From Achromobacter insuavis (GTDB lineage Bacteria; Pseudomonadota; Gammaproteobacteria; Burkholderiales; Burkholderiaceae_B): 64,000 nt of DNA. The position numbers and the translations under genes were made by a program. Below, piece by piece: positions 1-64,000 of the stretch. The notes under the pieces were generated by a model. That model saw only the letters and a list, made by a program, of their open reading frames with translations. It was not told where the DNA came from and made no database searches. The first letter of the stretch is position 1. Each line of letters opens with the position of its first letter. The stretch lies in NCBI RefSeq assembly GCF_902859645.1, contig NZ_CADIJR010000006.1, positions 1-64,000 on the forward strand. The letters run 5' to 3'.

Positions 1-1644
1 CGCGCCCGCGCGCTGCGCGACACGCACGCCGCCGCCGCCGAACAGGCGCGCCAGCGGGTCGCCGCGGTGCAGGCGGTGGCCGACCGCCGCGACCTCGAAC
101 ACCAGCTCGGCCAGCTGGCGCGCGACATCGAACGCCTGGACGGCGCGCTCGAAGAAGCCACCCGCCTGATCGAGCAGGGGTCGACCTTGAAGGCCGAGGC
201 CGTGCGCATCGAAATCGCCGACGCCGACATCCTGGCCTTGCGCAAGAGCGAACGCGCGCTGGGCGACCTGCAACTGCGCCAGCAGGCCATCGCCACGCGC
301 CTGTCGTATGCGCTCGATGCGGGCCGCGAGGTCCGGCTCGATGGCGCCACGCTGGTCGGCAGCGGCGAGTTGTTGCTGACCGCCGCGGCCGAACTCGAGC
401 TGCCCGGCCTGGGCCGGCTGCGCATCGCGCCGGGCGGCCAGGACCTGCCGGCGCTCAAGCGCGAACTGGCCGACATGCAGGCGGCCAGCGCGGCCTTGCT
501 GTCGCGCCTGGGCGTGGCCCACGCGGCCGAGGCCGAGGAACGCCACGCGCGCGGCATCGCCTTGCAGCGCGAACTCGAAGCCATGCGCAAGACGCTGGCG
601 ATCCATGCGCCCAAAGGCGTGGACGCATTGCGCGGCCAACGCAACGAAGCCCAGGCGCGGCGCGCGCAACTGGCCGAGCGATTGGCATTGCTGCCGCCGG
701 CGGCGGAGGCGGACGACGTCGATGCGCCCGCCGCGCGCCAGGCGTTGCGCGATGCCGAGGCCAGCGCGGCGCAGGCCGAGCAGGACCTGGCGGCCGCGCA
801 GCGCGCGCTGGATGCCGACAGCGCCCGTGCCCAGTTGCTCGAAACCCAGGCCGCCGCGCGCGGCGCCGACCTGCAATCGGCGGAACGCACGACGCAGCGC
901 CAGGCCCGCGCCGGCCGGCTGGCCGAGGCCCGCAGCGGCCACGACCTGCTCGAACAACGCCTGCGCCAGGCGCAGGCCGCCCTGGAAGCGTTGCGGCCGG
1001 AACTGCTGGAGCAGGACGCGCAGCGCTACGAAAAGTCCGCCGCCATCGAACGCGACGCCCAGCACAAGCGCCACAGCGAGATCCAGCAGTTGCTGGGCAA
1101 GCTGGAGCAGGCCGGCGCGCAGGGCCTGGGCGAACGCTTGTCCGAGGCCGAGGCCGCCTGCGAGCGCCTGCAGCGCCGCCGCGACGAATTCCAGCGCCGC
1201 GCGCAGGCGCTGGAGCTGCTGTCCACCTTGCTGGCCGGCAAGCGCGACGCCGCCACCCAGCGGCTGCAGGCGCCGCTGGCGCGCCGCCTGAGCCACTACC
1301 TGGCGCTGCTGTTCCCCGAGTCCGCGCTGCGCCTGGACGAGGCGCTGCTGCCCGCGGCCCTGCAACGCGCGGGCGGCGAGGATCCGCTGGACGCGCTCAG
1401 CTTCGGCACGCGCGAACAATTGGGCATCCTGGCGCGCTTCGCCTACGCCGACCTGCTGCGCGAGGCCGGACGGCCGACGCTGCTGTTGTTGGACGATGCG
1501 CTGGTGCACACCGACGACGACCGCCGCGACCTGATGAAGCGCGCGTTGTTCGATGCCGCCACGCGCCACCAGATCCTGATGTTCACCTGCCATGGCGAGG
1601 CCTGGCGCGACCTCGGCGTCGAGCAGCGCCGCATCGGCGCTTGA
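1..1644 (+). CDS. SMC/RecN-like coiled-coil ATPase (YhaN type), 3' part only
   Basis: The frame is open from the first base, so the start and the Walker A motif lie upstream of the window. The visible 547 residues are a long Ala/Arg/Glu/Gln-rich coiled coil followed by an ABC-type ATPase tail. That tail has a signature-like stretch SFGTREQLGILARFAYADLL and, about 20 residues later, a Walker B motif LLLLDDALVHTDDDR. This half-signature plus Walker B after a coiled coil is the C-terminal lobe of SMC/SbcC/RecN-type ATPases; the family that fits best is the YhaN/AAA_27 group, usually paired with an upstream SbcD-like phosphoesterase. A role in DNA end processing or repair is inferred from the family. 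The partner gene is not in the window. Confidence 0.8.
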   Translation, partial: RARALRDTHAAAAEQARQRVAAVQAVADRRDLEHQLGQLARDIERLDGALEEATRLIEQGSTLKAEAVRIEIADADILALRKSERALGDLQLRQQAIATRLSYALDAGREVRLDGATLVGSGELLLTAAAELELPGLGRLRIAPGGQDLPALKRELADMQAASAALLSRLGVAHAAEAEERHARGIALQRELEAMRKTLAIHAPKGVDALRGQRNEAQARRAQLAERLALLPPAAEADDVDAPAARQALRDAEASAAQAEQDLAAAQRALDADSARAQLLETQAAARGADLQSAERTTQRQARAGRLAEARSGHDLLEQRLRQAQAALEALRPELLEQDAQRYEKSAAIERDAQHKRHSEIQQLLGKLEQAGAQGLGERLSEAEAACERLQRRRDEFQRRAQALELLSTLLAGKRDAATQRLQAPLARRLSHYLALLFPESALRLDEALLPAALQRAGGEDPLDALSFGTREQLGILARFAYADLLREAGRPTLLLLDDALVHTDDDRRDLMKRALFDAATRHQILMFTCHGEAWRDLGVEQRRIGA

Positions 1645-1672
1645 CGCTGGCGCGCCGCGCCGGTAGCCTACA

Positions 1673-1692
1673 CGGGTTCATCACCGAACCCG
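1673..1692 (+). promoter_or_regulatory. 7-bp hairpin just after the ATPase gene
   Basis: CGGGTTC (1673-1679) and GAACCCG (1686-1692) are perfect complements around a 6-nt loop. There is no T-run, so it is a weak terminator at best. It could instead be the first stem of the leader of the small reading frame that starts at 1704. Confidence 0.35.
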
Positions 1693-1703
1693 ACGCGCTT
1701 CAC

Positions 1704-1913
1704 ATGCCCGACTTCACGCCTTCCGCCGAATCCGCCTTCGCTGCCCGCGCAGCCGGCGCCGGCGTGCGCGCAAGCCTGCGGCACGGCGTGTCGCCTCCCG
1801 TTGTTTCTCCTGTCGTCTCGACGGTCGTATCGCCGCCGGTGGCTTCGCCGCCGTGCGATGTCGTCGTCGGTGTCGCGGGCGCCTATCCGCCCGTGGTCGC
1901 CGTCGTCGGCTGA
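1704..1913 (+). CDS. Small Val/Ser/Pro-rich reading frame, possible leader peptide
   Basis: An ATG at 1704 opens a 69-codon frame ending at the TGA of 1911-1913. Of the last 42 residues, 16 are Val, 9 Pro and 5 Ser, with the pattern PPVVSPVVSTVVSPP and later CDVVVGV and YPPVVAVVG. Several codons are unusual for this GC-rich genome (GTT GTT TCT CCT). Val-rich short frames serve as attenuator leaders in ilv-type operons (ivbL of E. coli is the model), and Pro-Pro pairs stall ribosomes. The next gene, 170 bp downstream, is an EamA exporter, a family that includes amino-acid exporters. I found no clear Shine-Dalgarno sequence and no convincing terminator after it, so this may be a chance frame. 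Confidence 0.3.
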   Translation: MPDFTPSAESAFAARAAGAGVRASLRHGVSPPVVSPVVSTVVSPPVASPPCDVVVGVAGAYPPVVAVVG

Positions 1914-2083
1914 CCGCCCCTCACTTCCCGCTCCCGCCTTACCGCCTGGATCCGCCGCGCTGATGCGCTGATGCGTTTGCGTTCGCGCCCGCCCGCCGCG
2001 CGTCCACGCCTGATCCGTTCGCGCGCCGCAAGACGCGCGCACGCCGCGGGAGCCTGTTCCATACCCGACAGGTAGAAATCTTC
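1914..2083. other. Untranslated stretch before the EamA gene
   Basis: This is a C-rich, G-poor leader in its first half. A GCGCGC...GCGCGC hairpin near 2031-2052 is the only dyad noticed; it has no T-run. A purine-rich AGGTAGAA lies just before the ATG at 2084 and can serve as ribosome binding site. Confidence 0.3.
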
Positions 2084-2956
2084 ATGTCTTTCAATCGCAA
2101 TGCGTGGGCCGCCTACGGCTCCACTTCCTTGTTCGTGCTGCTGTGGAGCGGCGGCGCGATCTTCGCCAAATGGGGCCTGGCGCACGCCTCGGCCTTCGGC
2201 TTCCTGCTGCTGCGCTTCGTTCTGGCGCTGGCCGTGCTGCTGGTGATCTGCCTGGCACGGCGGCGCTGGCTGCCGGCTCCCGGCACGCGCGGCATCGTCG
2301 CGCTGACCGGGTTGCTGCTGATCGGCAGCTACTCCATCTGCTATCTGCTGGCGCTGGACCACGGCATCACGCCGGGCGTGCTGGCCACGCTGCTGGGGGC
2401 GCAACCCATTCTGACCCTGGCGCTGCTGGAGCGCCGCTATCCGCCCCTGCGGCTGGCGGGCCTGCTGCTGGCCCTGTGCGGACTGGCGATGGTGATGTTC
2501 CAGAGCATCGGCATGGCGCGGTTCTCGATGGCCGGCATGGCCTTCGCGTTCGCGGCGCTGGCCAGCATGACGGCGGGCGCCATCCTGCAAAAGCGCGTGC
2601 GCCAGGCGCCGATGGACGTGATGCCGCTGCAGTACGTGGTGAGCCTGGCGCTGTGCCTGCTGTTCGCGCCGTTCCAGCCGCTGCACGCGGATTGGAGCGT
2701 GGGCTTCGTGCTGCCGCTGCTGTGGATGGGCCTGGTGATCTCGGTCGGCGCGACGCTGCTGTTCTACCGCATGATCCAGTCCGGCAACCTGGTCAACGTC
2801 ACCAGCCTGTTCTACCTGGTGCCGGCCGGCACCGCGGCGCTGGACTACCTGGTGCTGGGCAACCGCCTGTCGCTGCTGAGCCTGGGCGGCATGGCCGGGA
2901 TCCTGCTGGGCCTGATGCTGGTGTTGCGCACGCCGGCTGCGCGGCCGGGCGGCTGA
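2084..2956 (+). CDS. EamA/DMT-family inner-membrane transporter
   Basis: The product has 290 residues, the normal length for ten-helix drug/metabolite transporters, and is hydrophobic throughout. It begins with a helix containing SLFVLLWSGGAIFAKWGL, the usual EamA opening in which a small-residue WSG/WG motif is followed by a charged residue, and shows the two repeated halves expected (second half from about residue 150). Family members export small metabolites, often amino acids, in exchange for protons. The substrate cannot be read from the sequence. The unusual Val-rich frame upstream (1704-1913) would fit control by an amino acid. It converges with the hexapeptide-repeat gene that ends at 3025. 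Confidence 0.85.
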   Translation: MSFNRNAWAAYGSTSLFVLLWSGGAIFAKWGLAHASAFGFLLLRFVLALAVLLVICLARRRWLPAPGTRGIVALTGLLLIGSYSICYLLALDHGITPGVLATLLGAQPILTLALLERRYPPLRLAGLLLALCGLAMVMFQSIGMARFSMAGMAFAFAALASMTAGAILQKRVRQAPMDVMPLQYVVSLALCLLFAPFQPLHADWSVGFVLPLLWMGLVISVGATLLFYRMIQSGNLVNVTSLFYLVPAGTAALDYLVLGNRLSLLSLGGMAGILLGLMLVLRTPAARPGG

Positions 2957-3024
2957 CATCTGCCGGGGTGGGGCTGATTGCCGCGCGGCCCGTCGCGCCA
3001 GGCGTTGCGACGGCGCTGTACGTG

Positions 3025-3906
3025 CTACGCGTGCGCGGTCTCTTCCTGGCCGGCCCAGTGGCCGCTGACCAGTTGCGCCGGCCGTTCGCGGGCCTGGACC
3101 CGGGCGCAGACCGCCCAGGCGTCCAGGCGCACGTTCAGGCCGGCATAGACGCCGTGGCCGTCGCCGGCCTCGATCCGGCCGTTGGCCTGCACGCCTTCGC
3201 CGGCGCGGATCGAGCCGTCGGCGCGGATGTCTTCGCCGGCGATCAGGCCCCAGCCCGCGGCCAGGTGGCCGCCGCAGGCGATGGCGGCGCCGGCCTGGAT
3301 GCCGCAGGCGGCATCGATGTCCTTGGCGGCCTGCACGCCGCCGCCGGCCTTGATGCCCTGGCCGCACTTGAGGGCGCCTTGCACTTGCACGTCCTGGCCG
3401 GCCCGCAGGTGGCCGGTCACGGCCAGATCCTGGCCCGCGCAGATGTCCCACTTGGCGCGCAGGTTGCCGCGGCAGTCGAAGGCGGCGGCGACCTCGATGC
3501 CCCATTCGGCGGACACGTCGCCGCCCGCGCGCAGGTCGCCGGCGCTGGCGATGTTGGCGCCGGCAATGATGTTCTCGCCCGCCACGATCGATTCGCCGGC
3601 GCGGATGCCGCCGCCGGTGACGATGCTGCGCCCGGCCCGCACCACGCTGTCGACGTTGATGCCCATGCGCACCTCCAGCGTGCCGGCGAAGACGATGGCG
3701 TGGGCGTCGAGCGTGTCCAGCTTCAGCACGGCGTCGGTCGGACCGAACTGATCCAGCAGCCAGCAGGCGTCACCTACGCGCCCGTCGGCCACCAGGGCAT
3801 CGAGGACGGCCTGGTAGTCCCCCTGTCCGTTGTGGTCGCGCAGGAACCATTTGTAGCCGCCCGCGCAGGGGTTCTTGGCTTTGACGAATTTCTTGGTGAG
3901 TTGCAT
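3025..3906 (-). CDS. Hexapeptide-repeat beta-helix protein of unknown function
   Basis: I chose the ATG at 3906 (MQLTKKFVKA; 293 residues) over an in-frame TTG at 3921. Residues 1-70 form a compact N-terminal region with KNPCAGGYKWFLRD and WLLDQFGPTDAVL. From about residue 90 to 245 the chain can be cut into 26 consecutive six-residue units with small residues at positions 2-3 and Ile, Leu or Val at position 6 (RAGRSI, RAGESI, VAGENI, IAGANI, and so on). Only one later unit, EAGDGHGV, is longer. Such a period predicts a beta-helix of roughly eight to nine turns, as in left-handed hexapeptide helices or bactofilin-like polymers. There is no signal peptide and no transferase catalytic region is recognisable, so the protein is probably cytoplasmic. 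Function unknown. Confidence 0.7.
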   Translation of the reverse strand: MQLTKKFVKAKNPCAGGYKWFLRDHNGQGDYQAVLDALVADGRVGDACWLLDQFGPTDAVLKLDTLDAHAIVFAGTLEVRMGINVDSVVRAGRSIVTGGGIRAGESIVAGENIIAGANIASAGDLRAGGDVSAEWGIEVAAAFDCRGNLRAKWDICAGQDLAVTGHLRAGQDVQVQGALKCGQGIKAGGGVQAAKDIDAACGIQAGAAIACGGHLAAGWGLIAGEDIRADGSIRAGEGVQANGRIEAGDGHGVYAGLNVRLDAWAVCARVQARERPAQLVSGHWAGQEETAHA

Positions 3907-4109
3907 GGCGTTCGGTGGCAATCAAGGCGTGGTGCCGCCCGCCGGTCATAGTCGGCGCGCGGACGGAAAACGTGGCAAGACCGCCCGGCCATGCGGCAGG
4001 GCGGTCGCGCCGGCCGGCCTCGAACCGCGCCGCGCGCAACAAAGGTACGGGCGTGCAGGCGGCCGGCGGCGGGCCGGTGACGGAAAGCGGGAAGGGGGGA
4101 TGCCGGCGA
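3907..4109. other. Gene-free stretch with one GC hairpin
   Basis: GACCGCCC (3979-3986) pairs perfectly with GGGCGGTC (3999-4006) across a 12-nt loop. No T-run follows on either strand. Nothing else is recognisable here. Confidence 0.4.
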
Positions 4110-4265
4110 TTAGCCGGGCTTGGAACGCGCGTAGGCGGAACGCGCGGCGACTTCCTGCGAGCTCAACAGGGTCGAGCGCAGGGCGCAAAGCACGCAAGCG
4201 GTGTCGGAAGGATGGGAGAAATCGATTCGCACGGACGAAATGGTAGCAGAGCGCGGGCGCGTCAT
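4110..4265 (-). CDS. Possible 51-residue hypothetical protein
   Basis: An ATG at 4265 opens a short frame reading MTRPRSATISSVRIDFSHPS and later DTACVLCALRST and RSAYARSKPG. Its codon use (GC-ending but not extreme, with TCT, ATT, CTT) differs from the random shadow frames around it, and it contains a CVLC pair. I recognise no family and see only a weak ribosome binding site. It may be real or may be chance; it lies between the repeat protein gene and the Bug gene on the same strand. Confidence 0.3.
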   Translation of the reverse strand: MTRPRSATISSVRIDFSHPSDTACVLCALRSTLLSSQEVAARSAYARSKPG

Positions 4266-4423
4266 CTGCCCGGCGATCGCCGATGTGGCGTGGGACTGTC
4301 CGAATCTGGCGCCGCGCAGGGTGCGCATTGTGCCGGCGGCCTCGGAAAGGGCCCGCCGGCACGGCGTGGCGGCGGGCAGACGGACTGGAGCCCGGGTCAC
4401 GCGGCGAGGCCGCGCGACAAGCC

Positions 4424-5410
4424 TCAGTTCGTCGACTGGATGTTGCGTTCCTTGGCGATGCGCTGGCGCAGCTCCAGTTCGCGCTTGATCTGGGCGGCGT
4501 ATTCGGCCGGCGTGTTGCCGTCGACCAGCGAGCCGCCGTCGGCCAGGCGCTGGATGATCTTGGGATCCTTCAGCGCCTTGACGGTGGCGTCGTGGATGCG
4601 GTCGATCACCGCCTGCGGCGTGCCGGCGGGGGCGACCAGGCCGTACCAGGCCATGTTGTCCATTTCCGGCAGGCCGCCTTCGGAGAACGTGGGCACGTCC
4701 GGCAGGGTGGGCAGGCGCTTGGGCGCGGCCACGGCCAGGGCGCGCAGCTTGCCGGCCTGGATGTGGGGCATGGACGAGGGCAGGTTGTCGAACTGGGCGT
4801 TGACCTGGCCGGCGATGACGTCGTTCAGGGCGGGGCCCGAGCCGCGGTAGGGCACGTGCACCATGTCGGTCTTGGTGAGCGACTTGAACAGCTCGCCGTC
4901 CAGGTGGCCGATGCCGCCGGCGCCGGACGAGGCGTAGCTGTACTTGCCCGGGTTGGCCTTGAGCAGGGCGATGAACTCGGCCATGGTCTTGGCCGGGACG
5001 GCCGGGTTGACCGTCAGCACGTTGGGCACGTTCACCATGTTGGTGATGGGCGCGAAGTCCTTGAGCGGGTTGTAGGGGTTCTTGGGGTTGGTGGCCGGGT
5101 TGGTGGCCATGGTGCTGACGGTGGCCACGCCCAGCGTGTAGCCGTCCGGGGCGGAACGGACCAGCGCGTCGGCGCCGATCGAGCCGCCGCCGCCGCCGCG
5201 GTTTTCCACCACCACGGCCTGGCCGAGTTCGCGGCCCAGGCCTTCGGCCACCACGCGGGCGACGATGTCGGTGGTGCCGCCGGCCGCGAACGGCACGATC
5301 AGGCGGATGGGTTTGTTGGGGTAGGCGTCAGCGGCGTGCGCGGCGCCGCTGAGGCAGAGGCCGGCGAGGGCGGTGGCCAGGACGGCCTTGGCTTGGGACA
5401 GCACGGTCAA
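4424..5410 (-). CDS. Bug-family (TctC) periplasmic tripartite-tricarboxylate binding protein
   Basis: The mature part begins ADAYPNKPIRLIVPFAAGGT, the hallmark opening of Bug receptors (YPxxPIRxIVPFxxGGxxD), and the 328-residue length is standard. A signal peptide runs from LSQAKAVLATALAGLCLSGA to the AHA cleavage site. No ATG fits. The start is TTG at 5410, six bases after GGAGAA, or GTG at 5404. Bug proteins bind carboxylates and other small organic acids and are greatly expanded in Bordetella, Achromobacter and Cupriavidus, where many lie without membrane partners. No tctAB genes are adjacent, so this one is an orphan receptor. The ligand is not predictable. Confidence 0.9.
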   Translation of the reverse strand: MTVLSQAKAVLATALAGLCLSGAAHAADAYPNKPIRLIVPFAAGGTTDIVARVVAEGLGRELGQAVVVENRGGGGGSIGADALVRSAPDGYTLGVATVSTMATNPATNPKNPYNPLKDFAPITNMVNVPNVLTVNPAVPAKTMAEFIALLKANPGKYSYASSGAGGIGHLDGELFKSLTKTDMVHVPYRGSGPALNDVIAGQVNAQFDNLPSSMPHIQAGKLRALAVAAPKRLPTLPDVPTFSEGGLPEMDNMAWYGLVAPAGTPQAVIDRIHDATVKALKDPKIIQRLADGGSLVDGNTPAEYAAQIKRELELRQRIAKERNIQSTN

Positions 5411-5515
5411 GAGTCTTCTCCATATTATTGAAATCCGAGCCGGCCGGCTTCGTTGGCCGGCGTCGGTGAAGCGCGCCGGACCCGGATGCCGGCCGGCCGT
5501 CGCTTCGTGGGCGCC

Positions 5516-5544
5516 ATTCCACACAGTTATATGGAACCGGTCAA
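5516..5544 (-). promoter_or_regulatory. Possible promoter of the Bug gene
   Basis: Reading leftward, TTGACC (5539-5544) is separated by 17 bp from TGGAAT (5516-5521). The -35 match is good and the -10 match is four of six. It lies about 105 bp before the start codon. Confidence 0.35.
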
Positions 5545-5736
5545 TCGGTATTCCCCCTGCGTTCCGTGTGGGTATTTTTACCCCGGCGGAAGCCGGCCCG
5601 AAGCGCGACGATGACGCAAAAAAACGTATGCTGACAAGAACTTGAACGAAATTGGGGCCGGTCATCGATGCGTAATGATTGCGCAGCGATCATGTCGTCA
5701 TCCCCCAGGTACGCGCATAAATCTCTGCATAACTTA

Positions 5737-5784
5737 CAAGAATCTGATATTTTTCGGATGAGATTCTTGGCCGGTCTTGCAAGA
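5737..5784. promoter_or_regulatory. Cluster of four CAAGA half-sites before the antiporter operon
   Basis: CAAGAATCT (5737-5745) and AGATTCTTG (5761-5769) are perfect 9-bp inverted repeats around a 15-bp AT-rich spacer. Six bases further on, TCTTGCAAGA (5775-5784) is a 10-bp palindrome made of the same CAAGA core. The region between the Bug gene and phaAB (5411-5962, 552 bp) is otherwise without recognisable genes and is the most AT-rich part nearby. The arrangement looks like a multi-site operator for a dimeric regulator, or an RNA structure in the operon leader. No known motif is matched. Confidence 0.5.
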
Positions 5785-5962
5785 AAACTATTGCGTTTGT
5801 TTCTGTCCGCGCCGTTCAATGGGCGTTGGTTGATGTCCCCGCGGGGCAACGTGTAGTGCAGCGACGCACCGGGCCAGGGTTCCGTCCGTTTTTCAATCCC
5901 CGGTCTGTTTCGTCTCTCGCTGCTGCGCTGGCGGGAGGGGGCCCGGACATTCTCGGAACGCC

Positions 5963-8878
5963 ATGTCGCTGATACTGATCCTCGCTCTGCCGTTCGCCGG
6001 CAGCCTGTGCGCCGCGCTGCTGCCTTCCAACGCCCGCAATGCCGAGGCCTGGTTGGCGGGCATCATCGCCCTGGCCTGCGCGGTTCTGGTCGCCAGTCTC
6101 TATCCGCAGGTCGCCGGCGGCGGCGTGGTCCGCGTCGACATTCCCTGGGCGCCCGCCCTGGGCCTGCAGTTCACCCTGCGCATGGACGGCTACGCCTGGC
6201 TGTTCGCGCTGATCGTCTCGGGCATGGGCGCGCTGGTGGTGCTGTACGCGCGCTACTACATGTCGCCGGAAGACCCGGTGCCGCGCTTCTTCTCGTTCTT
6301 CCAGGCCTTCATGGCCGCCATGCTCGGCGTGGTGCTGTCGGGCAACCTGATCCAGCTGGTCATGTTCTGGGAAATGACCAGCCTGGCTTCTTTCATGCTG
6401 ATCGCCTACTGGCACCACCGCCTGGACGCCCGCCGCGGCGCGCGCATGGCGCTGACGGTGACCGGCGCCGGCGGGCTTTGCCTGCTGGCCGGGGTGCTGA
6501 TCCTGGGCCACATCGTCGGCAGCTACGACATGGACCGCGTGCTGGCCGCCGGCGACGTGGTGCGCGCCGACCCCTGGTATCCGGCCGTGCTGGTGCTGGT
6601 GGCGCTGGGCGCGCTGACCAAGAGCGCGCAGTTCCCGTTCCATTTCTGGCTGCCCAACGCCATGGCCGCGCCCACGCCGGTGTCGGCCTACCTGCACTCG
6701 GCCACCATGGTGAAGGCCGGCGTGTTCCTGCTGGCGCGTTTCTGGCCGGTGCTGTCCGGCACCGACGAGTGGTTCTGGATCATCGGCGGCGCCGGGCTGA
6801 TCACGCTGGTGCTGGGCGGTTACGCCGCCATCTTCCAGCAGGACATGAAGGGGGTGCTGGCGTATTCGACCATCAGCCACCTCGGCCTGATCACGCTGCT
6901 GCTGGGGCTGAACAGCTCGCTGGCGCTGGTGGCGGCGGTGTTCCACATGGTCAACCACGCCACCTTCAAGGCCTCGCTGTTCATGGCGGCCGGCATCGTC
7001 GACCACGAGACCGGCACGCGCGACCTGAGCCGGCTGTCCGGGCTGTACAAGGCCATGCCGATCACGGCCACGCTGGCCATGGTGGCGGCGGCCTCGATGG
7101 CCGGGGTGCCGCTGCTCAACGGCTTCATCTCCAAGGAAATGTTCTTCGCCGAGACCACCTTCGTCAGCGGCGACTGGATCACCAAGGTGGGCCTGCCGCT
7201 GGCGGCCACGGTGGCGGGGGCCTTCAGCGTGGCCTATTCGCTGCGCTTCATCCTGCAGGTGTTCTTCGGCCCGCCGGCCACCGACCTGCCGCGCGCGCCG
7301 CATGAGCCGCCCGGCTGGATGCTGCTGCCCAGCGGCCTGCTGGTGCTGATGTGCCTGGTGGTGGGCATCCTGCCGGGCGTGACGCTCGGCCCGTTCCTGG
7401 CCACCGCCGCGCAGAGCATCCTGGGCGCCGATATGCCCGAATACAGCCTGGCCGTGTGGCACGGCGTCAACCTGCCGCTGGTGATGAGCTTCGTGGCCAT
7501 GACCTCGGGCGTCATCCTGTACCTGGCGCTGCGCGCGCACCAGCGCGCCAACCCCGGCCGGGTGCCGTTCATCTACCGCCTGGACGGCCGCCGCTCGTTC
7601 GAGACGCTGCTCGACGGCTCCAGCGTCGCCGCCGCCTGGCTGCTGCGCTGGCTGGCCTCGTCGCGCCTGCAGGTGCAGATGCTGCTGATCGTGCTGGGCA
7701 CGCTGTTCGTGGCCTGGCTGCCGTTGCGGGCAGGCGGCTGGCTGGAAGGCGCCGGCCGTCCGGCCGCGGTCGATCCGGCCTTCGCCCTGCTGTGGCTGGT
7801 GGGCTGCGTCTGCGCCGTGGCCGCGGCCTACCAGGCCAAGTACCACCGCCTGGCGTCGCTGGCGCTGGCCGGCGGCGCGGGCCTGGTGACCTGTCTCACG
7901 TTCGTCTGGTTCTCGGCGCCCGACCTGGCGCTGACGCAGCTGTCGGTCGAGGTGGTGACGCTGGTGCTGCTGCTGCTCGGCCTGCGCTGGCTGCCGCGCC
8001 GCATCGAGCAGGACGAGGACGAGGGCCTGGGGGCGACCCTGCGCGCCCGCGGCCGCCGCCTGCGCGACCTGCTGATGGCCACCGCCGCCGGCACCGGCAT
8101 GGCGGCGCTGGCGTACGCGGTGCTGGTGCGGCCGCAGACCGACACGATCTCCTCGTATTTCGTCGACCGCGCGCTGCCCGACGGCGGCGGCACCAACGTG
8201 GTCAACGTGATCCTGGTGGACTTCCGCGGCTTCGATACCTTTGGCGAAATCACGGTGCTGGGCATCGTGGCGCTGACGGTGTACGCGCTGCTGCGCCGCT
8301 TCCGGCCGGCCGCCGAGAGCGCCGACCTGCCGCGCCAGCAGATCGACCAGGACGGCCCGGTGCCGGCCGCGCCGGACATCAAGACGATCGTGCCGACCGG
8401 CCCGATGATGGTGCCGACGGTGCTGGTGCGCCTGCTGCTGCCGACCGCGGCGCTGATTTCCGTGTACTTCCTGCTGCGCGGCCACAACCAGCCCGGCGGC
8501 GGCTTCGTGGGCGGGCTGATCTTCGCCACGGCCGTGATCCTGCAGTACATGGTGGGCGGGGTCTACTGGGTCGAGTCGCGCAGCCGGCTGAACCCGCAGA
8601 ACTGGATCGGCATCGGCCTGCTGTTCGCCGGCACGGCGGCGGTGACGGCCTGGCTCGCCTACAAACCGTTCCTGGCCGCGCTGGCCTGGGACATCGCCTT
8701 GCCGCTGGTGGGACACGTGCACCTGTCCAGCGTGCTGCTGTTCGACCTCGGCGTCTACATGCTGGTGGTCGGGTCCACCGTGCTGGTGCTGGTGGCGCTG
8801 GCCCACCAATCGCTGCGCGCACAACGCAAGGCTGCCGCCGAAAGCCAGGCGGCCGCCGCACAAACGGGGGAAGCCTGA
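5963..8878 (+). CDS. phaAB: Monovalent cation/proton antiporter subunit AB (PhaAB/MrpA-MrpB fusion)
   Basis: The 971 residues comprise an NADH-dehydrogenase-subunit-5-like antiporter core, then DUF4040/MbhE-like helices, then a MrpB domain in roughly the last 140 residues ([15 protein letters not shown]). Mrp complexes exchange Na+ or K+ for protons at the inner membrane. The essential MrpA acidic residue is seen in [10 protein letters not shown] (Glu near 137), and the lysine in [15 protein letters not shown] (near 219). Fusion of A and B defines the group 2 (six-gene) type, as in Sinorhizobium pha. It is the first gene of an operon whose six members overlap by 1-4 bp, except that F and G also overlap at ATGA, so translation is coupled throughout. 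Confidence 0.95.
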
Positions 8879-9222
8879 TGGAATTGATTTACGCCGTCGC
8901 GATCGGCGTCCTGGCGGGCTCGGGGGTCTGGCTGCTGCTGCGGCCGCGCACCTTCCAGTTCATCATGGGCCTGTCGCTGGTCTCATATGCGGTCAACCTG
9001 TTCATCTTCGGCATGGGCCGCCTGACCTCGGGCCGGCCGCCGGTGGTGGACCCGGCCATGGCCCATGATCCTTCCTGGTACGCCGATCCGTTGCCCCAGG
9101 CGCTGGTGCTGACGGCCATCGTGATCGGCTTCGCCACCACCGCGCTGTTCCTGGTGGTGCTGCTGGCTTCGCGCGGCTTGACGGGCACCGACCACGTCGA
9201 TGGACGGGAGTCCCAATCTTGA
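8878..9222 (+). CDS. phaC: Cation/proton antiporter subunit C
   Basis: This 114-residue protein has three hydrophobic helices and resembles NuoK: LIYAVAIGVLAGSGVWLLLR, then FIMGLSLVSYAVNLFIFGMG, then a third helix with ALVLTAIVIGFATTALFL. The last is the conserved PLPQALVLTAIVI region of MrpC. The ATG shares its A with the TGA of phaAB. MrpC bridges MrpA and MrpD in the complex. Confidence 0.93.
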   Translation: MELIYAVAIGVLAGSGVWLLLRPRTFQFIMGLSLVSYAVNLFIFGMGRLTSGRPPVVDPAMAHDPSWYADPLPQALVLTAIVIGFATTALFLVVLLASRGLTGTDHVDGRESQS

Positions 9223-10850
9223 GTTTCTGGCTGCAACATCTTCCCGTATTGCCCATCATCACGCCGCTGCTGGCCGGCGCCGTGATGCTGATGCTGGGCG
9301 ACACCCGCCGCTACACGCGCGGCGCGATCGCCATGCTGTCGACGCTGGCGCAGCTGGCCGCGGCCATCGCGCTGTTGGCGGTCGCCGGCGGCGCCGTGCC
9401 GGACGTCTGGCCGCATGGCGTCGGCGTCTACCTGGTGGGCGACTGGCCCGCGCCGTTCGGCATCGTGCTGGTGGTGGACCGCCTGGCCGCGGTCATGCTG
9501 ACCCTGACCGCGGTGCTGGGCCTGGCCTCGCTGACCTACGCGCTGGCGCGCTGGGACCGGGCCGGGGTGCATTTCCATTCCCTGTTCCAGTTCCTGCTGA
9601 TGGGCCTGAACGGCGCCTTCCTGACCGGCGACCTGTTCAACCTGTTCGTGTTCTTCGAGGTGCTGCTGGCCGCGTCCTACGGCCTGTTGCTGCACGGCTC
9701 GGGCGTGGCGCGCGTCAGCGCCGGCCTGCAGTACATCGCGGTCAACCTGGTGGCCTCGTTCCTGCTGCTGATCAGCATTGCGCTGATCTACGGCGTGAGC
9801 GGCACGCTCAACATGGCCGACCTGGCGCTGCGCGCCGGCAACCTGACCGGTTCCGACCGCATGCTGTTCGAGGCCGGCGCCGCCATCCTCGGCGTGGCCT
9901 TCCTGGTGAAGGCGGGCGCCTGGCCGCTGAACTTCTGGCTGGTCAAGGGCTACGGCTCGGCCGGCGCGCCGATCGCGGCCATGTTCTCGATCATGACCAA
10001 GGTCGGCATCTACGCGCTGCTGCGCATCGGTTCGCTGCTGCTGCCGACCGGCGCGCCGGCGGCGTTCAGCCTGGACTGGATGTTCGCGGCCGGCCTGGCC
10101 ACGCTGCTGTTCGGCGGCCTGGGCCTGCTGGCCACGCAGCAGCTCGAGAAGATGGTGGGCTATTGCGTGATCGTCTCGGCCGGCACGCTGCTGACGGCGC
10201 TGGGCATGCCCGGCGTGACGCTGACCGGCCCGGCGCTGTTCTACCTGATCAGTTCGGTGCTGACCACGGGCGCGTTCTTCATGCTGGCCGAACTCATCGA
10301 ACGCACCCGCAGCTTCGGCGCCAACGTGCTGGCGGTGACGCTGGACGCGTTCGACCTAGACGACCCGGCCTCGGTGAATCGTTCCGACGACGTGGTCGGG
10401 GTGGCGATTCCGGCGGCCATGGCGTTCCTCGGCCTGGCCTTCATCTGTTGCGCCTTGCTGGTGACCGGGCTGCCGCCGCTGTCCGGCTTCGTCGCCAAGT
10501 TCTCGCTGCTGTCGGCGGCGGTTTCGGCGGCCAACGAGTCGGCGCCGCCGATGGACGCCTGGATCCTGGTGGCGGCCGTGCTGGTGTCCGGCCTGGCGGG
10601 GCTGATCGGCCTGGGCCGCACCGGCATCCGCGTGTTCTGGGCCAGCGACGATCGCAGCACGCCGCGCCTGCGTGTGATCGAGGCGGGGCCGGTGGCGGTC
10701 CTGCTGCTCTTGTGCGTGGGCCTGGCGGCGGGCGCGGGCCCGGTGTCGGCCTACCTGGATGACGCCGCGCGTTCGCTGGACCAGCCCAAGAGCTATATCG
10801 ACGCCGTCATGTCCGCGCAGACGGTGCGCGCCACGCTGGGAGGAAACTGA
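9219..10850 (+). CDS. phaD: Cation/proton antiporter subunit D
   Basis: The 543-residue protein is a second NADH-dehydrogenase-type antiporter subunit. Conserved functional residues are visible in LFVFFEVLLAASYGLLL (Glu near 146) and FLVKAGAWPLNFWLVKGY (Lys near 230). The start is TTG at 9219, overlapping the TGA of phaC by 4 bp. It is preceded by GGACGGGAG, so a non-ATG start is likely genuine. MrpA and MrpD together form the ion-conducting part of the complex. Confidence 0.93.
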   Translation: MSFWLQHLPVLPIITPLLAGAVMLMLGDTRRYTRGAIAMLSTLAQLAAAIALLAVAGGAVPDVWPHGVGVYLVGDWPAPFGIVLVVDRLAAVMLTLTAVLGLASLTYALARWDRAGVHFHSLFQFLLMGLNGAFLTGDLFNLFVFFEVLLAASYGLLLHGSGVARVSAGLQYIAVNLVASFLLLISIALIYGVSGTLNMADLALRAGNLTGSDRMLFEAGAAILGVAFLVKAGAWPLNFWLVKGYGSAGAPIAAMFSIMTKVGIYALLRIGSLLLPTGAPAAFSLDWMFAAGLATLLFGGLGLLATQQLEKMVGYCVIVSAGTLLTALGMPGVTLTGPALFYLISSVLTTGAFFMLAELIERTRSFGANVLAVTLDAFDLDDPASVNRSDDVVGVAIPAAMAFLGLAFICCALLVTGLPPLSGFVAKFSLLSAAVSAANESAPPMDAWILVAAVLVSGLAGLIGLGRTGIRVFWASDDRSTPRLRVIEAGPVAVLLLLCVGLAAGAGPVSAYLDDAARSLDQPKSYIDAVMSAQTVRATLGGN

Positions 10851-11332
10851 TGCGCCGCCTCTATTTCCTCTTCCTGCCGGTATTCCTGTTCGTCCTGTGG
10901 CTGGTGCTGAACGAGAGCCTGTCGGCCGGCCAGATCGCGCTGGGCGTGGCGCTGGCCCTGTGGTTCACCTGGGCCGCCTCGCGCCTGCGGCCGCTGAGGG
11001 CGCGGCCGCGCCGTCTGTGGAAGGCGATTCCGCTGTTCTGGCACGTGACGGTGGACATCATCAAGTCCAACATCGCGGTGGCCAAGCTGATCCTGAATCC
11101 GCGCCGCAATGATTTCTCGCCCGGGTTCATCAAGATCCCGCTGACCATGCGCGATCCGCATGGCCTGGCGATGCTGGCCTGCATCGTCACCTACACGCCC
11201 GGCACCGTCTGGGTCGAACTGGGCGATGACCACCGCCTCAAGCTGCACGTGCTCGACCTGCAGAACGAGGAAGACTGGGTGCGCCTGGTGCAGGACCGCT
11301 ACGAGCGCCCCTTGATGGAGATCTTCGAATGA
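10850..11332 (+). CDS. phaE: Cation/proton antiporter subunit E
   Basis: The protein is 160 residues long with two or three N-terminal helices (LYFLFLPVFLFVLWLVLNES) and a cytoplasmic tail. In the middle it shows the MrpE pattern NPGxxxIPLTMRDPHGLAMLACIVTYTPGT. The start overlaps the phaD stop as TGATG, with GGAGGAAAC directly upstream as a strong ribosome binding site. Confidence 0.93.
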   Translation: MRRLYFLFLPVFLFVLWLVLNESLSAGQIALGVALALWFTWAASRLRPLRARPRRLWKAIPLFWHVTVDIIKSNIAVAKLILNPRRNDFSPGFIKIPLTMRDPHGLAMLACIVTYTPGTVWVELGDDHRLKLHVLDLQNEEDWVRLVQDRYERPLMEIFE

Positions 11333-11610
11333 ACGCCATACTCTACTGGGCGGCGTCCTTTGCCCTGGTGTGCTTCGCGCTGGGCATGGTGTTCGCCGCC
11401 ATCCGCCTGCTGCGCGGCCCCACCGCGCAGGACCGCGTGCTGGCGCTGGACACGCTCTACATCAACGGCATGCTGACCATGCTGGTGTTCGGCATCCGCT
11501 CGGGCACGTCGGTGTACTTCGACATCGCGTTGCTGATCGCGCTGTTCGGTTTCGTGGGTTCGACCGCCATGGCCCGCTTCCTGCTGCGCGGCGAGGTGAT
11601 CGAGCCATGA
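11329..11610 (+). CDS. phaF: Cation/proton antiporter subunit F
   Basis: This 93-residue protein has three helices. It carries the MrpF core RLLRGPTAQDRVLALDTLYI, where the RxxRGPxxxDR element is conserved in the family. It overlaps phaE at ATGA. MrpF has been linked to cholate and Na+ efflux in Bacillus; here it is one part of the hexamer. Confidence 0.92.
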   Translation: MNAILYWAASFALVCFALGMVFAAIRLLRGPTAQDRVLALDTLYINGMLTMLVFGIRSGTSVYFDIALLIALFGFVGSTAMARFLLRGEVIEP

Positions 11611-11945
11611 TCGACAATCTTCCCCTGTGGGCCAGCATTCCGGCCAGCGTGCTGCTGGTGCTGGGCGGCCTGCTGGCGCTGACCGGCTCGGCCGGGCTGC
11701 TGCGCTTTCGCACCTTCTACGCCCGCATCCACGCGCCCACGCTGGGCAACACGCTGGGCTGCGGCTGCGTGCTGGCGGCGTCGATCCTGGTGTTCTCGGC
11801 GCTGTCGTCGCGGCCCGTGTTCCATGAAGTGATCATCACGTTGCTGCTGATCGTGTCGTCGCCGGTGACGGCGATGCTGCTGATGCGCGCGGCGGTTTAC
11901 CGTAACCGTTTGACCAAGGCCGACGCCGACCTGGACGCGAGGTAG
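11607..11945 (+). CDS. phaG: Cation/proton antiporter subunit G
   Basis: The 112-residue MrpG family protein has three helices. The signature GSAGLLRFRTFYARIHAPTL is seen around residues 27-47. It overlaps phaF at ATGA and is the last gene of the operon. A hairpin with a T-run follows at once. Confidence 0.92.
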   Translation: MIDNLPLWASIPASVLLVLGGLLALTGSAGLLRFRTFYARIHAPTLGNTLGCGCVLAASILVFSALSSRPVFHEVIITLLLIVSSPVTAMLLMRAAVYRNRLTKADADLDAR

Positions 11946-11956
11946 CGGGCAGGGCG

Positions 11957-11990
11957 GCGCCGGGTACACGGGGACGTATCGGCGCTTTTT
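11957..11990 (+). terminator. Terminator of the pha operon
   Basis: GCGCCG (11957-11962) pairs with CGGCGC (11980-11985), followed directly by five T. The 17-nt loop is long, so the structure is only moderately convincing. Confidence 0.5.
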
Positions 11991-12174
11991 CGGGGACGAA
12001 TTGCGTTGGCGCAATGAATATTGCGTCGCAGCATCGGAAACTTCGGCTTACGATTGCACGTTGCTGGACATGTCCCCGTCGTGTCATCGTGGGATAGTTG
12101 TATCAAGCAGACGGTGCCGGCCCAGCCAGGCCCGCGCCGTTCGGGTTCAATCCTCTTTCTCCAAGGAGCTGGCC

Positions 12175-12678
12175 ATGAATGTACGTCCCATGCACACCAA
12201 ACGCCTTGCGGCATCCCTTTGCGCGGCTGGCCTGATGCTGGCCGCGGGAGCGGCCCAGGCGGCCGATCCGATCGGCCGCGCCGGCATCCAGGCGCAATAT
12301 GAACAAGATGTGGCGGCTTGCAAGAACGGCAGCACCGGCCAGGAGCGCACCGCCTGCATGCGCGAGGCGGGCGCCGCCCGCGAGGAAGCCAACCGCCAGC
12401 GCCTGAGCGACGGCACCACCGACCAGCACCAGCAGAACATGCTGGACCGCTGCAATCGCCTGCCGGCCGATTCGCGCCAGGACTGCATCACGCAGATGAC
12501 CTCTCCGACCCAGGTGCGCGGCAGCGTGCAGGGCGGCGGCGTGCTGCGTGAAACCGTGATCCAGGTGCCGGCTGGCACCGCCGGCACGGTGCCGCCGCCT
12601 CCGCCGCCGGTTGGCGCGCCCGGCATGGCGCCCGCGCCGGGCATGGCGCCGCCGCCGCCCGCGCCGATGCGCCAGTAA
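12175..12678 (+). CDS. Small exported Cys-containing protein with Pro-rich tail
   Basis: A signal peptide (MNVRPMHTKRLAASLCAAGL to AAQA) is followed by a helical, charged region. That region has four Cys in two C-x7/8-C pairs: CKNGSTGQERTAC and CNRLPADSRQDC. The C-terminal 35 residues are Pro, Ala, Gly and Met only. AAGGAG sits 8 bp before the ATG at 12175. The paired cysteines suggest two disulfides in the periplasm. Similar small proteins occur as hypotheticals across Burkholderiales; the function is unknown. Confidence 0.75.
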   Translation: MNVRPMHTKRLAASLCAAGLMLAAGAAQAADPIGRAGIQAQYEQDVAACKNGSTGQERTACMREAGAAREEANRQRLSDGTTDQHQQNMLDRCNRLPADSRQDCITQMTSPTQVRGSVQGGGVLRETVIQVPAGTAGTVPPPPPPVGAPGMAPAPGMAPPPPAPMRQ

Positions 12679-12784
12679 CGGGCGATCGATGGCGCCAGGG
12701 GAGGGGCGATGCGTCCTTCCCCGCGCCCCGGCCGCCGCCACAATCAGGCAAAATGGCGGCTGTCGCCTTTACTTACGCATATCC

Positions 12785-15187
<2,403 letters not shown>

Positions 15188-15191
15188 CGCG

Positions 15192-15211
15192 GGCGGGCCG
15201 CAAGGCCCGCC
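15192..15211. terminator. GC hairpin between convergent genes
   Basis: GGCGGGCC (15192-15199), loop GCAA, GGCCCGCC (15204-15211). The stem is strong but has no T-run on either strand. It lies exactly between the ldcA stop and the M48 peptidase stop. Confidence 0.45.
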
Positions 15212-15223
15212 GCGTGGCGTGCT

Positions 15224-16807
15224 TCACTTCTTGAACAGCCTGTCGACCAACGACTGCGCCTTCTGCTCGCCGCGGCGCTTGGCCTCGGCCTGCTCGGCGG
15301 GTGTCTGCGCGGCTTTGTTGCAGGCGCCGGCATAGCTGGGAAAGCGCGACGCGCATTCCTGCGCCAGCTTGCGCGCCCTGTCCCAGCTGTCGGTCTGCCC
15401 GTAGAAGGCAATGGCCTCCGGCCAGGCCAGGCCGGCATCCTTGAAATACTCGAAGCCCTGGTTCATGACCGCGGTGGCGGGTGCGCGCTGGCCCGAGCCC
15501 AGCAGATTGTTGGCGCGCAGGACATAAATGCGCCAGGCGCGGTCGCCCTCGGATTGCAGGTTGCGGTCCAGCAGGGCGGCGGCGCGGGCGGACGGCTTGC
15601 CGGGTTCGCCTTGCGCCATGCTTAGCGCCAGCAACGGCAACGCCTGCTGTGCGGTCGGGCCGGAGGCGGCCTGGGCCGCGAGCTTGCGCGCCTGGACATA
15701 GTCCTGCGCCTGCAGCGCCTGTTGCGCGGCGTTGGCGCTCTGATAGTTCTTCAGCACGGTGGCGCTGCGACGTTGCGCGCGCGCCTTGTCCCACGGCGCG
15801 ATGGTGGCCGCGGGGCGAGGCTTGCCGGCCATCAGCGGCGTGACCTGCCCGGTCAGCGAGGTCAGCCGCGCTTCGGTGCTGGGATGGCTGACGGTCAGCT
15901 TTTTCCAGATGTCGTCCAGGCCATTGCGCAGGTCTTCGCTGGCGCCAGCGAGGCCGGAGCTCAGCGACGCCTGCATCTCGGTCAGCGGCGCGACCTGGTT
16001 GCCCGAGGCCTTGGCTTGCTTGCGCGCATCCTGCGCGGCGGCCTGCTTGATCTGCTCGACCATGCGCTTGCGGTCTTCTTCCTGGATCCTGGCGTTGTCC
16101 GTTTCCCAGGTGGCCTGACGCTCCAGGAAGGCCTTGAACCCTTGCGTGTAGGAATAGCCCAGCCGCAGGCTGACGGTGGCGCCGAAGCGATCGGCGTTTT
16201 CCTCCTGCTGCCGGTTCCAGGCGGGGACCAGCACGTCCTTGCCGAAGGCATAGGAAGCGATCACGCTGTCCACCGGGCTCCAGCCCGTCGCGCTGCCGGC
16301 CTTTTGCGCCAGGGCCACGCCCAGCGCCGCCAGCGTGGCGACCTGGTCGCTGGTCGTATTGGCCGCTTCCAGCTGGTGATAGTCCAGGTAGATGTGGCCA
16401 AATTCGTGCGACAGGATGGCGACGATCTCGTCCTCGGACTCCGCGGACGACAGCCATCCGATCGACAGGTAGATATTGCCCGCGCCGGTGCTGTAGGCCT
16501 CCAGCGCCGGGGAAGCGGTGACGTACACCGCGCCTGGCCAGCCGGGCACGCCGGCGGCATCCTTGATACGGCCGAGCAGGCCGTTCAGGTAGCCCTGCAT
16601 CTCGGGCATGGCAACCAGGCCCATGTGTTGCGCGCGCTGATTGCGAGCGTCGCGGTCGGCGTCGGGCCACTTGCGGTCGGTGGGGGCGGGCGGCAATTCC
16701 CCGGTCTTGAACGACAGGCCGGCGCCGGGCATGTTGGCACAGCCAGCCAGGACCATCGCCAGGGTCAGGGCCGCGAGGCGGGGCGCGTGATGGAAGGGCA
16801 TCGCCAT
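15224..16807 (-). CDS. M48 metalloprotease lipoprotein (BepA-like)
   Basis: The N-terminus ends in the lipobox LAGC, giving an outer-membrane lipoprotein facing the periplasm. The zinc motif HEFGH is in IVAILSHEFGHIYLDYHQLE, with the third ligand in RQQEENADRFGA. The second half (about residues 300-520) has helical TPR-like repeats, as in E. coli BepA, which degrades misfolded LptD. I took the ATG at 16807; ATGs at 16822 and 16801 are also in frame. The longest form overlaps the upstream gene stop (16809). It is the last gene of a three-gene operon with a CHASE2 protein and an SH3-like protein. Confidence 0.85.
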   Translation of the reverse strand: MAMPFHHAPRLAALTLAMVLAGCANMPGAGLSFKTGELPPAPTDRKWPDADRDARNQRAQHMGLVAMPEMQGYLNGLLGRIKDAAGVPGWPGAVYVTASPALEAYSTGAGNIYLSIGWLSSAESEDEIVAILSHEFGHIYLDYHQLEAANTTSDQVATLAALGVALAQKAGSATGWSPVDSVIASYAFGKDVLVPAWNRQQEENADRFGATVSLRLGYSYTQGFKAFLERQATWETDNARIQEEDRKRMVEQIKQAAAQDARKQAKASGNQVAPLTEMQASLSSGLAGASEDLRNGLDDIWKKLTVSHPSTEARLTSLTGQVTPLMAGKPRPAATIAPWDKARAQRRSATVLKNYQSANAAQQALQAQDYVQARKLAAQAASGPTAQQALPLLALSMAQGEPGKPSARAAALLDRNLQSEGDRAWRIYVLRANNLLGSGQRAPATAVMNQGFEYFKDAGLAWPEAIAFYGQTDSWDRARKLAQECASRFPSYAGACNKAAQTPAEQAEAKRRGEQKAQSLVDRLFKK

Positions 16808-16808
16808 G

Positions 16809-17162
16809 TCAGCGGCAGGCATTTTCGCCGGCGCCGGCGGTGGAGCCGGTGGGACCGGGCACGCGCTTGACCACCGGGCCGCACTGCGCCGACGAATTGC
16901 GCGCCACGCGCACCTGCATGCTGTCCACCCAGTAGTCGGCGCCGTTCACCTTCACCCGGTAGAACTCTTCGCGGCTTTCCAGTACCGGCCACGGCATGCC
17001 CTGGCCATCGGATTGGGCGGCCGGCGTTCCGCCGCCCGGCTGTGCATAGAGCGGCAGCGGCTTGAGGCTGGCGCCGACGATCTGGTCGGCCGCCAGGGCC
17101 GGCGCGCCGTACAGGGCCAACGCCGCGAGGGCGGCGGCAATCATGGAGGAAGGCTGGATCAT
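16809..17162 (-). CDS. Periplasmic SH3-like domain protein
   Basis: This 117-residue protein has a signal peptide (MIAAALAALALYGAPALA) and one bacterial SH3-like domain: GASLKPLPLYAQPGGGTP, then WPVLESREEFYRVKVNGADYWV. Such domains often bind peptidoglycan or peptides. It lies 6 bp downstream of the CHASE2 gene and its stop abuts the protease start, so the three are one transcription unit. Specific role unknown. Confidence 0.6.
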   Translation of the reverse strand: MIQPSSMIAAALAALALYGAPALAADQIVGASLKPLPLYAQPGGGTPAAQSDGQGMPWPVLESREEFYRVKVNGADYWVDSMQVRVARNSSAQCGPVVKRVPGPTGSTAGAGENACR

Positions 17163-17168
17163 GCGGTT

Positions 17169-18809
17169 CTACTCCTGAGGTTTGGCGGAAGATTGCGGCG
17201 GCGCCGGGGGCGGGGTGGTCGCGTCCGCCTTGGGCTTGCCGCCGAGAAACTTGGTGACGGTGTCGGTCCAGCCGAGCCAGTGCGCGGCCAGCGCCATGAC
17301 CGCCAGGTCGACAATGGGCAGGGTGCCGACGTCCACCCATTCCTGCGCGATCAGCACGATGTACATGACCACCAGCGAAGACAGCAGGATGGAGGCCGCC
17401 TTGCCCAGTGTCAGCGCCAGCGCGATCAGCAGCTTTTCCGCGACCTTGCGCGCCAGCCAGCGGCGGCAGGCGCGATCGGCGCAGATGGCGCGCAGCAGGC
17501 GCAGGCGCGTCAGCGGGCCGCGCGCGGCGCCCAGCGCGATCCACCGCGCGGGCCGCTGCGGCAGCATCTCGGTGCCCTCGGCCGGGGGCGTCGCCGCGGT
17601 CAGCCGCCATGATTTCGGCGGCACCAGCCAGCGTCTGGTCCAGCCATTGATTTCGCGCAGTTGCACGACCAGCCACTGGGCCAGCCAGTGCAGGAAGTGC
17701 GCCGCCATGACGATGGGGATGCCCAGCAGCCACAGGATGTTGGGTGGCCAGATTTCCCATTCCAGCGCGCGCTTGTAGTGGTCCCGGTAGGTCAGCAGGT
17801 TGTCCAGCGCCATGGCGTGCATGAAGACCCCGGGGATCACGTCGTGCACGGGCGACAGCACAGTGTCGTTGAAGCCGCTCAACGCCGCGCCGATCATGAC
17901 GTAGCGGTCCGTGAGCAGGTCCTCCAGGCGGGCCTGGTCGGTATCGGCGGCGCGCAGTTCGGACAAGGTCAGCGTGCGGGTGTAGGGGCAGATCGGCTTG
18001 CTCGCCTCGGGGCCGTACAGCAGCCTGCGCACGTAACCCGGCAGCATTTCGGGATAGCCGCCGCGCGCCAGGCGGCAGTCGGGCGAGAAAGGCCGCTGGC
18101 CCAGGTTGTCGACACCCCAGGTCAGGGCCATGGCCTCTTCGCCCTTGGGCAGCGCGATGCCGGCCACGTCCTGCGCCATCGCCAGCGCGGCGCTGCGCGT
18201 GTCGCCGTCGGACCAGAGCGGATAACTCCACACCAGCCGGTCGACCTTGCTGGCCGAATAGCGCACGTCCACCAGGGTGAAGCAGGGCGGCTGGCCGGCC
18301 GGCGTGGCCAGGCCCGCGCGCAGCCGCAGTCCGCCATCGTCGCCAGGCAGCGCGGCCAGGAACACCGGCACGCCGGCGTCCCGCAGCTCGCACAGGGCAG
18401 AGACCAGCTCCGGCAAGGTCGGGTCGTCCCTTTCGCGGCCGAAGGTGATGTCAAGGAAGATGGCGCGGGGCTTGTGGATCAGGCCGATATTGCGCAGCCA
18501 GCGGGCATGCGTGCGGTAGGGGACGGGCCAGGCGCCTTTTTGCGGATCGAGCGAATCGTCGTCGATCAGCACCACGGTGGTGTCGTTGCGATGCGCGGGA
18601 CTGTAATAGCCGCCCACCAGCCGCGCCTGCAGTCGGGCAATGGCGTAGGTCAGCAGATCCGAACTGGGCGTCAGTCGGGGCGTCGCCCACAACATGGTGA
18701 TCGCGACCAGCGCGGCGACGATCAATGAGCGGAAATAGAACTTGACGTTTCCGGAAGGCGGGGACGAATCGGTCACGGGACGGCGGCTAGGGGTTGAGTC
18801 AGCCTCCAT
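17169..18809 (-). CDS. CHASE2-domain membrane protein
   Basis: The start is the ATG at 18809 ([14 protein letters not shown]; 546 residues). One helix ([20 protein letters not shown]) leads into an extracytoplasmic CHASE2 domain with [23 protein letters not shown] and [15 protein letters not shown]. This is followed by [36 protein letters not shown], and then helices near residues 375-395 and 490-520. CHASE2 domains are normally sensors fused to kinases, cyclases or GGDEF domains; no output domain is present here. With the SH3-like and M48 partners downstream, an envelope-sensing role is plausible but unproven. Confidence 0.75.
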
Positions 18810-18856
18810 GGCCCGGCGGGCAGGAAGCGCGCGTGTCGAGGGCGCAATGGTACCCG

Positions 18857-18885
18857 ATTTAATACAAATTTTTACTTTAAGACAA
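18857..18885 (-). promoter_or_regulatory. Likely promoter of the CHASE2 operon
   Basis: Reading leftward, TTGTCT (18880-18885), a 17-bp spacer and TTAAAT (18857-18862) lie in the only AT-rich patch of the divergent region. The implied start site is about 40 bp before the ATG at 18809. Confidence 0.5.
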
Positions 18886-19035
18886 CAAATGGCACTCGAC
18901 GCCAGCCCGTGCGCCACGCCCGTGCGCTTGCGTGGCAAGCTCCGGACAGATGGGCTTGGTACACTATCGGGTTTCGCCGCATCCGCTTTGGCCGCTGCGC
19001 GACCTCAAAACCAAGATTCCCCCCAAGACACCACC

Positions 19036-20640
19036 GTGATATCCACCGCCAATCTCACCATCCAGTTCGGTCCCAAGCCCCTTTTCGAGAACGTCAGCGT
19101 CAAGTTCGGGGAAGGCAACCGCTACGGGCTGATCGGGGCCAACGGGTCCGGCAAGTCGACGTTCATGAAGATCATCGGCGGCGACCTGGAGTCGTCGGCC
19201 GGCAACGTCTCGCTGGAGCCGGGCGTGCGCCTGGGCAAGCTGCGCCAGGACCAGTTCGCCTTCGAGGACCTGCGCGTGCTGGACGTGGTGATGATGGGCC
19301 ACACCGAGATGTGGGCCGCGATGTCCGAGCGCGACGCGATCTACGCCAACCCGGAAGCGTCGGAAGACGACTACATGCGCGCGGCCGACCTGGAAGCCAA
19401 GTTCGCCGAATATGACGGCTACACCGCCGAAGCCCGCGCCGGCGAGCTGCTGCTGGGCCTGGAAATCGCCGTGGACCAGCACAACCTGCCGATGCGCGAA
19501 GTGGCGCCGGGCTGGAAGCTGCGCGTGCTGCTGGCGCAGGCGCTGTTCTCGAACCCGGACGTGCTGCTGCTGGACGAACCGACCAACAACCTGGACATCA
19601 ACACCATCCGCTGGCTGGAAAGCGTGCTCAACAGCTACCAGAGCACGATGATCATCATCAGCCACGATCGTCACTTCCTGAACCAGGTCTGCACCCACAT
19701 GGCCGACCTGGACTATGGCGAGATCCGCATCTACCCGGGCAACTACGACGACTACATGCTGGCCTCGACCCAGGCCCGCGAACGCCTGGTGGCCAACAAC
19801 GCCAAGGCCAAGGAACGCGTCACCGAACTGCAGGACTTCGTGCGCCGTTTCGCCGCCAACAAGTCCAAGTCGCGCCAGGCCACCTCGCGCCTCAAGCAGA
19901 TCGACCGCATCAAGGCCGAGCAGGTCGTGGTCAAGCCCTCGTCGCGCCAGAACCCGTACATCCGCTTCGAGCAGAACAAGGTCATGCACCGCCTGGCGGT
20001 CACGGTCGAAGGCCTGTCCAAGTCCTACGACGCGCCCGTGATCCGCAACTTCTCGGCCATGGTCGATGCCGGCGAGAAGATCGCCATCATCGGCGCCAAC
20101 GGCGTCGGCAAGACCACCTTGCTGCGCCTGCTGGCCACCGACCTGGCGCCGGACGCCGGCAGCGTCAAGTGGTCGGAAAACGCCGACCTGGGCTACATGG
20201 CCCAGGACGTGTCGGATCAGTTCCTGCAGACCGACATCAACCTGCTCGACTGGATGGGCGACCATCGCCAGCCGGGCGACGACGACCAGTCGATCCGTTC
20301 GGTGCTGGGCCGCCTGCTGTTCTCGGCGGACGACCTGCCCAAGGCGCCCAAGGTGCTGTCCGGCGGCGAAAAGAACCGCATGACCTTCGGCCGCCTGATG
20401 CTGGGCCGCCACAACGTCATGCTGCTCGACGAGCCGACCAACCACCTGGACATGGAATCGATCGAATCGCTGCAGTTCGCGCTGGAAAAGTACGAAGGCA
20501 CGCTGGTGTTCGTCTCGCACGACCGCGAATTCGTGTCGGGCCTGGCCACCCGCGTGATCGAGATCCTGCCGTCGGGCGAGATCGTCGACTACCGCGGCGG
20601 CTACGAAGACTACCTGTCCTCGCGCGGTATCGAAGCCTGA
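19036..20640 (+). CDS. ybiT: ABC-F family ATPase (YbiT type)
   Basis: The 534-residue protein carries two ABC cassettes and no membrane part: Walker [10 protein letters not shown] and GANGVGKTT, and signature LSGGEKNR in the second. The Walker B motifs are [11 protein letters not shown] and [10 protein letters not shown], the ABC-F hallmark. An interdomain linker with [18 protein letters not shown] precedes the second cassette. ABC-F proteins act on the ribosome to relieve stalling; YbiT is the E. coli homologue that fits length and N-terminus ([20 protein letters not shown]). The start is GTG at 19036; frame-open sequence upstream lacks a better start. Confidence 0.88.
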
Positions 20641-20667
20641 TCCCCCAAGCCTGATCCCCGCATCGAG

Positions 20668-20698
20668 GCGGCTGGCCGAATCCCGTTCAGCCAGCCGC
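20668..20698 (+). terminator. Hairpin after the ABC-F gene
   Basis: GCGGCTGGC (20668-20676) and GCCAGCCGC (20690-20698) form a perfect 9-bp stem with a 13-nt loop, 28 bp after the stop. No T-run follows. Confidence 0.45.
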
Positions 20699-20762
20699 AA
20701 TCCTGCTGGGCTATCATCCGGGTAAACCCTGGCCCGTTGCGCCAGGTTCCACCCCGTCAGCC

Positions 20763-21980
20763 ATGCCTCCCACACCTCATACCACGCCCGATGGCCAGCC
20801 CATCGGGACGTTCGCGTTGACCTCGCGCATCGTCGCGATCGCCTTTTTCACCTTCATCTGTTACCTGGCCATCGGCCTGCCGCTCGCGGTGCTGCCCGGC
20901 TACGTGCACGGCCAGCTCGGTTACGGCTCGGTGCTGGCGGGGCTGGCCATCAGCGTGCAGTACGTAGCCACGCTGCTGAGCCGCTCGCACGCCGGCCGCA
21001 TGGCCGATACGGTCGGACCCAAGCAGACCGTGGTGATCGGCATGGCGGCCTGCGCCGCCAGCGGCGTGTTCCTGCTGCTGGCCTATGCCTTTGAGCGCAG
21101 CGCCTGGCTCAGCCTGGGCGCCATCATCGTCAGCCGGCTGGCGCTGGGCTTCGGCGAAAGCTGGGTCGGCACCGGCTCGGCCACCTGGGCGATTGCCCGG
21201 GTCGGCCCGCTGCACACGGCGCGGGTGATCTCCTGGAACGGCATCTGCACCTACGGCGGGCTGGCGCTGGGCGCGCCGCTGGGCGTCTACCTGGAAACCG
21301 AATGGAGCATGGGCGCGCTGGGCGGCGCGGTGCTGCTGCTGGGCCTGGCCGGCCTGGGGCTGGCGCTGGCGCGGGCCGCGGTGGCCATCGTCGGCGCGCA
21401 TCGCATGGCCTTCAAGAGCGTGGTGCTGCGGGTGTTCCCGCACGGCATGGCGCTGGGGCTGGGCTCGGTCGGCTTCGGCACGCTGGCGGCCTTCGTGGCG
21501 CTGTACTACGCCAGCTTCTCGTGGGAGGGCGCGGCGCACGCGCTCAGCGCGTTCGGCTGCGCCTTCATCGGCGTGCGCCTGCTGTTCGCCGGCACCATCA
21601 CGCGCTTTGGCGGCTTCAAGGTGGCGCAGGTGTCGTTCCTGGTCGAGGCTGCCGGCCTGGCGCTGCTGTGGCTGGCGCCCAATCCCACCGCCGCGCTGGT
21701 GGGCGCGGCCCTGACCGGCTGCGGCTTCGCGCTGGTGTTCCCGGCCATCGGCGTCGAGGCCGTGGCGCGCGTGCCGGCCGGCAGCCGCGGCGCCGCGCTG
21801 GGCGCGTATTCCGCCTTCCTGGACCTGGCCCTGGGCGCCACCGGTCCGGTGGCGGGCTACATCTCGGGCGGCTTCGGCTATCCGGCGATCTTCCTGGCGG
21901 CGGCGATGTCGGTGCTGCTGGGCTTCCTGATCGCGTTCGGACTGCAGCGCCACGCCAGCCGCGCGCAGGCGGCGGCCTGA
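20763..21980 (+). CDS. MFS transporter (YhhS/YfcJ type)
   Basis: The 405 residues contain twelve hydrophobic helices. The MFS motif A-like loop is SRSHAGRMADTVGPK between helices 2 and 3. The pattern LALGFGESWVGTGSATWAI in helix 5 is characteristic of the YhhS/YfcJ subgroup, reported as exporters of sugars or small molecules such as glyphosate. The substrate is not known here. It is monocistronic, with a hairpin before it and an AT-rich promoter region after it belonging to the next operon. Confidence 0.85.
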   Translation: MPPTPHTTPDGQPIGTFALTSRIVAIAFFTFICYLAIGLPLAVLPGYVHGQLGYGSVLAGLAISVQYVATLLSRSHAGRMADTVGPKQTVVIGMAACAASGVFLLLAYAFERSAWLSLGAIIVSRLALGFGESWVGTGSATWAIARVGPLHTARVISWNGICTYGGLALGAPLGVYLETEWSMGALGGAVLLLGLAGLGLALARAAVAIVGAHRMAFKSVVLRVFPHGMALGLGSVGFGTLAAFVALYYASFSWEGAAHALSAFGCAFIGVRLLFAGTITRFGGFKVAQVSFLVEAAGLALLWLAPNPTAALVGAALTGCGFALVFPAIGVEAVARVPAGSRGAALGAYSAFLDLALGATGPVAGYISGGFGYPAIFLAAAMSVLLGFLIAFGLQRHASRAQAAA

Positions 21981-22029
21981 GGTGCTTTGTTTATAACCAC
22001 AAGTCTTAAGAACATTCGATATTGATCGT

Positions 22030-22057
22030 TTGGATTCATATAACGAATTGTTAGATT
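22030..22057 (+). promoter_or_regulatory. Promoter with internal palindrome before the sulfonate-type importer
   Basis: TTGGAT (22030-22035), 16 bp, TAGATT (22052-22057). Between and over the -10 lies TAAC-N5-GTTA (22041-22053). The whole 21981-22093 gap is strikingly AT-rich for this chromosome. LysR-type regulators such as CysB or SsuR control homologous operons, but no consensus can be confirmed by eye. Confidence 0.45.
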
Positions 22058-22093
22058 AGGCCCGTTCCCCAACGCGCGCCCACGATTCGTTCC

Positions 22094-22864
22094 ATGAACC
22101 TGACTTTCGACCACGTCCACAAGCACTTCGGCGACCTGCCGGTCGTCGACGGCTTCACCAGCGAATTCAAGACCGGCGAGCTGGTCGCGCTGGTCGGCCC
22201 GTCCGGCTGCGGCAAGTCGACCCTGCTGCACCTGGCCGCCGGCCTGGAAAAACCCACGCAAGGGCAGGTGCTGGCCGACGGCAAGGCCGTGACGGGCCCG
22301 CATCCCAGCCGCACGCTGGTGTTCCAGGAACACGCGCTGTATCCATGGCTGACGCTGGAAGACAACGTGGCGCTGGCGCTGGAATTCCAGAAGACCCCCA
22401 AGAAGCGCGCCCGCGAGGCGGCGCGCGAGTGGCTGGCGCGCGTCAGCCTGGCCGGCTTCGAGCACTATTACCCGCATCAGGTGTCCGGCGGCATGCGCCA
22501 GCGCGCCGCGCTGGCCCGCGCCTTCATCGCGCAGCCGCAGACCATGCTGATGGACGAACCCTTCGGCGCGCTTGACGCGCTGACGCGCCTTGCGCTGCAG
22601 GACGTGCTGCGCCAGCTGATCGCGCAGGAAAAGCCCACCGTGCTGCTGGTGACCCACGACGTCGACGAGGCGCTGTTCCTGGCCGACCGCATCGTGGTGT
22701 TCAGCCCGCGTCCGGCGCGGGTGCTGCGCGAATTCAACCTGGCCCATCGCGCCAAGAGCCACGACCTGTCCGACCTGGCCGCCGAGAAGCGCGAGATCCT
22801 GCGCTTGCTGGGCATCGCCGTCGACGGTTCGTCGGCCCACGCCGACCTGGCGCTGGCGGCCTGA
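22094..22864 (+). CDS. ABC transporter ATPase (SsuB/TauB/NrtD type)
   Basis: The 256-residue ATPase has Walker A GPSGCGKST, signature VSGGMRQRAALARA, Walker B TMLMDEPFGALDALTR and switch VLLVTHDVDEALFLAD. This matches the nitrate/sulfonate/bicarbonate group. It energises the permease and binding protein encoded next. Being the first gene of the operon, ahead of the binding protein, is a common order for this group. Confidence 0.9.
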   Translation: MNLTFDHVHKHFGDLPVVDGFTSEFKTGELVALVGPSGCGKSTLLHLAAGLEKPTQGQVLADGKAVTGPHPSRTLVFQEHALYPWLTLEDNVALALEFQKTPKKRAREAAREWLARVSLAGFEHYYPHQVSGGMRQRAALARAFIAQPQTMLMDEPFGALDALTRLALQDVLRQLIAQEKPTVLLVTHDVDEALFLADRIVVFSPRPARVLREFNLAHRAKSHDLSDLAAEKREILRLLGIAVDGSSAHADLALAA

Positions 22865-22934
22865 TTCCCTGATTTTCCGGTTTACGGACGGCGCCACCGG
22901 CGCCGGCCATCCTCGATTCCCTGGAGCTTTTCCC

Positions 22935-23933
22935 ATGAAATTCAAGCAATGGCTGTCCCTGCCGCTGGCCGCGGCGCTCCTGGCGGCGGCGCCCGCCATG
23001 GCCGCCGAGAAATTCCGCGTCGGCTACCTGCGCGTGATGGACGATGCGCAGGCCATCGTGGCGCAGGAGGGCGGCTACTACAAGAAGGCCGGCCTGGATT
23101 CCGAGCTGATCGAGTTCAAGTCGGGCACCGACCTGATCAAGGCCATCGTCGGCGGCCAGCTGGACATCGGCGTGCTGGGCTTCACCAATGCCGTGGCCTG
23201 GGCCTCCAAGGGCGCGGACCTGAAGGTGGTGGGCGGCGCGCAGCAGGGCTACCACTCGCTGATCGTGCGCGACGATTCGGGCATCAAGGACATCGCCGGC
23301 CTGAAGGGCAAGACGCTGGCCTCGCAGGCCGAGGGCAGCACCGCCGACGTGGTGCTCAAGGGCGTGGTGCTCAAGCAGGGCAACCTGGACGCGGACGACG
23401 TCAACGTGATGGGCGTGAGCCCGGCGGTGGCGGTGCAGTCGCTGGTGGGCAAGCGCGTCGACGCGGCCTTCCTGTTCGAACCCTACGACCGCATCGCGCA
23501 GCTGGTGGCGCCGGTCAAGCAGATCTACGAAGTGGGCCAGGCCTGGCCGTTCCCGTGCATGGTGGTGATCACCTCGGGCGAGACGCTGGCCAAGCGCAAG
23601 GATGACGTCTGGAAGGCGCTGGACGCGCAGAACCAGGCCATCGCGCTGCTGCAGAAGGAACCGGCCCAGGCCTCCAAGCTGATCGCCTCGTACTTCATTG
23701 CCGAGCCCACGCTCAAGACCCTGAGCCGTGGCGAGCTGCCGCGCGAGACGGTGATCGCCGAGGCCATCAGCACGCAGGTGTTCACGCCCAAGCTGACCGA
23801 GAAGGACACCAAGCGCATGCAGGAGATCGCCGACATCCTGCAGGCCCAGGGTTCGCTCAAGACGCGCGACGGCAAGCCGTACGACGTCTCCAGCATCGTC
23901 GACCTGTCCTGGCAAGAGGCTCGCAAGCTTTGA
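22935..23933 (+). CDS. ABC transporter substrate-binding protein (SsuA/NMT1-like)
   Basis: A signal peptide (MKFKQWLSLPLAAALLAAAP to AMA) precedes a 310-residue mature protein of the NMT1/THI5-like fold. Family elements are AEKFRVGYLRVMDDAQAIVA, GTDLIKAIVGGQLDIGVLGF and GLKGKTLASQAEGSTAD. Such proteins bind aliphatic sulfonates, taurine, nitrate or pyrimidines in the periplasm. The ligand cannot be decided from the sequence. A clear GGAGC precedes the ATG. Confidence 0.88.
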   Translation: MKFKQWLSLPLAAALLAAAPAMAAEKFRVGYLRVMDDAQAIVAQEGGYYKKAGLDSELIEFKSGTDLIKAIVGGQLDIGVLGFTNAVAWASKGADLKVVGGAQQGYHSLIVRDDSGIKDIAGLKGKTLASQAEGSTADVVLKGVVLKQGNLDADDVNVMGVSPAVAVQSLVGKRVDAAFLFEPYDRIAQLVAPVKQIYEVGQAWPFPCMVVITSGETLAKRKDDVWKALDAQNQAIALLQKEPAQASKLIASYFIAEPTLKTLSRGELPRETVIAEAISTQVFTPKLTEKDTKRMQEIADILQAQGSLKTRDGKPYDVSSIVDLSWQEARKL

Positions 23934-24703
23934 GCGCATCGACCCGTGTGACCGGCGCCCGCAAGCATCTGGCGGGCGTGCTGGGCGTCCTGTTCATCCT
24001 GGCGCTGTGGCAGGCGGCGGCGTTCGCCTTGCCCGACTTCCTGATGCCGGGCGTGCCGGCGGTGCTCGAACGCCTGTTTGAAGACCTGGGCAAGCAATCG
24101 TTCCACCAGAGCCTGATGGGCACGCTGGGCCGGCTGGGCGCGGGCTACGGCCTGGCGCTTGCGGCGGGCATCGGCTTCGGCCTGGTGGCGGCGGTGCTGT
24201 TCTTCTTTCGCGAAGTGCTGCGCAGCGCCATCGTCATCCTGCAGTCGATTCCGTCGATCGCCTGGGTGCCGCTGTTCCTGATCGTGATGGGCTTCGGCAG
24301 CACGCCGATCATCGTGGTGGTGGCGCTGTCGGCGTTCTTCCCGGCGGCCCTGAGCGTGATGAACGCCACCGAGTCGGTGCAGCGCGTGCACGTCTCGGCC
24401 GCCCGCGTCATGGGCGCCACGCCCTGGGGCCTGGTCAAGCGCGTGTACCTGCCGGCCGTCATGCCCGAGCTGATCACCGGCGCCCAGCTGGCGTTCGGCA
24501 ACGCCTGGCGCGCGCTGATTTCGGCCGAGATGCTGATCGGCTTCGGCAAGGGCCTGGGCCGTTCGCTGGCCTATTCGGGCGAGATCGCCGACATGACCGG
24601 CGTGATGACCAACATCCTGGTCATCGCGGTGCTGGCCGCGCTGATCGACCAGTTCGTGCTCGAGAACCTCAAGCACCGGCTGCTGCGCTACCAGTACGTG
24701 TGA
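23930..24703 (+). CDS. ABC transporter permease (SsuC type)
   Basis: The 257-residue protein has six helices. The EAA loop is seen in VHVSAARVMGATPWGLVKRVYLPA, followed by LPAVMPELITGAQLAFGNAW as in SsuC/TauC. The start is TTG at 23930, overlapping the TGA of the binding-protein gene by 4 bp; no ATG is suitable. It forms the membrane channel with the ATPase above. Confidence 0.9.
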   Translation: MSASTRVTGARKHLAGVLGVLFILALWQAAAFALPDFLMPGVPAVLERLFEDLGKQSFHQSLMGTLGRLGAGYGLALAAGIGFGLVAAVLFFFREVLRSAIVILQSIPSIAWVPLFLIVMGFGSTPIIVVVALSAFFPAALSVMNATESVQRVHVSAARVMGATPWGLVKRVYLPAVMPELITGAQLAFGNAWRALISAEMLIGFGKGLGRSLAYSGEIADMTGVMTNILVIAVLAALIDQFVLENLKHRLLRYQYV

Positions 24704-24711
24704 GGCCAGGG

Positions 24712-25527
24712 ATGCGGCGCGCGTTTTGTCTCCTGATCGGCGTATCGGCCTTGCTGTCCGCGGCTAGCGGCGCGGCGCCGGCCGACGGCCTGGCGGCCGC
24801 GCGCCAGCGCGGCGAGCTGGTGGTGGGCGTGCCGTACCTGGCGCCCGCGCCGGCGGCCGGCGCCAAGATCCGCACCCCCGAAGGGCTGGACCTCGCCATG
24901 GCCGAGAAGCTGGCGCAGGATCTGGGCCTGCCGTTCAGCCTGCGGCAGGTGGCGGCCGCCGACGCGGCCCGCCTGCTGGCCGCCGGCGAGGTCGACGTGG
25001 TGCTGGCCGACCGCGCGCAGCCGGGGCAGGCGCTGCCCGCGTCGCTGGCGGCGGTCGCCACCGGCTACGCCGCGCGTCCCAAGGCCGTGATCCGCAGCGA
25101 TACCCGCATGCGCCAGGGCAGCGATGCCCGCGGCCGCAGCGTCTGCATGGCCGAGGCCGCCGTCGGCGCGCAGGCGCTGGCCCGCAGCTGGGGCGCGGTG
25201 GTGCGCACCTACCGCGTGCCGTCGGACGCGCTGGTGGCGGTGCGCGAAGGCGGCTGCGACATCGGCCTGGTCGACGACGCGGTGTGGGAGCCGCTGATGC
25301 GCTTTCCCGAATGGAAGAAATTCTCGGCCACGCTGGGCGCCGACGGCGCCCGCCAGGAACGCGTGTGGCTGCTGCCGGCGGCCGACACCGCCACGCAGGC
25401 CTGGCTCGATGCGCGCATGCGCGAATGGGCGCGGGCCGGCGCCTGGAAGGCCCTGCCGGCCAAGTGGGCGCGCGACGTGGCCTTCGACGTCTACCTGGAC
25501 CAGGAAGTCGCCGACTGCCACGGCTGA
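24712..25527 (+). CDS. Second periplasmic binding protein (family 3-like)
   Basis: The 271 residues include a signal peptide (CLLIGVSALLSAASGAAPADG) and a family 3 solute-binding fold: RGELVVGVPYLAP, PEGLDLAMAEKLAQDLGL, LAAGEVDVVLADR. Two Cys, in RSVCMAEAAV and REGGCDIGLVDD, could form a disulfide. It lies 8 bp after the permease stop (24703), so it is in the same operon, although it belongs to a different binding-protein family from the SsuA-like one. It resembles the ABC-type proteins found beside quinoprotein dehydrogenases; the family assignment is moderate and the ligand unknown. Confidence 0.7.
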   Translation: MRRAFCLLIGVSALLSAASGAAPADGLAAARQRGELVVGVPYLAPAPAAGAKIRTPEGLDLAMAEKLAQDLGLPFSLRQVAAADAARLLAAGEVDVVLADRAQPGQALPASLAAVATGYAARPKAVIRSDTRMRQGSDARGRSVCMAEAAVGAQALARSWGAVVRTYRVPSDALVAVREGGCDIGLVDDAVWEPLMRFPEWKKFSATLGADGARQERVWLLPAADTATQAWLDARMREWARAGAWKALPAKWARDVAFDVYLDQEVADCHG

Positions 25528-25597
25528 GGCCCGCGCGCCGGAGCCGTCCGTCCTGGCCGCGCCAGGCGCGGCCGGGGTCCGGCCTGGATCCGGCCCT

Positions 25598-25603
25598 TAC
25601 AAT
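25598..25603 (+). promoter_or_regulatory. -10 box of yigZ
   Basis: TACAAT ends only 8 bp before the ATG at 25612, and no Shine-Dalgarno sequence lies between. Transcription would begin at or within two bases of the start codon, giving a leaderless or nearly leaderless mRNA. No good -35 box is seen. Confidence 0.45.
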
Positions 25604-25611
25604 GCCGGGCT

Positions 25612-26199
25612 ATGACCACCACCTTGACCGCTGTCTGCTCGCACGAGGAAGACATCAAGAAAAGCCGCTTCGTCGCGCATGCCGCGCCCGTCTCCAGCAT
25701 CGACGAGGCCATGGCGTTCTTCGCGGCGCACAGCGACCCCGAGGCCACCCACAACTGCTGGGCCTACCGCATCGGCCAGGAATACCGCTTCAATGACGAT
25801 GGCGAGCCCGGCGGCACGGCCGGACGCCCGATCCTGCAGGCGATCGAAGGGCAGGGCATGGACCGCGTGGCGGTGCTGGTGGTGCGCTGGTTCGGGGGCG
25901 TCAAGCTGGGCGCCGGCGGGCTGGTGCGGGCCTATGGCGGTTGCGCCGCCAACTGCCTGCGCAACGGTCCGCGCGCCGAGATCGTGGACCTGGCCACGGT
26001 GGCGTGCGCCTGCGGCTTCGCCGAGCTGCCGCTATTGAAGTCGCGGCTGGCGCAGGCCGGCGCGGTGATCGTGCAGGAGGATTTCAGCGCCGACGGCGTG
26101 GCGTTGCGCTTCACGGTGCCGCGCGACGCCGTGGCCGACCTGGAGATGACGGCGGCCAACATCACGCGCGGCCGCTCGGCCTGGGAACAACTGGCGTGA
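25612..26199 (+). CDS. yigZ: YigZ/IMPACT-family protein
   Basis: The 195-residue protein matches the UPF0029 family: KKSRFVAHAAPVSSIDEAMA, then NCWAYRIGQEYRFNDDGEPG, then the most conserved block VLVVRWFGGVKLGAGGLVRAYG. Eukaryotic IMPACT binds the translation regulator GCN1. The bacterial role is uncertain and may involve ribosome or nucleic-acid binding. The first residues follow immediately from a TACAAT -10 box. Confidence 0.9.
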   Translation: MTTTLTAVCSHEEDIKKSRFVAHAAPVSSIDEAMAFFAAHSDPEATHNCWAYRIGQEYRFNDDGEPGGTAGRPILQAIEGQGMDRVAVLVVRWFGGVKLGAGGLVRAYGGCAANCLRNGPRAEIVDLATVACACGFAELPLLKSRLAQAGAVIVQEDFSADGVALRFTVPRDAVADLEMTAANITRGRSAWEQLA

Positions 26200-26205
26200 A
26201 AAACA

Positions 26206-26227
26206 CAAGGGCCCCGAGGGGCCCTTG
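26206..26227 (-). terminator. Terminator of the thioredoxin gene
   Basis: CAAGGGCCCC (26206-26215) pairs with GGGGCCCTTG (26218-26227). On the minus strand the stem is followed by TGTTTTTC, so it terminates trx. On the plus strand it may also slow polymerase leaving yigZ. Confidence 0.75.
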
Positions 26228-26231
26228 CGCA

Positions 26232-26606
26232 TCACGCGTCCTGGCTGTCCTGGGCCGCGGCGATTTCCTGGTGGACCTTTTCCATGTCCACTTCCTTGAT
26301 CTTGGCAAGCAGCTCATTGAGCTGGCCGCCCGACAAGGCGCCCGGTTGCGAGAACAGCAGGACCTTTTCACGGAACACCATCAGCGTGGGAATCGAACGG
26401 ATGCCCAGCGCGCCGGCCAGTTCCTGCTCGACGTCGGTGTTGACCTTGGCGAACGTGACGTCCGGATGCTCGGTGGCGGCCTGCTCGAAGACCGGGGCGA
26501 AACCGCGGCACGGGCCACACCAGGGCGCCCAGAAGTCCACGATCAGGGTGCCGTCCGGCGTGATGGCTTCCTGGAAAGTGTCTTTGGTCAGTTCAACAAT
26601 ACTCAT
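26232..26606 (-). CDS. trxA: Thioredoxin
   Basis: The 124-residue protein has the active site APWCGPCRGF (Cys30 and Cys33), the cis-Pro in SIPTLMVF, and the N-terminal IVELTKDTFQEAI. It reduces protein disulfides in the cytoplasm with thioredoxin reductase. It carries a C-terminal extension of about 15 charged residues (KVHQEIAAAQDSQDA) beyond E. coli TrxA. The CRGF after the CPC pair, in place of CKMI, marks it as a TrxA paralogue or TrxC-like form rather than the main TrxA; that is uncertain. Confidence 0.88.
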   Translation of the reverse strand: MSIVELTKDTFQEAITPDGTLIVDFWAPWCGPCRGFAPVFEQAATEHPDVTFAKVNTDVEQELAGALGIRSIPTLMVFREKVLLFSQPGALSGGQLNELLAKIKEVDMEKVHQEIAAAQDSQDA

Positions 26607-26806
26607 TTTGGATCCTTGCCGCTGGCGCGGCGCAAAAAGTCGATATCAGCGGCGCGGGGGAGGCATGCCCCGAACCGGATTCGGCGACGCGGTATTGCCG
26701 GTCCTGCCAGTCCATAGTAGAGCGGGGACCGGTCACGTCGCAATGGTTGGCGCTGTGGCGAGCGCAGTCTGCGGGGCTTGCGGGGCTGGCGGCGGGGCCG
26801 CCGGCC

Positions 26807-27829
26807 TCACGCCGCGGTTGTTGTGGACATGCCGTCGCGCTGCTTGAGCGCGGCGACGATCTCGAAGGAACGCAGGCGATCGGCAATATCGAAGAAATCG
26901 GACACGATCATGACTTCGTCGGCTTCCGTTTCGGCCACCAGGGCCTCCAGCCGGCGCTTGACGGTCTCGGGGCCGCCGACGATGGCGGCGCCCAGGCGCT
27001 GGTTCACGGCCTCGCGTTCCCACTCGTTCCAGAGCCCGTCCATGCTGTCGACCGGCGGCTGCAGCTGCAGGCGGTTGCCGCGCACCAGCGACAGGAACTT
27101 GAGTTGCTGCGTGGTGGCCTGGCGGCGGGCTTCCTCGTCGGTCGCCGCGGCGATCACCGGCACGCCGATCATGGCGTAGGGGCGGGCCAGCGTCTCGGAC
27201 GGTTTGAACAGGTGGCGATACAGGCGCATCGCCGCCATGCCCTCGGGCGAGAAGTGGCCGGCGAACGAGAACGGCAGGCCCAGCTCGGCCGCCAGCCGGG
27301 CGCTGAAGTCGCTCGAACCCAGCAGCCAGATGGGGATGTCCAGGCCTTCGCCGGGAATCGCGCGCACCGGCTGGCCGGGACGCGAGGGCGCGAGAAATCC
27401 GCGCAGTTCCTCGACCAGCGCCGGGAATTCCAGGCCGCTGCGCGGACCGCGGCGCAGCGCGTGCTGCGTGGCGCCGTCGCTGCCGGGCGCGCGGCCCAGG
27501 CCCAGGTCGATGCGGCCGGGGTACAGGGTTTCGAGCGTGCCGAACTGCTCGGCGATGATCAGCGGCGCATGGTTGGGCAGCATCACGCCGCCCGAACCGA
27601 CGCGCAGCGTCGAGGTGTGCCCGGCGATGTGGCCGATCAGCACCGCCGTGGCGCTGCTGGCCACGCCGTTGATGTTGTGGTGCTCGGCCAGCCAGAAGCG
27701 CTTGTAGCCCAGGCGTTCGACGTGCTGCGCCACCGCCACGCTGTTGCGGAAGGCGTCGGCGGCATCGCGGCCTTGCACGATCGGCGCCAGGTCCAGCACC
27801 GAGAAGGGGATACGGGCGAGGGTGCTCAT
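26807..27829 (-). CDS. LLM-class flavin-dependent oxidoreductase (YhbW-like)
   Basis: The 340-residue protein belongs to the bacterial luciferase-like family. Seen are [34 protein letters not shown], the flavin-binding [20 protein letters not shown], and [13 protein letters not shown]. These occur in the same order as in E. coli YhbW (MsnO8 subfamily). Such enzymes use FMNH2 supplied by a reductase to oxygenate small substrates. The substrate is unknown and no reductase gene is adjacent. Confidence 0.87.
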
Positions 27830-28138
27830 GCGCGGCGCTCGCGGCGGCGGGGACAGGAGGAATGCGGGGTGTGGCGAGACAAGGTCGGCTCCATAGTCTT
27901 ATATACATGGGGAGTGTATCGGCGAATTCAACCGCCTCCGACAGCAACCATGAGGGCCGGCGGGTTGATAGCGGACCTCAATGGCGGCGATTGGCTGGGG
28001 CAGGTGCGGACCCTGCCGGCTTCACCGGTGCGCCTGTCACTGTCGGGGTTCCGCGTCGCACTTGCCGCGCTTTGGCGAGACGTGGGCAGGCGATTCGCGA
28101 GATGATGCGGTTTTCTTCGATATCCGCGGGAGACACGC
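27830..28138. other. Divergent intergenic region with ATACA palindrome
   Basis: ATACA (27903-27907) and TGTAT (27915-27919) form an inverted repeat with a 7-bp spacer in an otherwise GC-rich 309-bp gap. On the minus strand TTGAAT lies 17-19 bp before ATGTATATA, so the palindrome sits inside a candidate promoter of the luciferase-like gene. An operator is plausible. No gene is supported here. Confidence 0.35.
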
Positions 28139-28495
28139 ATGGGCGCCACCGGCCACAACCACCAGATCGACAACATCGAATTCAACGTCGCCGACATCGC
28201 GCGCAGCAAGCGCTTCTATGGCGACGCCTTCGGCTGGTCGTTCACCGACTACGGGCCGACCTACACCGAATTCACCGATGGCCGCCTGAAGGGCGGTTTC
28301 ACCACCGGCGAGCCGGTGCGCCCGGGCGGGCCGCTGGTGATCCTGTACGCCGACGACCTGGCCGACGCGCAGCGCCGCGTGACGGCGGCGGGCGGCCGCA
28401 TCAGCCGCGAGGCCTTCGATTTCCCCGGCGGCCGCCGCTTCCACTTCGCCGACCTCGATGGCTATGAACTCGCGGTCTGGACCGTCGTGGTCTGA
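28139..28495 (+). CDS. VOC-family (glyoxalase/bleomycin-resistance-like) protein
   Basis: The 118-residue protein has a single VOC module: HNHQIDNIEFNVADIARSKR, FYGDAFGWSFTDYGPTYTEF, GPLVILYADDLADAQRRV and FHFADLDGYELAVWT. The metal-ligand pattern (His near 8, Glu in the final strand DGYELAVW) is kept. It may be an enzyme or a binding protein; the substrate is unknown. GGGAGACACGC just upstream serves as ribosome binding site. Confidence 0.85.
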   Translation: MGATGHNHQIDNIEFNVADIARSKRFYGDAFGWSFTDYGPTYTEFTDGRLKGGFTTGEPVRPGGPLVILYADDLADAQRRVTAAGGRISREAFDFPGGRRFHFADLDGYELAVWTVVV

Positions 28496-28521
28496 CGGCG
28501 GGGACGCGCGCCGGCATGAAA

Positions 28522-28556
28522 AAACCGCCGCCTTCCGGATCGGAAGCGCGGCGGTT
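28522..28556 (-). terminator. Terminator of the purine permease gene
   Basis: AAACCGCCGCCTTCC (28522-28536) pairs with GGAAGCGCGGCGGTTT (28542-28556), with one unpaired base. On the minus strand a run of six T follows. It can also act on the convergent VOC gene. Confidence 0.8.
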
Positions 28557-28579
28557 TCGCATGGCGCGTCTGGCGGACG

Positions 28580-29872
28580 TTATTCCGGGAAGAACGCGTA
28601 GCGGATCACGAACAGGATCGCCACCAGCCAGGTGGCCGGATGCACGTCGCGCACGCGGCCCGTGGCGGTCTTGAGCACCACGTAGCTGATGAAGCCGAAG
28701 GCGATGCCGTTGGCGATGGAGTAGGTGAACGGCATCACCAGCGCGGTCAGCGCGGCCGGGGTGGCTTCGCAGACGTCGTTCCAGTCGATGTCGATCAGCT
28801 CGCGCATCATCAGGCCGGCCACGTAGAGCAGCGCGGGCGCGGTGGCGTAGGCGGGCACGGCGCCGGCCAGCGGCGAGATGAACAGCGCGGCCAGGAACAG
28901 CAGGGCCACGACCAGGGCGGTCAGGCCGGTGCGGCCGCCGGCCTGCACGCCCGAGGCGCTTTCGACGTAGGCGGTGGTGCTGCTGGTGCCCAGCATCGAG
29001 CCGGCGACGATGGCGGTGCTGTCGGCGAACAGCGCGCGGCCCAGGCGGTTGGGGCGACCCTCCGGCATCAGGCCGGCGCGCTTGGCCACGCCCACCAGCG
29101 TGCCGGTGGCGTCGAACACCTCGACCAGCACGAACACCAGGATGACGTGCACGAAGCCGGTGTGCAGCGCGCCCAGGATGTCCATCTTGAACAGCGTCGG
29201 CGCCAGGCTCGGCGGCGCCGCGAACACGCCCTTGAATTCGTTGTAGCCCAGCGCCATCGACAGCACCGTGACCACCAGGATGCCGATCAGGATGGCGCCG
29301 CGCACGCGCAGCGCGTCCAGCGAGGCGATGATGAAAAAGCCCAGGATGGCGAACAGCGGTCCCGGCGTGGTCAGGTCGCCCAGCGTCACCTTGGTGGCCG
29401 GATGCGCCACCACGATGCCGGCGCTCGACAGCGCGATAATGGCCAGGAACAGGCCGATACCGGCGGCGATGGCGCTGCGCAGCGAATGCGGAATGCCCTT
29501 GACCAGCCAGACCCGGATGCCCGAGATGGTCAGGATCAGGAAGATCACGCCCGAGATGAACACGGCGCCCAGCGCCTGCTCCCAGGTGTAGCCCATGGTC
29601 TTGACCACGGTGAAGGCGAAGAAGGCGTTCAGCCCCATGCCCGGCGCCATGCCGATCGGCCAGTTGGCGATCAGCGCCATCACCAGCGAGCCCAGCGCGG
29701 CGGCCAGGCAGGTGGCGACGAACACGGCGTTGCGGTCCATGCCGGTGGACGACAGGATGTCCGGGTTCACGAAGATGATGTACGACATCGTCAGGAATGT
29801 CGTCAGGCCGGCCACGATCTCGGTTCTCGCGGTCGTGCCGTGTTCACGCAGGTTGAATAGCTTCTCCAGCAT
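28580..29872 (-). CDS. NCS2-family guanine/hypoxanthine permease (AzgA/GhxP type)
   Basis: With the ATG at 29872 ([20 protein letters not shown]) the protein has 430 residues, the family norm; GGGGATAAG precedes it. The hallmark opening [20 protein letters not shown] and [11 protein letters not shown], then [15 protein letters not shown] and [20 protein letters not shown], identify the AzgA-like purine/proton symporters. It takes up guanine, hypoxanthine or adenine at the inner membrane. It is divergent from tsaD and has its own terminator. Confidence 0.92.
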
Positions 29873-29980
29873 TCTTATCCCCAGGGTGCTTGCAGGCTCG
29901 GTTTGTCGGGAGGGGGCGTTGCCGCCCTCGGTCATTTTGTAAACGGGCGTATTTTCGCATCAGTTGTAAACTCTGCCGCC

Positions 29981-31012
29981 ATGATTATTCTCGGCTTTGA
30001 AAGCTCCTGCGACGAAACGGGCGTCGCAGCCGTCTGTACGGAACGCGGCCTGCTCGCGCACGCCCTGCATACCCAGATCGCCATGCACCAGGAATACGGG
30101 GGCGTGGTGCCCGAACTCGCCTCGCGCGACCATATCCGGCGCGTGGTGCCGCTGACCCACCAGGTGCTGCGCGAAGCCGGCCTGGAAATGTCGGACATCG
30201 ACGCGGTCGCCTACACCGCGGGTCCCGGCCTGGCCGGCGCGCTGCTGGTGGGCGCCAGCGTGGCGCAGTCGTTCGCCTGGTCGCGCCACCTGCCGGCCAT
30301 TCCCATCCACCACCTCGAAGGCCACCTGCTGTCGCCGATGCTGGCCGATCCGCGGCCCGAGTTTCCCTTCGTCGCGCTGCTGGTGTCGGGCGGCCACACG
30401 CAATTGATGCGGGTCGACGGGGTGGGGCGCTACGAATTGCTGGGCGAAACCCTGGACGACGCCGCCGGCGAAGCCTTCGACAAGTCCGCCAAGCTGATGG
30501 GCCTGGGCTATCCCGGCGGTCCGGCGCTGGCGCGCCTGGCGACGCAGGGCGATGCCACGCGTTTCGACCTGCCGCGCCCGATGCTGCACAGCGGCGACCT
30601 GGATTTCAGCTTCAGCGGCCTGAAGACCGCCGTGCTGACCCGGGTCAAGGCCGCCGAGCAGGACGGCGGGCTGGATGAACAGACCCGCGCCGACCTGGCC
30701 GCGGCGACCCAGGCCGCGATCGTCGAGGTGCTGGCCGCCAAGTCGATCCGCGCCTTGAAGCAGACCGGCCTGCGCCGCCTGGTGGTGGCCGGCGGGGTCG
30801 GCGCCAACCAGCTGCTGCGCGCCAAGCTGGCCGCCGCGCTCAAGCCCCTGAAGGCCCAGGCCTATTTCCCGCCGCTGGCGCTGTGCACCGACAACGGCGC
30901 CATGATCGCCTTCGCGGCGGCCGAGCGGGTCAAGGCGGGGCTGGTGACGCTGGACCCGGACGCCCACGGCTTCACCGTGCGGCCGCGCTGGGACCTGGCC
31001 GATATCGCCTGA
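29981..31012 (+). CDS. tsaD: tRNA N6-threonylcarbamoyladenosine transferase subunit TsaD
   Basis: The 343-residue protein begins [18 protein letters not shown]. It has the metal-binding [10 protein letters not shown], the ATP-binding [10 protein letters not shown], and [22 protein letters not shown]. Together with TsaB, TsaE and TsaC it makes t6A37 in ANN-decoding tRNAs; it is essential in most bacteria. The gene stands alone, divergent from the purine permease and followed by a strong terminator. Confidence 0.96.
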
Positions 31013-31027
31013 CCGAGACGGGCAATG

Positions 31028-31055
31028 AAAAAGGGGGCCGCAGCCCCCTTTTTTT
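31028..31055. terminator. Bidirectional terminator between tsaD and plsY
   Basis: AAAAAGGGGGC (31028-31038), loop CGCA, GCCCCCTTTTTTT (31043-31055). Both strands carry the stem and a T-run, which suits the two convergent genes. Confidence 0.9.
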
Positions 31056-31098
31056 CATCCCGCGCCGCGGCGGCCATGCCGGCCCGCCGGACGGGGCG

Positions 31099-31737
31099 TC
31101 ACTTTTTCTTGCCGCCGATGCGGCTTTCGGTGCCTTGCACCAGGCGCGTGATGTTGGCGCGGTGGCGGTAGAACAACAGCACGCCGATGATGGCCAGGGC
31201 CACGCCCATGGCCGGCTGGGCATGCCAGGCCAGGCCCGAGCCGAACACGTAGTAGACCGGGGCGAAGAACGCCGCCACCAGCGAGGCCAGCGACGAGTAG
31301 CGGAAGAACACCGCGATGATCAGCCAGGTGGCCGCCGTGGCGACCGCCAGCCAGGGCTGGATGGCGACCAGCACGCCCAGGGCGGTGGCCACGCCCTTGC
31401 CGCCCTTGAAGCCCAGGAAAATCGGATACAGATGGCCCAGGAAGGCCGCCACGGCCACCGCGGCCAGCGGGCCGGGGGCGATGCCGGGGGCCAGCTTGAC
31501 CGCCAGCCAGACGGCGAACCAGCCCTTGGCGGCGTCGCCCAGCAGGGTCAGGGCGGCGGCGGTCTTGCTGCCGGTGCGCAGCACGTTGGTCGCGCCGGGG
31601 TTCTTCGAGCCGTAGCTGCGAGGGTCCTGCAGCCCCATGAGTTTGCTGACCACCACGGCGAACGGCACGGAGCCGATCAGGTAGGCCAGCAGGATGAGCG
31701 CCGCGGTGAACGCCAGGGACGGTTCGGTGATCGCCAT
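31099..31737 (-). CDS. plsY: Glycerol-3-phosphate acyltransferase PlsY
   Basis: The 212-residue five-helix membrane enzyme transfers an acyl group from acyl-phosphate to glycerol-3-phosphate in phospholipid synthesis. The three conserved motifs are [34 protein letters not shown] and [20 protein letters not shown]. The extreme C-terminus is lysine-rich. It is divergent from surE. Confidence 0.95.
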
Positions 31738-31881
31738 GTTCTAGAGGGGTCCGTTGTTATCGTGCAGTTGTCTCGGTGGCTGCGGATTCTACCCCGGTCG
31801 CCGGCCGGGCCGGGTACGGGTATGCGAGCGGGTCATCGGGGGACAGGTGGACGGGGACATGCCGGCGCCTTCCGCGGACGG

Positions 31882-31887
31882 TACAAT
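31882..31887 (+). promoter_or_regulatory. -10 box of the surE operon
   Basis: TACAAT lies 41 bp before the surE ATG, preceded by GG. No good -35 match is visible. Confidence 0.4.
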
Positions 31888-31928
31888 CCAGCCGGTCCAC
31901 CCGCGTTTTATTTTCTTTCGGATGCACA

Positions 31929-32687
31929 ATGCGAATTCTGGTTTCGAACGATGATGGTTACTCGGCCCCTGGGCTCGAAGCGCTGGTCAAGGCGCTGGAA
32001 GGCCTCGGCGATCTGACCGTCGTCGCGCCCGAGACCAACCACAGCGGCGCGTCCAATTCCCTGACGCTGAACCGCCCGCTGTCGGTGCGCACCGCCTCCA
32101 ACGGCTTCATCGCCGTCAATGGCACGCCGTCCGACTGCGTCCACGTCGCCCTGACCGGGCTGATGGACACGCGCCCCGACCTGGTGGTGTCCGGCATCAA
32201 CAACGGCGCCAACATGGGCGACGACACGCTCTATTCGGGCACCGTCGCCGCCGCCAGCGAGGGCTACCTGTTCGGCATCCCGGCCATCGCCTTCTCGCTG
32301 GCCGAGAAGGGCTGGGAGCACATCGACTCGGCCGCCCGCGCCGCCCGCCTGGTGGTCGAGCGCCACCTGGCGCAGCCGCTGGCCGCGCCGGTGCTGCTGA
32401 ACGTCAACATCCCCAGCCGCCGCTTCGACGACATGCACGGCTTCGAGGTCACCCGCCTGGGCAAGCGCCATCCGTCGCAGCCGGTGGTGCGCACCACCAC
32501 CCCTTACGGCGACACGGTCTACTGGATCGGGCCGGTGGGGCAGGCCGCGGACGCCACGCCGGGCACGGATTTCCACGCGGTGGCGCAGGGCAGGGTGTCG
32601 GTCACGCCGCTGCGCCTGGATCTGACCCAGCACGGCCAGCTCGAAGAAATCCGGACCTGGGCGGAGCCGCTATGCGCCGACGCATAA
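31929..32687 (+). CDS. surE: 5'/3'-nucleotidase SurE
   Basis: The 252-residue protein opens [20 protein letters not shown] with the metal-binding Asp pair. [23 protein letters not shown] and [20 protein letters not shown] are all conserved. SurE hydrolyses nucleoside 5'- and 3'-monophosphates and short polyphosphate. The 3' end overlaps pcm by 16 bp, and the surE-pcm-nlpD order is the classical stationary-phase operon. Confidence 0.96.
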
Positions 32688-33496
32688 GCCAGCCGGACGT
32701 TTCCCAGGCCGTGCCCGGGCGGCCCAGCCCGGTCCGCTACGATTCCGGACGGCTCAGTCCCGGCGTTACGCCGGCCAACAGCAATACCCGCATTTCGGCC
32801 GCCACCCTGCAAAGCCAGGCCAAGGCGCCGACGCCGGCTGCCGGCGGCAACCTGGGGCTCAATTCCGATCGCCTGCGCCAGGCCATGGTGCAGCGCCTGC
32901 GCGGACAGGGCGTCAGCGACGAGCGCGTGCTCAATGCCATGGCCGCGGTGCCGCGCCACCTGTTCGTCGACGAGGCGCTGGCCAGCCGCGCCTACGAAGA
33001 CGCGGCGCTGCCCATCGGCCACTCGCAGACCATCTCGCAACCGTGGGTGGTGGCGCGCATGATCGCCGCCATCTGCGAAGACCGCACGCCCACCCGCGTG
33101 CTGGAAGTCGGCGCCGGTTGCGGCTACCAGGCCGCGGTGCTGGCGCAGTTCGTGCGCGAGGTCCATTCCATCGAGCGCATCCGCGGCCTCTACGAGCTGG
33201 CGCGCGAGCATCTGCGCGCCTTGCGGCTGACCACGCGGATCCGCTTGATCTACGGCGACGGCATGCTGGGCCTGCCCGGCGTGGCGCCGTTCGATGCTAT
33301 CGTTGTGGCTGCCGCCGGCCTGACCATCCCGCAAGCGCTGCTCCTGCAGCTGGCGCCGGGTGGACGCCTGATCGCTCCCGAAGGGGGCTCGAACCAGCGC
33401 CTGGTGCTGATCGAACGCACGGGCGCGGCCAGCTGGAAACGAACTGAATTAGAGGCCGTGCGCTTTGTGCCGCTGCGTGCCGGAATACAATCTTGA
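32672..33496 (+). CDS. pcm: Protein-L-isoaspartate O-methyltransferase
   Basis: The catalytic part has [20 protein letters not shown], then [14 protein letters not shown]. The SAM-binding motif is [18 protein letters not shown], and [17 protein letters not shown] is present. It methylates damaged isoaspartyl residues to start their repair. At 274 residues it carries roughly 60 extra N-terminal residues, rich in Ser, Pro and Arg, compared with the 208-residue E. coli enzyme. Those residues look disordered, so a later start cannot be excluded. Confidence 0.92.
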
Positions 33497-33513
33497 GCAA
33501 ACAGGAGAAACGT

Positions 33514-34368
33514 ATGCTCAACGGGCAGTTGCAACTGACCGATATCACCCTTGGCGTGTCCATGACGCGCCTGCGCCGCCCGCTTTTCGTGGCGGGCGTC
33601 CTCAGCCTGGCCATTCTGGCCGGCTGCGCATCCAAAGGCACGCGCGCGCCGGTCGTCGACCTGGCCGGCGGGCAACCGGCCGCCACCGCCCAGCCGGGCG
33701 GCAGCTACGTCGTCAAGCCGGGCGACACGCTCTACAAGATCGCTCGCGCCAACAACGTCGATGTCGAGAACGTCAAGCGCTGGAACAACCTCAGCGACCC
33801 CAACCAGATTTCGGTCGGACAGGTGTTGAAGATGTCCGGTTCGTCGGGCGGCGGCGCGCAACCCGCGCCCATCGCCAGCACCAAGCCGCAGCCGCGTCCG
33901 CTGGACCAGCCCGGCGACACCTCGGCCACCGCCACGGCGTCGCTGCCGCCGCCCACGCCGACCCCGGCCGAGAACAAGCCTGTCACCCGCGCCGCCGATG
34001 CCGGCGTGATCAACTGGGCCTGGCCGGCGGGCGGCCAGATCATGCAGGGCTTCAACAACAACAGCAAGGGCATCGACATCGCCGGCGCGCTTGGCGACCC
34101 GGTCAACGCCGCGGCGGATGGCAAGGTCATGTACAGCGGCAACGGCGTGCGCGGCCTGGGCAACCTGATCATCGTCAACCACCAGAACGGCTTCATCACG
34201 GCGTACGCGCATAACCGCACGCTGCTCGTGAAGACCGGCCAGGACGTCAAGCGCGGCGCCAAGATCGCCGAAATCGGCCAGAGCGACACCACCTCGCCGC
34301 GCCTGCATTTCGAGATCCGCCGCCAGGGCACCCCCGTGGATCCGATGCAGTACCTGCCCGCCAAATGA
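33514..34368 (+). CDS. nlpD: LysM/M23 lipoprotein NlpD
   Basis: The ATG at 33514 has CAGGAGAAA upstream and gives 284 residues; a TTG 21 bp earlier is the alternative. A lipobox (ILAGC) is followed by one LysM domain (YVVKPGDTLYKIARANNVDV). After a Pro-rich linker comes an M23/LytM domain. Its zinc ligands are degenerate: NNNSKGIDIAG replaces the HxGxD pattern, and PRLHFEIR keeps only one His of HxH. Degenerate LytM domains activate cell-wall amidases (AmiC for NlpD) instead of cutting peptidoglycan. It lies 17 bp after pcm. Confidence 0.93.
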   Translation: MLNGQLQLTDITLGVSMTRLRRPLFVAGVLSLAILAGCASKGTRAPVVDLAGGQPAATAQPGGSYVVKPGDTLYKIARANNVDVENVKRWNNLSDPNQISVGQVLKMSGSSGGGAQPAPIASTKPQPRPLDQPGDTSATATASLPPPTPTPAENKPVTRAADAGVINWAWPAGGQIMQGFNNNSKGIDIAGALGDPVNAAADGKVMYSGNGVRGLGNLIIVNHQNGFITAYAHNRTLLVKTGQDVKRGAKIAEIGQSDTTSPRLHFEIRRQGTPVDPMQYLPAK

Positions 34369-35144
34369 CGCCCACCCTGGTATTCGACCTCGAGACCATT
34401 CCCGACGCGGACGGCCTGCGCAAGCTCAACGGCTGGAGCGCCGACGTCCCCGACGCCGAAGTGGTCGAGCGCGCGCTGACCGCGCGCCGCGAGGCCGTGG
34501 GCCACGACTTCCTGCCGCTGCACCTGCACAAGGTCGCGGTGGTGGGCTGCGTGTTCCGCGACGACCAGGGCTTTCGCGTCAAGACGCTGGGCCAGCCCGA
34601 CGATCCCGAAGCCGCCTTGCTGGCCGGTTTCTTCAAGACCATCGAGCGCTACACGCCCAAGCTGGTCAGCTGGAACGGCTCGGGCTTCGACCTGCCGGTG
34701 CTGCACTATCGCAGCCTGATCCAGGGCGTGCCCGCGCCGCGCTATTGGGACATGGGCGAGGAAGACCGCGATTTCAAGTTCAACAACTACATCTCGCGCT
34801 ATCACTCCCGCCACACCGACCTGATGGACCTGCTGGCCAAGTACAACGGCCGCGCCAACGCGCCGCTGGACGAACTGGCCAAGCTGTGCGGCTTTCCGGG
34901 CAAGCTCGGCATGGACGGCAGCAAGGTCTGGGAGGCCTGGAGCCAGGGCCGCGCCGACGAGGTCCGCGCCTATTGCGAAACCGACGTGGTCAACACCTGG
35001 CTGGTGTATTGCCGCTTCCGCTTCCTGCGCGGCGAAATCGACCGCACCGCCTACGATGCCGAAATCGCGCTGGTGCGCGATACGCTGGCGGCCAGCGACG
35101 CGGCGCACTGGAAGGAATACCTGGCGGCCTGGGACGCCAGCTGA
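34365..35144 (+). CDS. DEDD-type 3'-5' exonuclease (PolB exonuclease-like)
   Basis: The 259 residues show the DEDD ribonuclease H-like exonuclease motifs: LVFDLETIPD (Exo I, Asp and Glu), SWNGSGFDLPVLHYR (Exo II) and RAYCETDVVNTWLVY (Exo III, Y-x3-D). This matches the family annotated as predicted 3'-5' exonuclease related to the proofreading domain of DNA polymerase B. It overlaps nlpD by 4 bp (ATGA) and so occupies the place where rpoS commonly follows nlpD. The nucleic-acid substrate is unknown. Confidence 0.85.
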   Translation: MTPTLVFDLETIPDADGLRKLNGWSADVPDAEVVERALTARREAVGHDFLPLHLHKVAVVGCVFRDDQGFRVKTLGQPDDPEAALLAGFFKTIERYTPKLVSWNGSGFDLPVLHYRSLIQGVPAPRYWDMGEEDRDFKFNNYISRYHSRHTDLMDLLAKYNGRANAPLDELAKLCGFPGKLGMDGSKVWEAWSQGRADEVRAYCETDVVNTWLVYCRFRFLRGEIDRTAYDAEIALVRDTLAASDAAHWKEYLAAWDAS

Positions 35145-35179
35145 GCGATGCGCGCGGCGTGCGCGATAGGCGCGACGGA

Positions 35180-35202
35180 CGGGGCCCGCTGGGCCCCGTT
35201 TT
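35180..35202 (+). terminator. Terminator of the surE operon
   Basis: CGGGGCCC (35180-35187), loop GCT, GGGCCCCG (35191-35198), then TTTT. Confidence 0.8.
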
Positions 35203-35313
35203 CACGTCCGGCAGGGGCGCAATCGACTGAAACATAGCTTGCGGGGACGAAACCCGGGTGAAACCGGGCGGATCGCACAATGGCCTCGCTTTCTTCACTG
35301 TCAGGAGACCTAC

Positions 35314-35925
35314 ATGTCCCGATTCGCACTCCGCTCCAACCTGGCTGCCCTGGCCATGGTCGCCGCCGCCGGCGGCTTGCTGGCCGGTCCCGTCATGGCG
35401 GCGGCGCCCGCCGACGGTGGTCCCGCCGCGATGCACGAAGGCCCCCGTGGTGGCGGCTTCCACAAGGGCATGCGCGACGGCCTGTGGATCCCGGGCCTGG
35501 GCCCCGTATCCAAGGCGCAGCTCGACCAGCTCAAGCTGGATGACAAACAACAAGCCCTGGTCAAGACCGCCCAGGACGGCCAACGCAGCCTGCACGAGGC
35601 CATGCGCGCCTCCGGCGGCCAGCGCCACGACCTGCTCAAGGCGCAACTGGACAGCGGCAAGCTGGACCCGCGCGCGCTGATCGAGCAATCCGACAAGTCG
35701 CGCGACCAGTTCGGCGCGCAGGCCAAGCAAGTCCGCGACCAGTGGCTGGCCGTGTGGGACAGCCTGAACGACGGCCAGCGCACCCAGGTGACCCAGATGC
35801 TCAAGGACCGCCAGGCCAAGATGCAGGAACGTCACGCCAAGATGGAAGGCCGTCACGGCAAGGGTCCGGGCAACGCCCCAGGCGCGGTGCCCCCGCCGCC
35901 GCCGGCCGCTCCGGCCGCCAACTGA
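35314..35925 (+). CDS. Spy/CpxP-like periplasmic protein
   Basis: A signal peptide (SNLAALAMVAAAGGLLAGPV to MAA) is followed by a helical, charged mature part. LTxxQ-like elements are KLDDKQQALVKTAQDGQRSL and LNDGQRTQVTQMLKDRQAKM. The tail is His/Lys-rich and then Pro-rich (HGKGPGNAPGAVPPPPP). This is the pattern of CpxP/Spy envelope-stress chaperones. The many His and Met residues near both ends could bind metal. CAGGAGACC precedes the ATG at 35314; a terminator follows. Confidence 0.75.
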   Translation: MSRFALRSNLAALAMVAAAGGLLAGPVMAAAPADGGPAAMHEGPRGGGFHKGMRDGLWIPGLGPVSKAQLDQLKLDDKQQALVKTAQDGQRSLHEAMRASGGQRHDLLKAQLDSGKLDPRALIEQSDKSRDQFGAQAKQVRDQWLAVWDSLNDGQRTQVTQMLKDRQAKMQERHAKMEGRHGKGPGNAPGAVPPPPPAAPAAN

Positions 35926-35989
35926 GGCTAGCGCCAGGCGGCGGGAGGATCCGCCGCCTGACGGCCGCCCAGCCCGGGCGGCGCCGCTC

Positions 35990-36026
35990 GACCCCGACCC
36001 GCCCGCGCGGGCCGGGGTCTTTTTTG
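35990..36026 (+). terminator. Terminator of the Spy-like gene
   Basis: GACCCCG at 35990-35996 pairs with CGGGGTC at 36013-36019, extended internally by CCCG/CGGG. Six T follow. Confidence 0.85.
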
Positions 36027-36091
36027 TCCCGCGATCCATGACGGGGCGTCAGCCCCATTTTGATGCGCCGCCGCCTGCGCGCGCGGCGTGG

Positions 36092-36108
36092 CGCACCGCC
36101 TTGGTGCG
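36092..36108 (+). promoter_or_regulatory. NtrC-like enhancer site
   Basis: CGCACC-GCCTT-GGTGCG is a perfect inverted repeat. It differs from the NtrC consensus TGCACC-N5-GGTGCA only in the outermost base pair. Its centre is about 75 bp before the -12 element of the sigma-54 promoter, a usual enhancer distance. Confidence 0.65.
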
Positions 36109-36160
36109 CCCGATATGCCCGTTCAGCGCCGCGCCAGCCCGTTGAGACGCAATTGAAACC

Positions 36161-36177
36161 TGGCACGGACCTTGCTT
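36161..36177 (+). promoter_or_regulatory. Sigma-54 (-24/-12) promoter of the TorF porin gene
   Basis: TGGCACG-GACC-TTGCTT matches the sigma-54 consensus YTGGCACG-N4-TTGCW at every fixed position, including the preceding C. GG is at 36162-36163 and GC at 36174-36175. The predicted start site lies about 85 bp before the ATG at 36273. Confidence 0.88.
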
Positions 36178-36272
36178 GAAGGGGAGGGAGCCGGCATCCG
36201 CCGTTGCAGGACCGGCCCGATGGATGCGCCTTCGGCCTTCCTCCTCGTCAAATCCGATCAGGACATCGCACC

Positions 36273-37025
36273 ATGAAGAAGACGTTGCTAGCCTTGCCCG
36301 TTGTGCTCGCCACTTGTCTCATCGCAACGGCGCAGGCCGAACCGACCGACCTGGGCGGCGGTTTCTCGCTCAGCGGCAATGCCACCATCGCGAGCGATTA
36401 CCGCTTCCGCGGCTACTCGCAGACCGATTTCCGGCCGGCGGCCCAGCTGGGCATCGACCTGACCCACAGCTCCGGTTTCTACCTGGGCAACTGGAACTCC
36501 AACGTGTCCAATTTCGTCTTCACCGACGGCAACCTGGAAATGGACTTCTATGGCGGCTGGAAGGGCGACGTCGGCGGCGGCTTCACGCTCGATGCCGGCG
36601 TGCTGCACTACTACTATCCGGGCTCCAGCTCGCCCAAGGGCGGCAACTACAACAACACCGACCTGTACCTGGCCGCGACCTACGCCAACTACACCCTCAA
36701 GTATTCCTACACGCCCAGCGACTTCTTCAGCACGCCCGACAGCAAGGGCACCTGGTACCTGGACGGCACCGCCAACTTCGACCTGGGCGATGGCTGGGGC
36801 CTGGTGGGCCACCTCGGTTACCAGAAGCTCAAGAACCAGGTCAACATGGAAGGCGATTCCATCGGCCACTACGTCGACTACAAGGTCGGCGTGACCAAGG
36901 ACCTGAAGGGCTGGGTGCTGGGCCTGGCGGCGGTGGGCGCCACCAAGGACAACTGGCTGCCGACCAAGTACGGCCATCCGTCGGGCCGCCTGGGGGCGGT
37001 GTTCTCGGTGTCGCGTTCGTTCTGA
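36273..37025 (+). CDS. TorF-family putative porin
   Basis: The 250-residue protein has a signal peptide ([20 protein letters not shown]). Its body consists of amphipathic beta strands rich in Tyr, Gly and Asn, ending in F (SRSF) as outer-membrane barrels do. Family elements are [19 protein letters not shown] and [20 protein letters not shown]. In many betaproteobacteria TorF genes sit before glnK-amtB and respond to nitrogen. Here glnK and amtB are absent, but the gene has its own sigma-54 promoter and NtrC-like site. The likely role is uptake of a nitrogenous solute under nitrogen limitation; this is inference. Confidence 0.87.
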
Positions 37026-37063
37026 TTCCCATCCGTGGCGGCGTCCTGACCGGCGCCGGCTTT

Positions 37064-37119
37064 GGGGGGCTTGATGGAGACTGCCCGGCGGGCCGTCTCC
37101 GGCAAGTCCCCCTTTTTTT
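37064..37119 (+). terminator. Terminator of the porin gene
   Basis: GGGGGGCTTG (from 37064) and GGAGAC (37076-37081) pair with GTCTCC (37095-37100) and CAAGTCCCCC to make a long hairpin. Seven T follow. Confidence 0.85.
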
Positions 37120-37189
37120 CGGGCGCGGGCGGGCCGCTGCCGAATCCTCTTACAATGCCGGGTTGCGTGAATTTTCTGGACTGCGTGAG

Positions 37190-38695
37190 ATGTCTGACGT
37201 TTTGAGTATCGAATCCCTGGACCTGGAAGCCCGGGGCATCGCCCGCCGCGACGGCAAGGTCGTGTTCGTGGAAGGCGCCTTGCCGGGCGAGCGGGTCACC
37301 GCCACGACCGTGCGCCGCAAGCCGTCCTACGAAATCGCGCGGGTCGATCAGGTGCTGCGTCCGTCGTCGCAGCGCGTCGAGCCGCGTTGCCCCCATTTCG
37401 GCGTCTGTGGCGGCTGTGCCATGCAGCACCTGGAACCCAGCACCCAGGTGGCGATCAAGCAGCGCTCGCTCGAAGACACCTTCTGGCATGTCGGCAAGCT
37501 GCGTCCGGCGCGCGTGCTGGCGCCGCTGCACGGCCCGACCTGGGGCTACCGCTACCGCGCCCGCCTGTCGGTGCGCGTGGTGCCCAAGAAGGGCGGGGTG
37601 CTGGTGGGCTTTCACGAGCGCAAGAGCAGCTACGTGGCCGACATGCGCGAATGCCATGTGCTGCCGCGCCACGTCAGCGACCTGCTGATGCCGCTGCGCG
37701 CCATGATCGCGTCGATGTCCGCGCCCGACCGCCTGCCGCAGGTGGAGGTGTCGCTGGGCGACGGCGTGACCGCGCTGGTGCTGCGCCACCTGCTGCCGCT
37801 GACGGACAACGACATCGCCATCCTGCGCGCCTTCGCCGACAAGCACGGCGTGCAGTGGTGGCTGCAGCCCAAGGGCCCGGACACGGTCCACCCGCTGGTG
37901 CCCGAGCACCGCGACGCGCTGACCTACACCATGCCCGAGTTCGGCTTGCGCATGCCGTACCGGCCGACTGACTTCACCCAGGTCAACCACGCCATCAACC
38001 GCGCCATGGTGTCGCGCGCGCTCAAGCTGCTGGACGTGCAGCCGACCGACCGCGTCGCCGACCTGTTCTGTGGCCTGGGCAACTTCACGCTGCCGCTGGC
38101 CACGCAGGGCCGCGAGGCCGTGGGCGTCGAGGGCAGCAAGGCGCTGACCGACCGCGCCTACGAGGCCGCCGCGCGCCACGGGCTGGGCGACCGCACCCGC
38201 TTCGCCACGCTCAACCTGTTCGAGGTCGATGTCGAATGGCTGCGCGGCCTGGGTTTCTTCGACCGCATGCTGATCGACCCGCCGCGCGAAGGCGCGCACG
38301 CCGTCTCGCAGGCCCTATCGCAATTGACGCCCGAGGAACGGCCGCGCCGCATCGTCTACGTGTCCTGTAATCCGGCCACGCTGGCGCGCGACGCCTCCAT
38401 CCTGGTGCACGAGGGCGGCTACCTGCTCAAGAGCGCGGGCGTGATCAACATGTTCCCGCACACCGGGCATGTCGAATCGATCGCGGTGTTCGAGTCGCTG
38501 GACGCCGCCGGCGTGCTGGAAGTGCAGGAAAACGCCCGCCAGCGCGCGCTGCAGCAGGCCGCCGACGTCGCGGCCGCGCAAGCGGAGAAAGCGGCGGCGG
38601 CCGCCGAGAAGGCCGCGGCCAAGCAGGCGGCGACCGATGCCTATCATGCCCGGGTGGCCGCCGAGGCCGAGGCCGCGGCGCAAGGCCAGGCCTGA
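37190..38695 (+). CDS. rlmD: 23S rRNA (uracil(1939)-C5)-methyltransferase
   Basis: The TRAM domain is N-terminal. The 4Fe-4S cysteines are in [14 protein letters not shown] (Cys67, 73, 76), with a fourth in MRECHVLP. The SAM site is [16 protein letters not shown], and the nucleophile Cys is in [18 protein letters not shown] at 37151-37156 is a candidate -10 box. The last 60 or so residues after the fold ([20 protein letters not shown] and on) form an Ala/Glu/Lys helix that E. coli RlmD, at 433 residues, lacks. Confidence 0.94.
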
Positions 38696-38749
38696 CAAGC
38701 CCAGGCGGGACGCGGCCGGGCAGGGACCTCGTCCCGCCTGGCGCAAAAA

Positions 38750-38775
38750 AAGGGCAAGCCGTTTGGCTTGCCCTT
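38750..38775. terminator. Bidirectional terminator between rlmD and cueR
   Basis: AAGGGCAAGCC (38750-38760), loop GTTT, GGCTTGCCCTT (38765-38775). On the minus strand a run of seven T follows, so it mainly ends the copA-cueR transcript. Confidence 0.88.
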
Positions 38776-38779
38776 GTTC

Positions 38780-39172
38780 TTACCGGGACCGTCCCAGGTT
38801 TTCCAGGATGGGGCAGTCGGGCCGGTCGTCGCCATGGCAGTTGTGCGCCAGGTGCTTGAGCGTGGCCGCCATGTCGCGCAGGGCGCAGGCCTTGCGCTCC
38901 AGTTCGGCCACGTGTTCGAGCGCGATGCGCTTGACGTCGGCGCTGGCGCGGCTGCGATCGCGCCACAGCGCCAGCAGCTCGTTCATCTGCTCCACCGAGA
39001 AGCCCAGGTCGCGCGCGCGCCGCACGAAGCGCAGCGTGTGCAGGTCGTGCTCGCTGTAGACGCGATAGCCCGAGTCCTTGCGCAGCGCCGGGCCGATCAG
39101 GCCGATGCTTTCGTAGTAGCGGATCATCTTGGCCGAGATGCCCGATTCCTGTGCCGCTTGTCCGATATTCAT
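38780..39172 (-). CDS. cueR: Cu(I)-responsive MerR-family regulator CueR
   Basis: The 130-residue protein has the MerR helix-turn-helix (MNIGQAAQESGISAKMIRYY), a dimerisation helix, and a metal-binding loop. The Cys112 and Cys120 positions (NCHGDDRPDC) and Ser77 coincide exactly with the Cu(I)/Ag(I) sensor residues of E. coli CueR. It activates copA and copZ by untwisting 19-bp-spaced promoters. It lies 26 bp downstream of copA on the same strand, so it is probably made from the copA transcript and amplifies its own response. Confidence 0.95.
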   Translation of the reverse strand: MNIGQAAQESGISAKMIRYYESIGLIGPALRKDSGYRVYSEHDLHTLRFVRRARDLGFSVEQMNELLALWRDRSRASADVKRIALEHVAELERKACALRDMAATLKHLAHNCHGDDRPDCPILENLGRSR

Positions 39173-39198
39173 GTGGGTTCTCCTGGTGGGCCGTCGCG

Positions 39199-41472
39199 TC
39201 AGTGCGCGGCGCGCGGGCGGAAGGTCTTCAGGCGCAGCGCGTTGCCCAGCACGAACACGCTGGACAGCGCCATGGCGCCGGCCGCGAAGATCGGCGACAG
39301 CGACAGGCCATAGGCGGGGTACAGCGCGCCCGCCGCCAGCGGGATCAGCGCGGCATTGTAAGCGAAGGCCCAGAACAGGTTCTGGCGGATGTTGGCCAGC
39401 GTGGCGCGGCTGAGCGCGATGGCGTTGGGCACGCCGTGCAGATCGTCGGCCATCAGCACCACCGAGGCGGCCTCGATGGCGACGTCGGTGCCGGTGCCGA
39501 TGGCGATGCCGGTGTCGGCCGCGGCCAGCGCCGGCGCGTCGTTGATGCCGTCGCCGACGAAGGCCAGCTTGCGGCCGCCGGCGCGCAGCGCGGCGATGGC
39601 CTCGACCTTGCCGTCGGGCAGCACCTCGGCGCGCACTTCATCGATGCCCAGCTGGCGCGCCACGGCCTGCGCCGTGTGGCGGTTGTCGCCGGTGATCATG
39701 GCGGTCTTCAGGCCCTGCGCGTGCAGCGCCGCGATCGCGTCGACGGCCGACGGCTTGACCGGATCGGTCACCGCGATCATGGCGGCGGCCCGGCCGTCGA
39801 TGGCGACGTAGATCGGCGTCTTGCCCTCGTTGCCCCATTGCTCGGCGCGCTGGCCGAAGGCGCTGACATCCACGCCGCGCTCGGCCATCAGGCGATCGGC
39901 GCCGGCCAGCACGCGCTTGCCGGCCACGCTGGCCTCGACCCCGGCGCCGGTGATGGCGGCGAAGCCTTCCGCCGGCAGCAGTTCGATCTGGCGTTCGGCC
40001 GCGGCCGCCACGATCGCCAGCGCGATCGGGTGCTCGGAACGCGCCTGCACCGACGCGACCCACTGCAGCACGTCCGCATCACGGAAGCCGGCGGCCGGTT
40101 CCAGTTCGGTCAGGGTCGGCTTGCCCAGCGTCAGCGTGCCGGTCTTGTCGAACGCCACCACCTGCACGTCGCGCAGCGTCTGCAGCGCGTCGCCCTGGCG
40201 GAACAGCACGCCCATGTCGGCGGCGCGGCCGGTGCCGACCATGATCGAGGTCGGCGTGGCCAGGCCCATGGCGCACGGGCAGGCGATGATCAGCACGGCC
40301 ACGGCGTTGACCAGCGCATGCGACAGCGCCGGCGTCGGGCCGAGGAAGAACCAGGCCAGGAAGGTCAGGAGGGCCATGCCCATCACGGCCGGCACGAACC
40401 AGGCGGTGACCTGGTCGACCAGCGCCTGGATCGGCAGGCGCGCGCCCTGGGCCGCCTCGACCATGCGGATGATGCGCGCCAGCATGGTGTCGGCGCCGGT
40501 GTGGGTGACGCGCAGGGTGAAGCTGCCCGAGGTGTTGAGCGTGCCGCCAGTGGCCTGCATGCCGGGCTGCTTTTCGACCGGCACGGGTTCGCCCGTCAGC
40601 ATCGATTCGTCGACGTACGAGCCGCCCTCGATGATCTCGCCGTCCAGCGGGATCTTTTCGCCGGGGCGCACCATCACGATGTCGCCCTTGCGCACCTGTT
40701 CGATGGCGATATCCTGCGGCTGGCCGTCGCGCATGACGCGCGCGGTGCGCGGCTGCAGGCCGATGAGGCGCTTGATGGCCGCGCCGGTCTTGCCCTTGGC
40801 GCGCGCTTCCAGCGTGCGGCCCAGCAGGATCAGCGTGACGATCACCGCCGCCGCTTCGTAATAGACGTTGCGGGCCGCTTCCGGCAGCCACTCGGGCGCG
40901 AAGGTCGCCACCACCGAGTAGCCCCAGGCGGCGCCGGCGCCCAGCGCCACCAGCGAGTTCATTTCCGGCGCGCGGCGCCACAGCGCGGTCAGCCCCTTGC
41001 TGAAGAAGTGGCGGCCGGGCCACGCCAGCACGGCGGTGGTCAGCACGAATTGCAGCAGCCAGCTGTTCTGCTGGCCAATGGTCGCCATGACCCAGTGGTG
41101 CATGGCGGGAATCAGGTGCGATCCCATTTCCAGCGCGAACACCGGCAGCGTCAGCGCCAGCGCGGCGATGAAGGCGTGGCGCAGGCGCTGCGCCTCGGCG
41201 TCGCGCGCTTCGGATTGGCGCTCGGCATGGTCGTCCTGCGCGACGATGGGGCGGGCTTCGTAGCCCATCTTGACGACGGCCTCGACCAGGGCGTCGGGTT
41301 GGGCCGCGGCCGGGTCGTAGGCCACCAGGGCGCGTTCGGTGGCCAGGTTGACCTGGGCCTGGGCCACGCCCGGCACACGGGTCAGGGCCTTTTCCACGCG
41401 CTTCACGCAGGACGCGCAGGTCATGCCTTCGATGGCAAGTTCGAGCTCGACGGAAGGGTTGGCAACGCTCAT
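39199..41472 (-). CDS. copA: Copper-exporting P1B-type ATPase
   Basis: The 757-residue protein has one N-terminal HMA domain (GMTCASC, Cys19 and Cys22) followed by eight helices. The transport motif is [10 protein letters not shown] near residue 398, the phosphorylated Asp is in DKTGTLT near 441, and [10 protein letters not shown] lies near 638. SEHPIALAI is the HP nucleotide-binding motif. It pumps Cu(I) from cytoplasm to periplasm. The region between the HMA domain and the first helix contains [20 protein letters not shown]. It is controlled by the CueR operator at 41502-41532 and faces copZ. Confidence 0.96.
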
Positions 41473-41501
41473 GGCAGTCTCGGTTGAGGTAGGAAGGCCC
41501 C

Positions 41502-41532
41502 AGTTTCATCCTTCCCATTGTGGGAAGGTCAA
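41502..41532 (-). promoter_or_regulatory. CueR-type promoter of copA
   Basis: On the minus strand TTGACC (41527-41532), a 19-bp spacer and GAAACT (41502-41507). Within it CCTTCCCA-TTG-TGGGAAGG (41510-41528) is a perfect dyad. The overlong spacer with a central dyad is the signature of MerR-family control. Confidence 0.9.
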
Positions 41533-41546
41533 GGATTATTCTACGC

Positions 41547-41577
41547 TTGACCTTCCTATAATGGGAAGGTCTAAGCT
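41547..41577 (+). promoter_or_regulatory. CueR-type promoter of copZ
   Basis: TTGACC (41547-41552), 19 bp, TAAGCT (41572-41577). ACCTTCC (41550-41556) and GGAAGGT (41564-41570) form the dyad, nearly identical to the copA operator. The two promoters diverge with 14 bp between their -35 boxes. Confidence 0.9.
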
Positions 41578-41636
41578 GGGGTTGAGCTGGCACCGGAAGC
41601 GGTGCGGCAATCCCCCTGATCCCCACGGAGAACACC

Positions 41637-41837
41637 ATGAGCATCGAATTCCAAGTCCTCGACATGACCTGCGGCCACTGCGTCAAGACCATCACCGGCG
41701 CGGTGACGGCGGCGGCGCCGGGCGCCAGCGTGGCGGTGGACCTGCCCACGCATCGCGTCACCATCAGCGGCACCGACCAGGCCGACAAGGTCGAGGCCGC
41801 GATCCGCGACGCCGGCTACGAGCCGCAGCGCGTGTGA
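41637..41837 (+). CDS. copZ: Copper chaperone CopZ (HMA domain)
   Basis: This 66-residue single HMA domain has the Cu(I) site DMTCGHCVKT and the fold pattern VLDMTCGHC...VAVDLPTHRVTI...AAIRDAGYEP. It carries Cu(I) in the cytoplasm and passes it to CopA or CueR. GGAGAACACC precedes the ATG. It is transcribed from its own CueR promoter, opposite to copA. Confidence 0.93.
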   Translation: MSIEFQVLDMTCGHCVKTITGAVTAAAPGASVAVDLPTHRVTISGTDQADKVEAAIRDAGYEPQRV

Positions 41838-41903
41838 CGGCCGGCCGCCGTCGGGCGTATGATAGGCAACGACTGGCGGCGGTAATTTTGTTATTGCCAA
41901 AAA

Positions 41904-41944
41904 CTATCAATCAATTAAGTTAATTAAATTTGAATAATTGATAG
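41904..41944. promoter_or_regulatory. AT-rich inverted repeat before the peroxiredoxin gene
   Basis: CTATCAAT (41904-41911) and ATTGATAG (41937-41944) are perfect 8-bp repeats around 25 bp that are nearly all A and T. GATAG-N7-TTATC overlaps the right arm and resembles half of an OxyR site (ATAG-N7-CTAT), with one mismatch. It probably includes the promoter of the hybrid peroxiredoxin; OxyR control is a guess. Confidence 0.5.
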
Positions 41945-42005
41945 CTGCTGTTTATCATTCTTTCCATGGTGGTTAAACAACCCCGCTACCCCAAGGAGAG
42001 ATTGA

Positions 42006-42734
42006 ATGCTGCAAAACCGTGAAGGCCAACGTGTTCCCAACGTAACGTTCCCCGTCCGCGAGGGCAACACCTGGAAAAAGGTCACGACCGACGACCTGTT
42101 CAAGAACAAGACGGTCGTGGTCTTTTCGCTTCCCGGCGCTTTCACGCCGACCTGCTCGTCGACCCACCTGCCGCGCTACAACGAACTGGCCCCGGCCTTC
42201 GCCGCCGCCGGCGTCGACAGCATCGTCTGCGTGTCGGTCAACGACACCTTCGTCATGAACGAATGGGCCAAGGACCAGGAATCGGCCAACATCACGCTGC
42301 TGCCCGACGGCAACGGTGAATTCACCGCCGGCATGGGCATGCTGGTCGACAAGAGCGACCTGGGCTTCGGCAAGCGCAGCTGGCGCTACTCCATGCTCGT
42401 CAAGGACGGCGTGGTGCAGAAGATGTTCATCGAGCCCGAAAAGGAAGGCGACCCGTTTGAAGTGTCGGACGCCGACACCATGCTCGCCCACTTCGCCCCG
42501 ACGGCCAAGAAGCCCGACCAGGTGGTGGTGTTCTCCAAGCCCGGCTGCCCGTTCTGCGTGGAAGCCAAGGCGCTGCTCGAAGACAAGGGCTATGCCCCGA
42601 TCGAGATCCCGCTGGAGAACAAGGTCCGCGGCCGCGTGATCGGCGCCGTGTCCGGCAAGGGCACCGCTCCGCAGGTGTTCATCAACGGTTCGCTGATCGG
42701 CGGCCTGGACGACCTGAAGGCGCACTTCGCCTGA
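42006..42734 (+). CDS. Peroxiredoxin-glutaredoxin hybrid (Prx5-Grx)
   Basis: The 242-residue protein has a Prx5-type peroxiredoxin (residues 1-160; peroxidatic Cys in [14 protein letters not shown]). This is fused to a glutaredoxin (from about 170; [20 protein letters not shown]). The hybrid reduces peroxides directly with glutathione, the Grx part recycling the Prx part, as shown for the Haemophilus and Chromatium enzymes. AGGAGA lies 8 bp before the ATG. The dihydrolipoyl dehydrogenase gene follows on the same strand. Confidence 0.94.
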
Positions 42735-42935
42735 TGCTGGCCGGGAAGGGGGCGCGCCGCGCTCCTTTCCGCGCCGGACCGCCGCTGGCGGCCCGGCTCG
42801 CCGGTTTCCCTTTTTCCGCATCTTCGCGCGGCCCCGACCGGGCGCCGCGGGACGGCGTTCGTCCCGAGGGTGCGCAACAAGGCGGAATCCGCTTTCGACA
42901 CTTTTGCTCCACGCTACACCCGGGGGATCCCACTC

Positions 42936-44372
42936 ATGAAGACTCTGCACACCGATATCGCCATCCTGGGCGCCGGCACCGCCGGCCTGGCCGCCTATCG
43001 CGCCGCCAAGGCCGCGGGCAAGCGCGCGCTGCTGATCGAAGGCGGTCCCTATGGCACCACCTGCGCCCGGGTCGGCTGCATGCCGTCCAAGCTGCTGATC
43101 GCCGCCGCCGAAGCGGCCCACCAGGCGGCGCACACCGTGCCGTTCGGGGTGTATGTCGAGGGCGAGGTCACGGTCAACGGCGAAGAGGTGATGGACCGCG
43201 TCAAGCGCGAGCGCGACCGTTTCGTCGGCTTCGTGCTCGAGGGCGTGGAGAACATCCCGGCCGAAGACAAGATCCGCGGCTATGCCCGCTTTGAATCGGA
43301 TACGGTGCTGCGGGTCGATGACCACACCGAGATCCACGCGTCCCGCGTGGTGATCGCGACCGGTTCGCGGCCGTCGGTGCCGCCGCCGTTCCGCGCGCTG
43401 GGCGACCGCCTGGTGCTCAATGACGACGTGTTCGCCTGGGATGACCTGCCGCGCCGCGTGGCGGTGTTCGGCCCCGGCGTGATCGGGCTGGAGCTGGGCC
43501 AGGCGCTGGCGCGGCTGGGCGTCGAGGTGCGCGTGTTCGGCGTCAGCGGCAGCCTGGGCGGCATCAGCGATCCGCAGGTGCGCCACAGCGCCCGCAAGAT
43601 CTTCCAGCAGGAGTTCTACCTGGATCCGGATGCGCGCGTGCTGGAAACGCAGCGCGTCGGCGACGAGGTCGAGGTGCGCTACGTGGCGCTGGACAACACC
43701 GAACGCACCGAGCGCTTCGACTACGCGCTGGTGGCCACCGGCCGCCGTCCCAACGTGGACGGCCTGGGCCTGGAGAACACCTCGCTGCAGTTGAACGCGC
43801 AGGGCGTGCCGCTGTTCGACCGCGACACCATGCAGGCGGGCGAGTCGGCGATCTTCATCGCCGGCGACGCCAACGCCGACGCACCGCTGCTGCACGAAGC
43901 GGCCGACGAAGGCCGCATCGCGGGTGAAAACGCGGCGCGTTATCCGGAAGTGCGCCAGGGCCTGCGGCGCGCGCCGCTGGCGGTGGTGTTCTCGGACCCG
44001 CAGATCGCGCTGGCCGGGCAGGGCCATGCCCGCCTGACGCCGGGCACCTTCGTGACGGGCGAGGTCGATTTCGGCGACCAGGGCCGTTCGCGGGTGATGC
44101 TGAAGAACCGCGGCCTGCTGCACGTGTACGCCGATATCGCCAGCGGCCGCTTCCTGGGCGCGGAAATGGTCGGCCCCAGCGCCGAGCACATCGGCCATCT
44201 GCTGGCCTGGGCCGTGCAGCAGGAGCTGACCGTGGCGCGCATGCTGGAAATGCCGTTCTACCATCCGGTCATCGAGGAAGGCCTGCGCACCGCGCTGCGC
44301 GATGCCGCCGCCAAGCTGGCGCGGGCGCAGGAGGCGCTGCGCCAGGTGGAAGCGGAAGACGCCGCGGCCTGA
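42936..44372 (+). CDS. Dihydrolipoyl dehydrogenase-like flavoprotein disulfide reductase
   Basis: The 478 residues show the FAD motif DIAILGAGTAGLAAYRAA, the redox-active disulfide GTTCARVGCMPSKLL (C-x4-C), the NAD(P) motif VAVFGPGVIGLELGQAL, and IFIAGDANAD. The C-terminal acid-base His is in FYHPVIEEGLRTAL. It lacks a lipoyl domain and is not next to any 2-oxoacid dehydrogenase genes. Its place 201 bp behind the peroxiredoxin-glutaredoxin hybrid suggests an antioxidant thiol role. The substrate disulfide is not established. Confidence 0.85.
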   Translation: MKTLHTDIAILGAGTAGLAAYRAAKAAGKRALLIEGGPYGTTCARVGCMPSKLLIAAAEAAHQAAHTVPFGVYVEGEVTVNGEEVMDRVKRERDRFVGFVLEGVENIPAEDKIRGYARFESDTVLRVDDHTEIHASRVVIATGSRPSVPPPFRALGDRLVLNDDVFAWDDLPRRVAVFGPGVIGLELGQALARLGVEVRVFGVSGSLGGISDPQVRHSARKIFQQEFYLDPDARVLETQRVGDEVEVRYVALDNTERTERFDYALVATGRRPNVDGLGLENTSLQLNAQGVPLFDRDTMQAGESAIFIAGDANADAPLLHEAADEGRIAGENAARYPEVRQGLRRAPLAVVFSDPQIALAGQGHARLTPGTFVTGEVDFGDQGRSRVMLKNRGLLHVYADIASGRFLGAEMVGPSAEHIGHLLAWAVQQELTVARMLEMPFYHPVIEEGLRTALRDAAAKLARAQEALRQVEAEDAAA

Positions 44373-44388
44373 GGGTATCGAGGCGTGG

Positions 44389-44418
44389 AAAAGGCTGCCC
44401 TTTTGGGCAGCCTTTTTT
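44389..44418 (+). terminator. Terminator after the flavoprotein gene
   Basis: AAAAGGCTGCCC (44389-44400), loop TTTT, GGGCAGCCTTTTTT (44405-44418). Confidence 0.92.
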
Positions 44419-44502
44419 GCGTCCTGGGCCGATGCGCGGAAGAGGGCGGCCCGGCTGACGGGGCGCCAGGCCTCGGGGCGACGGAGGAACCGTGTGGATT
44501 TC

Positions 44503-44539
44503 TTGTCACGCCAGGAAATTTTATAGATAATCTATAAAA
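44503..44539 (+). promoter_or_regulatory. Promoter overlapped by a perfect operator palindrome
   Basis: TTGTCA (44503-44508), exactly 17 bp, GATAAT (44526-44531). The -10 box sits at the centre of TTTTATAGA-TAA-TCTATAAAA (44519-44539), a palindrome with perfect 9-bp arms. A repressor bound there would block RNA polymerase. The GntR-type gene at the end of the same unit is the natural candidate. Confidence 0.8.
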
Positions 44540-44557
44540 ATTGATCAGGCCCCGCCC

Positions 44558-46222
44558 ATGAACACTCCCGTCATCACGCTGGACGGCGCGCATCTGCGCG
44601 CCGAGGACGTTGTCGCCATCGCGCGCGGCGGAGCGACCGTCGCCCTGGCTGACTCCGCTCGCCAGGCCCTGGACGCGACCCGCGGCTACATCGAATCGCA
44701 CTGGCTCAACGACGCCGCGCCGCTGATGTACGCCTTCAACACCGGCGTGGGGGCGCTCAAGAGCCAGCGCATCGCGCCGGCCGAGATCGCCACGTTCCAG
44801 GCCAGCCTGGTGCGCTCGCATTCGGCGGGCACGGGCGAGCCGATGCCGGACGAGGTGGTGCGCGCCATGATGGCGCTGCGGGTGAATGCCTTCGCCAGCA
44901 ACCATTCCGGCGTGCGGGTCGCGATCATCGACCGGCTCATCGCCATGCTCAATCACGGCATCACGCCGGTGGTGCCGTCCAAGGGCAGCGTCGGCGCCAG
45001 CGGCGACCTGGCGCCGCTGGCACTGATGAGCGGCGCCCTGATGGGCCTGCCGGAATCGCGCGTCACCTACCGGGGCGAGGCGATGCCCGCCGCGCGCGCC
45101 TTCGAGCAGGCCGGCATGGCGCCCACGATGGACGTGCAGGCCAAGGACGCGACGGCGTTGATCAATGGCGCGACCGCCTCGCTCGCCTATGCGGTGCTGG
45201 CCGCGCATGACGCGCGCGAGCTGCTGGGCAGCGCCACCGTGTCGATGGCCATGACGCTGGAGGCGCTGCGCGGCGAACTCTCGTGTTTCGAGGATCGCGT
45301 CATGCTGGCGCGCCCGCATCGCGGCCAGCGGCGGGTGGCCGCGGCGATCCGCCAGCTGGTGGCGGGCAGCCGGCGCTGCACCGAGCCGGCCCGGCAGGTG
45401 CGCCTGCGCGGCACGCCGGGGCTCGATCCGGCGCAGGCCGGCACGCCGCACGCGCCGCCGCTGGCGCCGCGCATCCAGGACGTCTATTCGCTGCGTTGCG
45501 TGCCGCAGGTCTACGGGCCGGTGCTGGACGCGCTGGACTACGTCGACGGCATCCTCGCCACCGAAATGAACAGCGCCACCGACAATCCGCTGATCTTTCC
45601 GGAAGACGCGGGCTACGCCATCGTCTCGGGCGGGCACTTCCACGGGCAGTACATCGCCCAGGCCATGGATCTGCTGGCGCTGGCGGTGGCCGACCTGTCG
45701 GCGATCTGCGACCGCCGCAGCGCGCGGCTGGTCGATCCGGCCTGCAACTTCGGTCTGCCGGCCAATCTGATCGCGCAGCGGCCCGGCATCAATACCGGCT
45801 TTTCGGTGGCGCAGAGCATGGGGACCGGGCTGGTGCTGGAAAACATGGGCCTGTGCGGCCCGGCCAGCGCCACCAGCCTGCCGGCCAAGGGCAATACCGA
45901 AGACCACATCAGCAACTCGTGTTTCGCCGCGCGCCGCACCCGCACCGTGGTCGAGAACACCCAGGCGGTGGTGGCCGTCGAGCTGCTGCTGGCCGCGCAG
46001 GCCCTGGATCTGGCCGAGCCCGACCTGGCCGCCTATCCGGTCGGCGCGGGCACGGCCGCGGCCTGGGCGGCGGTGCGGGCGGTGGTGCCGGCCATGCTCG
46101 GCGACGACCGCTGGCTCCATGACGACCTCGCGCAGTTGCGCGCGCGGGTCGCGGACGGCAGCCTGGCCGCCGCCACGCAGTCCGCCTGCGGCCCGCTGTG
46201 GCAGGCGCGGGAGGCGGCATGA
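44558..46222 (+). CDS. Aromatic amino acid lyase, histidase-like
   Basis: The 554-residue protein has the MIO-forming Ala-Ser-Gly at 147-149 (GSVGASGDLAPLA), the active-site Tyr in MYAFNTGVGALKS (Tyr58), NSATDNPLIF and QDVYSLRCVPQVYG. The selectivity loop reads VRSHSAGTG with Ser87-His88, which matches histidase (SH), not phenylalanine (FL) or tyrosine (HL) lyases. No hutU, hutI or HutC-type regulator is nearby, and YAFNTGVG departs from the usual YGxNTGFG. Histidine or a related amino acid is thus likely but not certain. Its last 4 bp overlap the GntR gene. Confidence 0.85.
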   Translation: MNTPVITLDGAHLRAEDVVAIARGGATVALADSARQALDATRGYIESHWLNDAAPLMYAFNTGVGALKSQRIAPAEIATFQASLVRSHSAGTGEPMPDEVVRAMMALRVNAFASNHSGVRVAIIDRLIAMLNHGITPVVPSKGSVGASGDLAPLALMSGALMGLPESRVTYRGEAMPAARAFEQAGMAPTMDVQAKDATALINGATASLAYAVLAAHDARELLGSATVSMAMTLEALRGELSCFEDRVMLARPHRGQRRVAAAIRQLVAGSRRCTEPARQVRLRGTPGLDPAQAGTPHAPPLAPRIQDVYSLRCVPQVYGPVLDALDYVDGILATEMNSATDNPLIFPEDAGYAIVSGGHFHGQYIAQAMDLLALAVADLSAICDRRSARLVDPACNFGLPANLIAQRPGINTGFSVAQSMGTGLVLENMGLCGPASATSLPAKGNTEDHISNSCFAARRTRTVVENTQAVVAVELLLAAQALDLAEPDLAAYPVGAGTAAAWAAVRAVVPAMLGDDRWLHDDLAQLRARVADGSLAAATQSACGPLWQAREAA

Positions 46223-46905
46223 CCTTGGCCCACGGCGCGTCGCGCGACGATGACGACACCTTGCCCGGACGCATCGCGCGCACGCTGGTCGAACGCATCA
46301 TCACCGGCCAGCTGCGCCCCGGCGAGCGGGTGGGCCAGGACGCGCTGGCGGCCGAGTTCGGCGCCAGCCATGTGCCGGTGCGCGAGGCGTTCCGCCGGGT
46401 CGAGGCGCGCGGACTGCTGGTGAGCGAGCCGCGCAAGGGCGTGCGGGTGAGCTCGCTGGACGAGGCCTCGATCGTGGAGATCACGCGCATGCGCGGCGCG
46501 CTGGAATCGCTGGCCCTGCGCCACGCGATGGCGGCGATGAGCGCCGGCGACCTGGCGCGGGCGCAGGCCGCGATCGACGCGGGCGACAAGGCGCGCGACA
46601 TGCGCGACTGGGAGGCGGCCAACCGCGCCTTCCACGAGGCGCTGTACCGGCCGTGCGCGATGCCGCGGCTATTGGCGACGATCGACATGCTGCATGAATC
46701 GCGCACGCGCTACATGCATGTGACGGCATCGTGCGTGGCGTGGGATCCGGGCTCGCAGCGCGAGCACCTGGAATTGCTCGACGCGGTGCGCCAGGGCGAG
46801 GTCGAGCGGGCCTGTCGGCTGCTCGAGGCGCACATCGAGGAGGCGGGCGAGATCCTGGTGCGCGGCCTGGCGATATGGCGCATGACCGTCGTGGGCGAGC
46901 CCTGA
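46219..46905 (+). CDS. FCD-domain GntR-family transcriptional regulator
   Basis: The 228-residue protein has an N-terminal winged helix (RIARTLVERIITGQLRPGER, FGASHVPVREAFRRVEARGL) and a C-terminal all-helical FCD ligand domain (RGALESLALRHAM, NRAFHEALY, HLELLDAV). The metal-type FCD His pattern (Asp/His...His...His) is present. The ATG overlaps the lyase stop, so regulator and enzyme are made together. It probably represses the operon through the palindrome at 44519-44539 and is released by the lyase substrate or product. Confidence 0.87.
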   Translation: MTLAHGASRDDDDTLPGRIARTLVERIITGQLRPGERVGQDALAAEFGASHVPVREAFRRVEARGLLVSEPRKGVRVSSLDEASIVEITRMRGALESLALRHAMAAMSAGDLARAQAAIDAGDKARDMRDWEAANRAFHEALYRPCAMPRLLATIDMLHESRTRYMHVTASCVAWDPGSQREHLELLDAVRQGEVERACRLLEAHIEEAGEILVRGLAIWRMTVVGEP

Positions 46906-46929
46906 GGCGGCCATCGGACCATCAGGGCG

Positions 46930-47691
46930 CTATTGACGGCCCATCTGCTCGGCATCCGAACGCCTCAAGACGGCGCGCGGGTTGATGCGGCCGATGAAAC
47001 GGATCAACCTGCTCGCGCCGGGCAGCACTTCGTCCTGGCCCTTGCGCAGCCCTCGCAGCGCGGCGCGGCCGAACTTGGCGACGTCCATCAGCATGGCGCT
47101 GTTCATGTCTTCCTGGCCCTTGTTGAAGGCGGTGTCGATGGCTGGCGGCGCCAGTTCGACCACCTTCACGCTGGAATGCCTGAGCTGCGCGCGCAGGGAC
47201 TGGGTGTACGAGTGCATCGCGGCCTTGGTGGCGCTGTAGATCGGCTTCAGGGCCAGCGGGACGAACGCAAGGCCCGAGGTGACGTTGACGATGGTGGCGC
47301 TTTGCTGGCGTTTCAACACAGGCAGGAGCTGGTTGATCAGCTGAATCGGGCCGATCAGGTTGGTCCTGATCTCGTTCTCCAGGTCCGGGAGGGGGCGGTC
47401 GGTTTCATTCAGGTTGAGCTTGAGCCCGATGCCAGCGTTGTTGATCAGCACATTCAGCGACGGAAACCGCTGGGAGATCGTCGCGCAAGCGCTGGCGATC
47501 GACGCCGGATCGCTCTGATCGCAGACGAAGGTGTGCAATGCGGGGAACGCGTTGCGCGCTTCGGCCAGGCGGGCCTCCGAGCGACCGGTGACGAGCACGG
47601 TGTTGCCCGCGGCGAGAAACTGCCTGGCCAGTTCGAGGCCGATACCGCTGGTGCCGCCGGTTATCAGGATGGTGTTGCCGGAGAGGTTCAT
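46930..47691 (-). CDS. Short-chain dehydrogenase/reductase
   Basis: With the ATG at 47691 the protein has 253 residues. The cofactor motif is TGGTSGIGLELARQF, NNAGIG is present, the catalytic Ser is in VNVTSGLAFVP, and Tyr/Lys lie in PIYSATKAAMHSY. VLVTGRSEARL (an Arg after the second strand) favours NADPH. The sequence most resembles the DltE/YciK-like classical SDRs. The substrate is unknown. It lies 13 bp after the AraC-type gene. Confidence 0.87.
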   Translation of the reverse strand: MNLSGNTILITGGTSGIGLELARQFLAAGNTVLVTGRSEARLAEARNAFPALHTFVCDQSDPASIASACATISQRFPSLNVLINNAGIGLKLNLNETDRPLPDLENEIRTNLIGPIQLINQLLPVLKRQQSATIVNVTSGLAFVPLALKPIYSATKAAMHSYTQSLRAQLRHSSVKVVELAPPAIDTAFNKGQEDMNSAMLMDVAKFGRAALRGLRKGQDEVLPGASRLIRFIGRINPRAVLRRSDAEQMGRQ

Positions 47692-47704
47692 TGGGCGGGT
47701 CTTT

Positions 47705-48730
47705 TCAAGGGTTGGACAAGGGGACGTGACGCTCGCGCCAGCGGACCGGCGTTGTCTGCTCCCAGTTCCGAAATGCGCGGGCGAACGAGTTGGGCTCCGC
47801 GAAGCCAAGCAGCATGGCGATGGCGACGGCATCGAGTTCGGTCGTCGACAGCAGCCGATTCGCGGTGGTGCGCCGGACACTGTCCAATTGCTGCTGGAAG
47901 GTGGTGCCTTGCGCCGAGAGCCGCCGTTGCAAGGTGCGGCGGCTGGTCAGCAGCCGGCCCGACACCGCGGCAATATCGGAGGAACGGCCTTCGCTCAGTT
48001 GCCGCGCGATCGCCACGCGCACGTCGGCGATGAGCGCCGGGAAACCCTCTCCCTCGGCAAGCCGTTGCTCCAGGCCTTCGGTCACCTGCGCGAAGGCGCC
48101 GTCGCTGGCGGTGGCGAACGGCACGTCGAGGGCCGCGCGCTCGAACACCATGGTGTCGCTGGTCGCCGAGAAGAGAATGGGGCATCCGAAGTGGTCGCGC
48201 AGAAGCGTCTGGTCCGCCGACCGTCGCGTCAGCTCCAGGCGAATGGGAGTCACCCGACCGGCGCTGCCGCGATGCGCCATCTCCTTGAGCGAGGCCAGGG
48301 TGGTGTCGACCAGCAGGCGCGGCACGTCCCCCGTCGCCTGCAGCCAGCGATAGCGCACGATCGCTTCGTCGCCCCGGGTCTCGACTTCCACCAGCTCGGG
48401 GCAGGTCAGCCGCTTGTAGCGGGCGAGGGCCGCGAGGGCCTGGCGAAAGTCCGGGGCGTGCAGCGCGACAATCGACGGGATGCCATAGCCGCGGGCGATG
48501 CCGTCGGCGCCGAAACGCAGGCCCGCCGATCGGTCATCGAGTTCCGCCTCCACGGCCTGCCAGAGGCGGAAGAACTCGCCCGTGTCCCAATTGGTCGACG
48601 GCGCCACGCCCGCGCGCTCGCACAATCTTTCGATCGACAGGCCGAAGCCGGCGATCGCCGAGGGCGGTATCGAGAAGGTCTCGACGCGCCGGTTGCCTGA
48701 GCGGACGCCTCGCGCTGACGCGGTCTTCAT
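47705..48730 (-). CDS. AraC-family transcriptional regulator (OruR/ArgR-like arm domain)
   Basis: The 341-residue protein from the ATG at 48730 has an N-terminal arabinose-type arm domain (SIERLCERAGVAP, WQAVEAELDD). The C-terminal double helix-turn-helix is GRLLTSRRTLQRRLSAQGTT and AIAMLLGFAEPNSFARAFRN. It probably controls the adjoining SDR gene. The start codon overlaps the stop of the upstream membrane-protein gene (ATGA). Confidence 0.88.
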   Translation of the reverse strand: MKTASARGVRSGNRRVETFSIPPSAIAGFGLSIERLCERAGVAPSTNWDTGEFFRLWQAVEAELDDRSAGLRFGADGIARGYGIPSIVALHAPDFRQALAALARYKRLTCPELVEVETRGDEAIVRYRWLQATGDVPRLLVDTTLASLKEMAHRGSAGRVTPIRLELTRRSADQTLLRDHFGCPILFSATSDTMVFERAALDVPFATASDGAFAQVTEGLEQRLAEGEGFPALIADVRVAIARQLSEGRSSDIAAVSGRLLTSRRTLQRRLSAQGTTFQQQLDSVRRTTANRLLSTTELDAVAIAMLLGFAEPNSFARAFRNWEQTTPVRWRERHVPLSNP

Positions 48731-49086
48731 CGCGTGGCCACCATCGAGAGCGCGAGGACCGCGAACACGCTGATCAGGATCCTGGGCGGACGGTACTCGA
48801 TGAAAACAAAGGCCAGGACGAGCCAGGCGGCCGCGGCGAAAACGGTGAGCGCGAGCGCGGGCCACTGGCTCAGGAGCGCGGGCGCCTGCCGCGCCACGAG
48901 CAAACCGAAGCCGCCGAAAAGCACCAGCCCGAGCGCATAGGCGGAGTGCAGGCCGTAGTACAGCGTCGTTTCCGGCCCGGGGGCGCGCGCACCCCGGGCG
49001 AACTGCGCAACGACATCGATGGCGAAGTGCAGGCCGCCTGCCAAGGCCAGCCATGAAAAGGAGGAATAGACCAGGATTTGACGCAT
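48727..49086 (-). CDS. Small four-helix membrane protein of unknown function
   Basis: The 119-residue protein from the ATG at 49086 is hydrophobic. Its four helices are ILVYSSFSWLALAGGLHFAI, TLYYGLHSAYALGLVLFGG, WPALALTVFAAAAWLVLAFV and PRILISVFAVLALSMV. Short conserved-looking charged loops separate them. No family is recognised with confidence. It is the first gene of the unit with the AraC regulator and the SDR. Confidence 0.65.
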   Translation of the reverse strand: MRQILVYSSFSWLALAGGLHFAIDVVAQFARGARAPGPETTLYYGLHSAYALGLVLFGGFGLLVARQAPALLSQWPALALTVFAAAAWLVLAFVFIEYRPPRILISVFAVLALSMVATR

Positions 49087-49259
49087 CTTCCGGCTCCGTC
49101 GGATTGCCGCCGCGTACGACAGGACATCGGTATCGGCCAAACCCCCAAGATAAGCAGGCACCGCCGGTTTCGCAAATCCGATCGCGCCAAAAACGAATTA
49201 CGTGTTCCCGGCGCAGAGGCTCGGCCGCGGCGCGCCAGGGGCGCAGGTCGAAATAGAAA

Positions 49260-49296
49260 AGCCCGGCCTTGCGTCTCGATCACGCAAGGCCGGGCT
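49260..49296 (-). terminator. Terminator of rlmJ
   Basis: AGCCCGGCCTTGCGT (49260-49274), loop CTCGATC, ACGCAAGGCCGGGCT (49282-49296). On the minus strand TTTTCTATTT follows. Confidence 0.88.
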
Positions 49297-49317
49297 CTTA
49301 TGGGGACGGGTCAGGAA

Positions 49318-50208
49318 TCAGTCGTCCGACTGCTTCTTCGGCACGGGGAACGGATTCTCGCGGTACTGCAGCGTGAAGCTCGCGCGCTCGTCCTGGCCGA
49401 GTTCGCGCGCCAGGTAGGGCATGGTCTGCTTGAGGGCGTCGTGCAGCGTCCAGGGCGGGTTGATCAGGAACATGCCGCTGCCATGCAGGCCATAGCCGTC
49501 GATAGTGGCCTTCTTGACCGTGAGGGTGGCGTGCAGCCAGCTCTTGACCTTGAGGTTCTCGAAGTGGCGCGCCATTTCGCTGGCCTCGCGCCGCTGCACC
49601 AGCGGATACCAGACGGCGATGGTGCCGGTGGCGAAGCGCTTGACGCATTCCTTGACGGTGATCAGCGTGCGGCGGTAGTCGTTCTTGTCTTCATAGGACG
49701 GGTCGATCAGCACCATGCCGCGGCGCGTCGGCGGCGGCAGCAGGGCCTTGACGCCCTCGAAGCCGTCGTCGCCGTAGATGGTGGTCTGGCGCTGCGCGGT
49801 GCGGTCCATGTGTTCGAGGTTGCCGACCAGGGTGTCGATCTCGGTCGGGTGCATTTCGAACAGCCGCAGGCGGTCGGACGGGCGCAGCGCGTCCAGCGTC
49901 AGCCAGGGCGAGCCGGGGTAGCGCTTGAGGCGGCCGTTGGTGTTGAAGGCGCGGATGCGGGCGACGTAGTCGGCCAGCAGGGGCGGCAGGTCGTCGCGTT
50001 CCCACAGGCGGCCGATGCCGTCGGCGAACTCCGAGGTCTTGGCGGCCCAGTCGCTGTCCAGGCTGTAGAGGCCGGCGCCGGCGTGGGTGTCGATGACCCA
50101 GTAGGGCGCGTCCTTGCGGTTGAAGTAGTCCAGGGTGTGGACCAGGATGGCGTGCTTGAGCACGTCGGCATGGTTGCCGGCGTGGAAGGCGTGGCGATAG
50201 CTGAACAC
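49318..50208 (-). CDS. rlmJ: 23S rRNA (adenine(2030)-N6)-methyltransferase RlmJ
   Basis: The 296-residue protein opens MFSYRHAFHAGNHADVLKHA, the invariant RlmJ start. It continues with YWVIDTHAGAGLYSLDSD (SAM site) and the amino-methyltransferase motif VLIDPSYEDKNDY (DPPY type). It methylates A2030 of 23S rRNA, in E. coli linked to growth on extracellular DNA. It is the second gene after a glycerophosphodiesterase (12 bp apart) and ends at a strong terminator. Confidence 0.95.
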   Translation of the reverse strand: MFSYRHAFHAGNHADVLKHAILVHTLDYFNRKDAPYWVIDTHAGAGLYSLDSDWAAKTSEFADGIGRLWERDDLPPLLADYVARIRAFNTNGRLKRYPGSPWLTLDALRPSDRLRLFEMHPTEIDTLVGNLEHMDRTAQRQTTIYGDDGFEGVKALLPPPTRRGMVLIDPSYEDKNDYRRTLITVKECVKRFATGTIAVWYPLVQRREASEMARHFENLKVKSWLHATLTVKKATIDGYGLHGSGMFLINPPWTLHDALKQTMPYLARELGQDERASFTLQYRENPFPVPKKQSDD

Positions 50209-50220
50209 GGGGCGGGGGCC

Positions 50221-50970
50221 TCAGGCGGCCGGCCGGATGGCGGCCAGTTCGTCGGTGAAAATGCCGTCGATGCCCCAGTCCAGCAGCAGGCGCGCGCGCT
50301 CGGGGTCGTTGACGGTCCAGGCGGCGATGCGGTAGCCGGCGGCGTGCACGGCGTCGATCAGTTCGCGCGTGGCGTCCTTCTGGTTGATGTTCAGGGCGAC
50401 ACAGTCGTACTTGACCAGGCGGTCGAGCCAGTCGGCCGGCACCTTTTCGACCAGCAGGGCGCGCGGCAGCTCGGGCGCGGCGTCCTTGGCTGCCTGCAGG
50501 GCTTCCTCGGCGAAGGACGACAGCAGCGGGGCCACGGCGGCGCCTTGCCACAGCTCGCGGGCGGCCAGGGCGACGGCGGCGCCGGTCTCGGCCTCGCGGC
50601 CGGGGCAGGGCTTGATCTCGACGTTGCTGGCGATGCCGTTGGCGACGGTGTAGCGGGCCACGGCGGCGAAGGTGGGCAGGGGTTCGCCGGCGTAGGCGGC
50701 GGAGTGCCAGCTGCCGAAGTCCAGTTGCGCCAGTTCGCTGAAGGTCTTGGCGGCGGCGGGACCGTGGCCGTTGGAGGTGCGGTCGACGTCGTCGTCATGC
50801 ATCAGGACGAGGACGTTGTCGCGGCTGAGCTTGACGTCGTATTCGAACATGGTGAAGCCGTGTTCGGCGCCGACGCGCATGGCGGCGAGGGTGTTCTCCG
50901 GGGCCAGGCGGCCGCCGCCGCGGTGGGCGATGTGGCGGGAATAGGGCCAGGTGGGGAGGGATGCGGTCAT
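50221..50970 (-). CDS. ugpQ: Glycerophosphodiester phosphodiesterase (cytoplasmic, UgpQ-like)
   Basis: The 249-residue protein has the GDPD motifs HIAHRGGGRLAPENTLAAM (catalytic His and Asn), MFEYDVKLSRDNVLVLMHDD (metal-binding Glu-x-Asp and second His) and NVEIKPCPGRE. There is no signal peptide, so it acts in the cytoplasm on glycerophosphodiesters, giving glycerol-3-phosphate and an alcohol. It shares a transcript with rlmJ. No ugp transport genes are adjacent, so the symbol reflects similarity only. Confidence 0.9.
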   Translation of the reverse strand: MTASLPTWPYSRHIAHRGGGRLAPENTLAAMRVGAEHGFTMFEYDVKLSRDNVLVLMHDDDVDRTSNGHGPAAAKTFSELAQLDFGSWHSAAYAGEPLPTFAAVARYTVANGIASNVEIKPCPGREAETGAAVALAARELWQGAAVAPLLSSFAEEALQAAKDAAPELPRALLVEKVPADWLDRLVKYDCVALNINQKDATRELIDAVHAAGYRIAAWTVNDPERARLLLDWGIDGIFTDELAAIRPAA

Positions 50971-51095
50971 TTCTTTGATGCTTTTGGGGTTCTTTGGGAC
51001 AGGGTGGAAGGATACTCTGTTCTGGGGGTTCCTTTCCTGTCGTGCGGGGGCGGGTTCTTGCTTCGTGCCTGTGTCGCGGGTTCGGTTCTTTTGGC

Positions 51096-51252
51096 GCGGC
51101 TGCGGGGCCGTGGCGCGGGGCCGGGGCTACGAGGCTTGTCCGGCGCCTGCGCGCCGGACAGCGCATCCTCATCCTCGTCGCCTGCGGCTCCTTCGGATTC
51201 CGTCGCGCGCGCCTCTACACGCCCCGGCCCCGCGCCACGGCCCCGCAGCCGC
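51096..51252. repeat. 157-nt nested palindrome: perfect 32-bp inverted repeat with inner hairpin
   Basis: The left arm 51096-51127 (starting GCGGCTGCGGGG) and right arm 51221-51252 (ending CCCCGCAGCCGC) are exact reverse complements over 32 bases. The 93-base loop contains a second perfect hairpin: TGTCCGGCGC (51137-51146), CTGC, GCGCCGGACA (51151-51160). It lies in a gap between two minus-strand genes (50971-51504, 534 bp) with no believable gene. Strand composition is strongly G over C on the plus strand outside the arms. It looks like a structured repeat element or RNA, but no known REP or insertion-sequence family is recognised. Confidence 0.8.
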
Positions 51253-51346
51253 TCGCGGTGGGGAAAGCTCGAGGCGTCGCTGGGGCGGGGGGTGTGCTTG
51301 GACTTCGTGGGAAGGATGGCGGCGCTTGAAGGATTTGCTGGCGCCC

Positions 51347-51381
51347 GTCCGACAAGGCCGCCCTGCGCGGCCTTGTCGGAC
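51347..51381. repeat. Second perfect inverted repeat, 14-bp arms
   Basis: GTCCGACAAGGCCG (51347-51360), 7-base loop, CGGCCTTGTCGGAC (51368-51381). It lies 95 bp beyond the nested palindrome in the same gene-free block. It begins and ends with the GTCCG/CGGAC core also found in the inner hairpin of that element. No T-run follows. Confidence 0.75.
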
Positions 51382-51504
51382 ATACGTGGTGGCTGCTCGC
51401 GTGGGCGCATCCTGGGGCGGGAGGTGGGATTTGCGGGCGGGGAGCCTGTTGCTTGGGGGCAGGGGCGGCCTTCGTAGGGTTGCGCCGCCGCAGGCGCCGG
51501 GCGC

Positions 51505-52797
51505 CTATTTCATCGGGGCCTTGTCCTGGGAGACGTCCATGATCATGCGGGTGGCCAGGTAGAGGCGGGGGACGATGGAGGGGATCTGGATGTACTCGGC
51601 GTCGTTGGAGTGGGCGCCGAAGCCGCTCAGGCCCATGCCTTCGATGACGGGGCCGCGGGCCTTGAGGGCGGCGAAGGCGGCGTCGGTGCCGCCGCCGCTG
51701 GCGCGGTCGACGACTTTCAGGGGCAGGCCCAGTTCCTGGTAGATGGCGACGCCGTGGTTGGCGAGGGCGCGCGAGGCGGGGGTGGCTTCGAGGGGCGGGC
51801 GGCGCACTTCGAATTTGACGCTGACCTTGGCCTCGGGCAGCAGTTTCTTCTGGATGCGTTCCTGCAGGGTGCGCTCGAGCGCGTCGAAATCGGACACCTT
51901 GAGGGCGCGGGCGTCGGCCTGGGCGGTGGCCTGGCCGGGGATGACGTTGCGGTTGGTGCCGGCCTGAGCCACGGTCCAGTTCAGTTTCAGGCCTTCTTCG
52001 GGCTTGGACAGGTCCTTGAGCTGCAGGATCTGGTGGGACAGCTCGGTGAGGGCGTTGACGCCGCCCTCGGGACGGGCGCCGGCGTGCGAGGTCTTGCCCT
52101 GCACGGTCAGGTAGGCCGCGCCGATGCCGCTGGTGGCCAGGGTCAGGCGGCCCTCGGCGCCGCCGCCCTCGAAGGAGAAGACCGCGTCCTGGTCGGCGCC
52201 CAGGCGGGTGATGGTGGCGCGGGCGCCGGGCGAGCTGATTTCCTCGTCGCCGTTGATCAGTACGGTGAGGGTGCCGTAGTCCTTGAAGTCCAGCTTCTGC
52301 AGCAGGGCCACGGTGTGCAGGATGGTGGCCACGCCATGCTTGTCGTCGGCGATGCCCAGGCCGTAGGCGCGGTCGCCGTCGATGCGGAAGGGCTGGTCCT
52401 TGAGCATGCCGTTGCGGTAGACGGTGTCCATGTGCGCGATCAGCATGATCTTCTTCTGGCCGCTGCCCTTGAACTCGGCGTGCACCATGGGGCCGACGCG
52501 CTCGGGCGTGTCGTCCAGGCGGAAGATGTCGGCGGGCTGCAGGATCTCGACCTTGCCGCCGAGGGCCTTGAAGCGCTCGGCGATCAGGGCGGCGATGCGC
52601 TCCACGCCCTCGACGTCCTTGCTGCCCGATTCGATGTTGACCAGGTCGCGCATGGTGTCGAGCATGGCCTGCTGCTGGCCCTGGGCGGCGTCGTGGACGG
52701 CGGCCACCGGGGCGGCCAGGACGGTGGCGGCGCCACCGAGGCAGGCCAGCGCGAGCAGGGCGCGAAGGGCGAGCGGACGTGAGGACGGGTACGGCAT
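51505..52797 (-). CDS. M20-family metallopeptidase (glutamate carboxypeptidase-like), exported
   Basis: The 430-residue protein has a signal peptide (LALRALLALACLGGAATVLA). The M20 zinc sites are LIAHMDTVYRNG (His), GLGIADDKHGVATIL (bridging Asp), LINGDEEISSPGARA (catalytic Glu pair) and FGAHSNDAEYI (final His). A dimerisation insert lies near GKTSHAGARPEGG. This fits carboxypeptidase G2-like enzymes that release C-terminal glutamate from folates or peptides. Periplasmic location is inferred from the signal peptide. Confidence 0.9.
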   Translation of the reverse strand: MPYPSSRPLALRALLALACLGGAATVLAAPVAAVHDAAQGQQQAMLDTMRDLVNIESGSKDVEGVERIAALIAERFKALGGKVEILQPADIFRLDDTPERVGPMVHAEFKGSGQKKIMLIAHMDTVYRNGMLKDQPFRIDGDRAYGLGIADDKHGVATILHTVALLQKLDFKDYGTLTVLINGDEEISSPGARATITRLGADQDAVFSFEGGGAEGRLTLATSGIGAAYLTVQGKTSHAGARPEGGVNALTELSHQILQLKDLSKPEEGLKLNWTVAQAGTNRNVIPGQATAQADARALKVSDFDALERTLQERIQKKLLPEAKVSVKFEVRRPPLEATPASRALANHGVAIYQELGLPLKVVDRASGGGTDAAFAALKARGPVIEGMGLSGFGAHSNDAEYIQIPSIVPRLYLATRMIMDVSQDKAPMK

Positions 52798-53010
52798 CGA
52801 AAGTCACCTCTGCATGAAAAAGGGGAAGGAAGGCGCCGGCCACGGCGTGGCGGCCCGAGGCTCACGATACGAGTGGGGACGGAAGGCGAAAACCGGGGTT
52901 TCCCGGGTTGACCGGGGCCGGCTTCCATGGGGGTGGAAAGCGTGTGCCGCGGGGCGCGCAAGGGCGTCGCGCGGGCCGATGTAAGCAGACGCTGCGGGAA
53001 GAATGAGAAA

Positions 53011-53019
53011 TGCTAAAAT
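53011..53019 (+). promoter_or_regulatory. Extended -10 promoter upstream of ppiD
   Basis: TGCTAAAAT is a TGn extended -10 box. Transcription would start near 53026, ahead of the terminator-like hairpin at 53056-53079. The rest of the gap 52798-53010 holds only the start region of the peptidase gene. Confidence 0.55.
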
Positions 53020-53055
53020 CCGCCCGCTGACCCGGTTTGACCGGTATGGGAATAG

Positions 53056-53079
53056 GGCGAATGAGATTCGCCTTTTTTT
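53056..53079 (+). terminator. Terminator inside the ppiD leader
   Basis: GGCGAAT (53056-53062), loop GAG, ATTCGCC (53066-53072), seven T. It is a canonical intrinsic terminator placed about 60 bp before the ppiD ATG and 30-50 bp after a promoter-like sequence. Confidence 0.85.
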
Positions 53080-53137
53080 ATGCGTTTTCGTGCGGCCCGG
53101 GCGGAAGTCTCCCCCCGAGTGCGGCAACAGGGATTCC

Positions 53138-55108
53138 ATGTTCGAATTTATTCGCAGCCACCGGCGCTGGATGCAGTTCATCCTGCTGCTTCTGATTGTG
53201 CCTTCCTTCTTCCTCGTCGGGATTCAGGGCTATGAGAGCTTCATGCGCAAGGAGCCTGAACTGGCGACTGTCGCCGGCCAGCCCATTTCCCGCGCGGAGT
53301 TCGACCAGGCGCACCGCAACCAGCTTGAACAGTATCGCCAGCGCCTGGGCGCGCAGTTCGACCCGGCGGTGATCGACACGCCGCAACTGCGCGAAGCGCT
53401 GCTGAACCAGCTGATCAACCAGCGCCTGCTGGCGAACGTGGCGGTGGACAACCGTTTCTCGGTGTCCGATGAAACGCTGCGCAACACCATCGCCGCGATC
53501 CCGGAAGTGCAGGACAACGGCCGCTTCTCGCCCGAGCGCTACCGCCAGGTGCTGGCGGCCCAGGGCATGTCGCCCACTTCGTTCGAAGCCGGCCTGCGCC
53601 GTGATCTGGCCGTGGCCCGCGTGCTCGAGCCGGTTGGCCAGTCGGCCAGCGCGCCGTCGGAAGTGGTGGCATCGCTCGAAACCGCCCTGACGCAGCAGCG
53701 CACGGTGCAGCTGCGCCGCTTCGCCGCCGCCGATTTCCGCTCGCAAGTGACCGTCACCCCGGCCGACATCCAGGCCTGGTACGACGCCAACAAGCAGCAA
53801 TTGCAGATTCCCGAGCAGGTCCAGGTGCAATACCTGGTGCTGAACGAGGCCGCCGCCACCGAAGGCGTGCAGGTCAAGGACGAGGATCTGGCTTCGTACT
53901 ACGAGCAGAACAAGAACCGCTTCGGCCAGCCCGAGCGCCGCCGCGCCAGCCACATCATGATCGAAGTGCCCGCCGGCGCCTCGGACGATGCGCGCAAGGC
54001 CGCCCGCGCCAAGGCCGAGGATCTGGCCAAGCAGGCCGCCGCCGACCCGGCGCAGTTCGCCGAGCTGGCCCGCAAGAATTCGCAGGACGCCGGTTCGGCC
54101 GCCAATGGCGGCGACCTGGGCTGGCTGGCGCCGGGCATGCTGTCCGGCCCGCTGGAAAAGGCGATCTTCAGCCAGTCCAAGGACCAGGTGTCGGGCGTGG
54201 TCGAAAGCCCGTCGGGTTTCCACGTGATCAAGGTCACGGATATCCAGCCGGCTTCGATCAAGCCGCTGGCCGAGGTCAAGAGCCAGATCACCGCCGAAGT
54301 GCGCAAGCAACTGGCCGCCGTGCGTTTCTCGGAAATGGCCAGCCAGCTGAACAAGCAGGTCTACGACCAGCGCGACAGCCTGCAGCCCGCCGCCGACGCG
54401 GTCGGCCTGAAGCTGCGCACCGCCTCGGGCGTGACGCGCGAAGGCCTGTTGCCGGCCGACCAGGCCGGCCCGGGCTCCGCGGTCGACAGCCCGGACGCCG
54501 CGCTGCTGGACAACCCGCGCGTGCGCCAGGTGCTGTTCTCGCCCGACGTGCTGCGTGAAAAGCAGAATTCCGGCGTGATCGAGCTGTCGCCCGACACCAT
54601 GCTGGCGGTGCGCGTGGCCGCGGTCGAACCGGCCCACGTGCCGGCGCTGGACAAGGTCAGCGATTCGATCCGCGCCAAGCTGCTGGACGAGCGTTCGGCC
54701 GAAGCCGCCAAGAAGGCCGGCGAAGCCGCGCTGGCGGCCGACCAGGCCAACCCGGCCGCGGCGCCGGAAGGCTTCGGCGGTCCGCTGGTGGTGTCGCGCC
54801 AGGATCCCAAGAACCTGCCGCGCTCGGTGCTGGACGCCGTGATGCGCCTGCCGGCCGCCAAGCTGCCGGCCTACACCGGCGTGCAGTCGGGCGCCGATTA
54901 CACGCTGGTGCGCCTGGAGAAGGTCGAGGCCGGCACGGTCGAGGCCGCCGACAAGGAACGCCTGGCGCAGCAATTGGCGGGCGCCTGGGGCCAGGCCGAG
55001 AACGAAGCCCTGGTGCGCATGCTGCGCGAGGAATACAAGGTGCAGGTGCTGCCGGCGGCCGCGGACGTCATCCGCGGCGGCGACGCCTCGCAGCAGGCGG
55101 CGGGCTGA
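53138..55108 (+). CDS. ppiD: Periplasmic chaperone/peptidyl-prolyl isomerase PpiD
   Basis: The 656-residue protein is anchored by one N-terminal helix (MQFILLLLIVPSFFLVGIQG). It continues with a SurA-like N-domain (LATVAGQPISRAEFDQAHRN). A parvulin domain lies around residues 260-365 (RRASHIMIEVPAGASDDARK to VESPSGFHVIKVTDI). PpiD sits by the SecYEG exit and helps fold outer-membrane proteins. The ATG at 53138 follows GGGATTCC, a weak ribosome binding site. Its leader contains an intrinsic terminator, so expression may be attenuated. Confidence 0.93.
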   Translation: MFEFIRSHRRWMQFILLLLIVPSFFLVGIQGYESFMRKEPELATVAGQPISRAEFDQAHRNQLEQYRQRLGAQFDPAVIDTPQLREALLNQLINQRLLANVAVDNRFSVSDETLRNTIAAIPEVQDNGRFSPERYRQVLAAQGMSPTSFEAGLRRDLAVARVLEPVGQSASAPSEVVASLETALTQQRTVQLRRFAAADFRSQVTVTPADIQAWYDANKQQLQIPEQVQVQYLVLNEAAATEGVQVKDEDLASYYEQNKNRFGQPERRRASHIMIEVPAGASDDARKAARAKAEDLAKQAAADPAQFAELARKNSQDAGSAANGGDLGWLAPGMLSGPLEKAIFSQSKDQVSGVVESPSGFHVIKVTDIQPASIKPLAEVKSQITAEVRKQLAAVRFSEMASQLNKQVYDQRDSLQPAADAVGLKLRTASGVTREGLLPADQAGPGSAVDSPDAALLDNPRVRQVLFSPDVLREKQNSGVIELSPDTMLAVRVAAVEPAHVPALDKVSDSIRAKLLDERSAEAAKKAGEAALAADQANPAAAPEGFGGPLVVSRQDPKNLPRSVLDAVMRLPAAKLPAYTGVQSGADYTLVRLEKVEAGTVEAADKERLAQQLAGAWGQAENEALVRMLREEYKVQVLPAAADVIRGGDASQQAAG

Positions 55109-55146
55109 TCCGCCGCGTGGCGGGTCGCGGGCCGCTCAGGCCCGCG

Positions 55147-55806
55147 TCACTGCAGCAAGGGCCGCAGCGCCGGCCAGACATTGTCCAGTAACCGGGCCTG
55201 GGCATCCTCGTTGGGATGGATGCCGTCGGCCTGGAACATCGCCCGGTTCGTTGCGATACCTTCCATCAGGAAGGGCACGAGCCGGGCGTTTTCGTCTTTG
55301 GCGACGGTGGGGAACACCTGGGCGAAGCGCTGGGTGTAGTCGCGGCCGTAGTTGGGCGGGATCTGCATGCCGACGATGACCACGTCGGCCTCGGCCTTGC
55401 GCGCCGCCTGCGCCATGGCGCGCAGGTTCTGTTCCGTCATGTTCAGCGGCAGTCCGCGCAGGGCGTCGTTCGAGCCCAGCTCCAGCACCACCACCGCCGG
55501 CTCGTGCTGGCGCAGCAGGGCCGGCAGGCGCGCGACGCCGCCGCTGGTGGTGTCGCCGCTGATGCTGGCGTTCACCACCTTGTACTTCGGGTATTGTTCG
55601 GAAAGCCGCGCGGACAGCAGCGGCACCCAGCCGGTGCCGCGCTTGATGCCGTACTCGGCGGCCAGGCTGTCGCCCACCACCAGCACGGTGCGTTGCGCGG
55701 AACCCTGGGCCGCGGCGGCGGTCTGAGCGTGGGCGGGCGCCACCAGGGTGGCGGCGGCGAGCGTGGATATCAGTAGTGAACGGCGAATCAGGGGAATCAG
55801 GCGCAT
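55147..55806 (-). CDS. tesA: GDSL arylesterase/acyl-CoA thioesterase TesA
   Basis: The 219-residue SGNH hydrolase has a signal peptide (LIRRSLLISTLAAATLVAPA to HAQ). Block I is VLVVGDSLAAEYGI, with the Gly in INASISGDTTSGG-like NASISGDTTSG, Asn in LELGSNDALRG, and the Asp/His pair in ADGIHPNEDAQ. It is the periplasmic multifunctional esterase/lysophospholipase/thioesterase. Its start codon overlaps that of the divergent ybbA, the same neighbour as in E. coli. Confidence 0.93.
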   Translation of the reverse strand: MRLIPLIRRSLLISTLAAATLVAPAHAQTAAAAQGSAQRTVLVVGDSLAAEYGIKRGTGWVPLLSARLSEQYPKYKVVNASISGDTTSGGVARLPALLRQHEPAVVVLELGSNDALRGLPLNMTEQNLRAMAQAARKAEADVVIVGMQIPPNYGRDYTQRFAQVFPTVAKDENARLVPFLMEGIATNRAMFQADGIHPNEDAQARLLDNVWPALRPLLQ

Positions 55807-56476
55807 GGATAGCAAGAATTCGATCGAGGTGAAAGGGCTGGGCAAGCGGGTGGCCGATGCCGGCGGGACGCTGTCTATCCTGGAAGACATCGATTTTACG
55901 GTGGCGGCGGGCAGCGCCGTGGCCATCACCGGCAGCTCCGGGTCGGGCAAGTCCACTTTGCTGGGACTGCTGGCCGGGCTGGATGTTCCCAGCCAGGGCA
56001 GCGTGCGCCTGGCGGGGCAGGACCTGTTCGCCCTGGACGAGGACGGCCGCGCGCGCCTGCGGGCCAATCACGTGGGGTTCGTGTTCCAGTCGTTCCAGCT
56101 GCTGCCGAACCTGACAGCGCTGGAAAACGTCATGCTGCCGCTGGAACTGGCGGGCCAGCCGGCGCGCGAGGCGGCCCAGGCCATGCTCGAACGCGTCGGG
56201 CTGGGGGCGCGCCTGCATCACTACCCGCGCACCCTGTCCGGCGGCGAGCAGCAGCGCGTGTCGCTGGCGCGCGCCTTCGTGGTGCAGCCTGACCTGCTGT
56301 TCGCCGACGAACCCACCGGCAGCCTGGATGCCGCCACCGGCGTCACGGTCATCGACCTGATGTTCGACCTGCACCGCGAGCACGGCACCACCCTGGTGTT
56401 GGTGACGCACGATCCGCAGCTGGCGGCGCGTTGCAGCCGGCAGGTGGTGCTGGCGGCCGGGCGCATGGCCGCCTAG
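55805..56476 (+). CDS. ybbA: ABC transporter ATPase YbbA (LolD-like)
   Basis: The 223-residue ATPase has Walker A TGSSGSGKSTLLGL, signature TLSGGEQQRVSLARAF, Walker B LLFADEPTGSLDAATG and the MacB/LolD-type linker FVFQSFQLLPNLTALENVML. In E. coli ybbA is followed by the permease gene ybbP; here a terminator and then an unrelated minus-strand operon follow. The ATG (55805-55807) and the tesA ATG (55806-55804) share the sequence CATG, so the two genes start back to back with no gap. Confidence 0.92.
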   Translation: MDSKNSIEVKGLGKRVADAGGTLSILEDIDFTVAAGSAVAITGSSGSGKSTLLGLLAGLDVPSQGSVRLAGQDLFALDEDGRARLRANHVGFVFQSFQLLPNLTALENVMLPLELAGQPAREAAQAMLERVGLGARLHHYPRTLSGGEQQRVSLARAFVVQPDLLFADEPTGSLDAATGVTVIDLMFDLHREHGTTLVLVTHDPQLAARCSRQVVLAAGRMAA

Positions 56477-56531
56477 GCGGGATGCCACCGCGGCCCCGTG
56501 CGGCCTGCGCCCGCGACACCCGCCTGAAACA

Positions 56532-56558
56532 AAAACGCCACCCGAAGGTGGCGTTTTC
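56532..56558. terminator. Bidirectional terminator between ybbA and the fbpA-like gene
   Basis: ACGCCACC (56535-56542), loop CGAA, GGTGGCGT (56547-56554), flanked by A-run and T-run, so it functions on both strands. Confidence 0.9.
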
Positions 56559-56585
56559 ATTTGGCTTGGACCTTTGGCGCGGACC

Positions 56586-57569
56586 TTACTTGGCCTTGGC
56601 CACGGCCTGGTTCCAGGCGGTGACCACGGCTTCGTACTCCTTGGCGGCCGCGTCCTGGCTCACCGGGAAGATCTTGATGCTGTTGAAGTCGGGCAGGGTG
56701 GTCAGGCTGGCCACCGCGATGTCGGTGCGCGTCGGGCGGCGGAAATTCTTCACCAGCTGCGCTTCCTGGGCCTCCTTGCTGAGCAGGCCGTCGTACAGCG
56801 CCTTGGCGGCGTCCAGGTTCTTGGCGCCCTTGATGATGAACATGCCTTCCGGCGCCAGGTAGCTGCCCTCGGTCGGGTAGACCAGCTTGATCTCCTTCTG
56901 GCCGCCGGCCACGTATTCCTGGGCGGCGTATTCCAGCGTCATGCCGACCGCGTATTCGCCGGCCGCCACGCCCTTGTAGGTGGTGCCGGACGAGGCCGTG
57001 ACCACGGCGTTGGCGGCGATCTTGTCCAGGCCTTCCTGGCCGAACTGCTTGTACAGGCCGTAGACCAGCATGTAGGCGGTGCCGCTCTTGGACGGATCGG
57101 TGATGGCGAACTTGCCCTTCCACTGCGGTTGCATCAGGTCGGACCAGGTGGCGGGCGCCGCCAGGCCTTTCAGCTGGCGCTCGTTGACCATCAGCACCAT
57201 GATGTGGACGTTGGTGCCGACCCACAGGTCGTCGGGGCCGCGGAACTCGGCCGGGATCTTGTCGATGTCGGCCGAGCGGTAGGGCTGCAAGTGCTGGCGG
57301 TAAGCGCCCAGCGTGCCGAAGCCGCCGCTCCAGAACAGGTCGCCGCGCGGGTTCTGCGCCTCGGCTTCGATGCGCTTCATCATGGTGCCGGTGCCGCCGG
57401 TGACCGGCTGCACGTTCAGCTTGGGCGACTGCTTCTTGACGGCGTCGAGCGCGGTCTCGATGGTCTCGGTGTTGTTGGACGAGTACAGGACCACGTTCTG
57501 CGCGTGCGCGGCGCCCGAGGCCAGGATGGCGGCCAGCAGGCCGGTTTGCAGGAAGTGTTTGAGGTGCAT
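56586..57569 (-). CDS. ABC transporter substrate-binding protein (FbpA/PhnS-like)
   Basis: The 327-residue protein has a signal peptide (HFLQTGLLAAILASGAAHAQ) and the type 2 fold of ferric-iron/2-aminoethylphosphonate binders. Seen are NVVLYSSNNTETIETALDAV, GTGTMMKRIEAEAQNPRGDL, WKGKFAITDPSKSGTAYM and EGSYLAPEGMFIIKGAKNLD. The adjacent Tyr-Tyr pair that binds Fe(III) in FbpA is missing; the corresponding stretch reads TLEYAAQEYVAGG. A ligand other than free ferric iron, such as a phosphonate or polyamine, is therefore likely. It is the last gene of the ATPase-permease-binding protein unit. Confidence 0.82.
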   Translation of the reverse strand: MHLKHFLQTGLLAAILASGAAHAQNVVLYSSNNTETIETALDAVKKQSPKLNVQPVTGGTGTMMKRIEAEAQNPRGDLFWSGGFGTLGAYRQHLQPYRSADIDKIPAEFRGPDDLWVGTNVHIMVLMVNERQLKGLAAPATWSDLMQPQWKGKFAITDPSKSGTAYMLVYGLYKQFGQEGLDKIAANAVVTASSGTTYKGVAAGEYAVGMTLEYAAQEYVAGGQKEIKLVYPTEGSYLAPEGMFIIKGAKNLDAAKALYDGLLSKEAQEAQLVKNFRRPTRTDIAVASLTTLPDFNSIKIFPVSQDAAAKEYEAVVTAWNQAVAKAK

Positions 57570-57591
57570 GGTGAGCCTTTGTGGATGCGGG

Positions 57592-59238
57592 TTATTTGCC
57601 GGAGAACAGCTTGATGCGGAACGCCTTGACCGACACGATGATGGGCAGCACGATCACCGTGACCAGCGCCGCGCCATAGGCCGAGGCCATGCCCAGGCGG
57701 CCGCCGTCGACCTGGCGGAAGATGGCGATCGGCATGGTTTCGAGGCCGCCGCTGTAGGCCACGATCGAGGCCGACAGCTCGGAAATCGTGGTCAGCCACA
57801 TCAGGATGGCGGCCGAGATGATGGAGGCCTTCATGGCCGGCAGGATGACCTTGAAGAAGGTCATCAGCGGCGACACGCCCAGGCTGATCGAGGCTTCCTC
57901 GATCGAGTCGGGAATGTTGAACAGCACCGACGAGGCGTTGCGCACCGCGAACGGCAGGCGCCGCACCGCGTAGCACAGCACCATGATGCCGGAGGTGCCC
58001 GCCAGCACCAGCCAGCCGGTGTTGAAGGTCTGCACCAGCGCGATGCCTAGCACCGTGCCCGAGATGGTCAGCGGCAGCACCACGATGTAGTCCAGCACCT
58101 GGGTGAAGGCGCTGCGCTTCTTGATGGTCAGGTAGCTCACCAGCACCGCGAAGGCCACGCCCGTCACCGTGGCCAGCGAGGCGAACTTGAGCGAATTCAG
58201 GATCGGCTCGGGCGCGCCATGCAGGGCGCGCTGCATGCTGGCCAGCGACCACGAGCCCCAATGCATCACCGGTCCGCTGGTCTTGGTGAAGGCGGCGATG
58301 AACACCACGATCAGCGGCAGCAGCGACAGCAGGATCACCAGGCCGACGCCGCCGGTGTACAGCATCGCTTGCCACGACCGCACCCGGCGCGCCGCCGGCG
58401 CGCGGCCCTGGGTCATGGTGTAGACCTTGCGCTCGACCACGCGCTTCTGCACGAACAGCACGATGGCGACGATGGCGATCGACACCACCGACATGGCGCT
58501 CTGCAGCGTCGGGCTGCCGCCCATTTCGCTGACGAAGGTGTTGTAGGTCATCACCGACAGCAGCGGCACGCGGCTGCCCAGCAGCATGGCCAGCGCGAAG
58601 TTGCCGACCACCAGCGTGAACACCACCAGCGCGTTCACCAGCACCGCCGGCAGCAGCACCGGCACCAGCACCCGCAACTGCGTCATCAGCGGCGGCGTGC
58701 CCAGGCTCAGGCCGGCTTCCTCCAGCTGGCCGTCGAAGCCGCGCAACGCGGCCAGCACGCCCAGGTAGATGTAGGTGTAGTAGACCAGCGTCATCGAGAA
58801 CACCATGCCGGTCCAGCCGTAGAACGACGGCAGCGAGATGCCCGCGTCGCCCAGCAGGTTGGTCAGGATGCCGTTGTTGCCTAGCACCAGCAGCCACGAC
58901 TGGCCGACGATGATCTCGGGAATGACGATGGTCAGCACCGGCAGGATCGCCACCAGGTTCTTGAGCGGGAAGTCGTAGCGCGCCACCATGTAGGCGAACG
59001 GCACGCCCACCAGGATGGTGCAGGTGGTCACCACCAGCCCCAGCACCAGCGTGTTGCCGAAGGCCTCCAGGTATTGCGAGTCGGCCAGCAGGGCGCGGAA
59101 GCCCTCCAGCGAGAAGCCGCCGTCCTGGCCGGTGACGCTGTTGCTGAACAGCACCGCCAGCGGATACAGCACGAAGAACAGCAGCAGCGCCAGGCTGATT
59201 GCCGTCAGGATGCCCCAGGGCCACCATTTGATTTTCAT
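57592..59238 (-). CDS. ABC transporter permease, fused two-domain (FbpB/PhnU-like)
   Basis: The 548 residues hold two copies of the six-helix BPD permease domain. EAA loops are found at QLEEAGLSLGTPPLMTQLRV and SIEEASISLGVSPLMTFFKV. The first helix is ILTAISLALLLFFVLYPLAV. Fused permeases of this size occur in ferric-iron (FbpB) and 2-aminoethylphosphonate importers. It lies 22 bp before the binding-protein gene and 13 bp after the ATPase gene. Confidence 0.88.
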   Translation of the reverse strand: MKIKWWPWGILTAISLALLLFFVLYPLAVLFSNSVTGQDGGFSLEGFRALLADSQYLEAFGNTLVLGLVVTTCTILVGVPFAYMVARYDFPLKNLVAILPVLTIVIPEIIVGQSWLLVLGNNGILTNLLGDAGISLPSFYGWTGMVFSMTLVYYTYIYLGVLAALRGFDGQLEEAGLSLGTPPLMTQLRVLVPVLLPAVLVNALVVFTLVVGNFALAMLLGSRVPLLSVMTYNTFVSEMGGSPTLQSAMSVVSIAIVAIVLFVQKRVVERKVYTMTQGRAPAARRVRSWQAMLYTGGVGLVILLSLLPLIVVFIAAFTKTSGPVMHWGSWSLASMQRALHGAPEPILNSLKFASLATVTGVAFAVLVSYLTIKKRSAFTQVLDYIVVLPLTISGTVLGIALVQTFNTGWLVLAGTSGIMVLCYAVRRLPFAVRNASSVLFNIPDSIEEASISLGVSPLMTFFKVILPAMKASIISAAILMWLTTISELSASIVAYSGGLETMPIAIFRQVDGGRLGMASAYGAALVTVIVLPIIVSVKAFRIKLFSGK

Positions 59239-59251
59239 GGCGTGGCGGTCC

Positions 59252-60328
59252 TCAGGCGTTGACGACGCGGCTGTCGGCGGGAATTAGCACCTGCACGGCC
59301 TCGCCGGGCTGGAACTGCGCCACCATGTTGCCCGCGTGCAGCTCCACGCGGATTTCCGAGCCGTCCTGCAGCGCGATGCGGTAGGCGGTCTTGAAGCCCA
59401 GGTACTGGCGCCGCAGCACCTTGCCGGGCAGTGTGTTGGGCACGTAGGGCGCCGGCGCCATCAGGGCCAGTTCCTCGGGGCGGGCGATCAGCACCGAGCG
59501 CTCGGCCAGCGCGGCGCTGCCGAGCGTGCCGTCAAAGCCCAGGCCGCACAGCTCGTAGCGCACGTGGCCGGCCGGCGCGCCGGCCAGGCCGCCGCGGGCC
59601 GGCACCGGGATCACGTTGGCCGAGCCGATGAAGTCGGCCACGTAGGCGTTGACCGGCGTGCCGTACAGGTCTTCCGGCGTGCCCAGCTGGGCGATGCTGC
59701 CGTGGTCCATGATGGCGATGCGGTCGGACATGGCCAGGGCTTCCTCCTGGTCGTGGGTCACGAACACGGTGGTGATGCCGGCCTCGCGCACCAGGTCGAG
59801 GATGACGTCGCGCATCTGCAGGCGCATCTTGGCGTCCAGGTTCGACAGCGGCTCGTCCATCAGCAGCACGCGCGGCCGGATCACCAGGGCGCGCGCCAGC
59901 GCCACGCGCTGGCGTTGGCCGCCGCTCATCTGCGCCGGATAGCGGTCGGCCAGCGCCGCCAGGCCGACCTTGTCCAGCGCCTCGTCGACGCGGCGCTTGA
60001 TCTCGGCGCGGGCCACGCCGCGGGCGCGCAGGCCGTAGGCGACGTTGTCGAAGGCGGTCTTGTCGGGGAACAGCGCGTAGTCCTGGAACACCATGCCGAT
60101 GTCGCGGCGGTGCGCCGACACGTGCGTGACGTCGTCCTGGTCGAACAGCAGGCGGCCGCCGTCGGGCGCGTAGAAGCCGGCGATGCAGCGCAGCAGGGTG
60201 GTCTTGCCGCAGCCGCTGGGGCCCAGCAGCGTGTAGAACGCGCCGTCGGGAATGTGCAGCGACAGGTCGCGCAGGACCTGCTGGCCGCCGAATGTCTTGA
60301 TGATGCCGTCTACCGTGATCGATGCCAT
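59252..60328 (-). CDS. ABC transporter ATPase (FbpC/PotA-like)
   Basis: The 358-residue ATPase has Walker A LLGPSGCGKTTLLRC, signature MSGGQRQRVALARAL, Walker B VLLMDEPLSNLDAKMR and the switch VFVTHDQEEALAMSDRI. A C-terminal TOBE-type domain of about 120 residues ends in VQVLIPADSRVVNA. It is the first gene of the minus-strand operon and is divergent from the LysR-type gene. Confidence 0.9.
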   Translation of the reverse strand: MASITVDGIIKTFGGQQVLRDLSLHIPDGAFYTLLGPSGCGKTTLLRCIAGFYAPDGGRLLFDQDDVTHVSAHRRDIGMVFQDYALFPDKTAFDNVAYGLRARGVARAEIKRRVDEALDKVGLAALADRYPAQMSGGQRQRVALARALVIRPRVLLMDEPLSNLDAKMRLQMRDVILDLVREAGITTVFVTHDQEEALAMSDRIAIMDHGSIAQLGTPEDLYGTPVNAYVADFIGSANVIPVPARGGLAGAPAGHVRYELCGLGFDGTLGSAALAERSVLIARPEELALMAPAPYVPNTLPGKVLRRQYLGFKTAYRIALQDGSEIRVELHAGNMVAQFQPGEAVQVLIPADSRVVNA

Positions 60329-60407
60329 GAGAGCTTCCTGCCTGGGATTGTGCGCATCATAGGAACCCCGCCGCGCCGCGACCAGCGGTGTTTTTTAAGA
60401 GCTGGCG

Positions 60408-60420
60408 TTAGTTTTTCTAA
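60408..60420. promoter_or_regulatory. Candidate LysR-type operator
   Basis: TTAG-TTTTT-CTAA is a perfect palindrome in the 243-bp gap between the importer ATPase and the LysR gene. Directly upstream TTTTTTAAGAG repeats part of CTAAGAG. GcvA-type regulators recognise CTAAT-like sequences, so it is a reasonable site for the adjacent regulator. Confidence 0.4.
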
Positions 60421-60571
60421 GAGGTCGGCTGCGCCGCAATCCCCTAGAATGCGGCTCATAGCCACGGCGCCGCCTCGCGCGGCGCCGGCAAAAAACAGAC
60501 GACAAGGGAAATCGTGGGAACTAGCAGCAAAGCCTTGCGCCGGGGTGGCGCACGGGCGGGCGTCGCCTGAG

Positions 60572-61480
60572 ATGGCGGGCCCGAGCCTGCCGCCGCTGAA
60601 AGCCTTGCGGGTATTCGAGGCCGCGGCGCGCCTGCGCAGTTTCACCGCGGCGGCCGACGAGTTGAGCATCACGCACAGCGCGGTCAGCCAGCAGATCCGC
60701 ATCCTGGAAGACTACGTCGGCCAGCCGCTGTTCGCGCGCGAGGCCCGCGGCGTCACGCTGCTGCCGTGCGCGCAGGCGTATTTTCCCGAGGTCCAGGCCA
60801 GCCTGGAGCGCATCGCAGCGGCCACCGCCAAGCTGCGCTCGCCCGGTCATGGCGGCGTGCTGCGCGTCAGCGCCACGCCGTCGCTCACCATGAAATGGCT
60901 GATTCCGCGCCTGTCGGCGTTCCAGGCGCTGCATCCGGGCATCGACGTGCAGCTGACCACGCAGGGCCGGTCGTTCCTGGACCGCGGCGACGAGGCCGGC
61001 AGCGACGTGCAGATCCGGCATGGCTACGTGGCGCACGCCGAGATGGCCTGCGTGCATTGCCTGGATGACTTCCACGTGCCGGTGGCCTCGCCGCGCTTCA
61101 TCGAACGCAACCGGCTGGCCACCCCGACCGATTGCCTGGGGCATCCCTTGCTCAAGGTGGCGGGCGGCATGGATCACTGGCCGCGCTGGTTCGCGCTGGC
61201 CAAGGTGGACGTGCCGGCGCAACTGCCCGGGCCGGTGTTCGACCATCAGTTCCTGTGCATGCAGGCCGCCATGAACGACCTGGGCATCGCCCTGGCGCCG
61301 TGGTGCCTGCTGCAGGACGACCTGCGCGCCGACCGGCTGCGGCCGCTGTTCCTGCAGCCGCGCCTGCCCAATGCCGGCGTCCATGCGCTGTTCCGCCCGG
61401 ACGCGCCGGCGGCGGCCGCGGCGCGCCATTTCATCGACTGGCTGGGCCGCGAGGCCGGCCATCCGCTACCCGAGCAATAG
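60572..61480 (+). CDS. LysR-family regulator (GcvA subfamily)
   Basis: The 302-residue protein has an N-terminal helix-turn-helix of the GcvA type (SLPPLKALRVFEAAARLRSF, LSITHSAVSQQIRILED, GVTLLPCAQAYF) and a ligand domain (LRVSATPSLTMKWLIPRLSA). The ATG at 60572 begins MAGPSLPPLKAL as GcvA proteins do. Divergence from the fbpC-like gene suggests it controls that importer. The phosphatase gene follows 11 bp after its stop. Confidence 0.88.
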   Translation: MAGPSLPPLKALRVFEAAARLRSFTAAADELSITHSAVSQQIRILEDYVGQPLFAREARGVTLLPCAQAYFPEVQASLERIAAATAKLRSPGHGGVLRVSATPSLTMKWLIPRLSAFQALHPGIDVQLTTQGRSFLDRGDEAGSDVQIRHGYVAHAEMACVHCLDDFHVPVASPRFIERNRLATPTDCLGHPLLKVAGGMDHWPRWFALAKVDVPAQLPGPVFDHQFLCMQAAMNDLGIALAPWCLLQDDLRADRLRPLFLQPRLPNAGVHALFRPDAPAAAAARHFIDWLGREAGHPLPEQ

Positions 61481-61491
61481 AAGGATTGCCC

Positions 61492-62214
61492 ATGCAAGAT
61501 TTCCAGAGCGACGCCGGCCTGCACTGGCGCGGCATCGAACCGCCGCTGGCGCTGTCGGACTACAAGGTCATCGCCTTCGACATGGATTCGACCCTGATCG
61601 CCATCGAGACGCTGGACGAGATGGCCGACCTGATGGGGAAGAAGGCCGAGGTGGCCGCGCTGACGGAAGCGGCCATGCGCGGCGAGATCGTCGACTACAA
61701 GCAAAGCCTGCGGCAGCGCGTGGCGCTGCTGGCCGGCATGCCGGCCGAAGCGCTGGACGAGGTCTACGACCGGCGCCTGACGCTCAATCCGGGCGTGGAG
61801 GCGCTGATCGCCGCCTGCAAGGCCGCCGGGCTGTTCTGCCTGCTGGTGACGGGCGGCTTCACCTGCTTCACCGACCGGCTGCGGACGCGCCTGGGGCTGG
61901 ACGACGTGCGCGCCAACGTGCTGGAGATCGAGAATGGTCGCCTGACCGGGCGGCTGCTGCCGCAGCCCTGGGGCGATCTGTGCGACGGCGAGGAAAAGCG
62001 CCGCAAGCTGCTGGAAGTGTGCGCGGCGCTGGGCGTGGGGCCGGAGCGCGCCATCGCGGTGGGCGACGGCGCCAACGACCTGCCGATGCTGCGCACGGCC
62101 GGCCTGTCGGTGGCGTACCACGCCAAGCCGGCGGTGCGGCGCGAGGCCAAGGTGGCGATCGACCAGGGCGGGCTGGATCAGCTGCTGCGCCTGTTCGCCG
62201 CCCGCGCCGCGTAA
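61492..62214 (+). CDS. serB: SerB-like HAD phosphatase
   Basis: The 240-residue protein has the phosphoserine-phosphatase motifs AFDMDSTLIAIETLDEMADL (I), LLVTGGFTCFTDRLRTRL (II), EEKRRKLLEV (III Lys) and VGDGANDLPMLRTAGLSVAY (IV). It hydrolyses O-phospho-L-serine in serine synthesis. E. coli SerB is longer (322) because of an ACT-like N-domain, which is absent here, as in other betaproteobacteria. It is close behind the LysR gene, so the two may be cotranscribed. Confidence 0.88.
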   Translation: MQDFQSDAGLHWRGIEPPLALSDYKVIAFDMDSTLIAIETLDEMADLMGKKAEVAALTEAAMRGEIVDYKQSLRQRVALLAGMPAEALDEVYDRRLTLNPGVEALIAACKAAGLFCLLVTGGFTCFTDRLRTRLGLDDVRANVLEIENGRLTGRLLPQPWGDLCDGEEKRRKLLEVCAALGVGPERAIAVGDGANDLPMLRTAGLSVAYHAKPAVRREAKVAIDQGGLDQLLRLFAARAA

Positions 62215-62261
62215 GCGGACGGCGCGCGGGCCGCGCTGTCCGCGGCCCGGTCCGACCCGCC

Positions 62262-63458
62262 TCAGGCGTTGATCAGGCCGGGGATCTTCACGTCCGGGTC
62301 GACATCGGCGTTGTAATCGACCCCGTCGATCTCGAACCCGAACAGGCGCAGGAAATCGCGCTTGTAGCCGGCGAAATCGGTCAGTTCATACAGATTGGAC
62401 TCGGTCACCTGGTGCCACAGCGCCTGCACCTGCGCCTGCACGGCCGGGTCCAGTTCCAGGTAGTCCGCGCGCAACCGGCCCTCGGCGTCCAGGATCGGCG
62501 CCGCGCCGCACAGGCTGTCGCGATACAGGCCGTAGACCTGCTCGATACAGCCCTCGTGCGTGCCTTTTTCCTTCATGACCTTGAACAGCAGCGACAGGTA
62601 CAGCGGCATCATCGGGATCGCCGAGCTGGCCTGGGTCACGACCGCCTTCAGCACCGAGACGCGGGCATCGCCGCCGCGCGCGGCCAGCTTGGCGCGGATG
62701 TCCAGCACCTTCTGGTCCAGGTCTTTCTTGGCGGCGCCGATCGAGCCGTTCCAGTAGATGTCGTGGGTGATCTTCTCGCCCAGGTAGGTGAAGGCGGTGG
62801 TGGTGGCGCCCTCGGCCAGCACGCCGGCCTCCAGCAGGGCGTCGATCCACATCTGCCAGTCCTCGCCGCCCATCACCGCCACCGTGGCGTCGATCTCTTC
62901 CTGGGTGGCAGGTTCCAGCACCGATTCCTTGATGACTTCCTTGTCGGTATCCAGGCCGCGCAGCGTGACCGCCTGGCCGACCGGCTTGAGGGTCGAGTTG
63001 AACACCGCGCCGCTGACCGGATGGGTGCGGCGCGGCGCGGCCAGGCTGTAGATCACCTGGTCGACCTGGCCCAGGTCCTGCCTGATGGCGGCGATGGTCT
63101 GGGTCTTGATGGCATCGGAGAAGGCGTCGCCGTTGATGCTCTTGGCGTACAGGCCCTCGGCGCTGGCGAACTTGTCGAAGGCGGCGCTGTTGTACCAGCC
63201 CGGGGTGCCGGCCTTGGCGGCCTCGCCGGGGCGCTCGAAGAACACGCCCAGGGTCTGGGCGCCACAGCCGAAGGCGGCGCTGATGCGGGCCGCCAGGCCA
63301 TAGCCGGTGGACGCGCCGATCACCAGCACGCGTTTCGGCCCCCCCGCGATCGGGCCCTGGGCGCGGACGTAGTCGATCTGCTGCTTGACGTTGGCCTCGC
63401 AGCCGACGGGATGGGTGGTGACGCAGATGAAGCCGCGCACGCGGGGTTTGATGATCAT
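62262..63458 (-). CDS. fabV: Trans-2-enoyl-CoA/ACP reductase FabV
   Basis: The 398-residue protein opens [20 protein letters not shown]. It has the NADH site [30 protein letters not shown], and the catalytic Tyr-x8-Lys in [17 protein letters not shown], where FabV has eight residues between Tyr and Lys. It carries out the last step of fatty-acid elongation and is inherently resistant to triclosan. A TACAAT -10 box lies on the minus strand at 63519-63524, about 60 bp upstream. Confidence 0.95.
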
Positions 63459-63576
63459 GGAGACCTCGTTCTGGAAATGCCGGGAGGGTGCCGCGCGCAG
63501 GCGCGAGAGACGCCCGGCATTGTACGGGAGCCAACGGCGCCGGCCGCCGGGCAGCCCGGCCTGTGCGTGACGCGGA

Positions 63577-64000
63577 TCAGGCCGCCGCGGCGGCCCGGGC
63601 GCGGCCGCGGCGCCATTCCACCAGGCCGATGCCGATGCCGCTGGCGCAGATGATGGCGATGCCGAGCCAGGTCAGGGGATCGGGGAAGTGGTCCCAGACC
63701 AGCCAGCCGACCGTGGTGGCGCTGATGATCTGCAGGTAGATGAAGGGCGCCAGGGTCGAGGCCGGCGCGCGGCGGTAGGCGGCGATCTGGAACAGGTGGC
63801 CCAGGCCGCCGGTGACCCCGGTGGAGATCAGCAGCGTCCAGTCCAGCGGCGTCAGCGCCTGCAGCACCGGCAGGGCGGGCGGCAGGATGAAGGGCAGGGC
63901 CAGCGTCAGGCAGCCGGTGCCGACCGCGCCGCTCCAGATCAGCGAGGTGAACGGATCGTCGCCGGCCACGCGGCGCGTGGCGATGAACTGGGCGGCGAAG
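63577..64000 (-). CDS. EamA/DMT-family transporter, 3' part
   Basis: The frame stays open to the window edge, so the start lies beyond it. About 140 residues are visible, the second EamA half: [60 protein letters not shown] and [20 protein letters not shown], then an Arg/Ala-rich tail. It is a small-molecule exporter of unknown substrate, not closely similar to the EamA protein at 2084-2956. Confidence 0.85.

Follow-up and report, generated by a model that had tools for sequence, protein, structure and literature searches.

The intergenic region between a ugpQ-like gene and an M20-type peptidase gene of Achromobacter insuavis raises the question of what long, perfect palindromes are doing in a block of DNA that appears to hold no gene. 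The block lies in the window, which here means the whole stretch of 64,000 nucleotides that was analysed. It carries a long-stemmed element, termed H1, and a shorter hairpin, termed H2. Its parts and neighbours are as follows, with gene names taken from an earlier note on the same DNA.

50221..50970, minus strand: ugpQ-like gene, which starts left of the block
51018..51504, no strand: inserted block of about 487 bp (approximate extent), present in the window's clade and missing from 18 relatives with a short ugpQ/M20 junction
51018..51095, no strand: linker left of H1, G/T-rich on the plus strand and C/A-rich on the minus strand
51092..51258, minus strand (read as the functional folded strand): H1 element, a divergent family member matched by covariance model R1 at 98 bits (E 1.8e-14)
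51096..51127, no strand: arm 1 of H1, 32 nt, sequence-variable, pairs with 51221-51252 and covaries in orthologues
51128..51220, minus strand: H1 core atop the stem, counterpart of the family's conserved core of about 95 nt according to alignments A1 and A4 and the fold
51131..51135, no strand: inner stem GAGGC, paired with GCCTC at 51211-51215 in the fold and the alignment
51137..51160, no strand: inner hairpin from the fold, 10-bp stem (51137-51146 / 51151-51160), minus-strand loop GCAG, hairpin 6 of the family alignment
51221..51252, no strand: arm 2 of H1, 32 nt, partner of arm 1, with covariation in orthologues
51253..51346, no strand: linker between H1 and H2, G-rich on the plus strand, with the family motif GTGTGCTTGG at 51292-51301
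51347..51381, no strand: H2 hairpin, 15-bp stem (arms 51347-51361 / 51367-51381), loop of 5
51505..52797, minus strand: M20-type peptidase gene, which ends right of the block

The arms of H1 are 100% complementary over 32 nt, with 93 nt between them, and the arms of the inner hairpin (TGTCCGGCGC/GCGCCGGACA) form a perfect 10-mer around the loop at 51147-51150. The earlier note had described both structures, as well as a GTCCG/CGGAC sequence common to the inner hairpin and a third repeat, and these observations hold exactly. That third repeat, H2, is perfect as claimed, but its arms are 15 nt each (100% complementary) rather than the 14 bp first reported. Position 51018 comes directly after the conserved ugpQ leader (...GGATACTC), and the family's left-edge motif reads GGTTCTTTTGG in the window (51084-51094, within the linker left of H1). 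The ugpQ leader carries a resembling sequence, GGGGTTCTTTGG, at window positions 50986-50997; it occurs in orthologues too, including relatives without the element.

The segment 51060-51420 has a lower fold energy than every shuffled sequence on both strands (z -6.2 on the plus and -8.1 on the minus strand), and the minus strand of 51086-51262 reaches z -11.6 against shuffles. Our own codon-score gene caller finds no gene in 50971-51504, in agreement with the initial description of the block as gene-free. Several long open reading frames on both strands enter or cross the block, and are taken for spurious, as is usual in GC-rich DNA.

The block is not a single-copy curiosity. When 51060-51420 was searched against the 199 contigs of the source genome (G000), 40 matches came back. 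One is the query, three arise from inverted parts within it, and the remaining 36 have 67–83% identity. At an E-value cutoff of 0.001, the covariance model R1, built from 29 copies (alignment A1), matches G000 50 times; some matches are partial, and the window copy ranks 41st among the 50. Copies share a plan that comprises the left-edge motif GGTTCTT..G.CG, arm 1, the core of about 95 nt, arm 2, a G/T-rich spacer and, mostly, then H2. The H1 element is about 170 nt long and its stem has a median of 32 bp over 184 stems. The position of the GAGGC/GCCTC inner stem holds a different paired sequence in most other copies. H2 is in most copies a second hairpin with the head GGCCGCGCGGGCGGCC and a variable outer stem; in many, the head is GGCCGC-GCGG-GCGGCC and the outer stem is variable but complementary. 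Some H2 copies are flanked by an A-tract and a T-tract, like bidirectional terminators. It is practically certain that the block belongs to a dispersed structured family, H1 plus H2, in which a variable, paired stem of about 32 bp bears a conserved multi-hairpin core.

The family is centred on a single genus. In the first genome set, 36 of 37 genomes of the genus had an R1 match, and 24 other genera had none. Across the family, R1 matched 56 genomes out of 268, spread over 5 of the 43 genera; 42 of 43 genomes of the window's own genus are among them. An order-level sample, in which strict filters and the few candidates scored per genome may have missed weak matches, gave 3 matched genomes of 399, all three within the same family. 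The exact core pattern occurs in at least 112 stretches of named genomes, all of them Achromobacter among the matches listed. Copy number ranges from 0 (G003) and 3 (G007, G021, G022, G064) up to at least 45 per genome. A separate expansion is seen in G121 of genus g32, which may be Bordetella: at a cutoff of E 0.1 this genome yields 44 matches, many of which form inverted pairs with about 0.7 kb between them, and six other g32 genomes in the same search have 2–11 matches each.

Most model matches are single or in inverted pairs, and same-strand neighbours are rare. Two same-strand H1 copies lie 419 nt apart at L223 (4129-4303 and 4548-4710), and L065 has a weak second same-strand match 131 nt off. 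Two loci of G000 (L048 and L051, at C1:68938-69125 and C4:106942-107129) carry the same core insertion of about 18 nt, which is TGCCTAGGCGGCCCCCC-like; its presence at two different loci suggests copying between loci.

The family does not correspond to a described Rfam RNA. The window segment has nothing in Rfam 15 up to E 1. Eight family loci gave six sub-threshold matches and none at the gathering score; the only one on H1 itself is MIR1437, whose 44.8 bits fall short of its gathering score of 168. Plasmid and phage collections likewise hold no match, which rejects a plasmid- or phage-borne element as far as the collections searched extend. The literature titles and abstract openings screened name no Achromobacter element of this kind.

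The stems were compared in a sample of 206 copies, obtained from 231 model matches (102 + 129) by dropping short matches, identical contexts and overlapping opposite-strand matches. Stems were cut to their well-paired segment, and those below 20 bp after trimming (22 of the 206) were left out. The 163 Achromobacter stems that reach 20 bp contain 5101 pairs, of which 5015 are Watson–Crick, a share that trimming raises, while favouring neither wobble type. For 117 distinct arms compared over their inner 28 nt, mean identity is 51%. Alignment A4, which holds the minus strand of 89 of the 107 diverse copies picked, has two-sided changes at 38 of 64 pairs. Its covariation score is 0.373, compared with 0.090 when shuffled and 0.05–0.07 when slid; 93.1% of its cells are paired (76.5% shuffled, 38–46% slid), and its double-change cells number 792 against 214.

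The same holds at the window locus, where, by eye, several arm positions of the orthologues in G002, G019 and G008 differ from G000 with both sides changed, apart from a few one-sided exceptions and one additional base in G019. The earlier note had proposed a dispersed structured repeat, and had named as grounds against it a segment that occurs once only with arms neither conserved nor covarying. The many intergenic copies and the strong compensatory change bear the proposal out, with the qualification that it is the pairing of the arms that is kept; their sequence is not conserved and changes much faster than the core.

Between copies, the arms diverge nearly at the rate of the spacer. For orthologous pairs with coding-sequence identity of at least 0.9, identity is 0.91 in the core, 0.95 in the arms and 0.83 in the spacer; below 0.9, the values are 0.82–0.85, 0.68–0.69 and 0.62, and for random pairs of copies they are 0.83, 0.65 and 0.58. 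Core identity is therefore held in diverged orthologous pairs, which indicates that old copies are not decaying in their core.

How the arms stay matched is a further question. If compensation proceeded stepwise, mostly single changes would be expected at short distance. In a count that allowed gaps and took events as distinct by context without placing them on a tree, orthologous copies with a spacer difference of up to 5% have 7 paired changes without INTERMEDIATES (5 transversions) and 3 single ones. The numbers are 14 (9 transversions) and 9 at up to 10%, and 32 (21 transversions) and 10 at up to 15%; all are small, and stem trimming can hide single changes at the edges. Transversion pairs cannot pass through G.U. 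Part of the perfection of the arms may thus come from hairpin-templated correction, in which the changes of one arm are copied to the other, rather than from selection alone. We infer such copying rather than observe it, because the numbers are small, the events are distinct by context only and edges are trimmed.

Taken to its extreme, templated mutation would make the perfect arms a mere by-product, and the family a selfish or inert repeat without function. The excess of paired over single changes even in close orthologues and the 21 transversions among 32 paired changes are what such a repeat would produce, as are hairpins lost in single relatives. The conservation of the core, the strand bias described below and the retention of copies at the same sites across species are left unexplained, and we regard this as the least probable of the readings considered. 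Another reading is a 'self-copying palindrome', whose arms evolve near-freely in lock-step as mutual templates, and whose conserved core works at gene ends in the form of a folded single strand, either the element's own RNA or single-stranded DNA. We put this forward tentatively.

Mismatches within the stems reveal which strand folds. The trimmed stems contain 63 mismatches that would be G.U in minus-strand RNA, 10 that would be G.U in plus-strand RNA and 13 others. Counting each sequence context once leaves 44 minus against 7 plus wobbles (p about 1e-7), and per copy, the excess is minus in 45 and plus in 8 of 163. In untrimmed stems, where unpaired edges dilute the signal, the counts are 190 plus, 261 minus and 492 other. 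A mutational strand bias is rejected as the source, as adjacent spacers are unbiased: in 18 close orthologous pairs, spacer substitutions run at 0.042 for A/G and 0.040 for C/T. The minus-strand excess together with the unbiased spacers implies that the minus-strand fold is under selection. By this criterion, which is one of sequence comparison, the minus strand (the complement of the window's plus strand) is shown to be the folded, selected strand.

These counts are for the H1 stems of Achromobacter. The stems from other genera are few (21) and have no clear bias (5 minus, 3 plus), and H2 leans weakly the opposite way: its 47 distinct hairpins, not all of them true H2, have 18 plus and 8 minus wobbles. 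G.U pairs of either strand are rare in the stems (73 of 5101), and ordinary structural RNAs have a higher share, which weighs against an RNA. The wobble test fits RNA and single-stranded DNA alike.

The positions of the copies suggest what a folded minus strand might serve. Gene calls come from our own codon-score script, which was checked by eye on the window only. None of the 206 copies overlaps a called gene by more than 60 bp. In 139 of 190 copies, the called upstream gene is on the same strand, with its stop codon a median of 46 nt away. The 162 copies with both neighbours called lie between convergent genes in 92 cases, co-directional genes in 64 (36 and 28) and divergent genes in 6. Intergenic regions of 100–2500 bp from loci L124–L235 and the window are convergent in 50, co-directional in 33 and divergent in 2 cases with H1, against 8, 113 and 81 without; these loci were picked for carrying the core, such that the class proportions alone are meaningful, and 42 later model matches enter this count only. 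The linkers have a median GC skew of 0.34 on the plus strand, positive in 196 of 199 copies; intergenic regions without H1 have a median absolute skew of 0.05–0.08.

Enrichment at convergent genes and a long perfect palindrome would both suit an element that acts as double-stranded DNA. It would form a cruciform or bind a protein and take up supercoiling between convergent genes, much as BIMEs do by way of gyrase. Such a role is strand-symmetric, yet the mismatches are strongly strand-biased and the linkers strand-skewed, which makes this explanation quite improbable, if slightly less so than an inert repeat.

An intrinsic terminator is rejected, as only 2 of 105 copies have, on the minus strand, a U-run of at least 5 in the 75 nt that follow H1; given this rarity, a Rho-type stop is the more natural reading. 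A terminator scan of the window found three weak terminator-like sites on the plus strand, left of H1, and none at H1. We consider the likeliest function of H1, at somewhat short of an even chance and on the strength of sequence patterns, to be that of an RNA element that marks the boundary where transcripts end. On arriving at the element, a transcript of the minus strand would pass linkers rich in C and A and poor in G, as well as the highly stable stem of H1. Rho-type release would take place in the C-rich linkers, the stem would protect or define the 3′ end, and the conserved core would be bound by a host factor. RNA polymerase would thereby be kept from running antisense into the neighbouring gene and, at the window, from passing from the M20-type gene into ugpQ. 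The C-rich linker is only suggestive as a sign of Rho, and the window copy, unlike the expectation for a boundary element, is not beside a convergent stop codon. The earlier note had suggested a structured RNA transcribed together with M20 or ugpQ, and this is compatible with the arrangement here, the selected strand being co-directional with both genes.

Neighbouring transcripts are not a sufficient source of this RNA. The minus:plus wobble counts by neighbour strands are 24:5 for (+,-), 15:2 for (-,-) and 18:1 for (+,+), with the (-,+) class holding 2 copies only. The minus bias is equally strong when both neighbours are on the plus strand, so simple read-through of a neighbour's mRNA cannot be the whole story. 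Consequently, pervasive antisense transcription or a promoter of the element's own must be assumed. With such a promoter, on the minus strand between H2 and H1, the copies could be a family of self-contained small noncoding RNA genes. Strand selection that is independent of neighbours would follow, and the conserved core, with its two fixed hairpins and conserved unpaired letters, would be expected, as would the motif GTGTGCTTGG (plus strand), which in many copies lies towards the 5′ end of the RNA. It would be unusual, though, for a single small RNA to be present dozens of times in a genome; Rfam gave no match at the gathering score, and a sigma-70 consensus scan of 50971-51504, covering the window copy only, found no promoter-like site on either strand. 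On balance, self-contained RNA genes seem unlikely.

Upstream flanks sort the copies into 44 orthologous sets, at least one of which mixes Achromobacter and genus g32. At the window locus, 26 of 30 loci could be resolved: 6 have H1, 2 have H1 wholly or partly deleted, and 18 are without it, with 29–188 bp between the genes in these element-free ugpQ/M20 junctions. Run over all 30 loci, the covariance model recovers H1 in these 6 and in no other. In G015 (L241), the junction has lost H1 between short CGCGG direct repeats, and in G024 (L251), arm 1 and most of the core are gone; both are palindrome deletions caught in the act. No further empty sites were seen at loci other than the window's, since these were selected for carrying the element. 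A composite of about 1.17 kb, bounded by two H1 copies of opposite orientation, occurs at three loci of the source genome at 88.6–91.5% identity, and inverted H1 ends occur only in composites. In this composite (L002:1505-2679, L010, L015), a type A H1 stands at one end and a type B H1 in inverted orientation at the other; several H2-like hairpins and a palindrome in the middle (GGTCGGCGCG...CGCGCCGACC) make up the rest. Two-core stretches number 11 among the matches listed, of which 10 are +/- pairs and 1 is -/-.

These arrangements bring in a second possibility, that the folded minus strand is single-stranded DNA and serves a non-autonomous mobile element as its ends or its recombination site, with the hairpin recognised by a putative recombinase. 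In principle, IS200/IS605-type and attC sites offer a parallel to such recognition. The occurrence of both empty and filled sites at the window locus, the composite at three loci, the preponderance of +/- pairs and a wobble bias that is intrinsic to the element in three gene contexts all suit such a site. G.T in DNA is only modestly better than A.C, which weighs against it. The copies resident at old orthologous sites retain their core, which would be odd for dead insertions, and no clear target duplication was seen by eye in the window-locus alignment. The Y1 transposase is absent from the source genome, and the plasmid and phage collections gave no match. On minus-strand loops, the evidence is favourable: GNA loops, present in 85 of 89 copies, are described as giving DNA mini-hairpins of extraordinary stability (PMC4686876). 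The second loop is GAAG or GAAC in 84 of 89 copies, not GNRA. We rank this reading second, after a transcript-boundary RNA, and regard it as doubtful. The earlier note had also raised a non-autonomous element; the empty and filled sites and the repeated composite speak for it, while neither a mobilising enzyme nor a target duplication was found.

H1 can be set beside several known bacterial repeats. REP-type palindromes are described as 20–40 bp long with stems of 5–13 bp, and their GTAG families accompany RAYT genes (PMC3733652). The GTAG- and CGTC-tagged repeats are dispersed palindromes that lie mostly downstream of coding regions, often as dimers, and are plausibly transcribed (PMC3733652). 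Like REP and BIME elements, H1 copies are dispersed palindromes at the 3′ ends of genes; unlike them, H1 has a stem of about 32 bp, variable in sequence, with a conserved core of about 95 nt. The Y1 transposase family PF01797 was found in 1 of 10 genomes (G022, a low-copy genome), and in none of G000, G002, G026 and G063. Stem size and the absence of RAYT in the source genome exclude REP/RAYT membership, and mobilisation in the manner of REP/BIME, as the earlier note had envisaged, is not supported, in view of different size and architecture and of the absence of a Y1/RAYT gene from 9 of 10 genomes, including the source. The sole Y1-type transposase match among the 10 genomes is at L266 in G022, which has just 3 H1 copies.

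Sequence-conserved terminal inverted repeats are typical of ERIC and NEMIS, whereas in H1 the arms are the variable part. Presence and absence at orthologous sites, as at the window locus, is a likeness to MITEs and other non-autonomous transposons. MITEs are described as structured intergenic repeats that are transcribed and affect neighbouring genes through mRNA folds (PMC3733652).

Two further repeats have been described from related bacteria. BRE are GC-rich, mostly intergenic elements of related genera, one copy of which is transcribed as bprJ (Hot et al. 2011, PMC3110155). They are reported to be 75–91 bp long, often in tandem with little or no spacing, to occur also in Comamonadaceae, and in some cases to lie within genes (PMC3110155). 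H1, by contrast, has no tandem arrays, 0 of 206 copies in genes, and no match outside its family among the genomes scanned. It is set apart from BRE by published description (size and tandem order), not by sequence, and no tandem array that might have identified BRE was seen around lexA in 10 genomes. Bor-1 and Bor-2 are stem-loop families of B. bronchiseptica, and Bor-2 is a structured intergenic element of 167 bp with 17 members, 6 of them complete (Cozzuto et al. 2008, PMC2267715). Its size and class, compared by description only, fit the shorter H1 copies of genus g32, and the Bor-2 entries make no mention of arm variability, strand or function (PMC2267715). Bor-2 may be an earlier sighting, from 2008, of this family in Bordetella.

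The initial interpretation of this block is therefore partly supported, and what has emerged is a real, sizeable family of structured elements with a determined functional strand, present in a genus of opportunistic bacteria. Its stems of about 30 bp, with about 98% Watson–Crick pairs after trimming and about 51% arm identity, are natural material for studying the persistence and evolution of long palindromes, and the strand bias offers a means of telling the folded strand from sequence alone. If the palindrome does copy itself, its perfection would be made by the mutation process and then used by the cell. A role as single-stranded DNA, if it holds, would point to a mobilising enzyme yet to be found, and a boundary role, if true, would make H1 a transferable transcript-end element.
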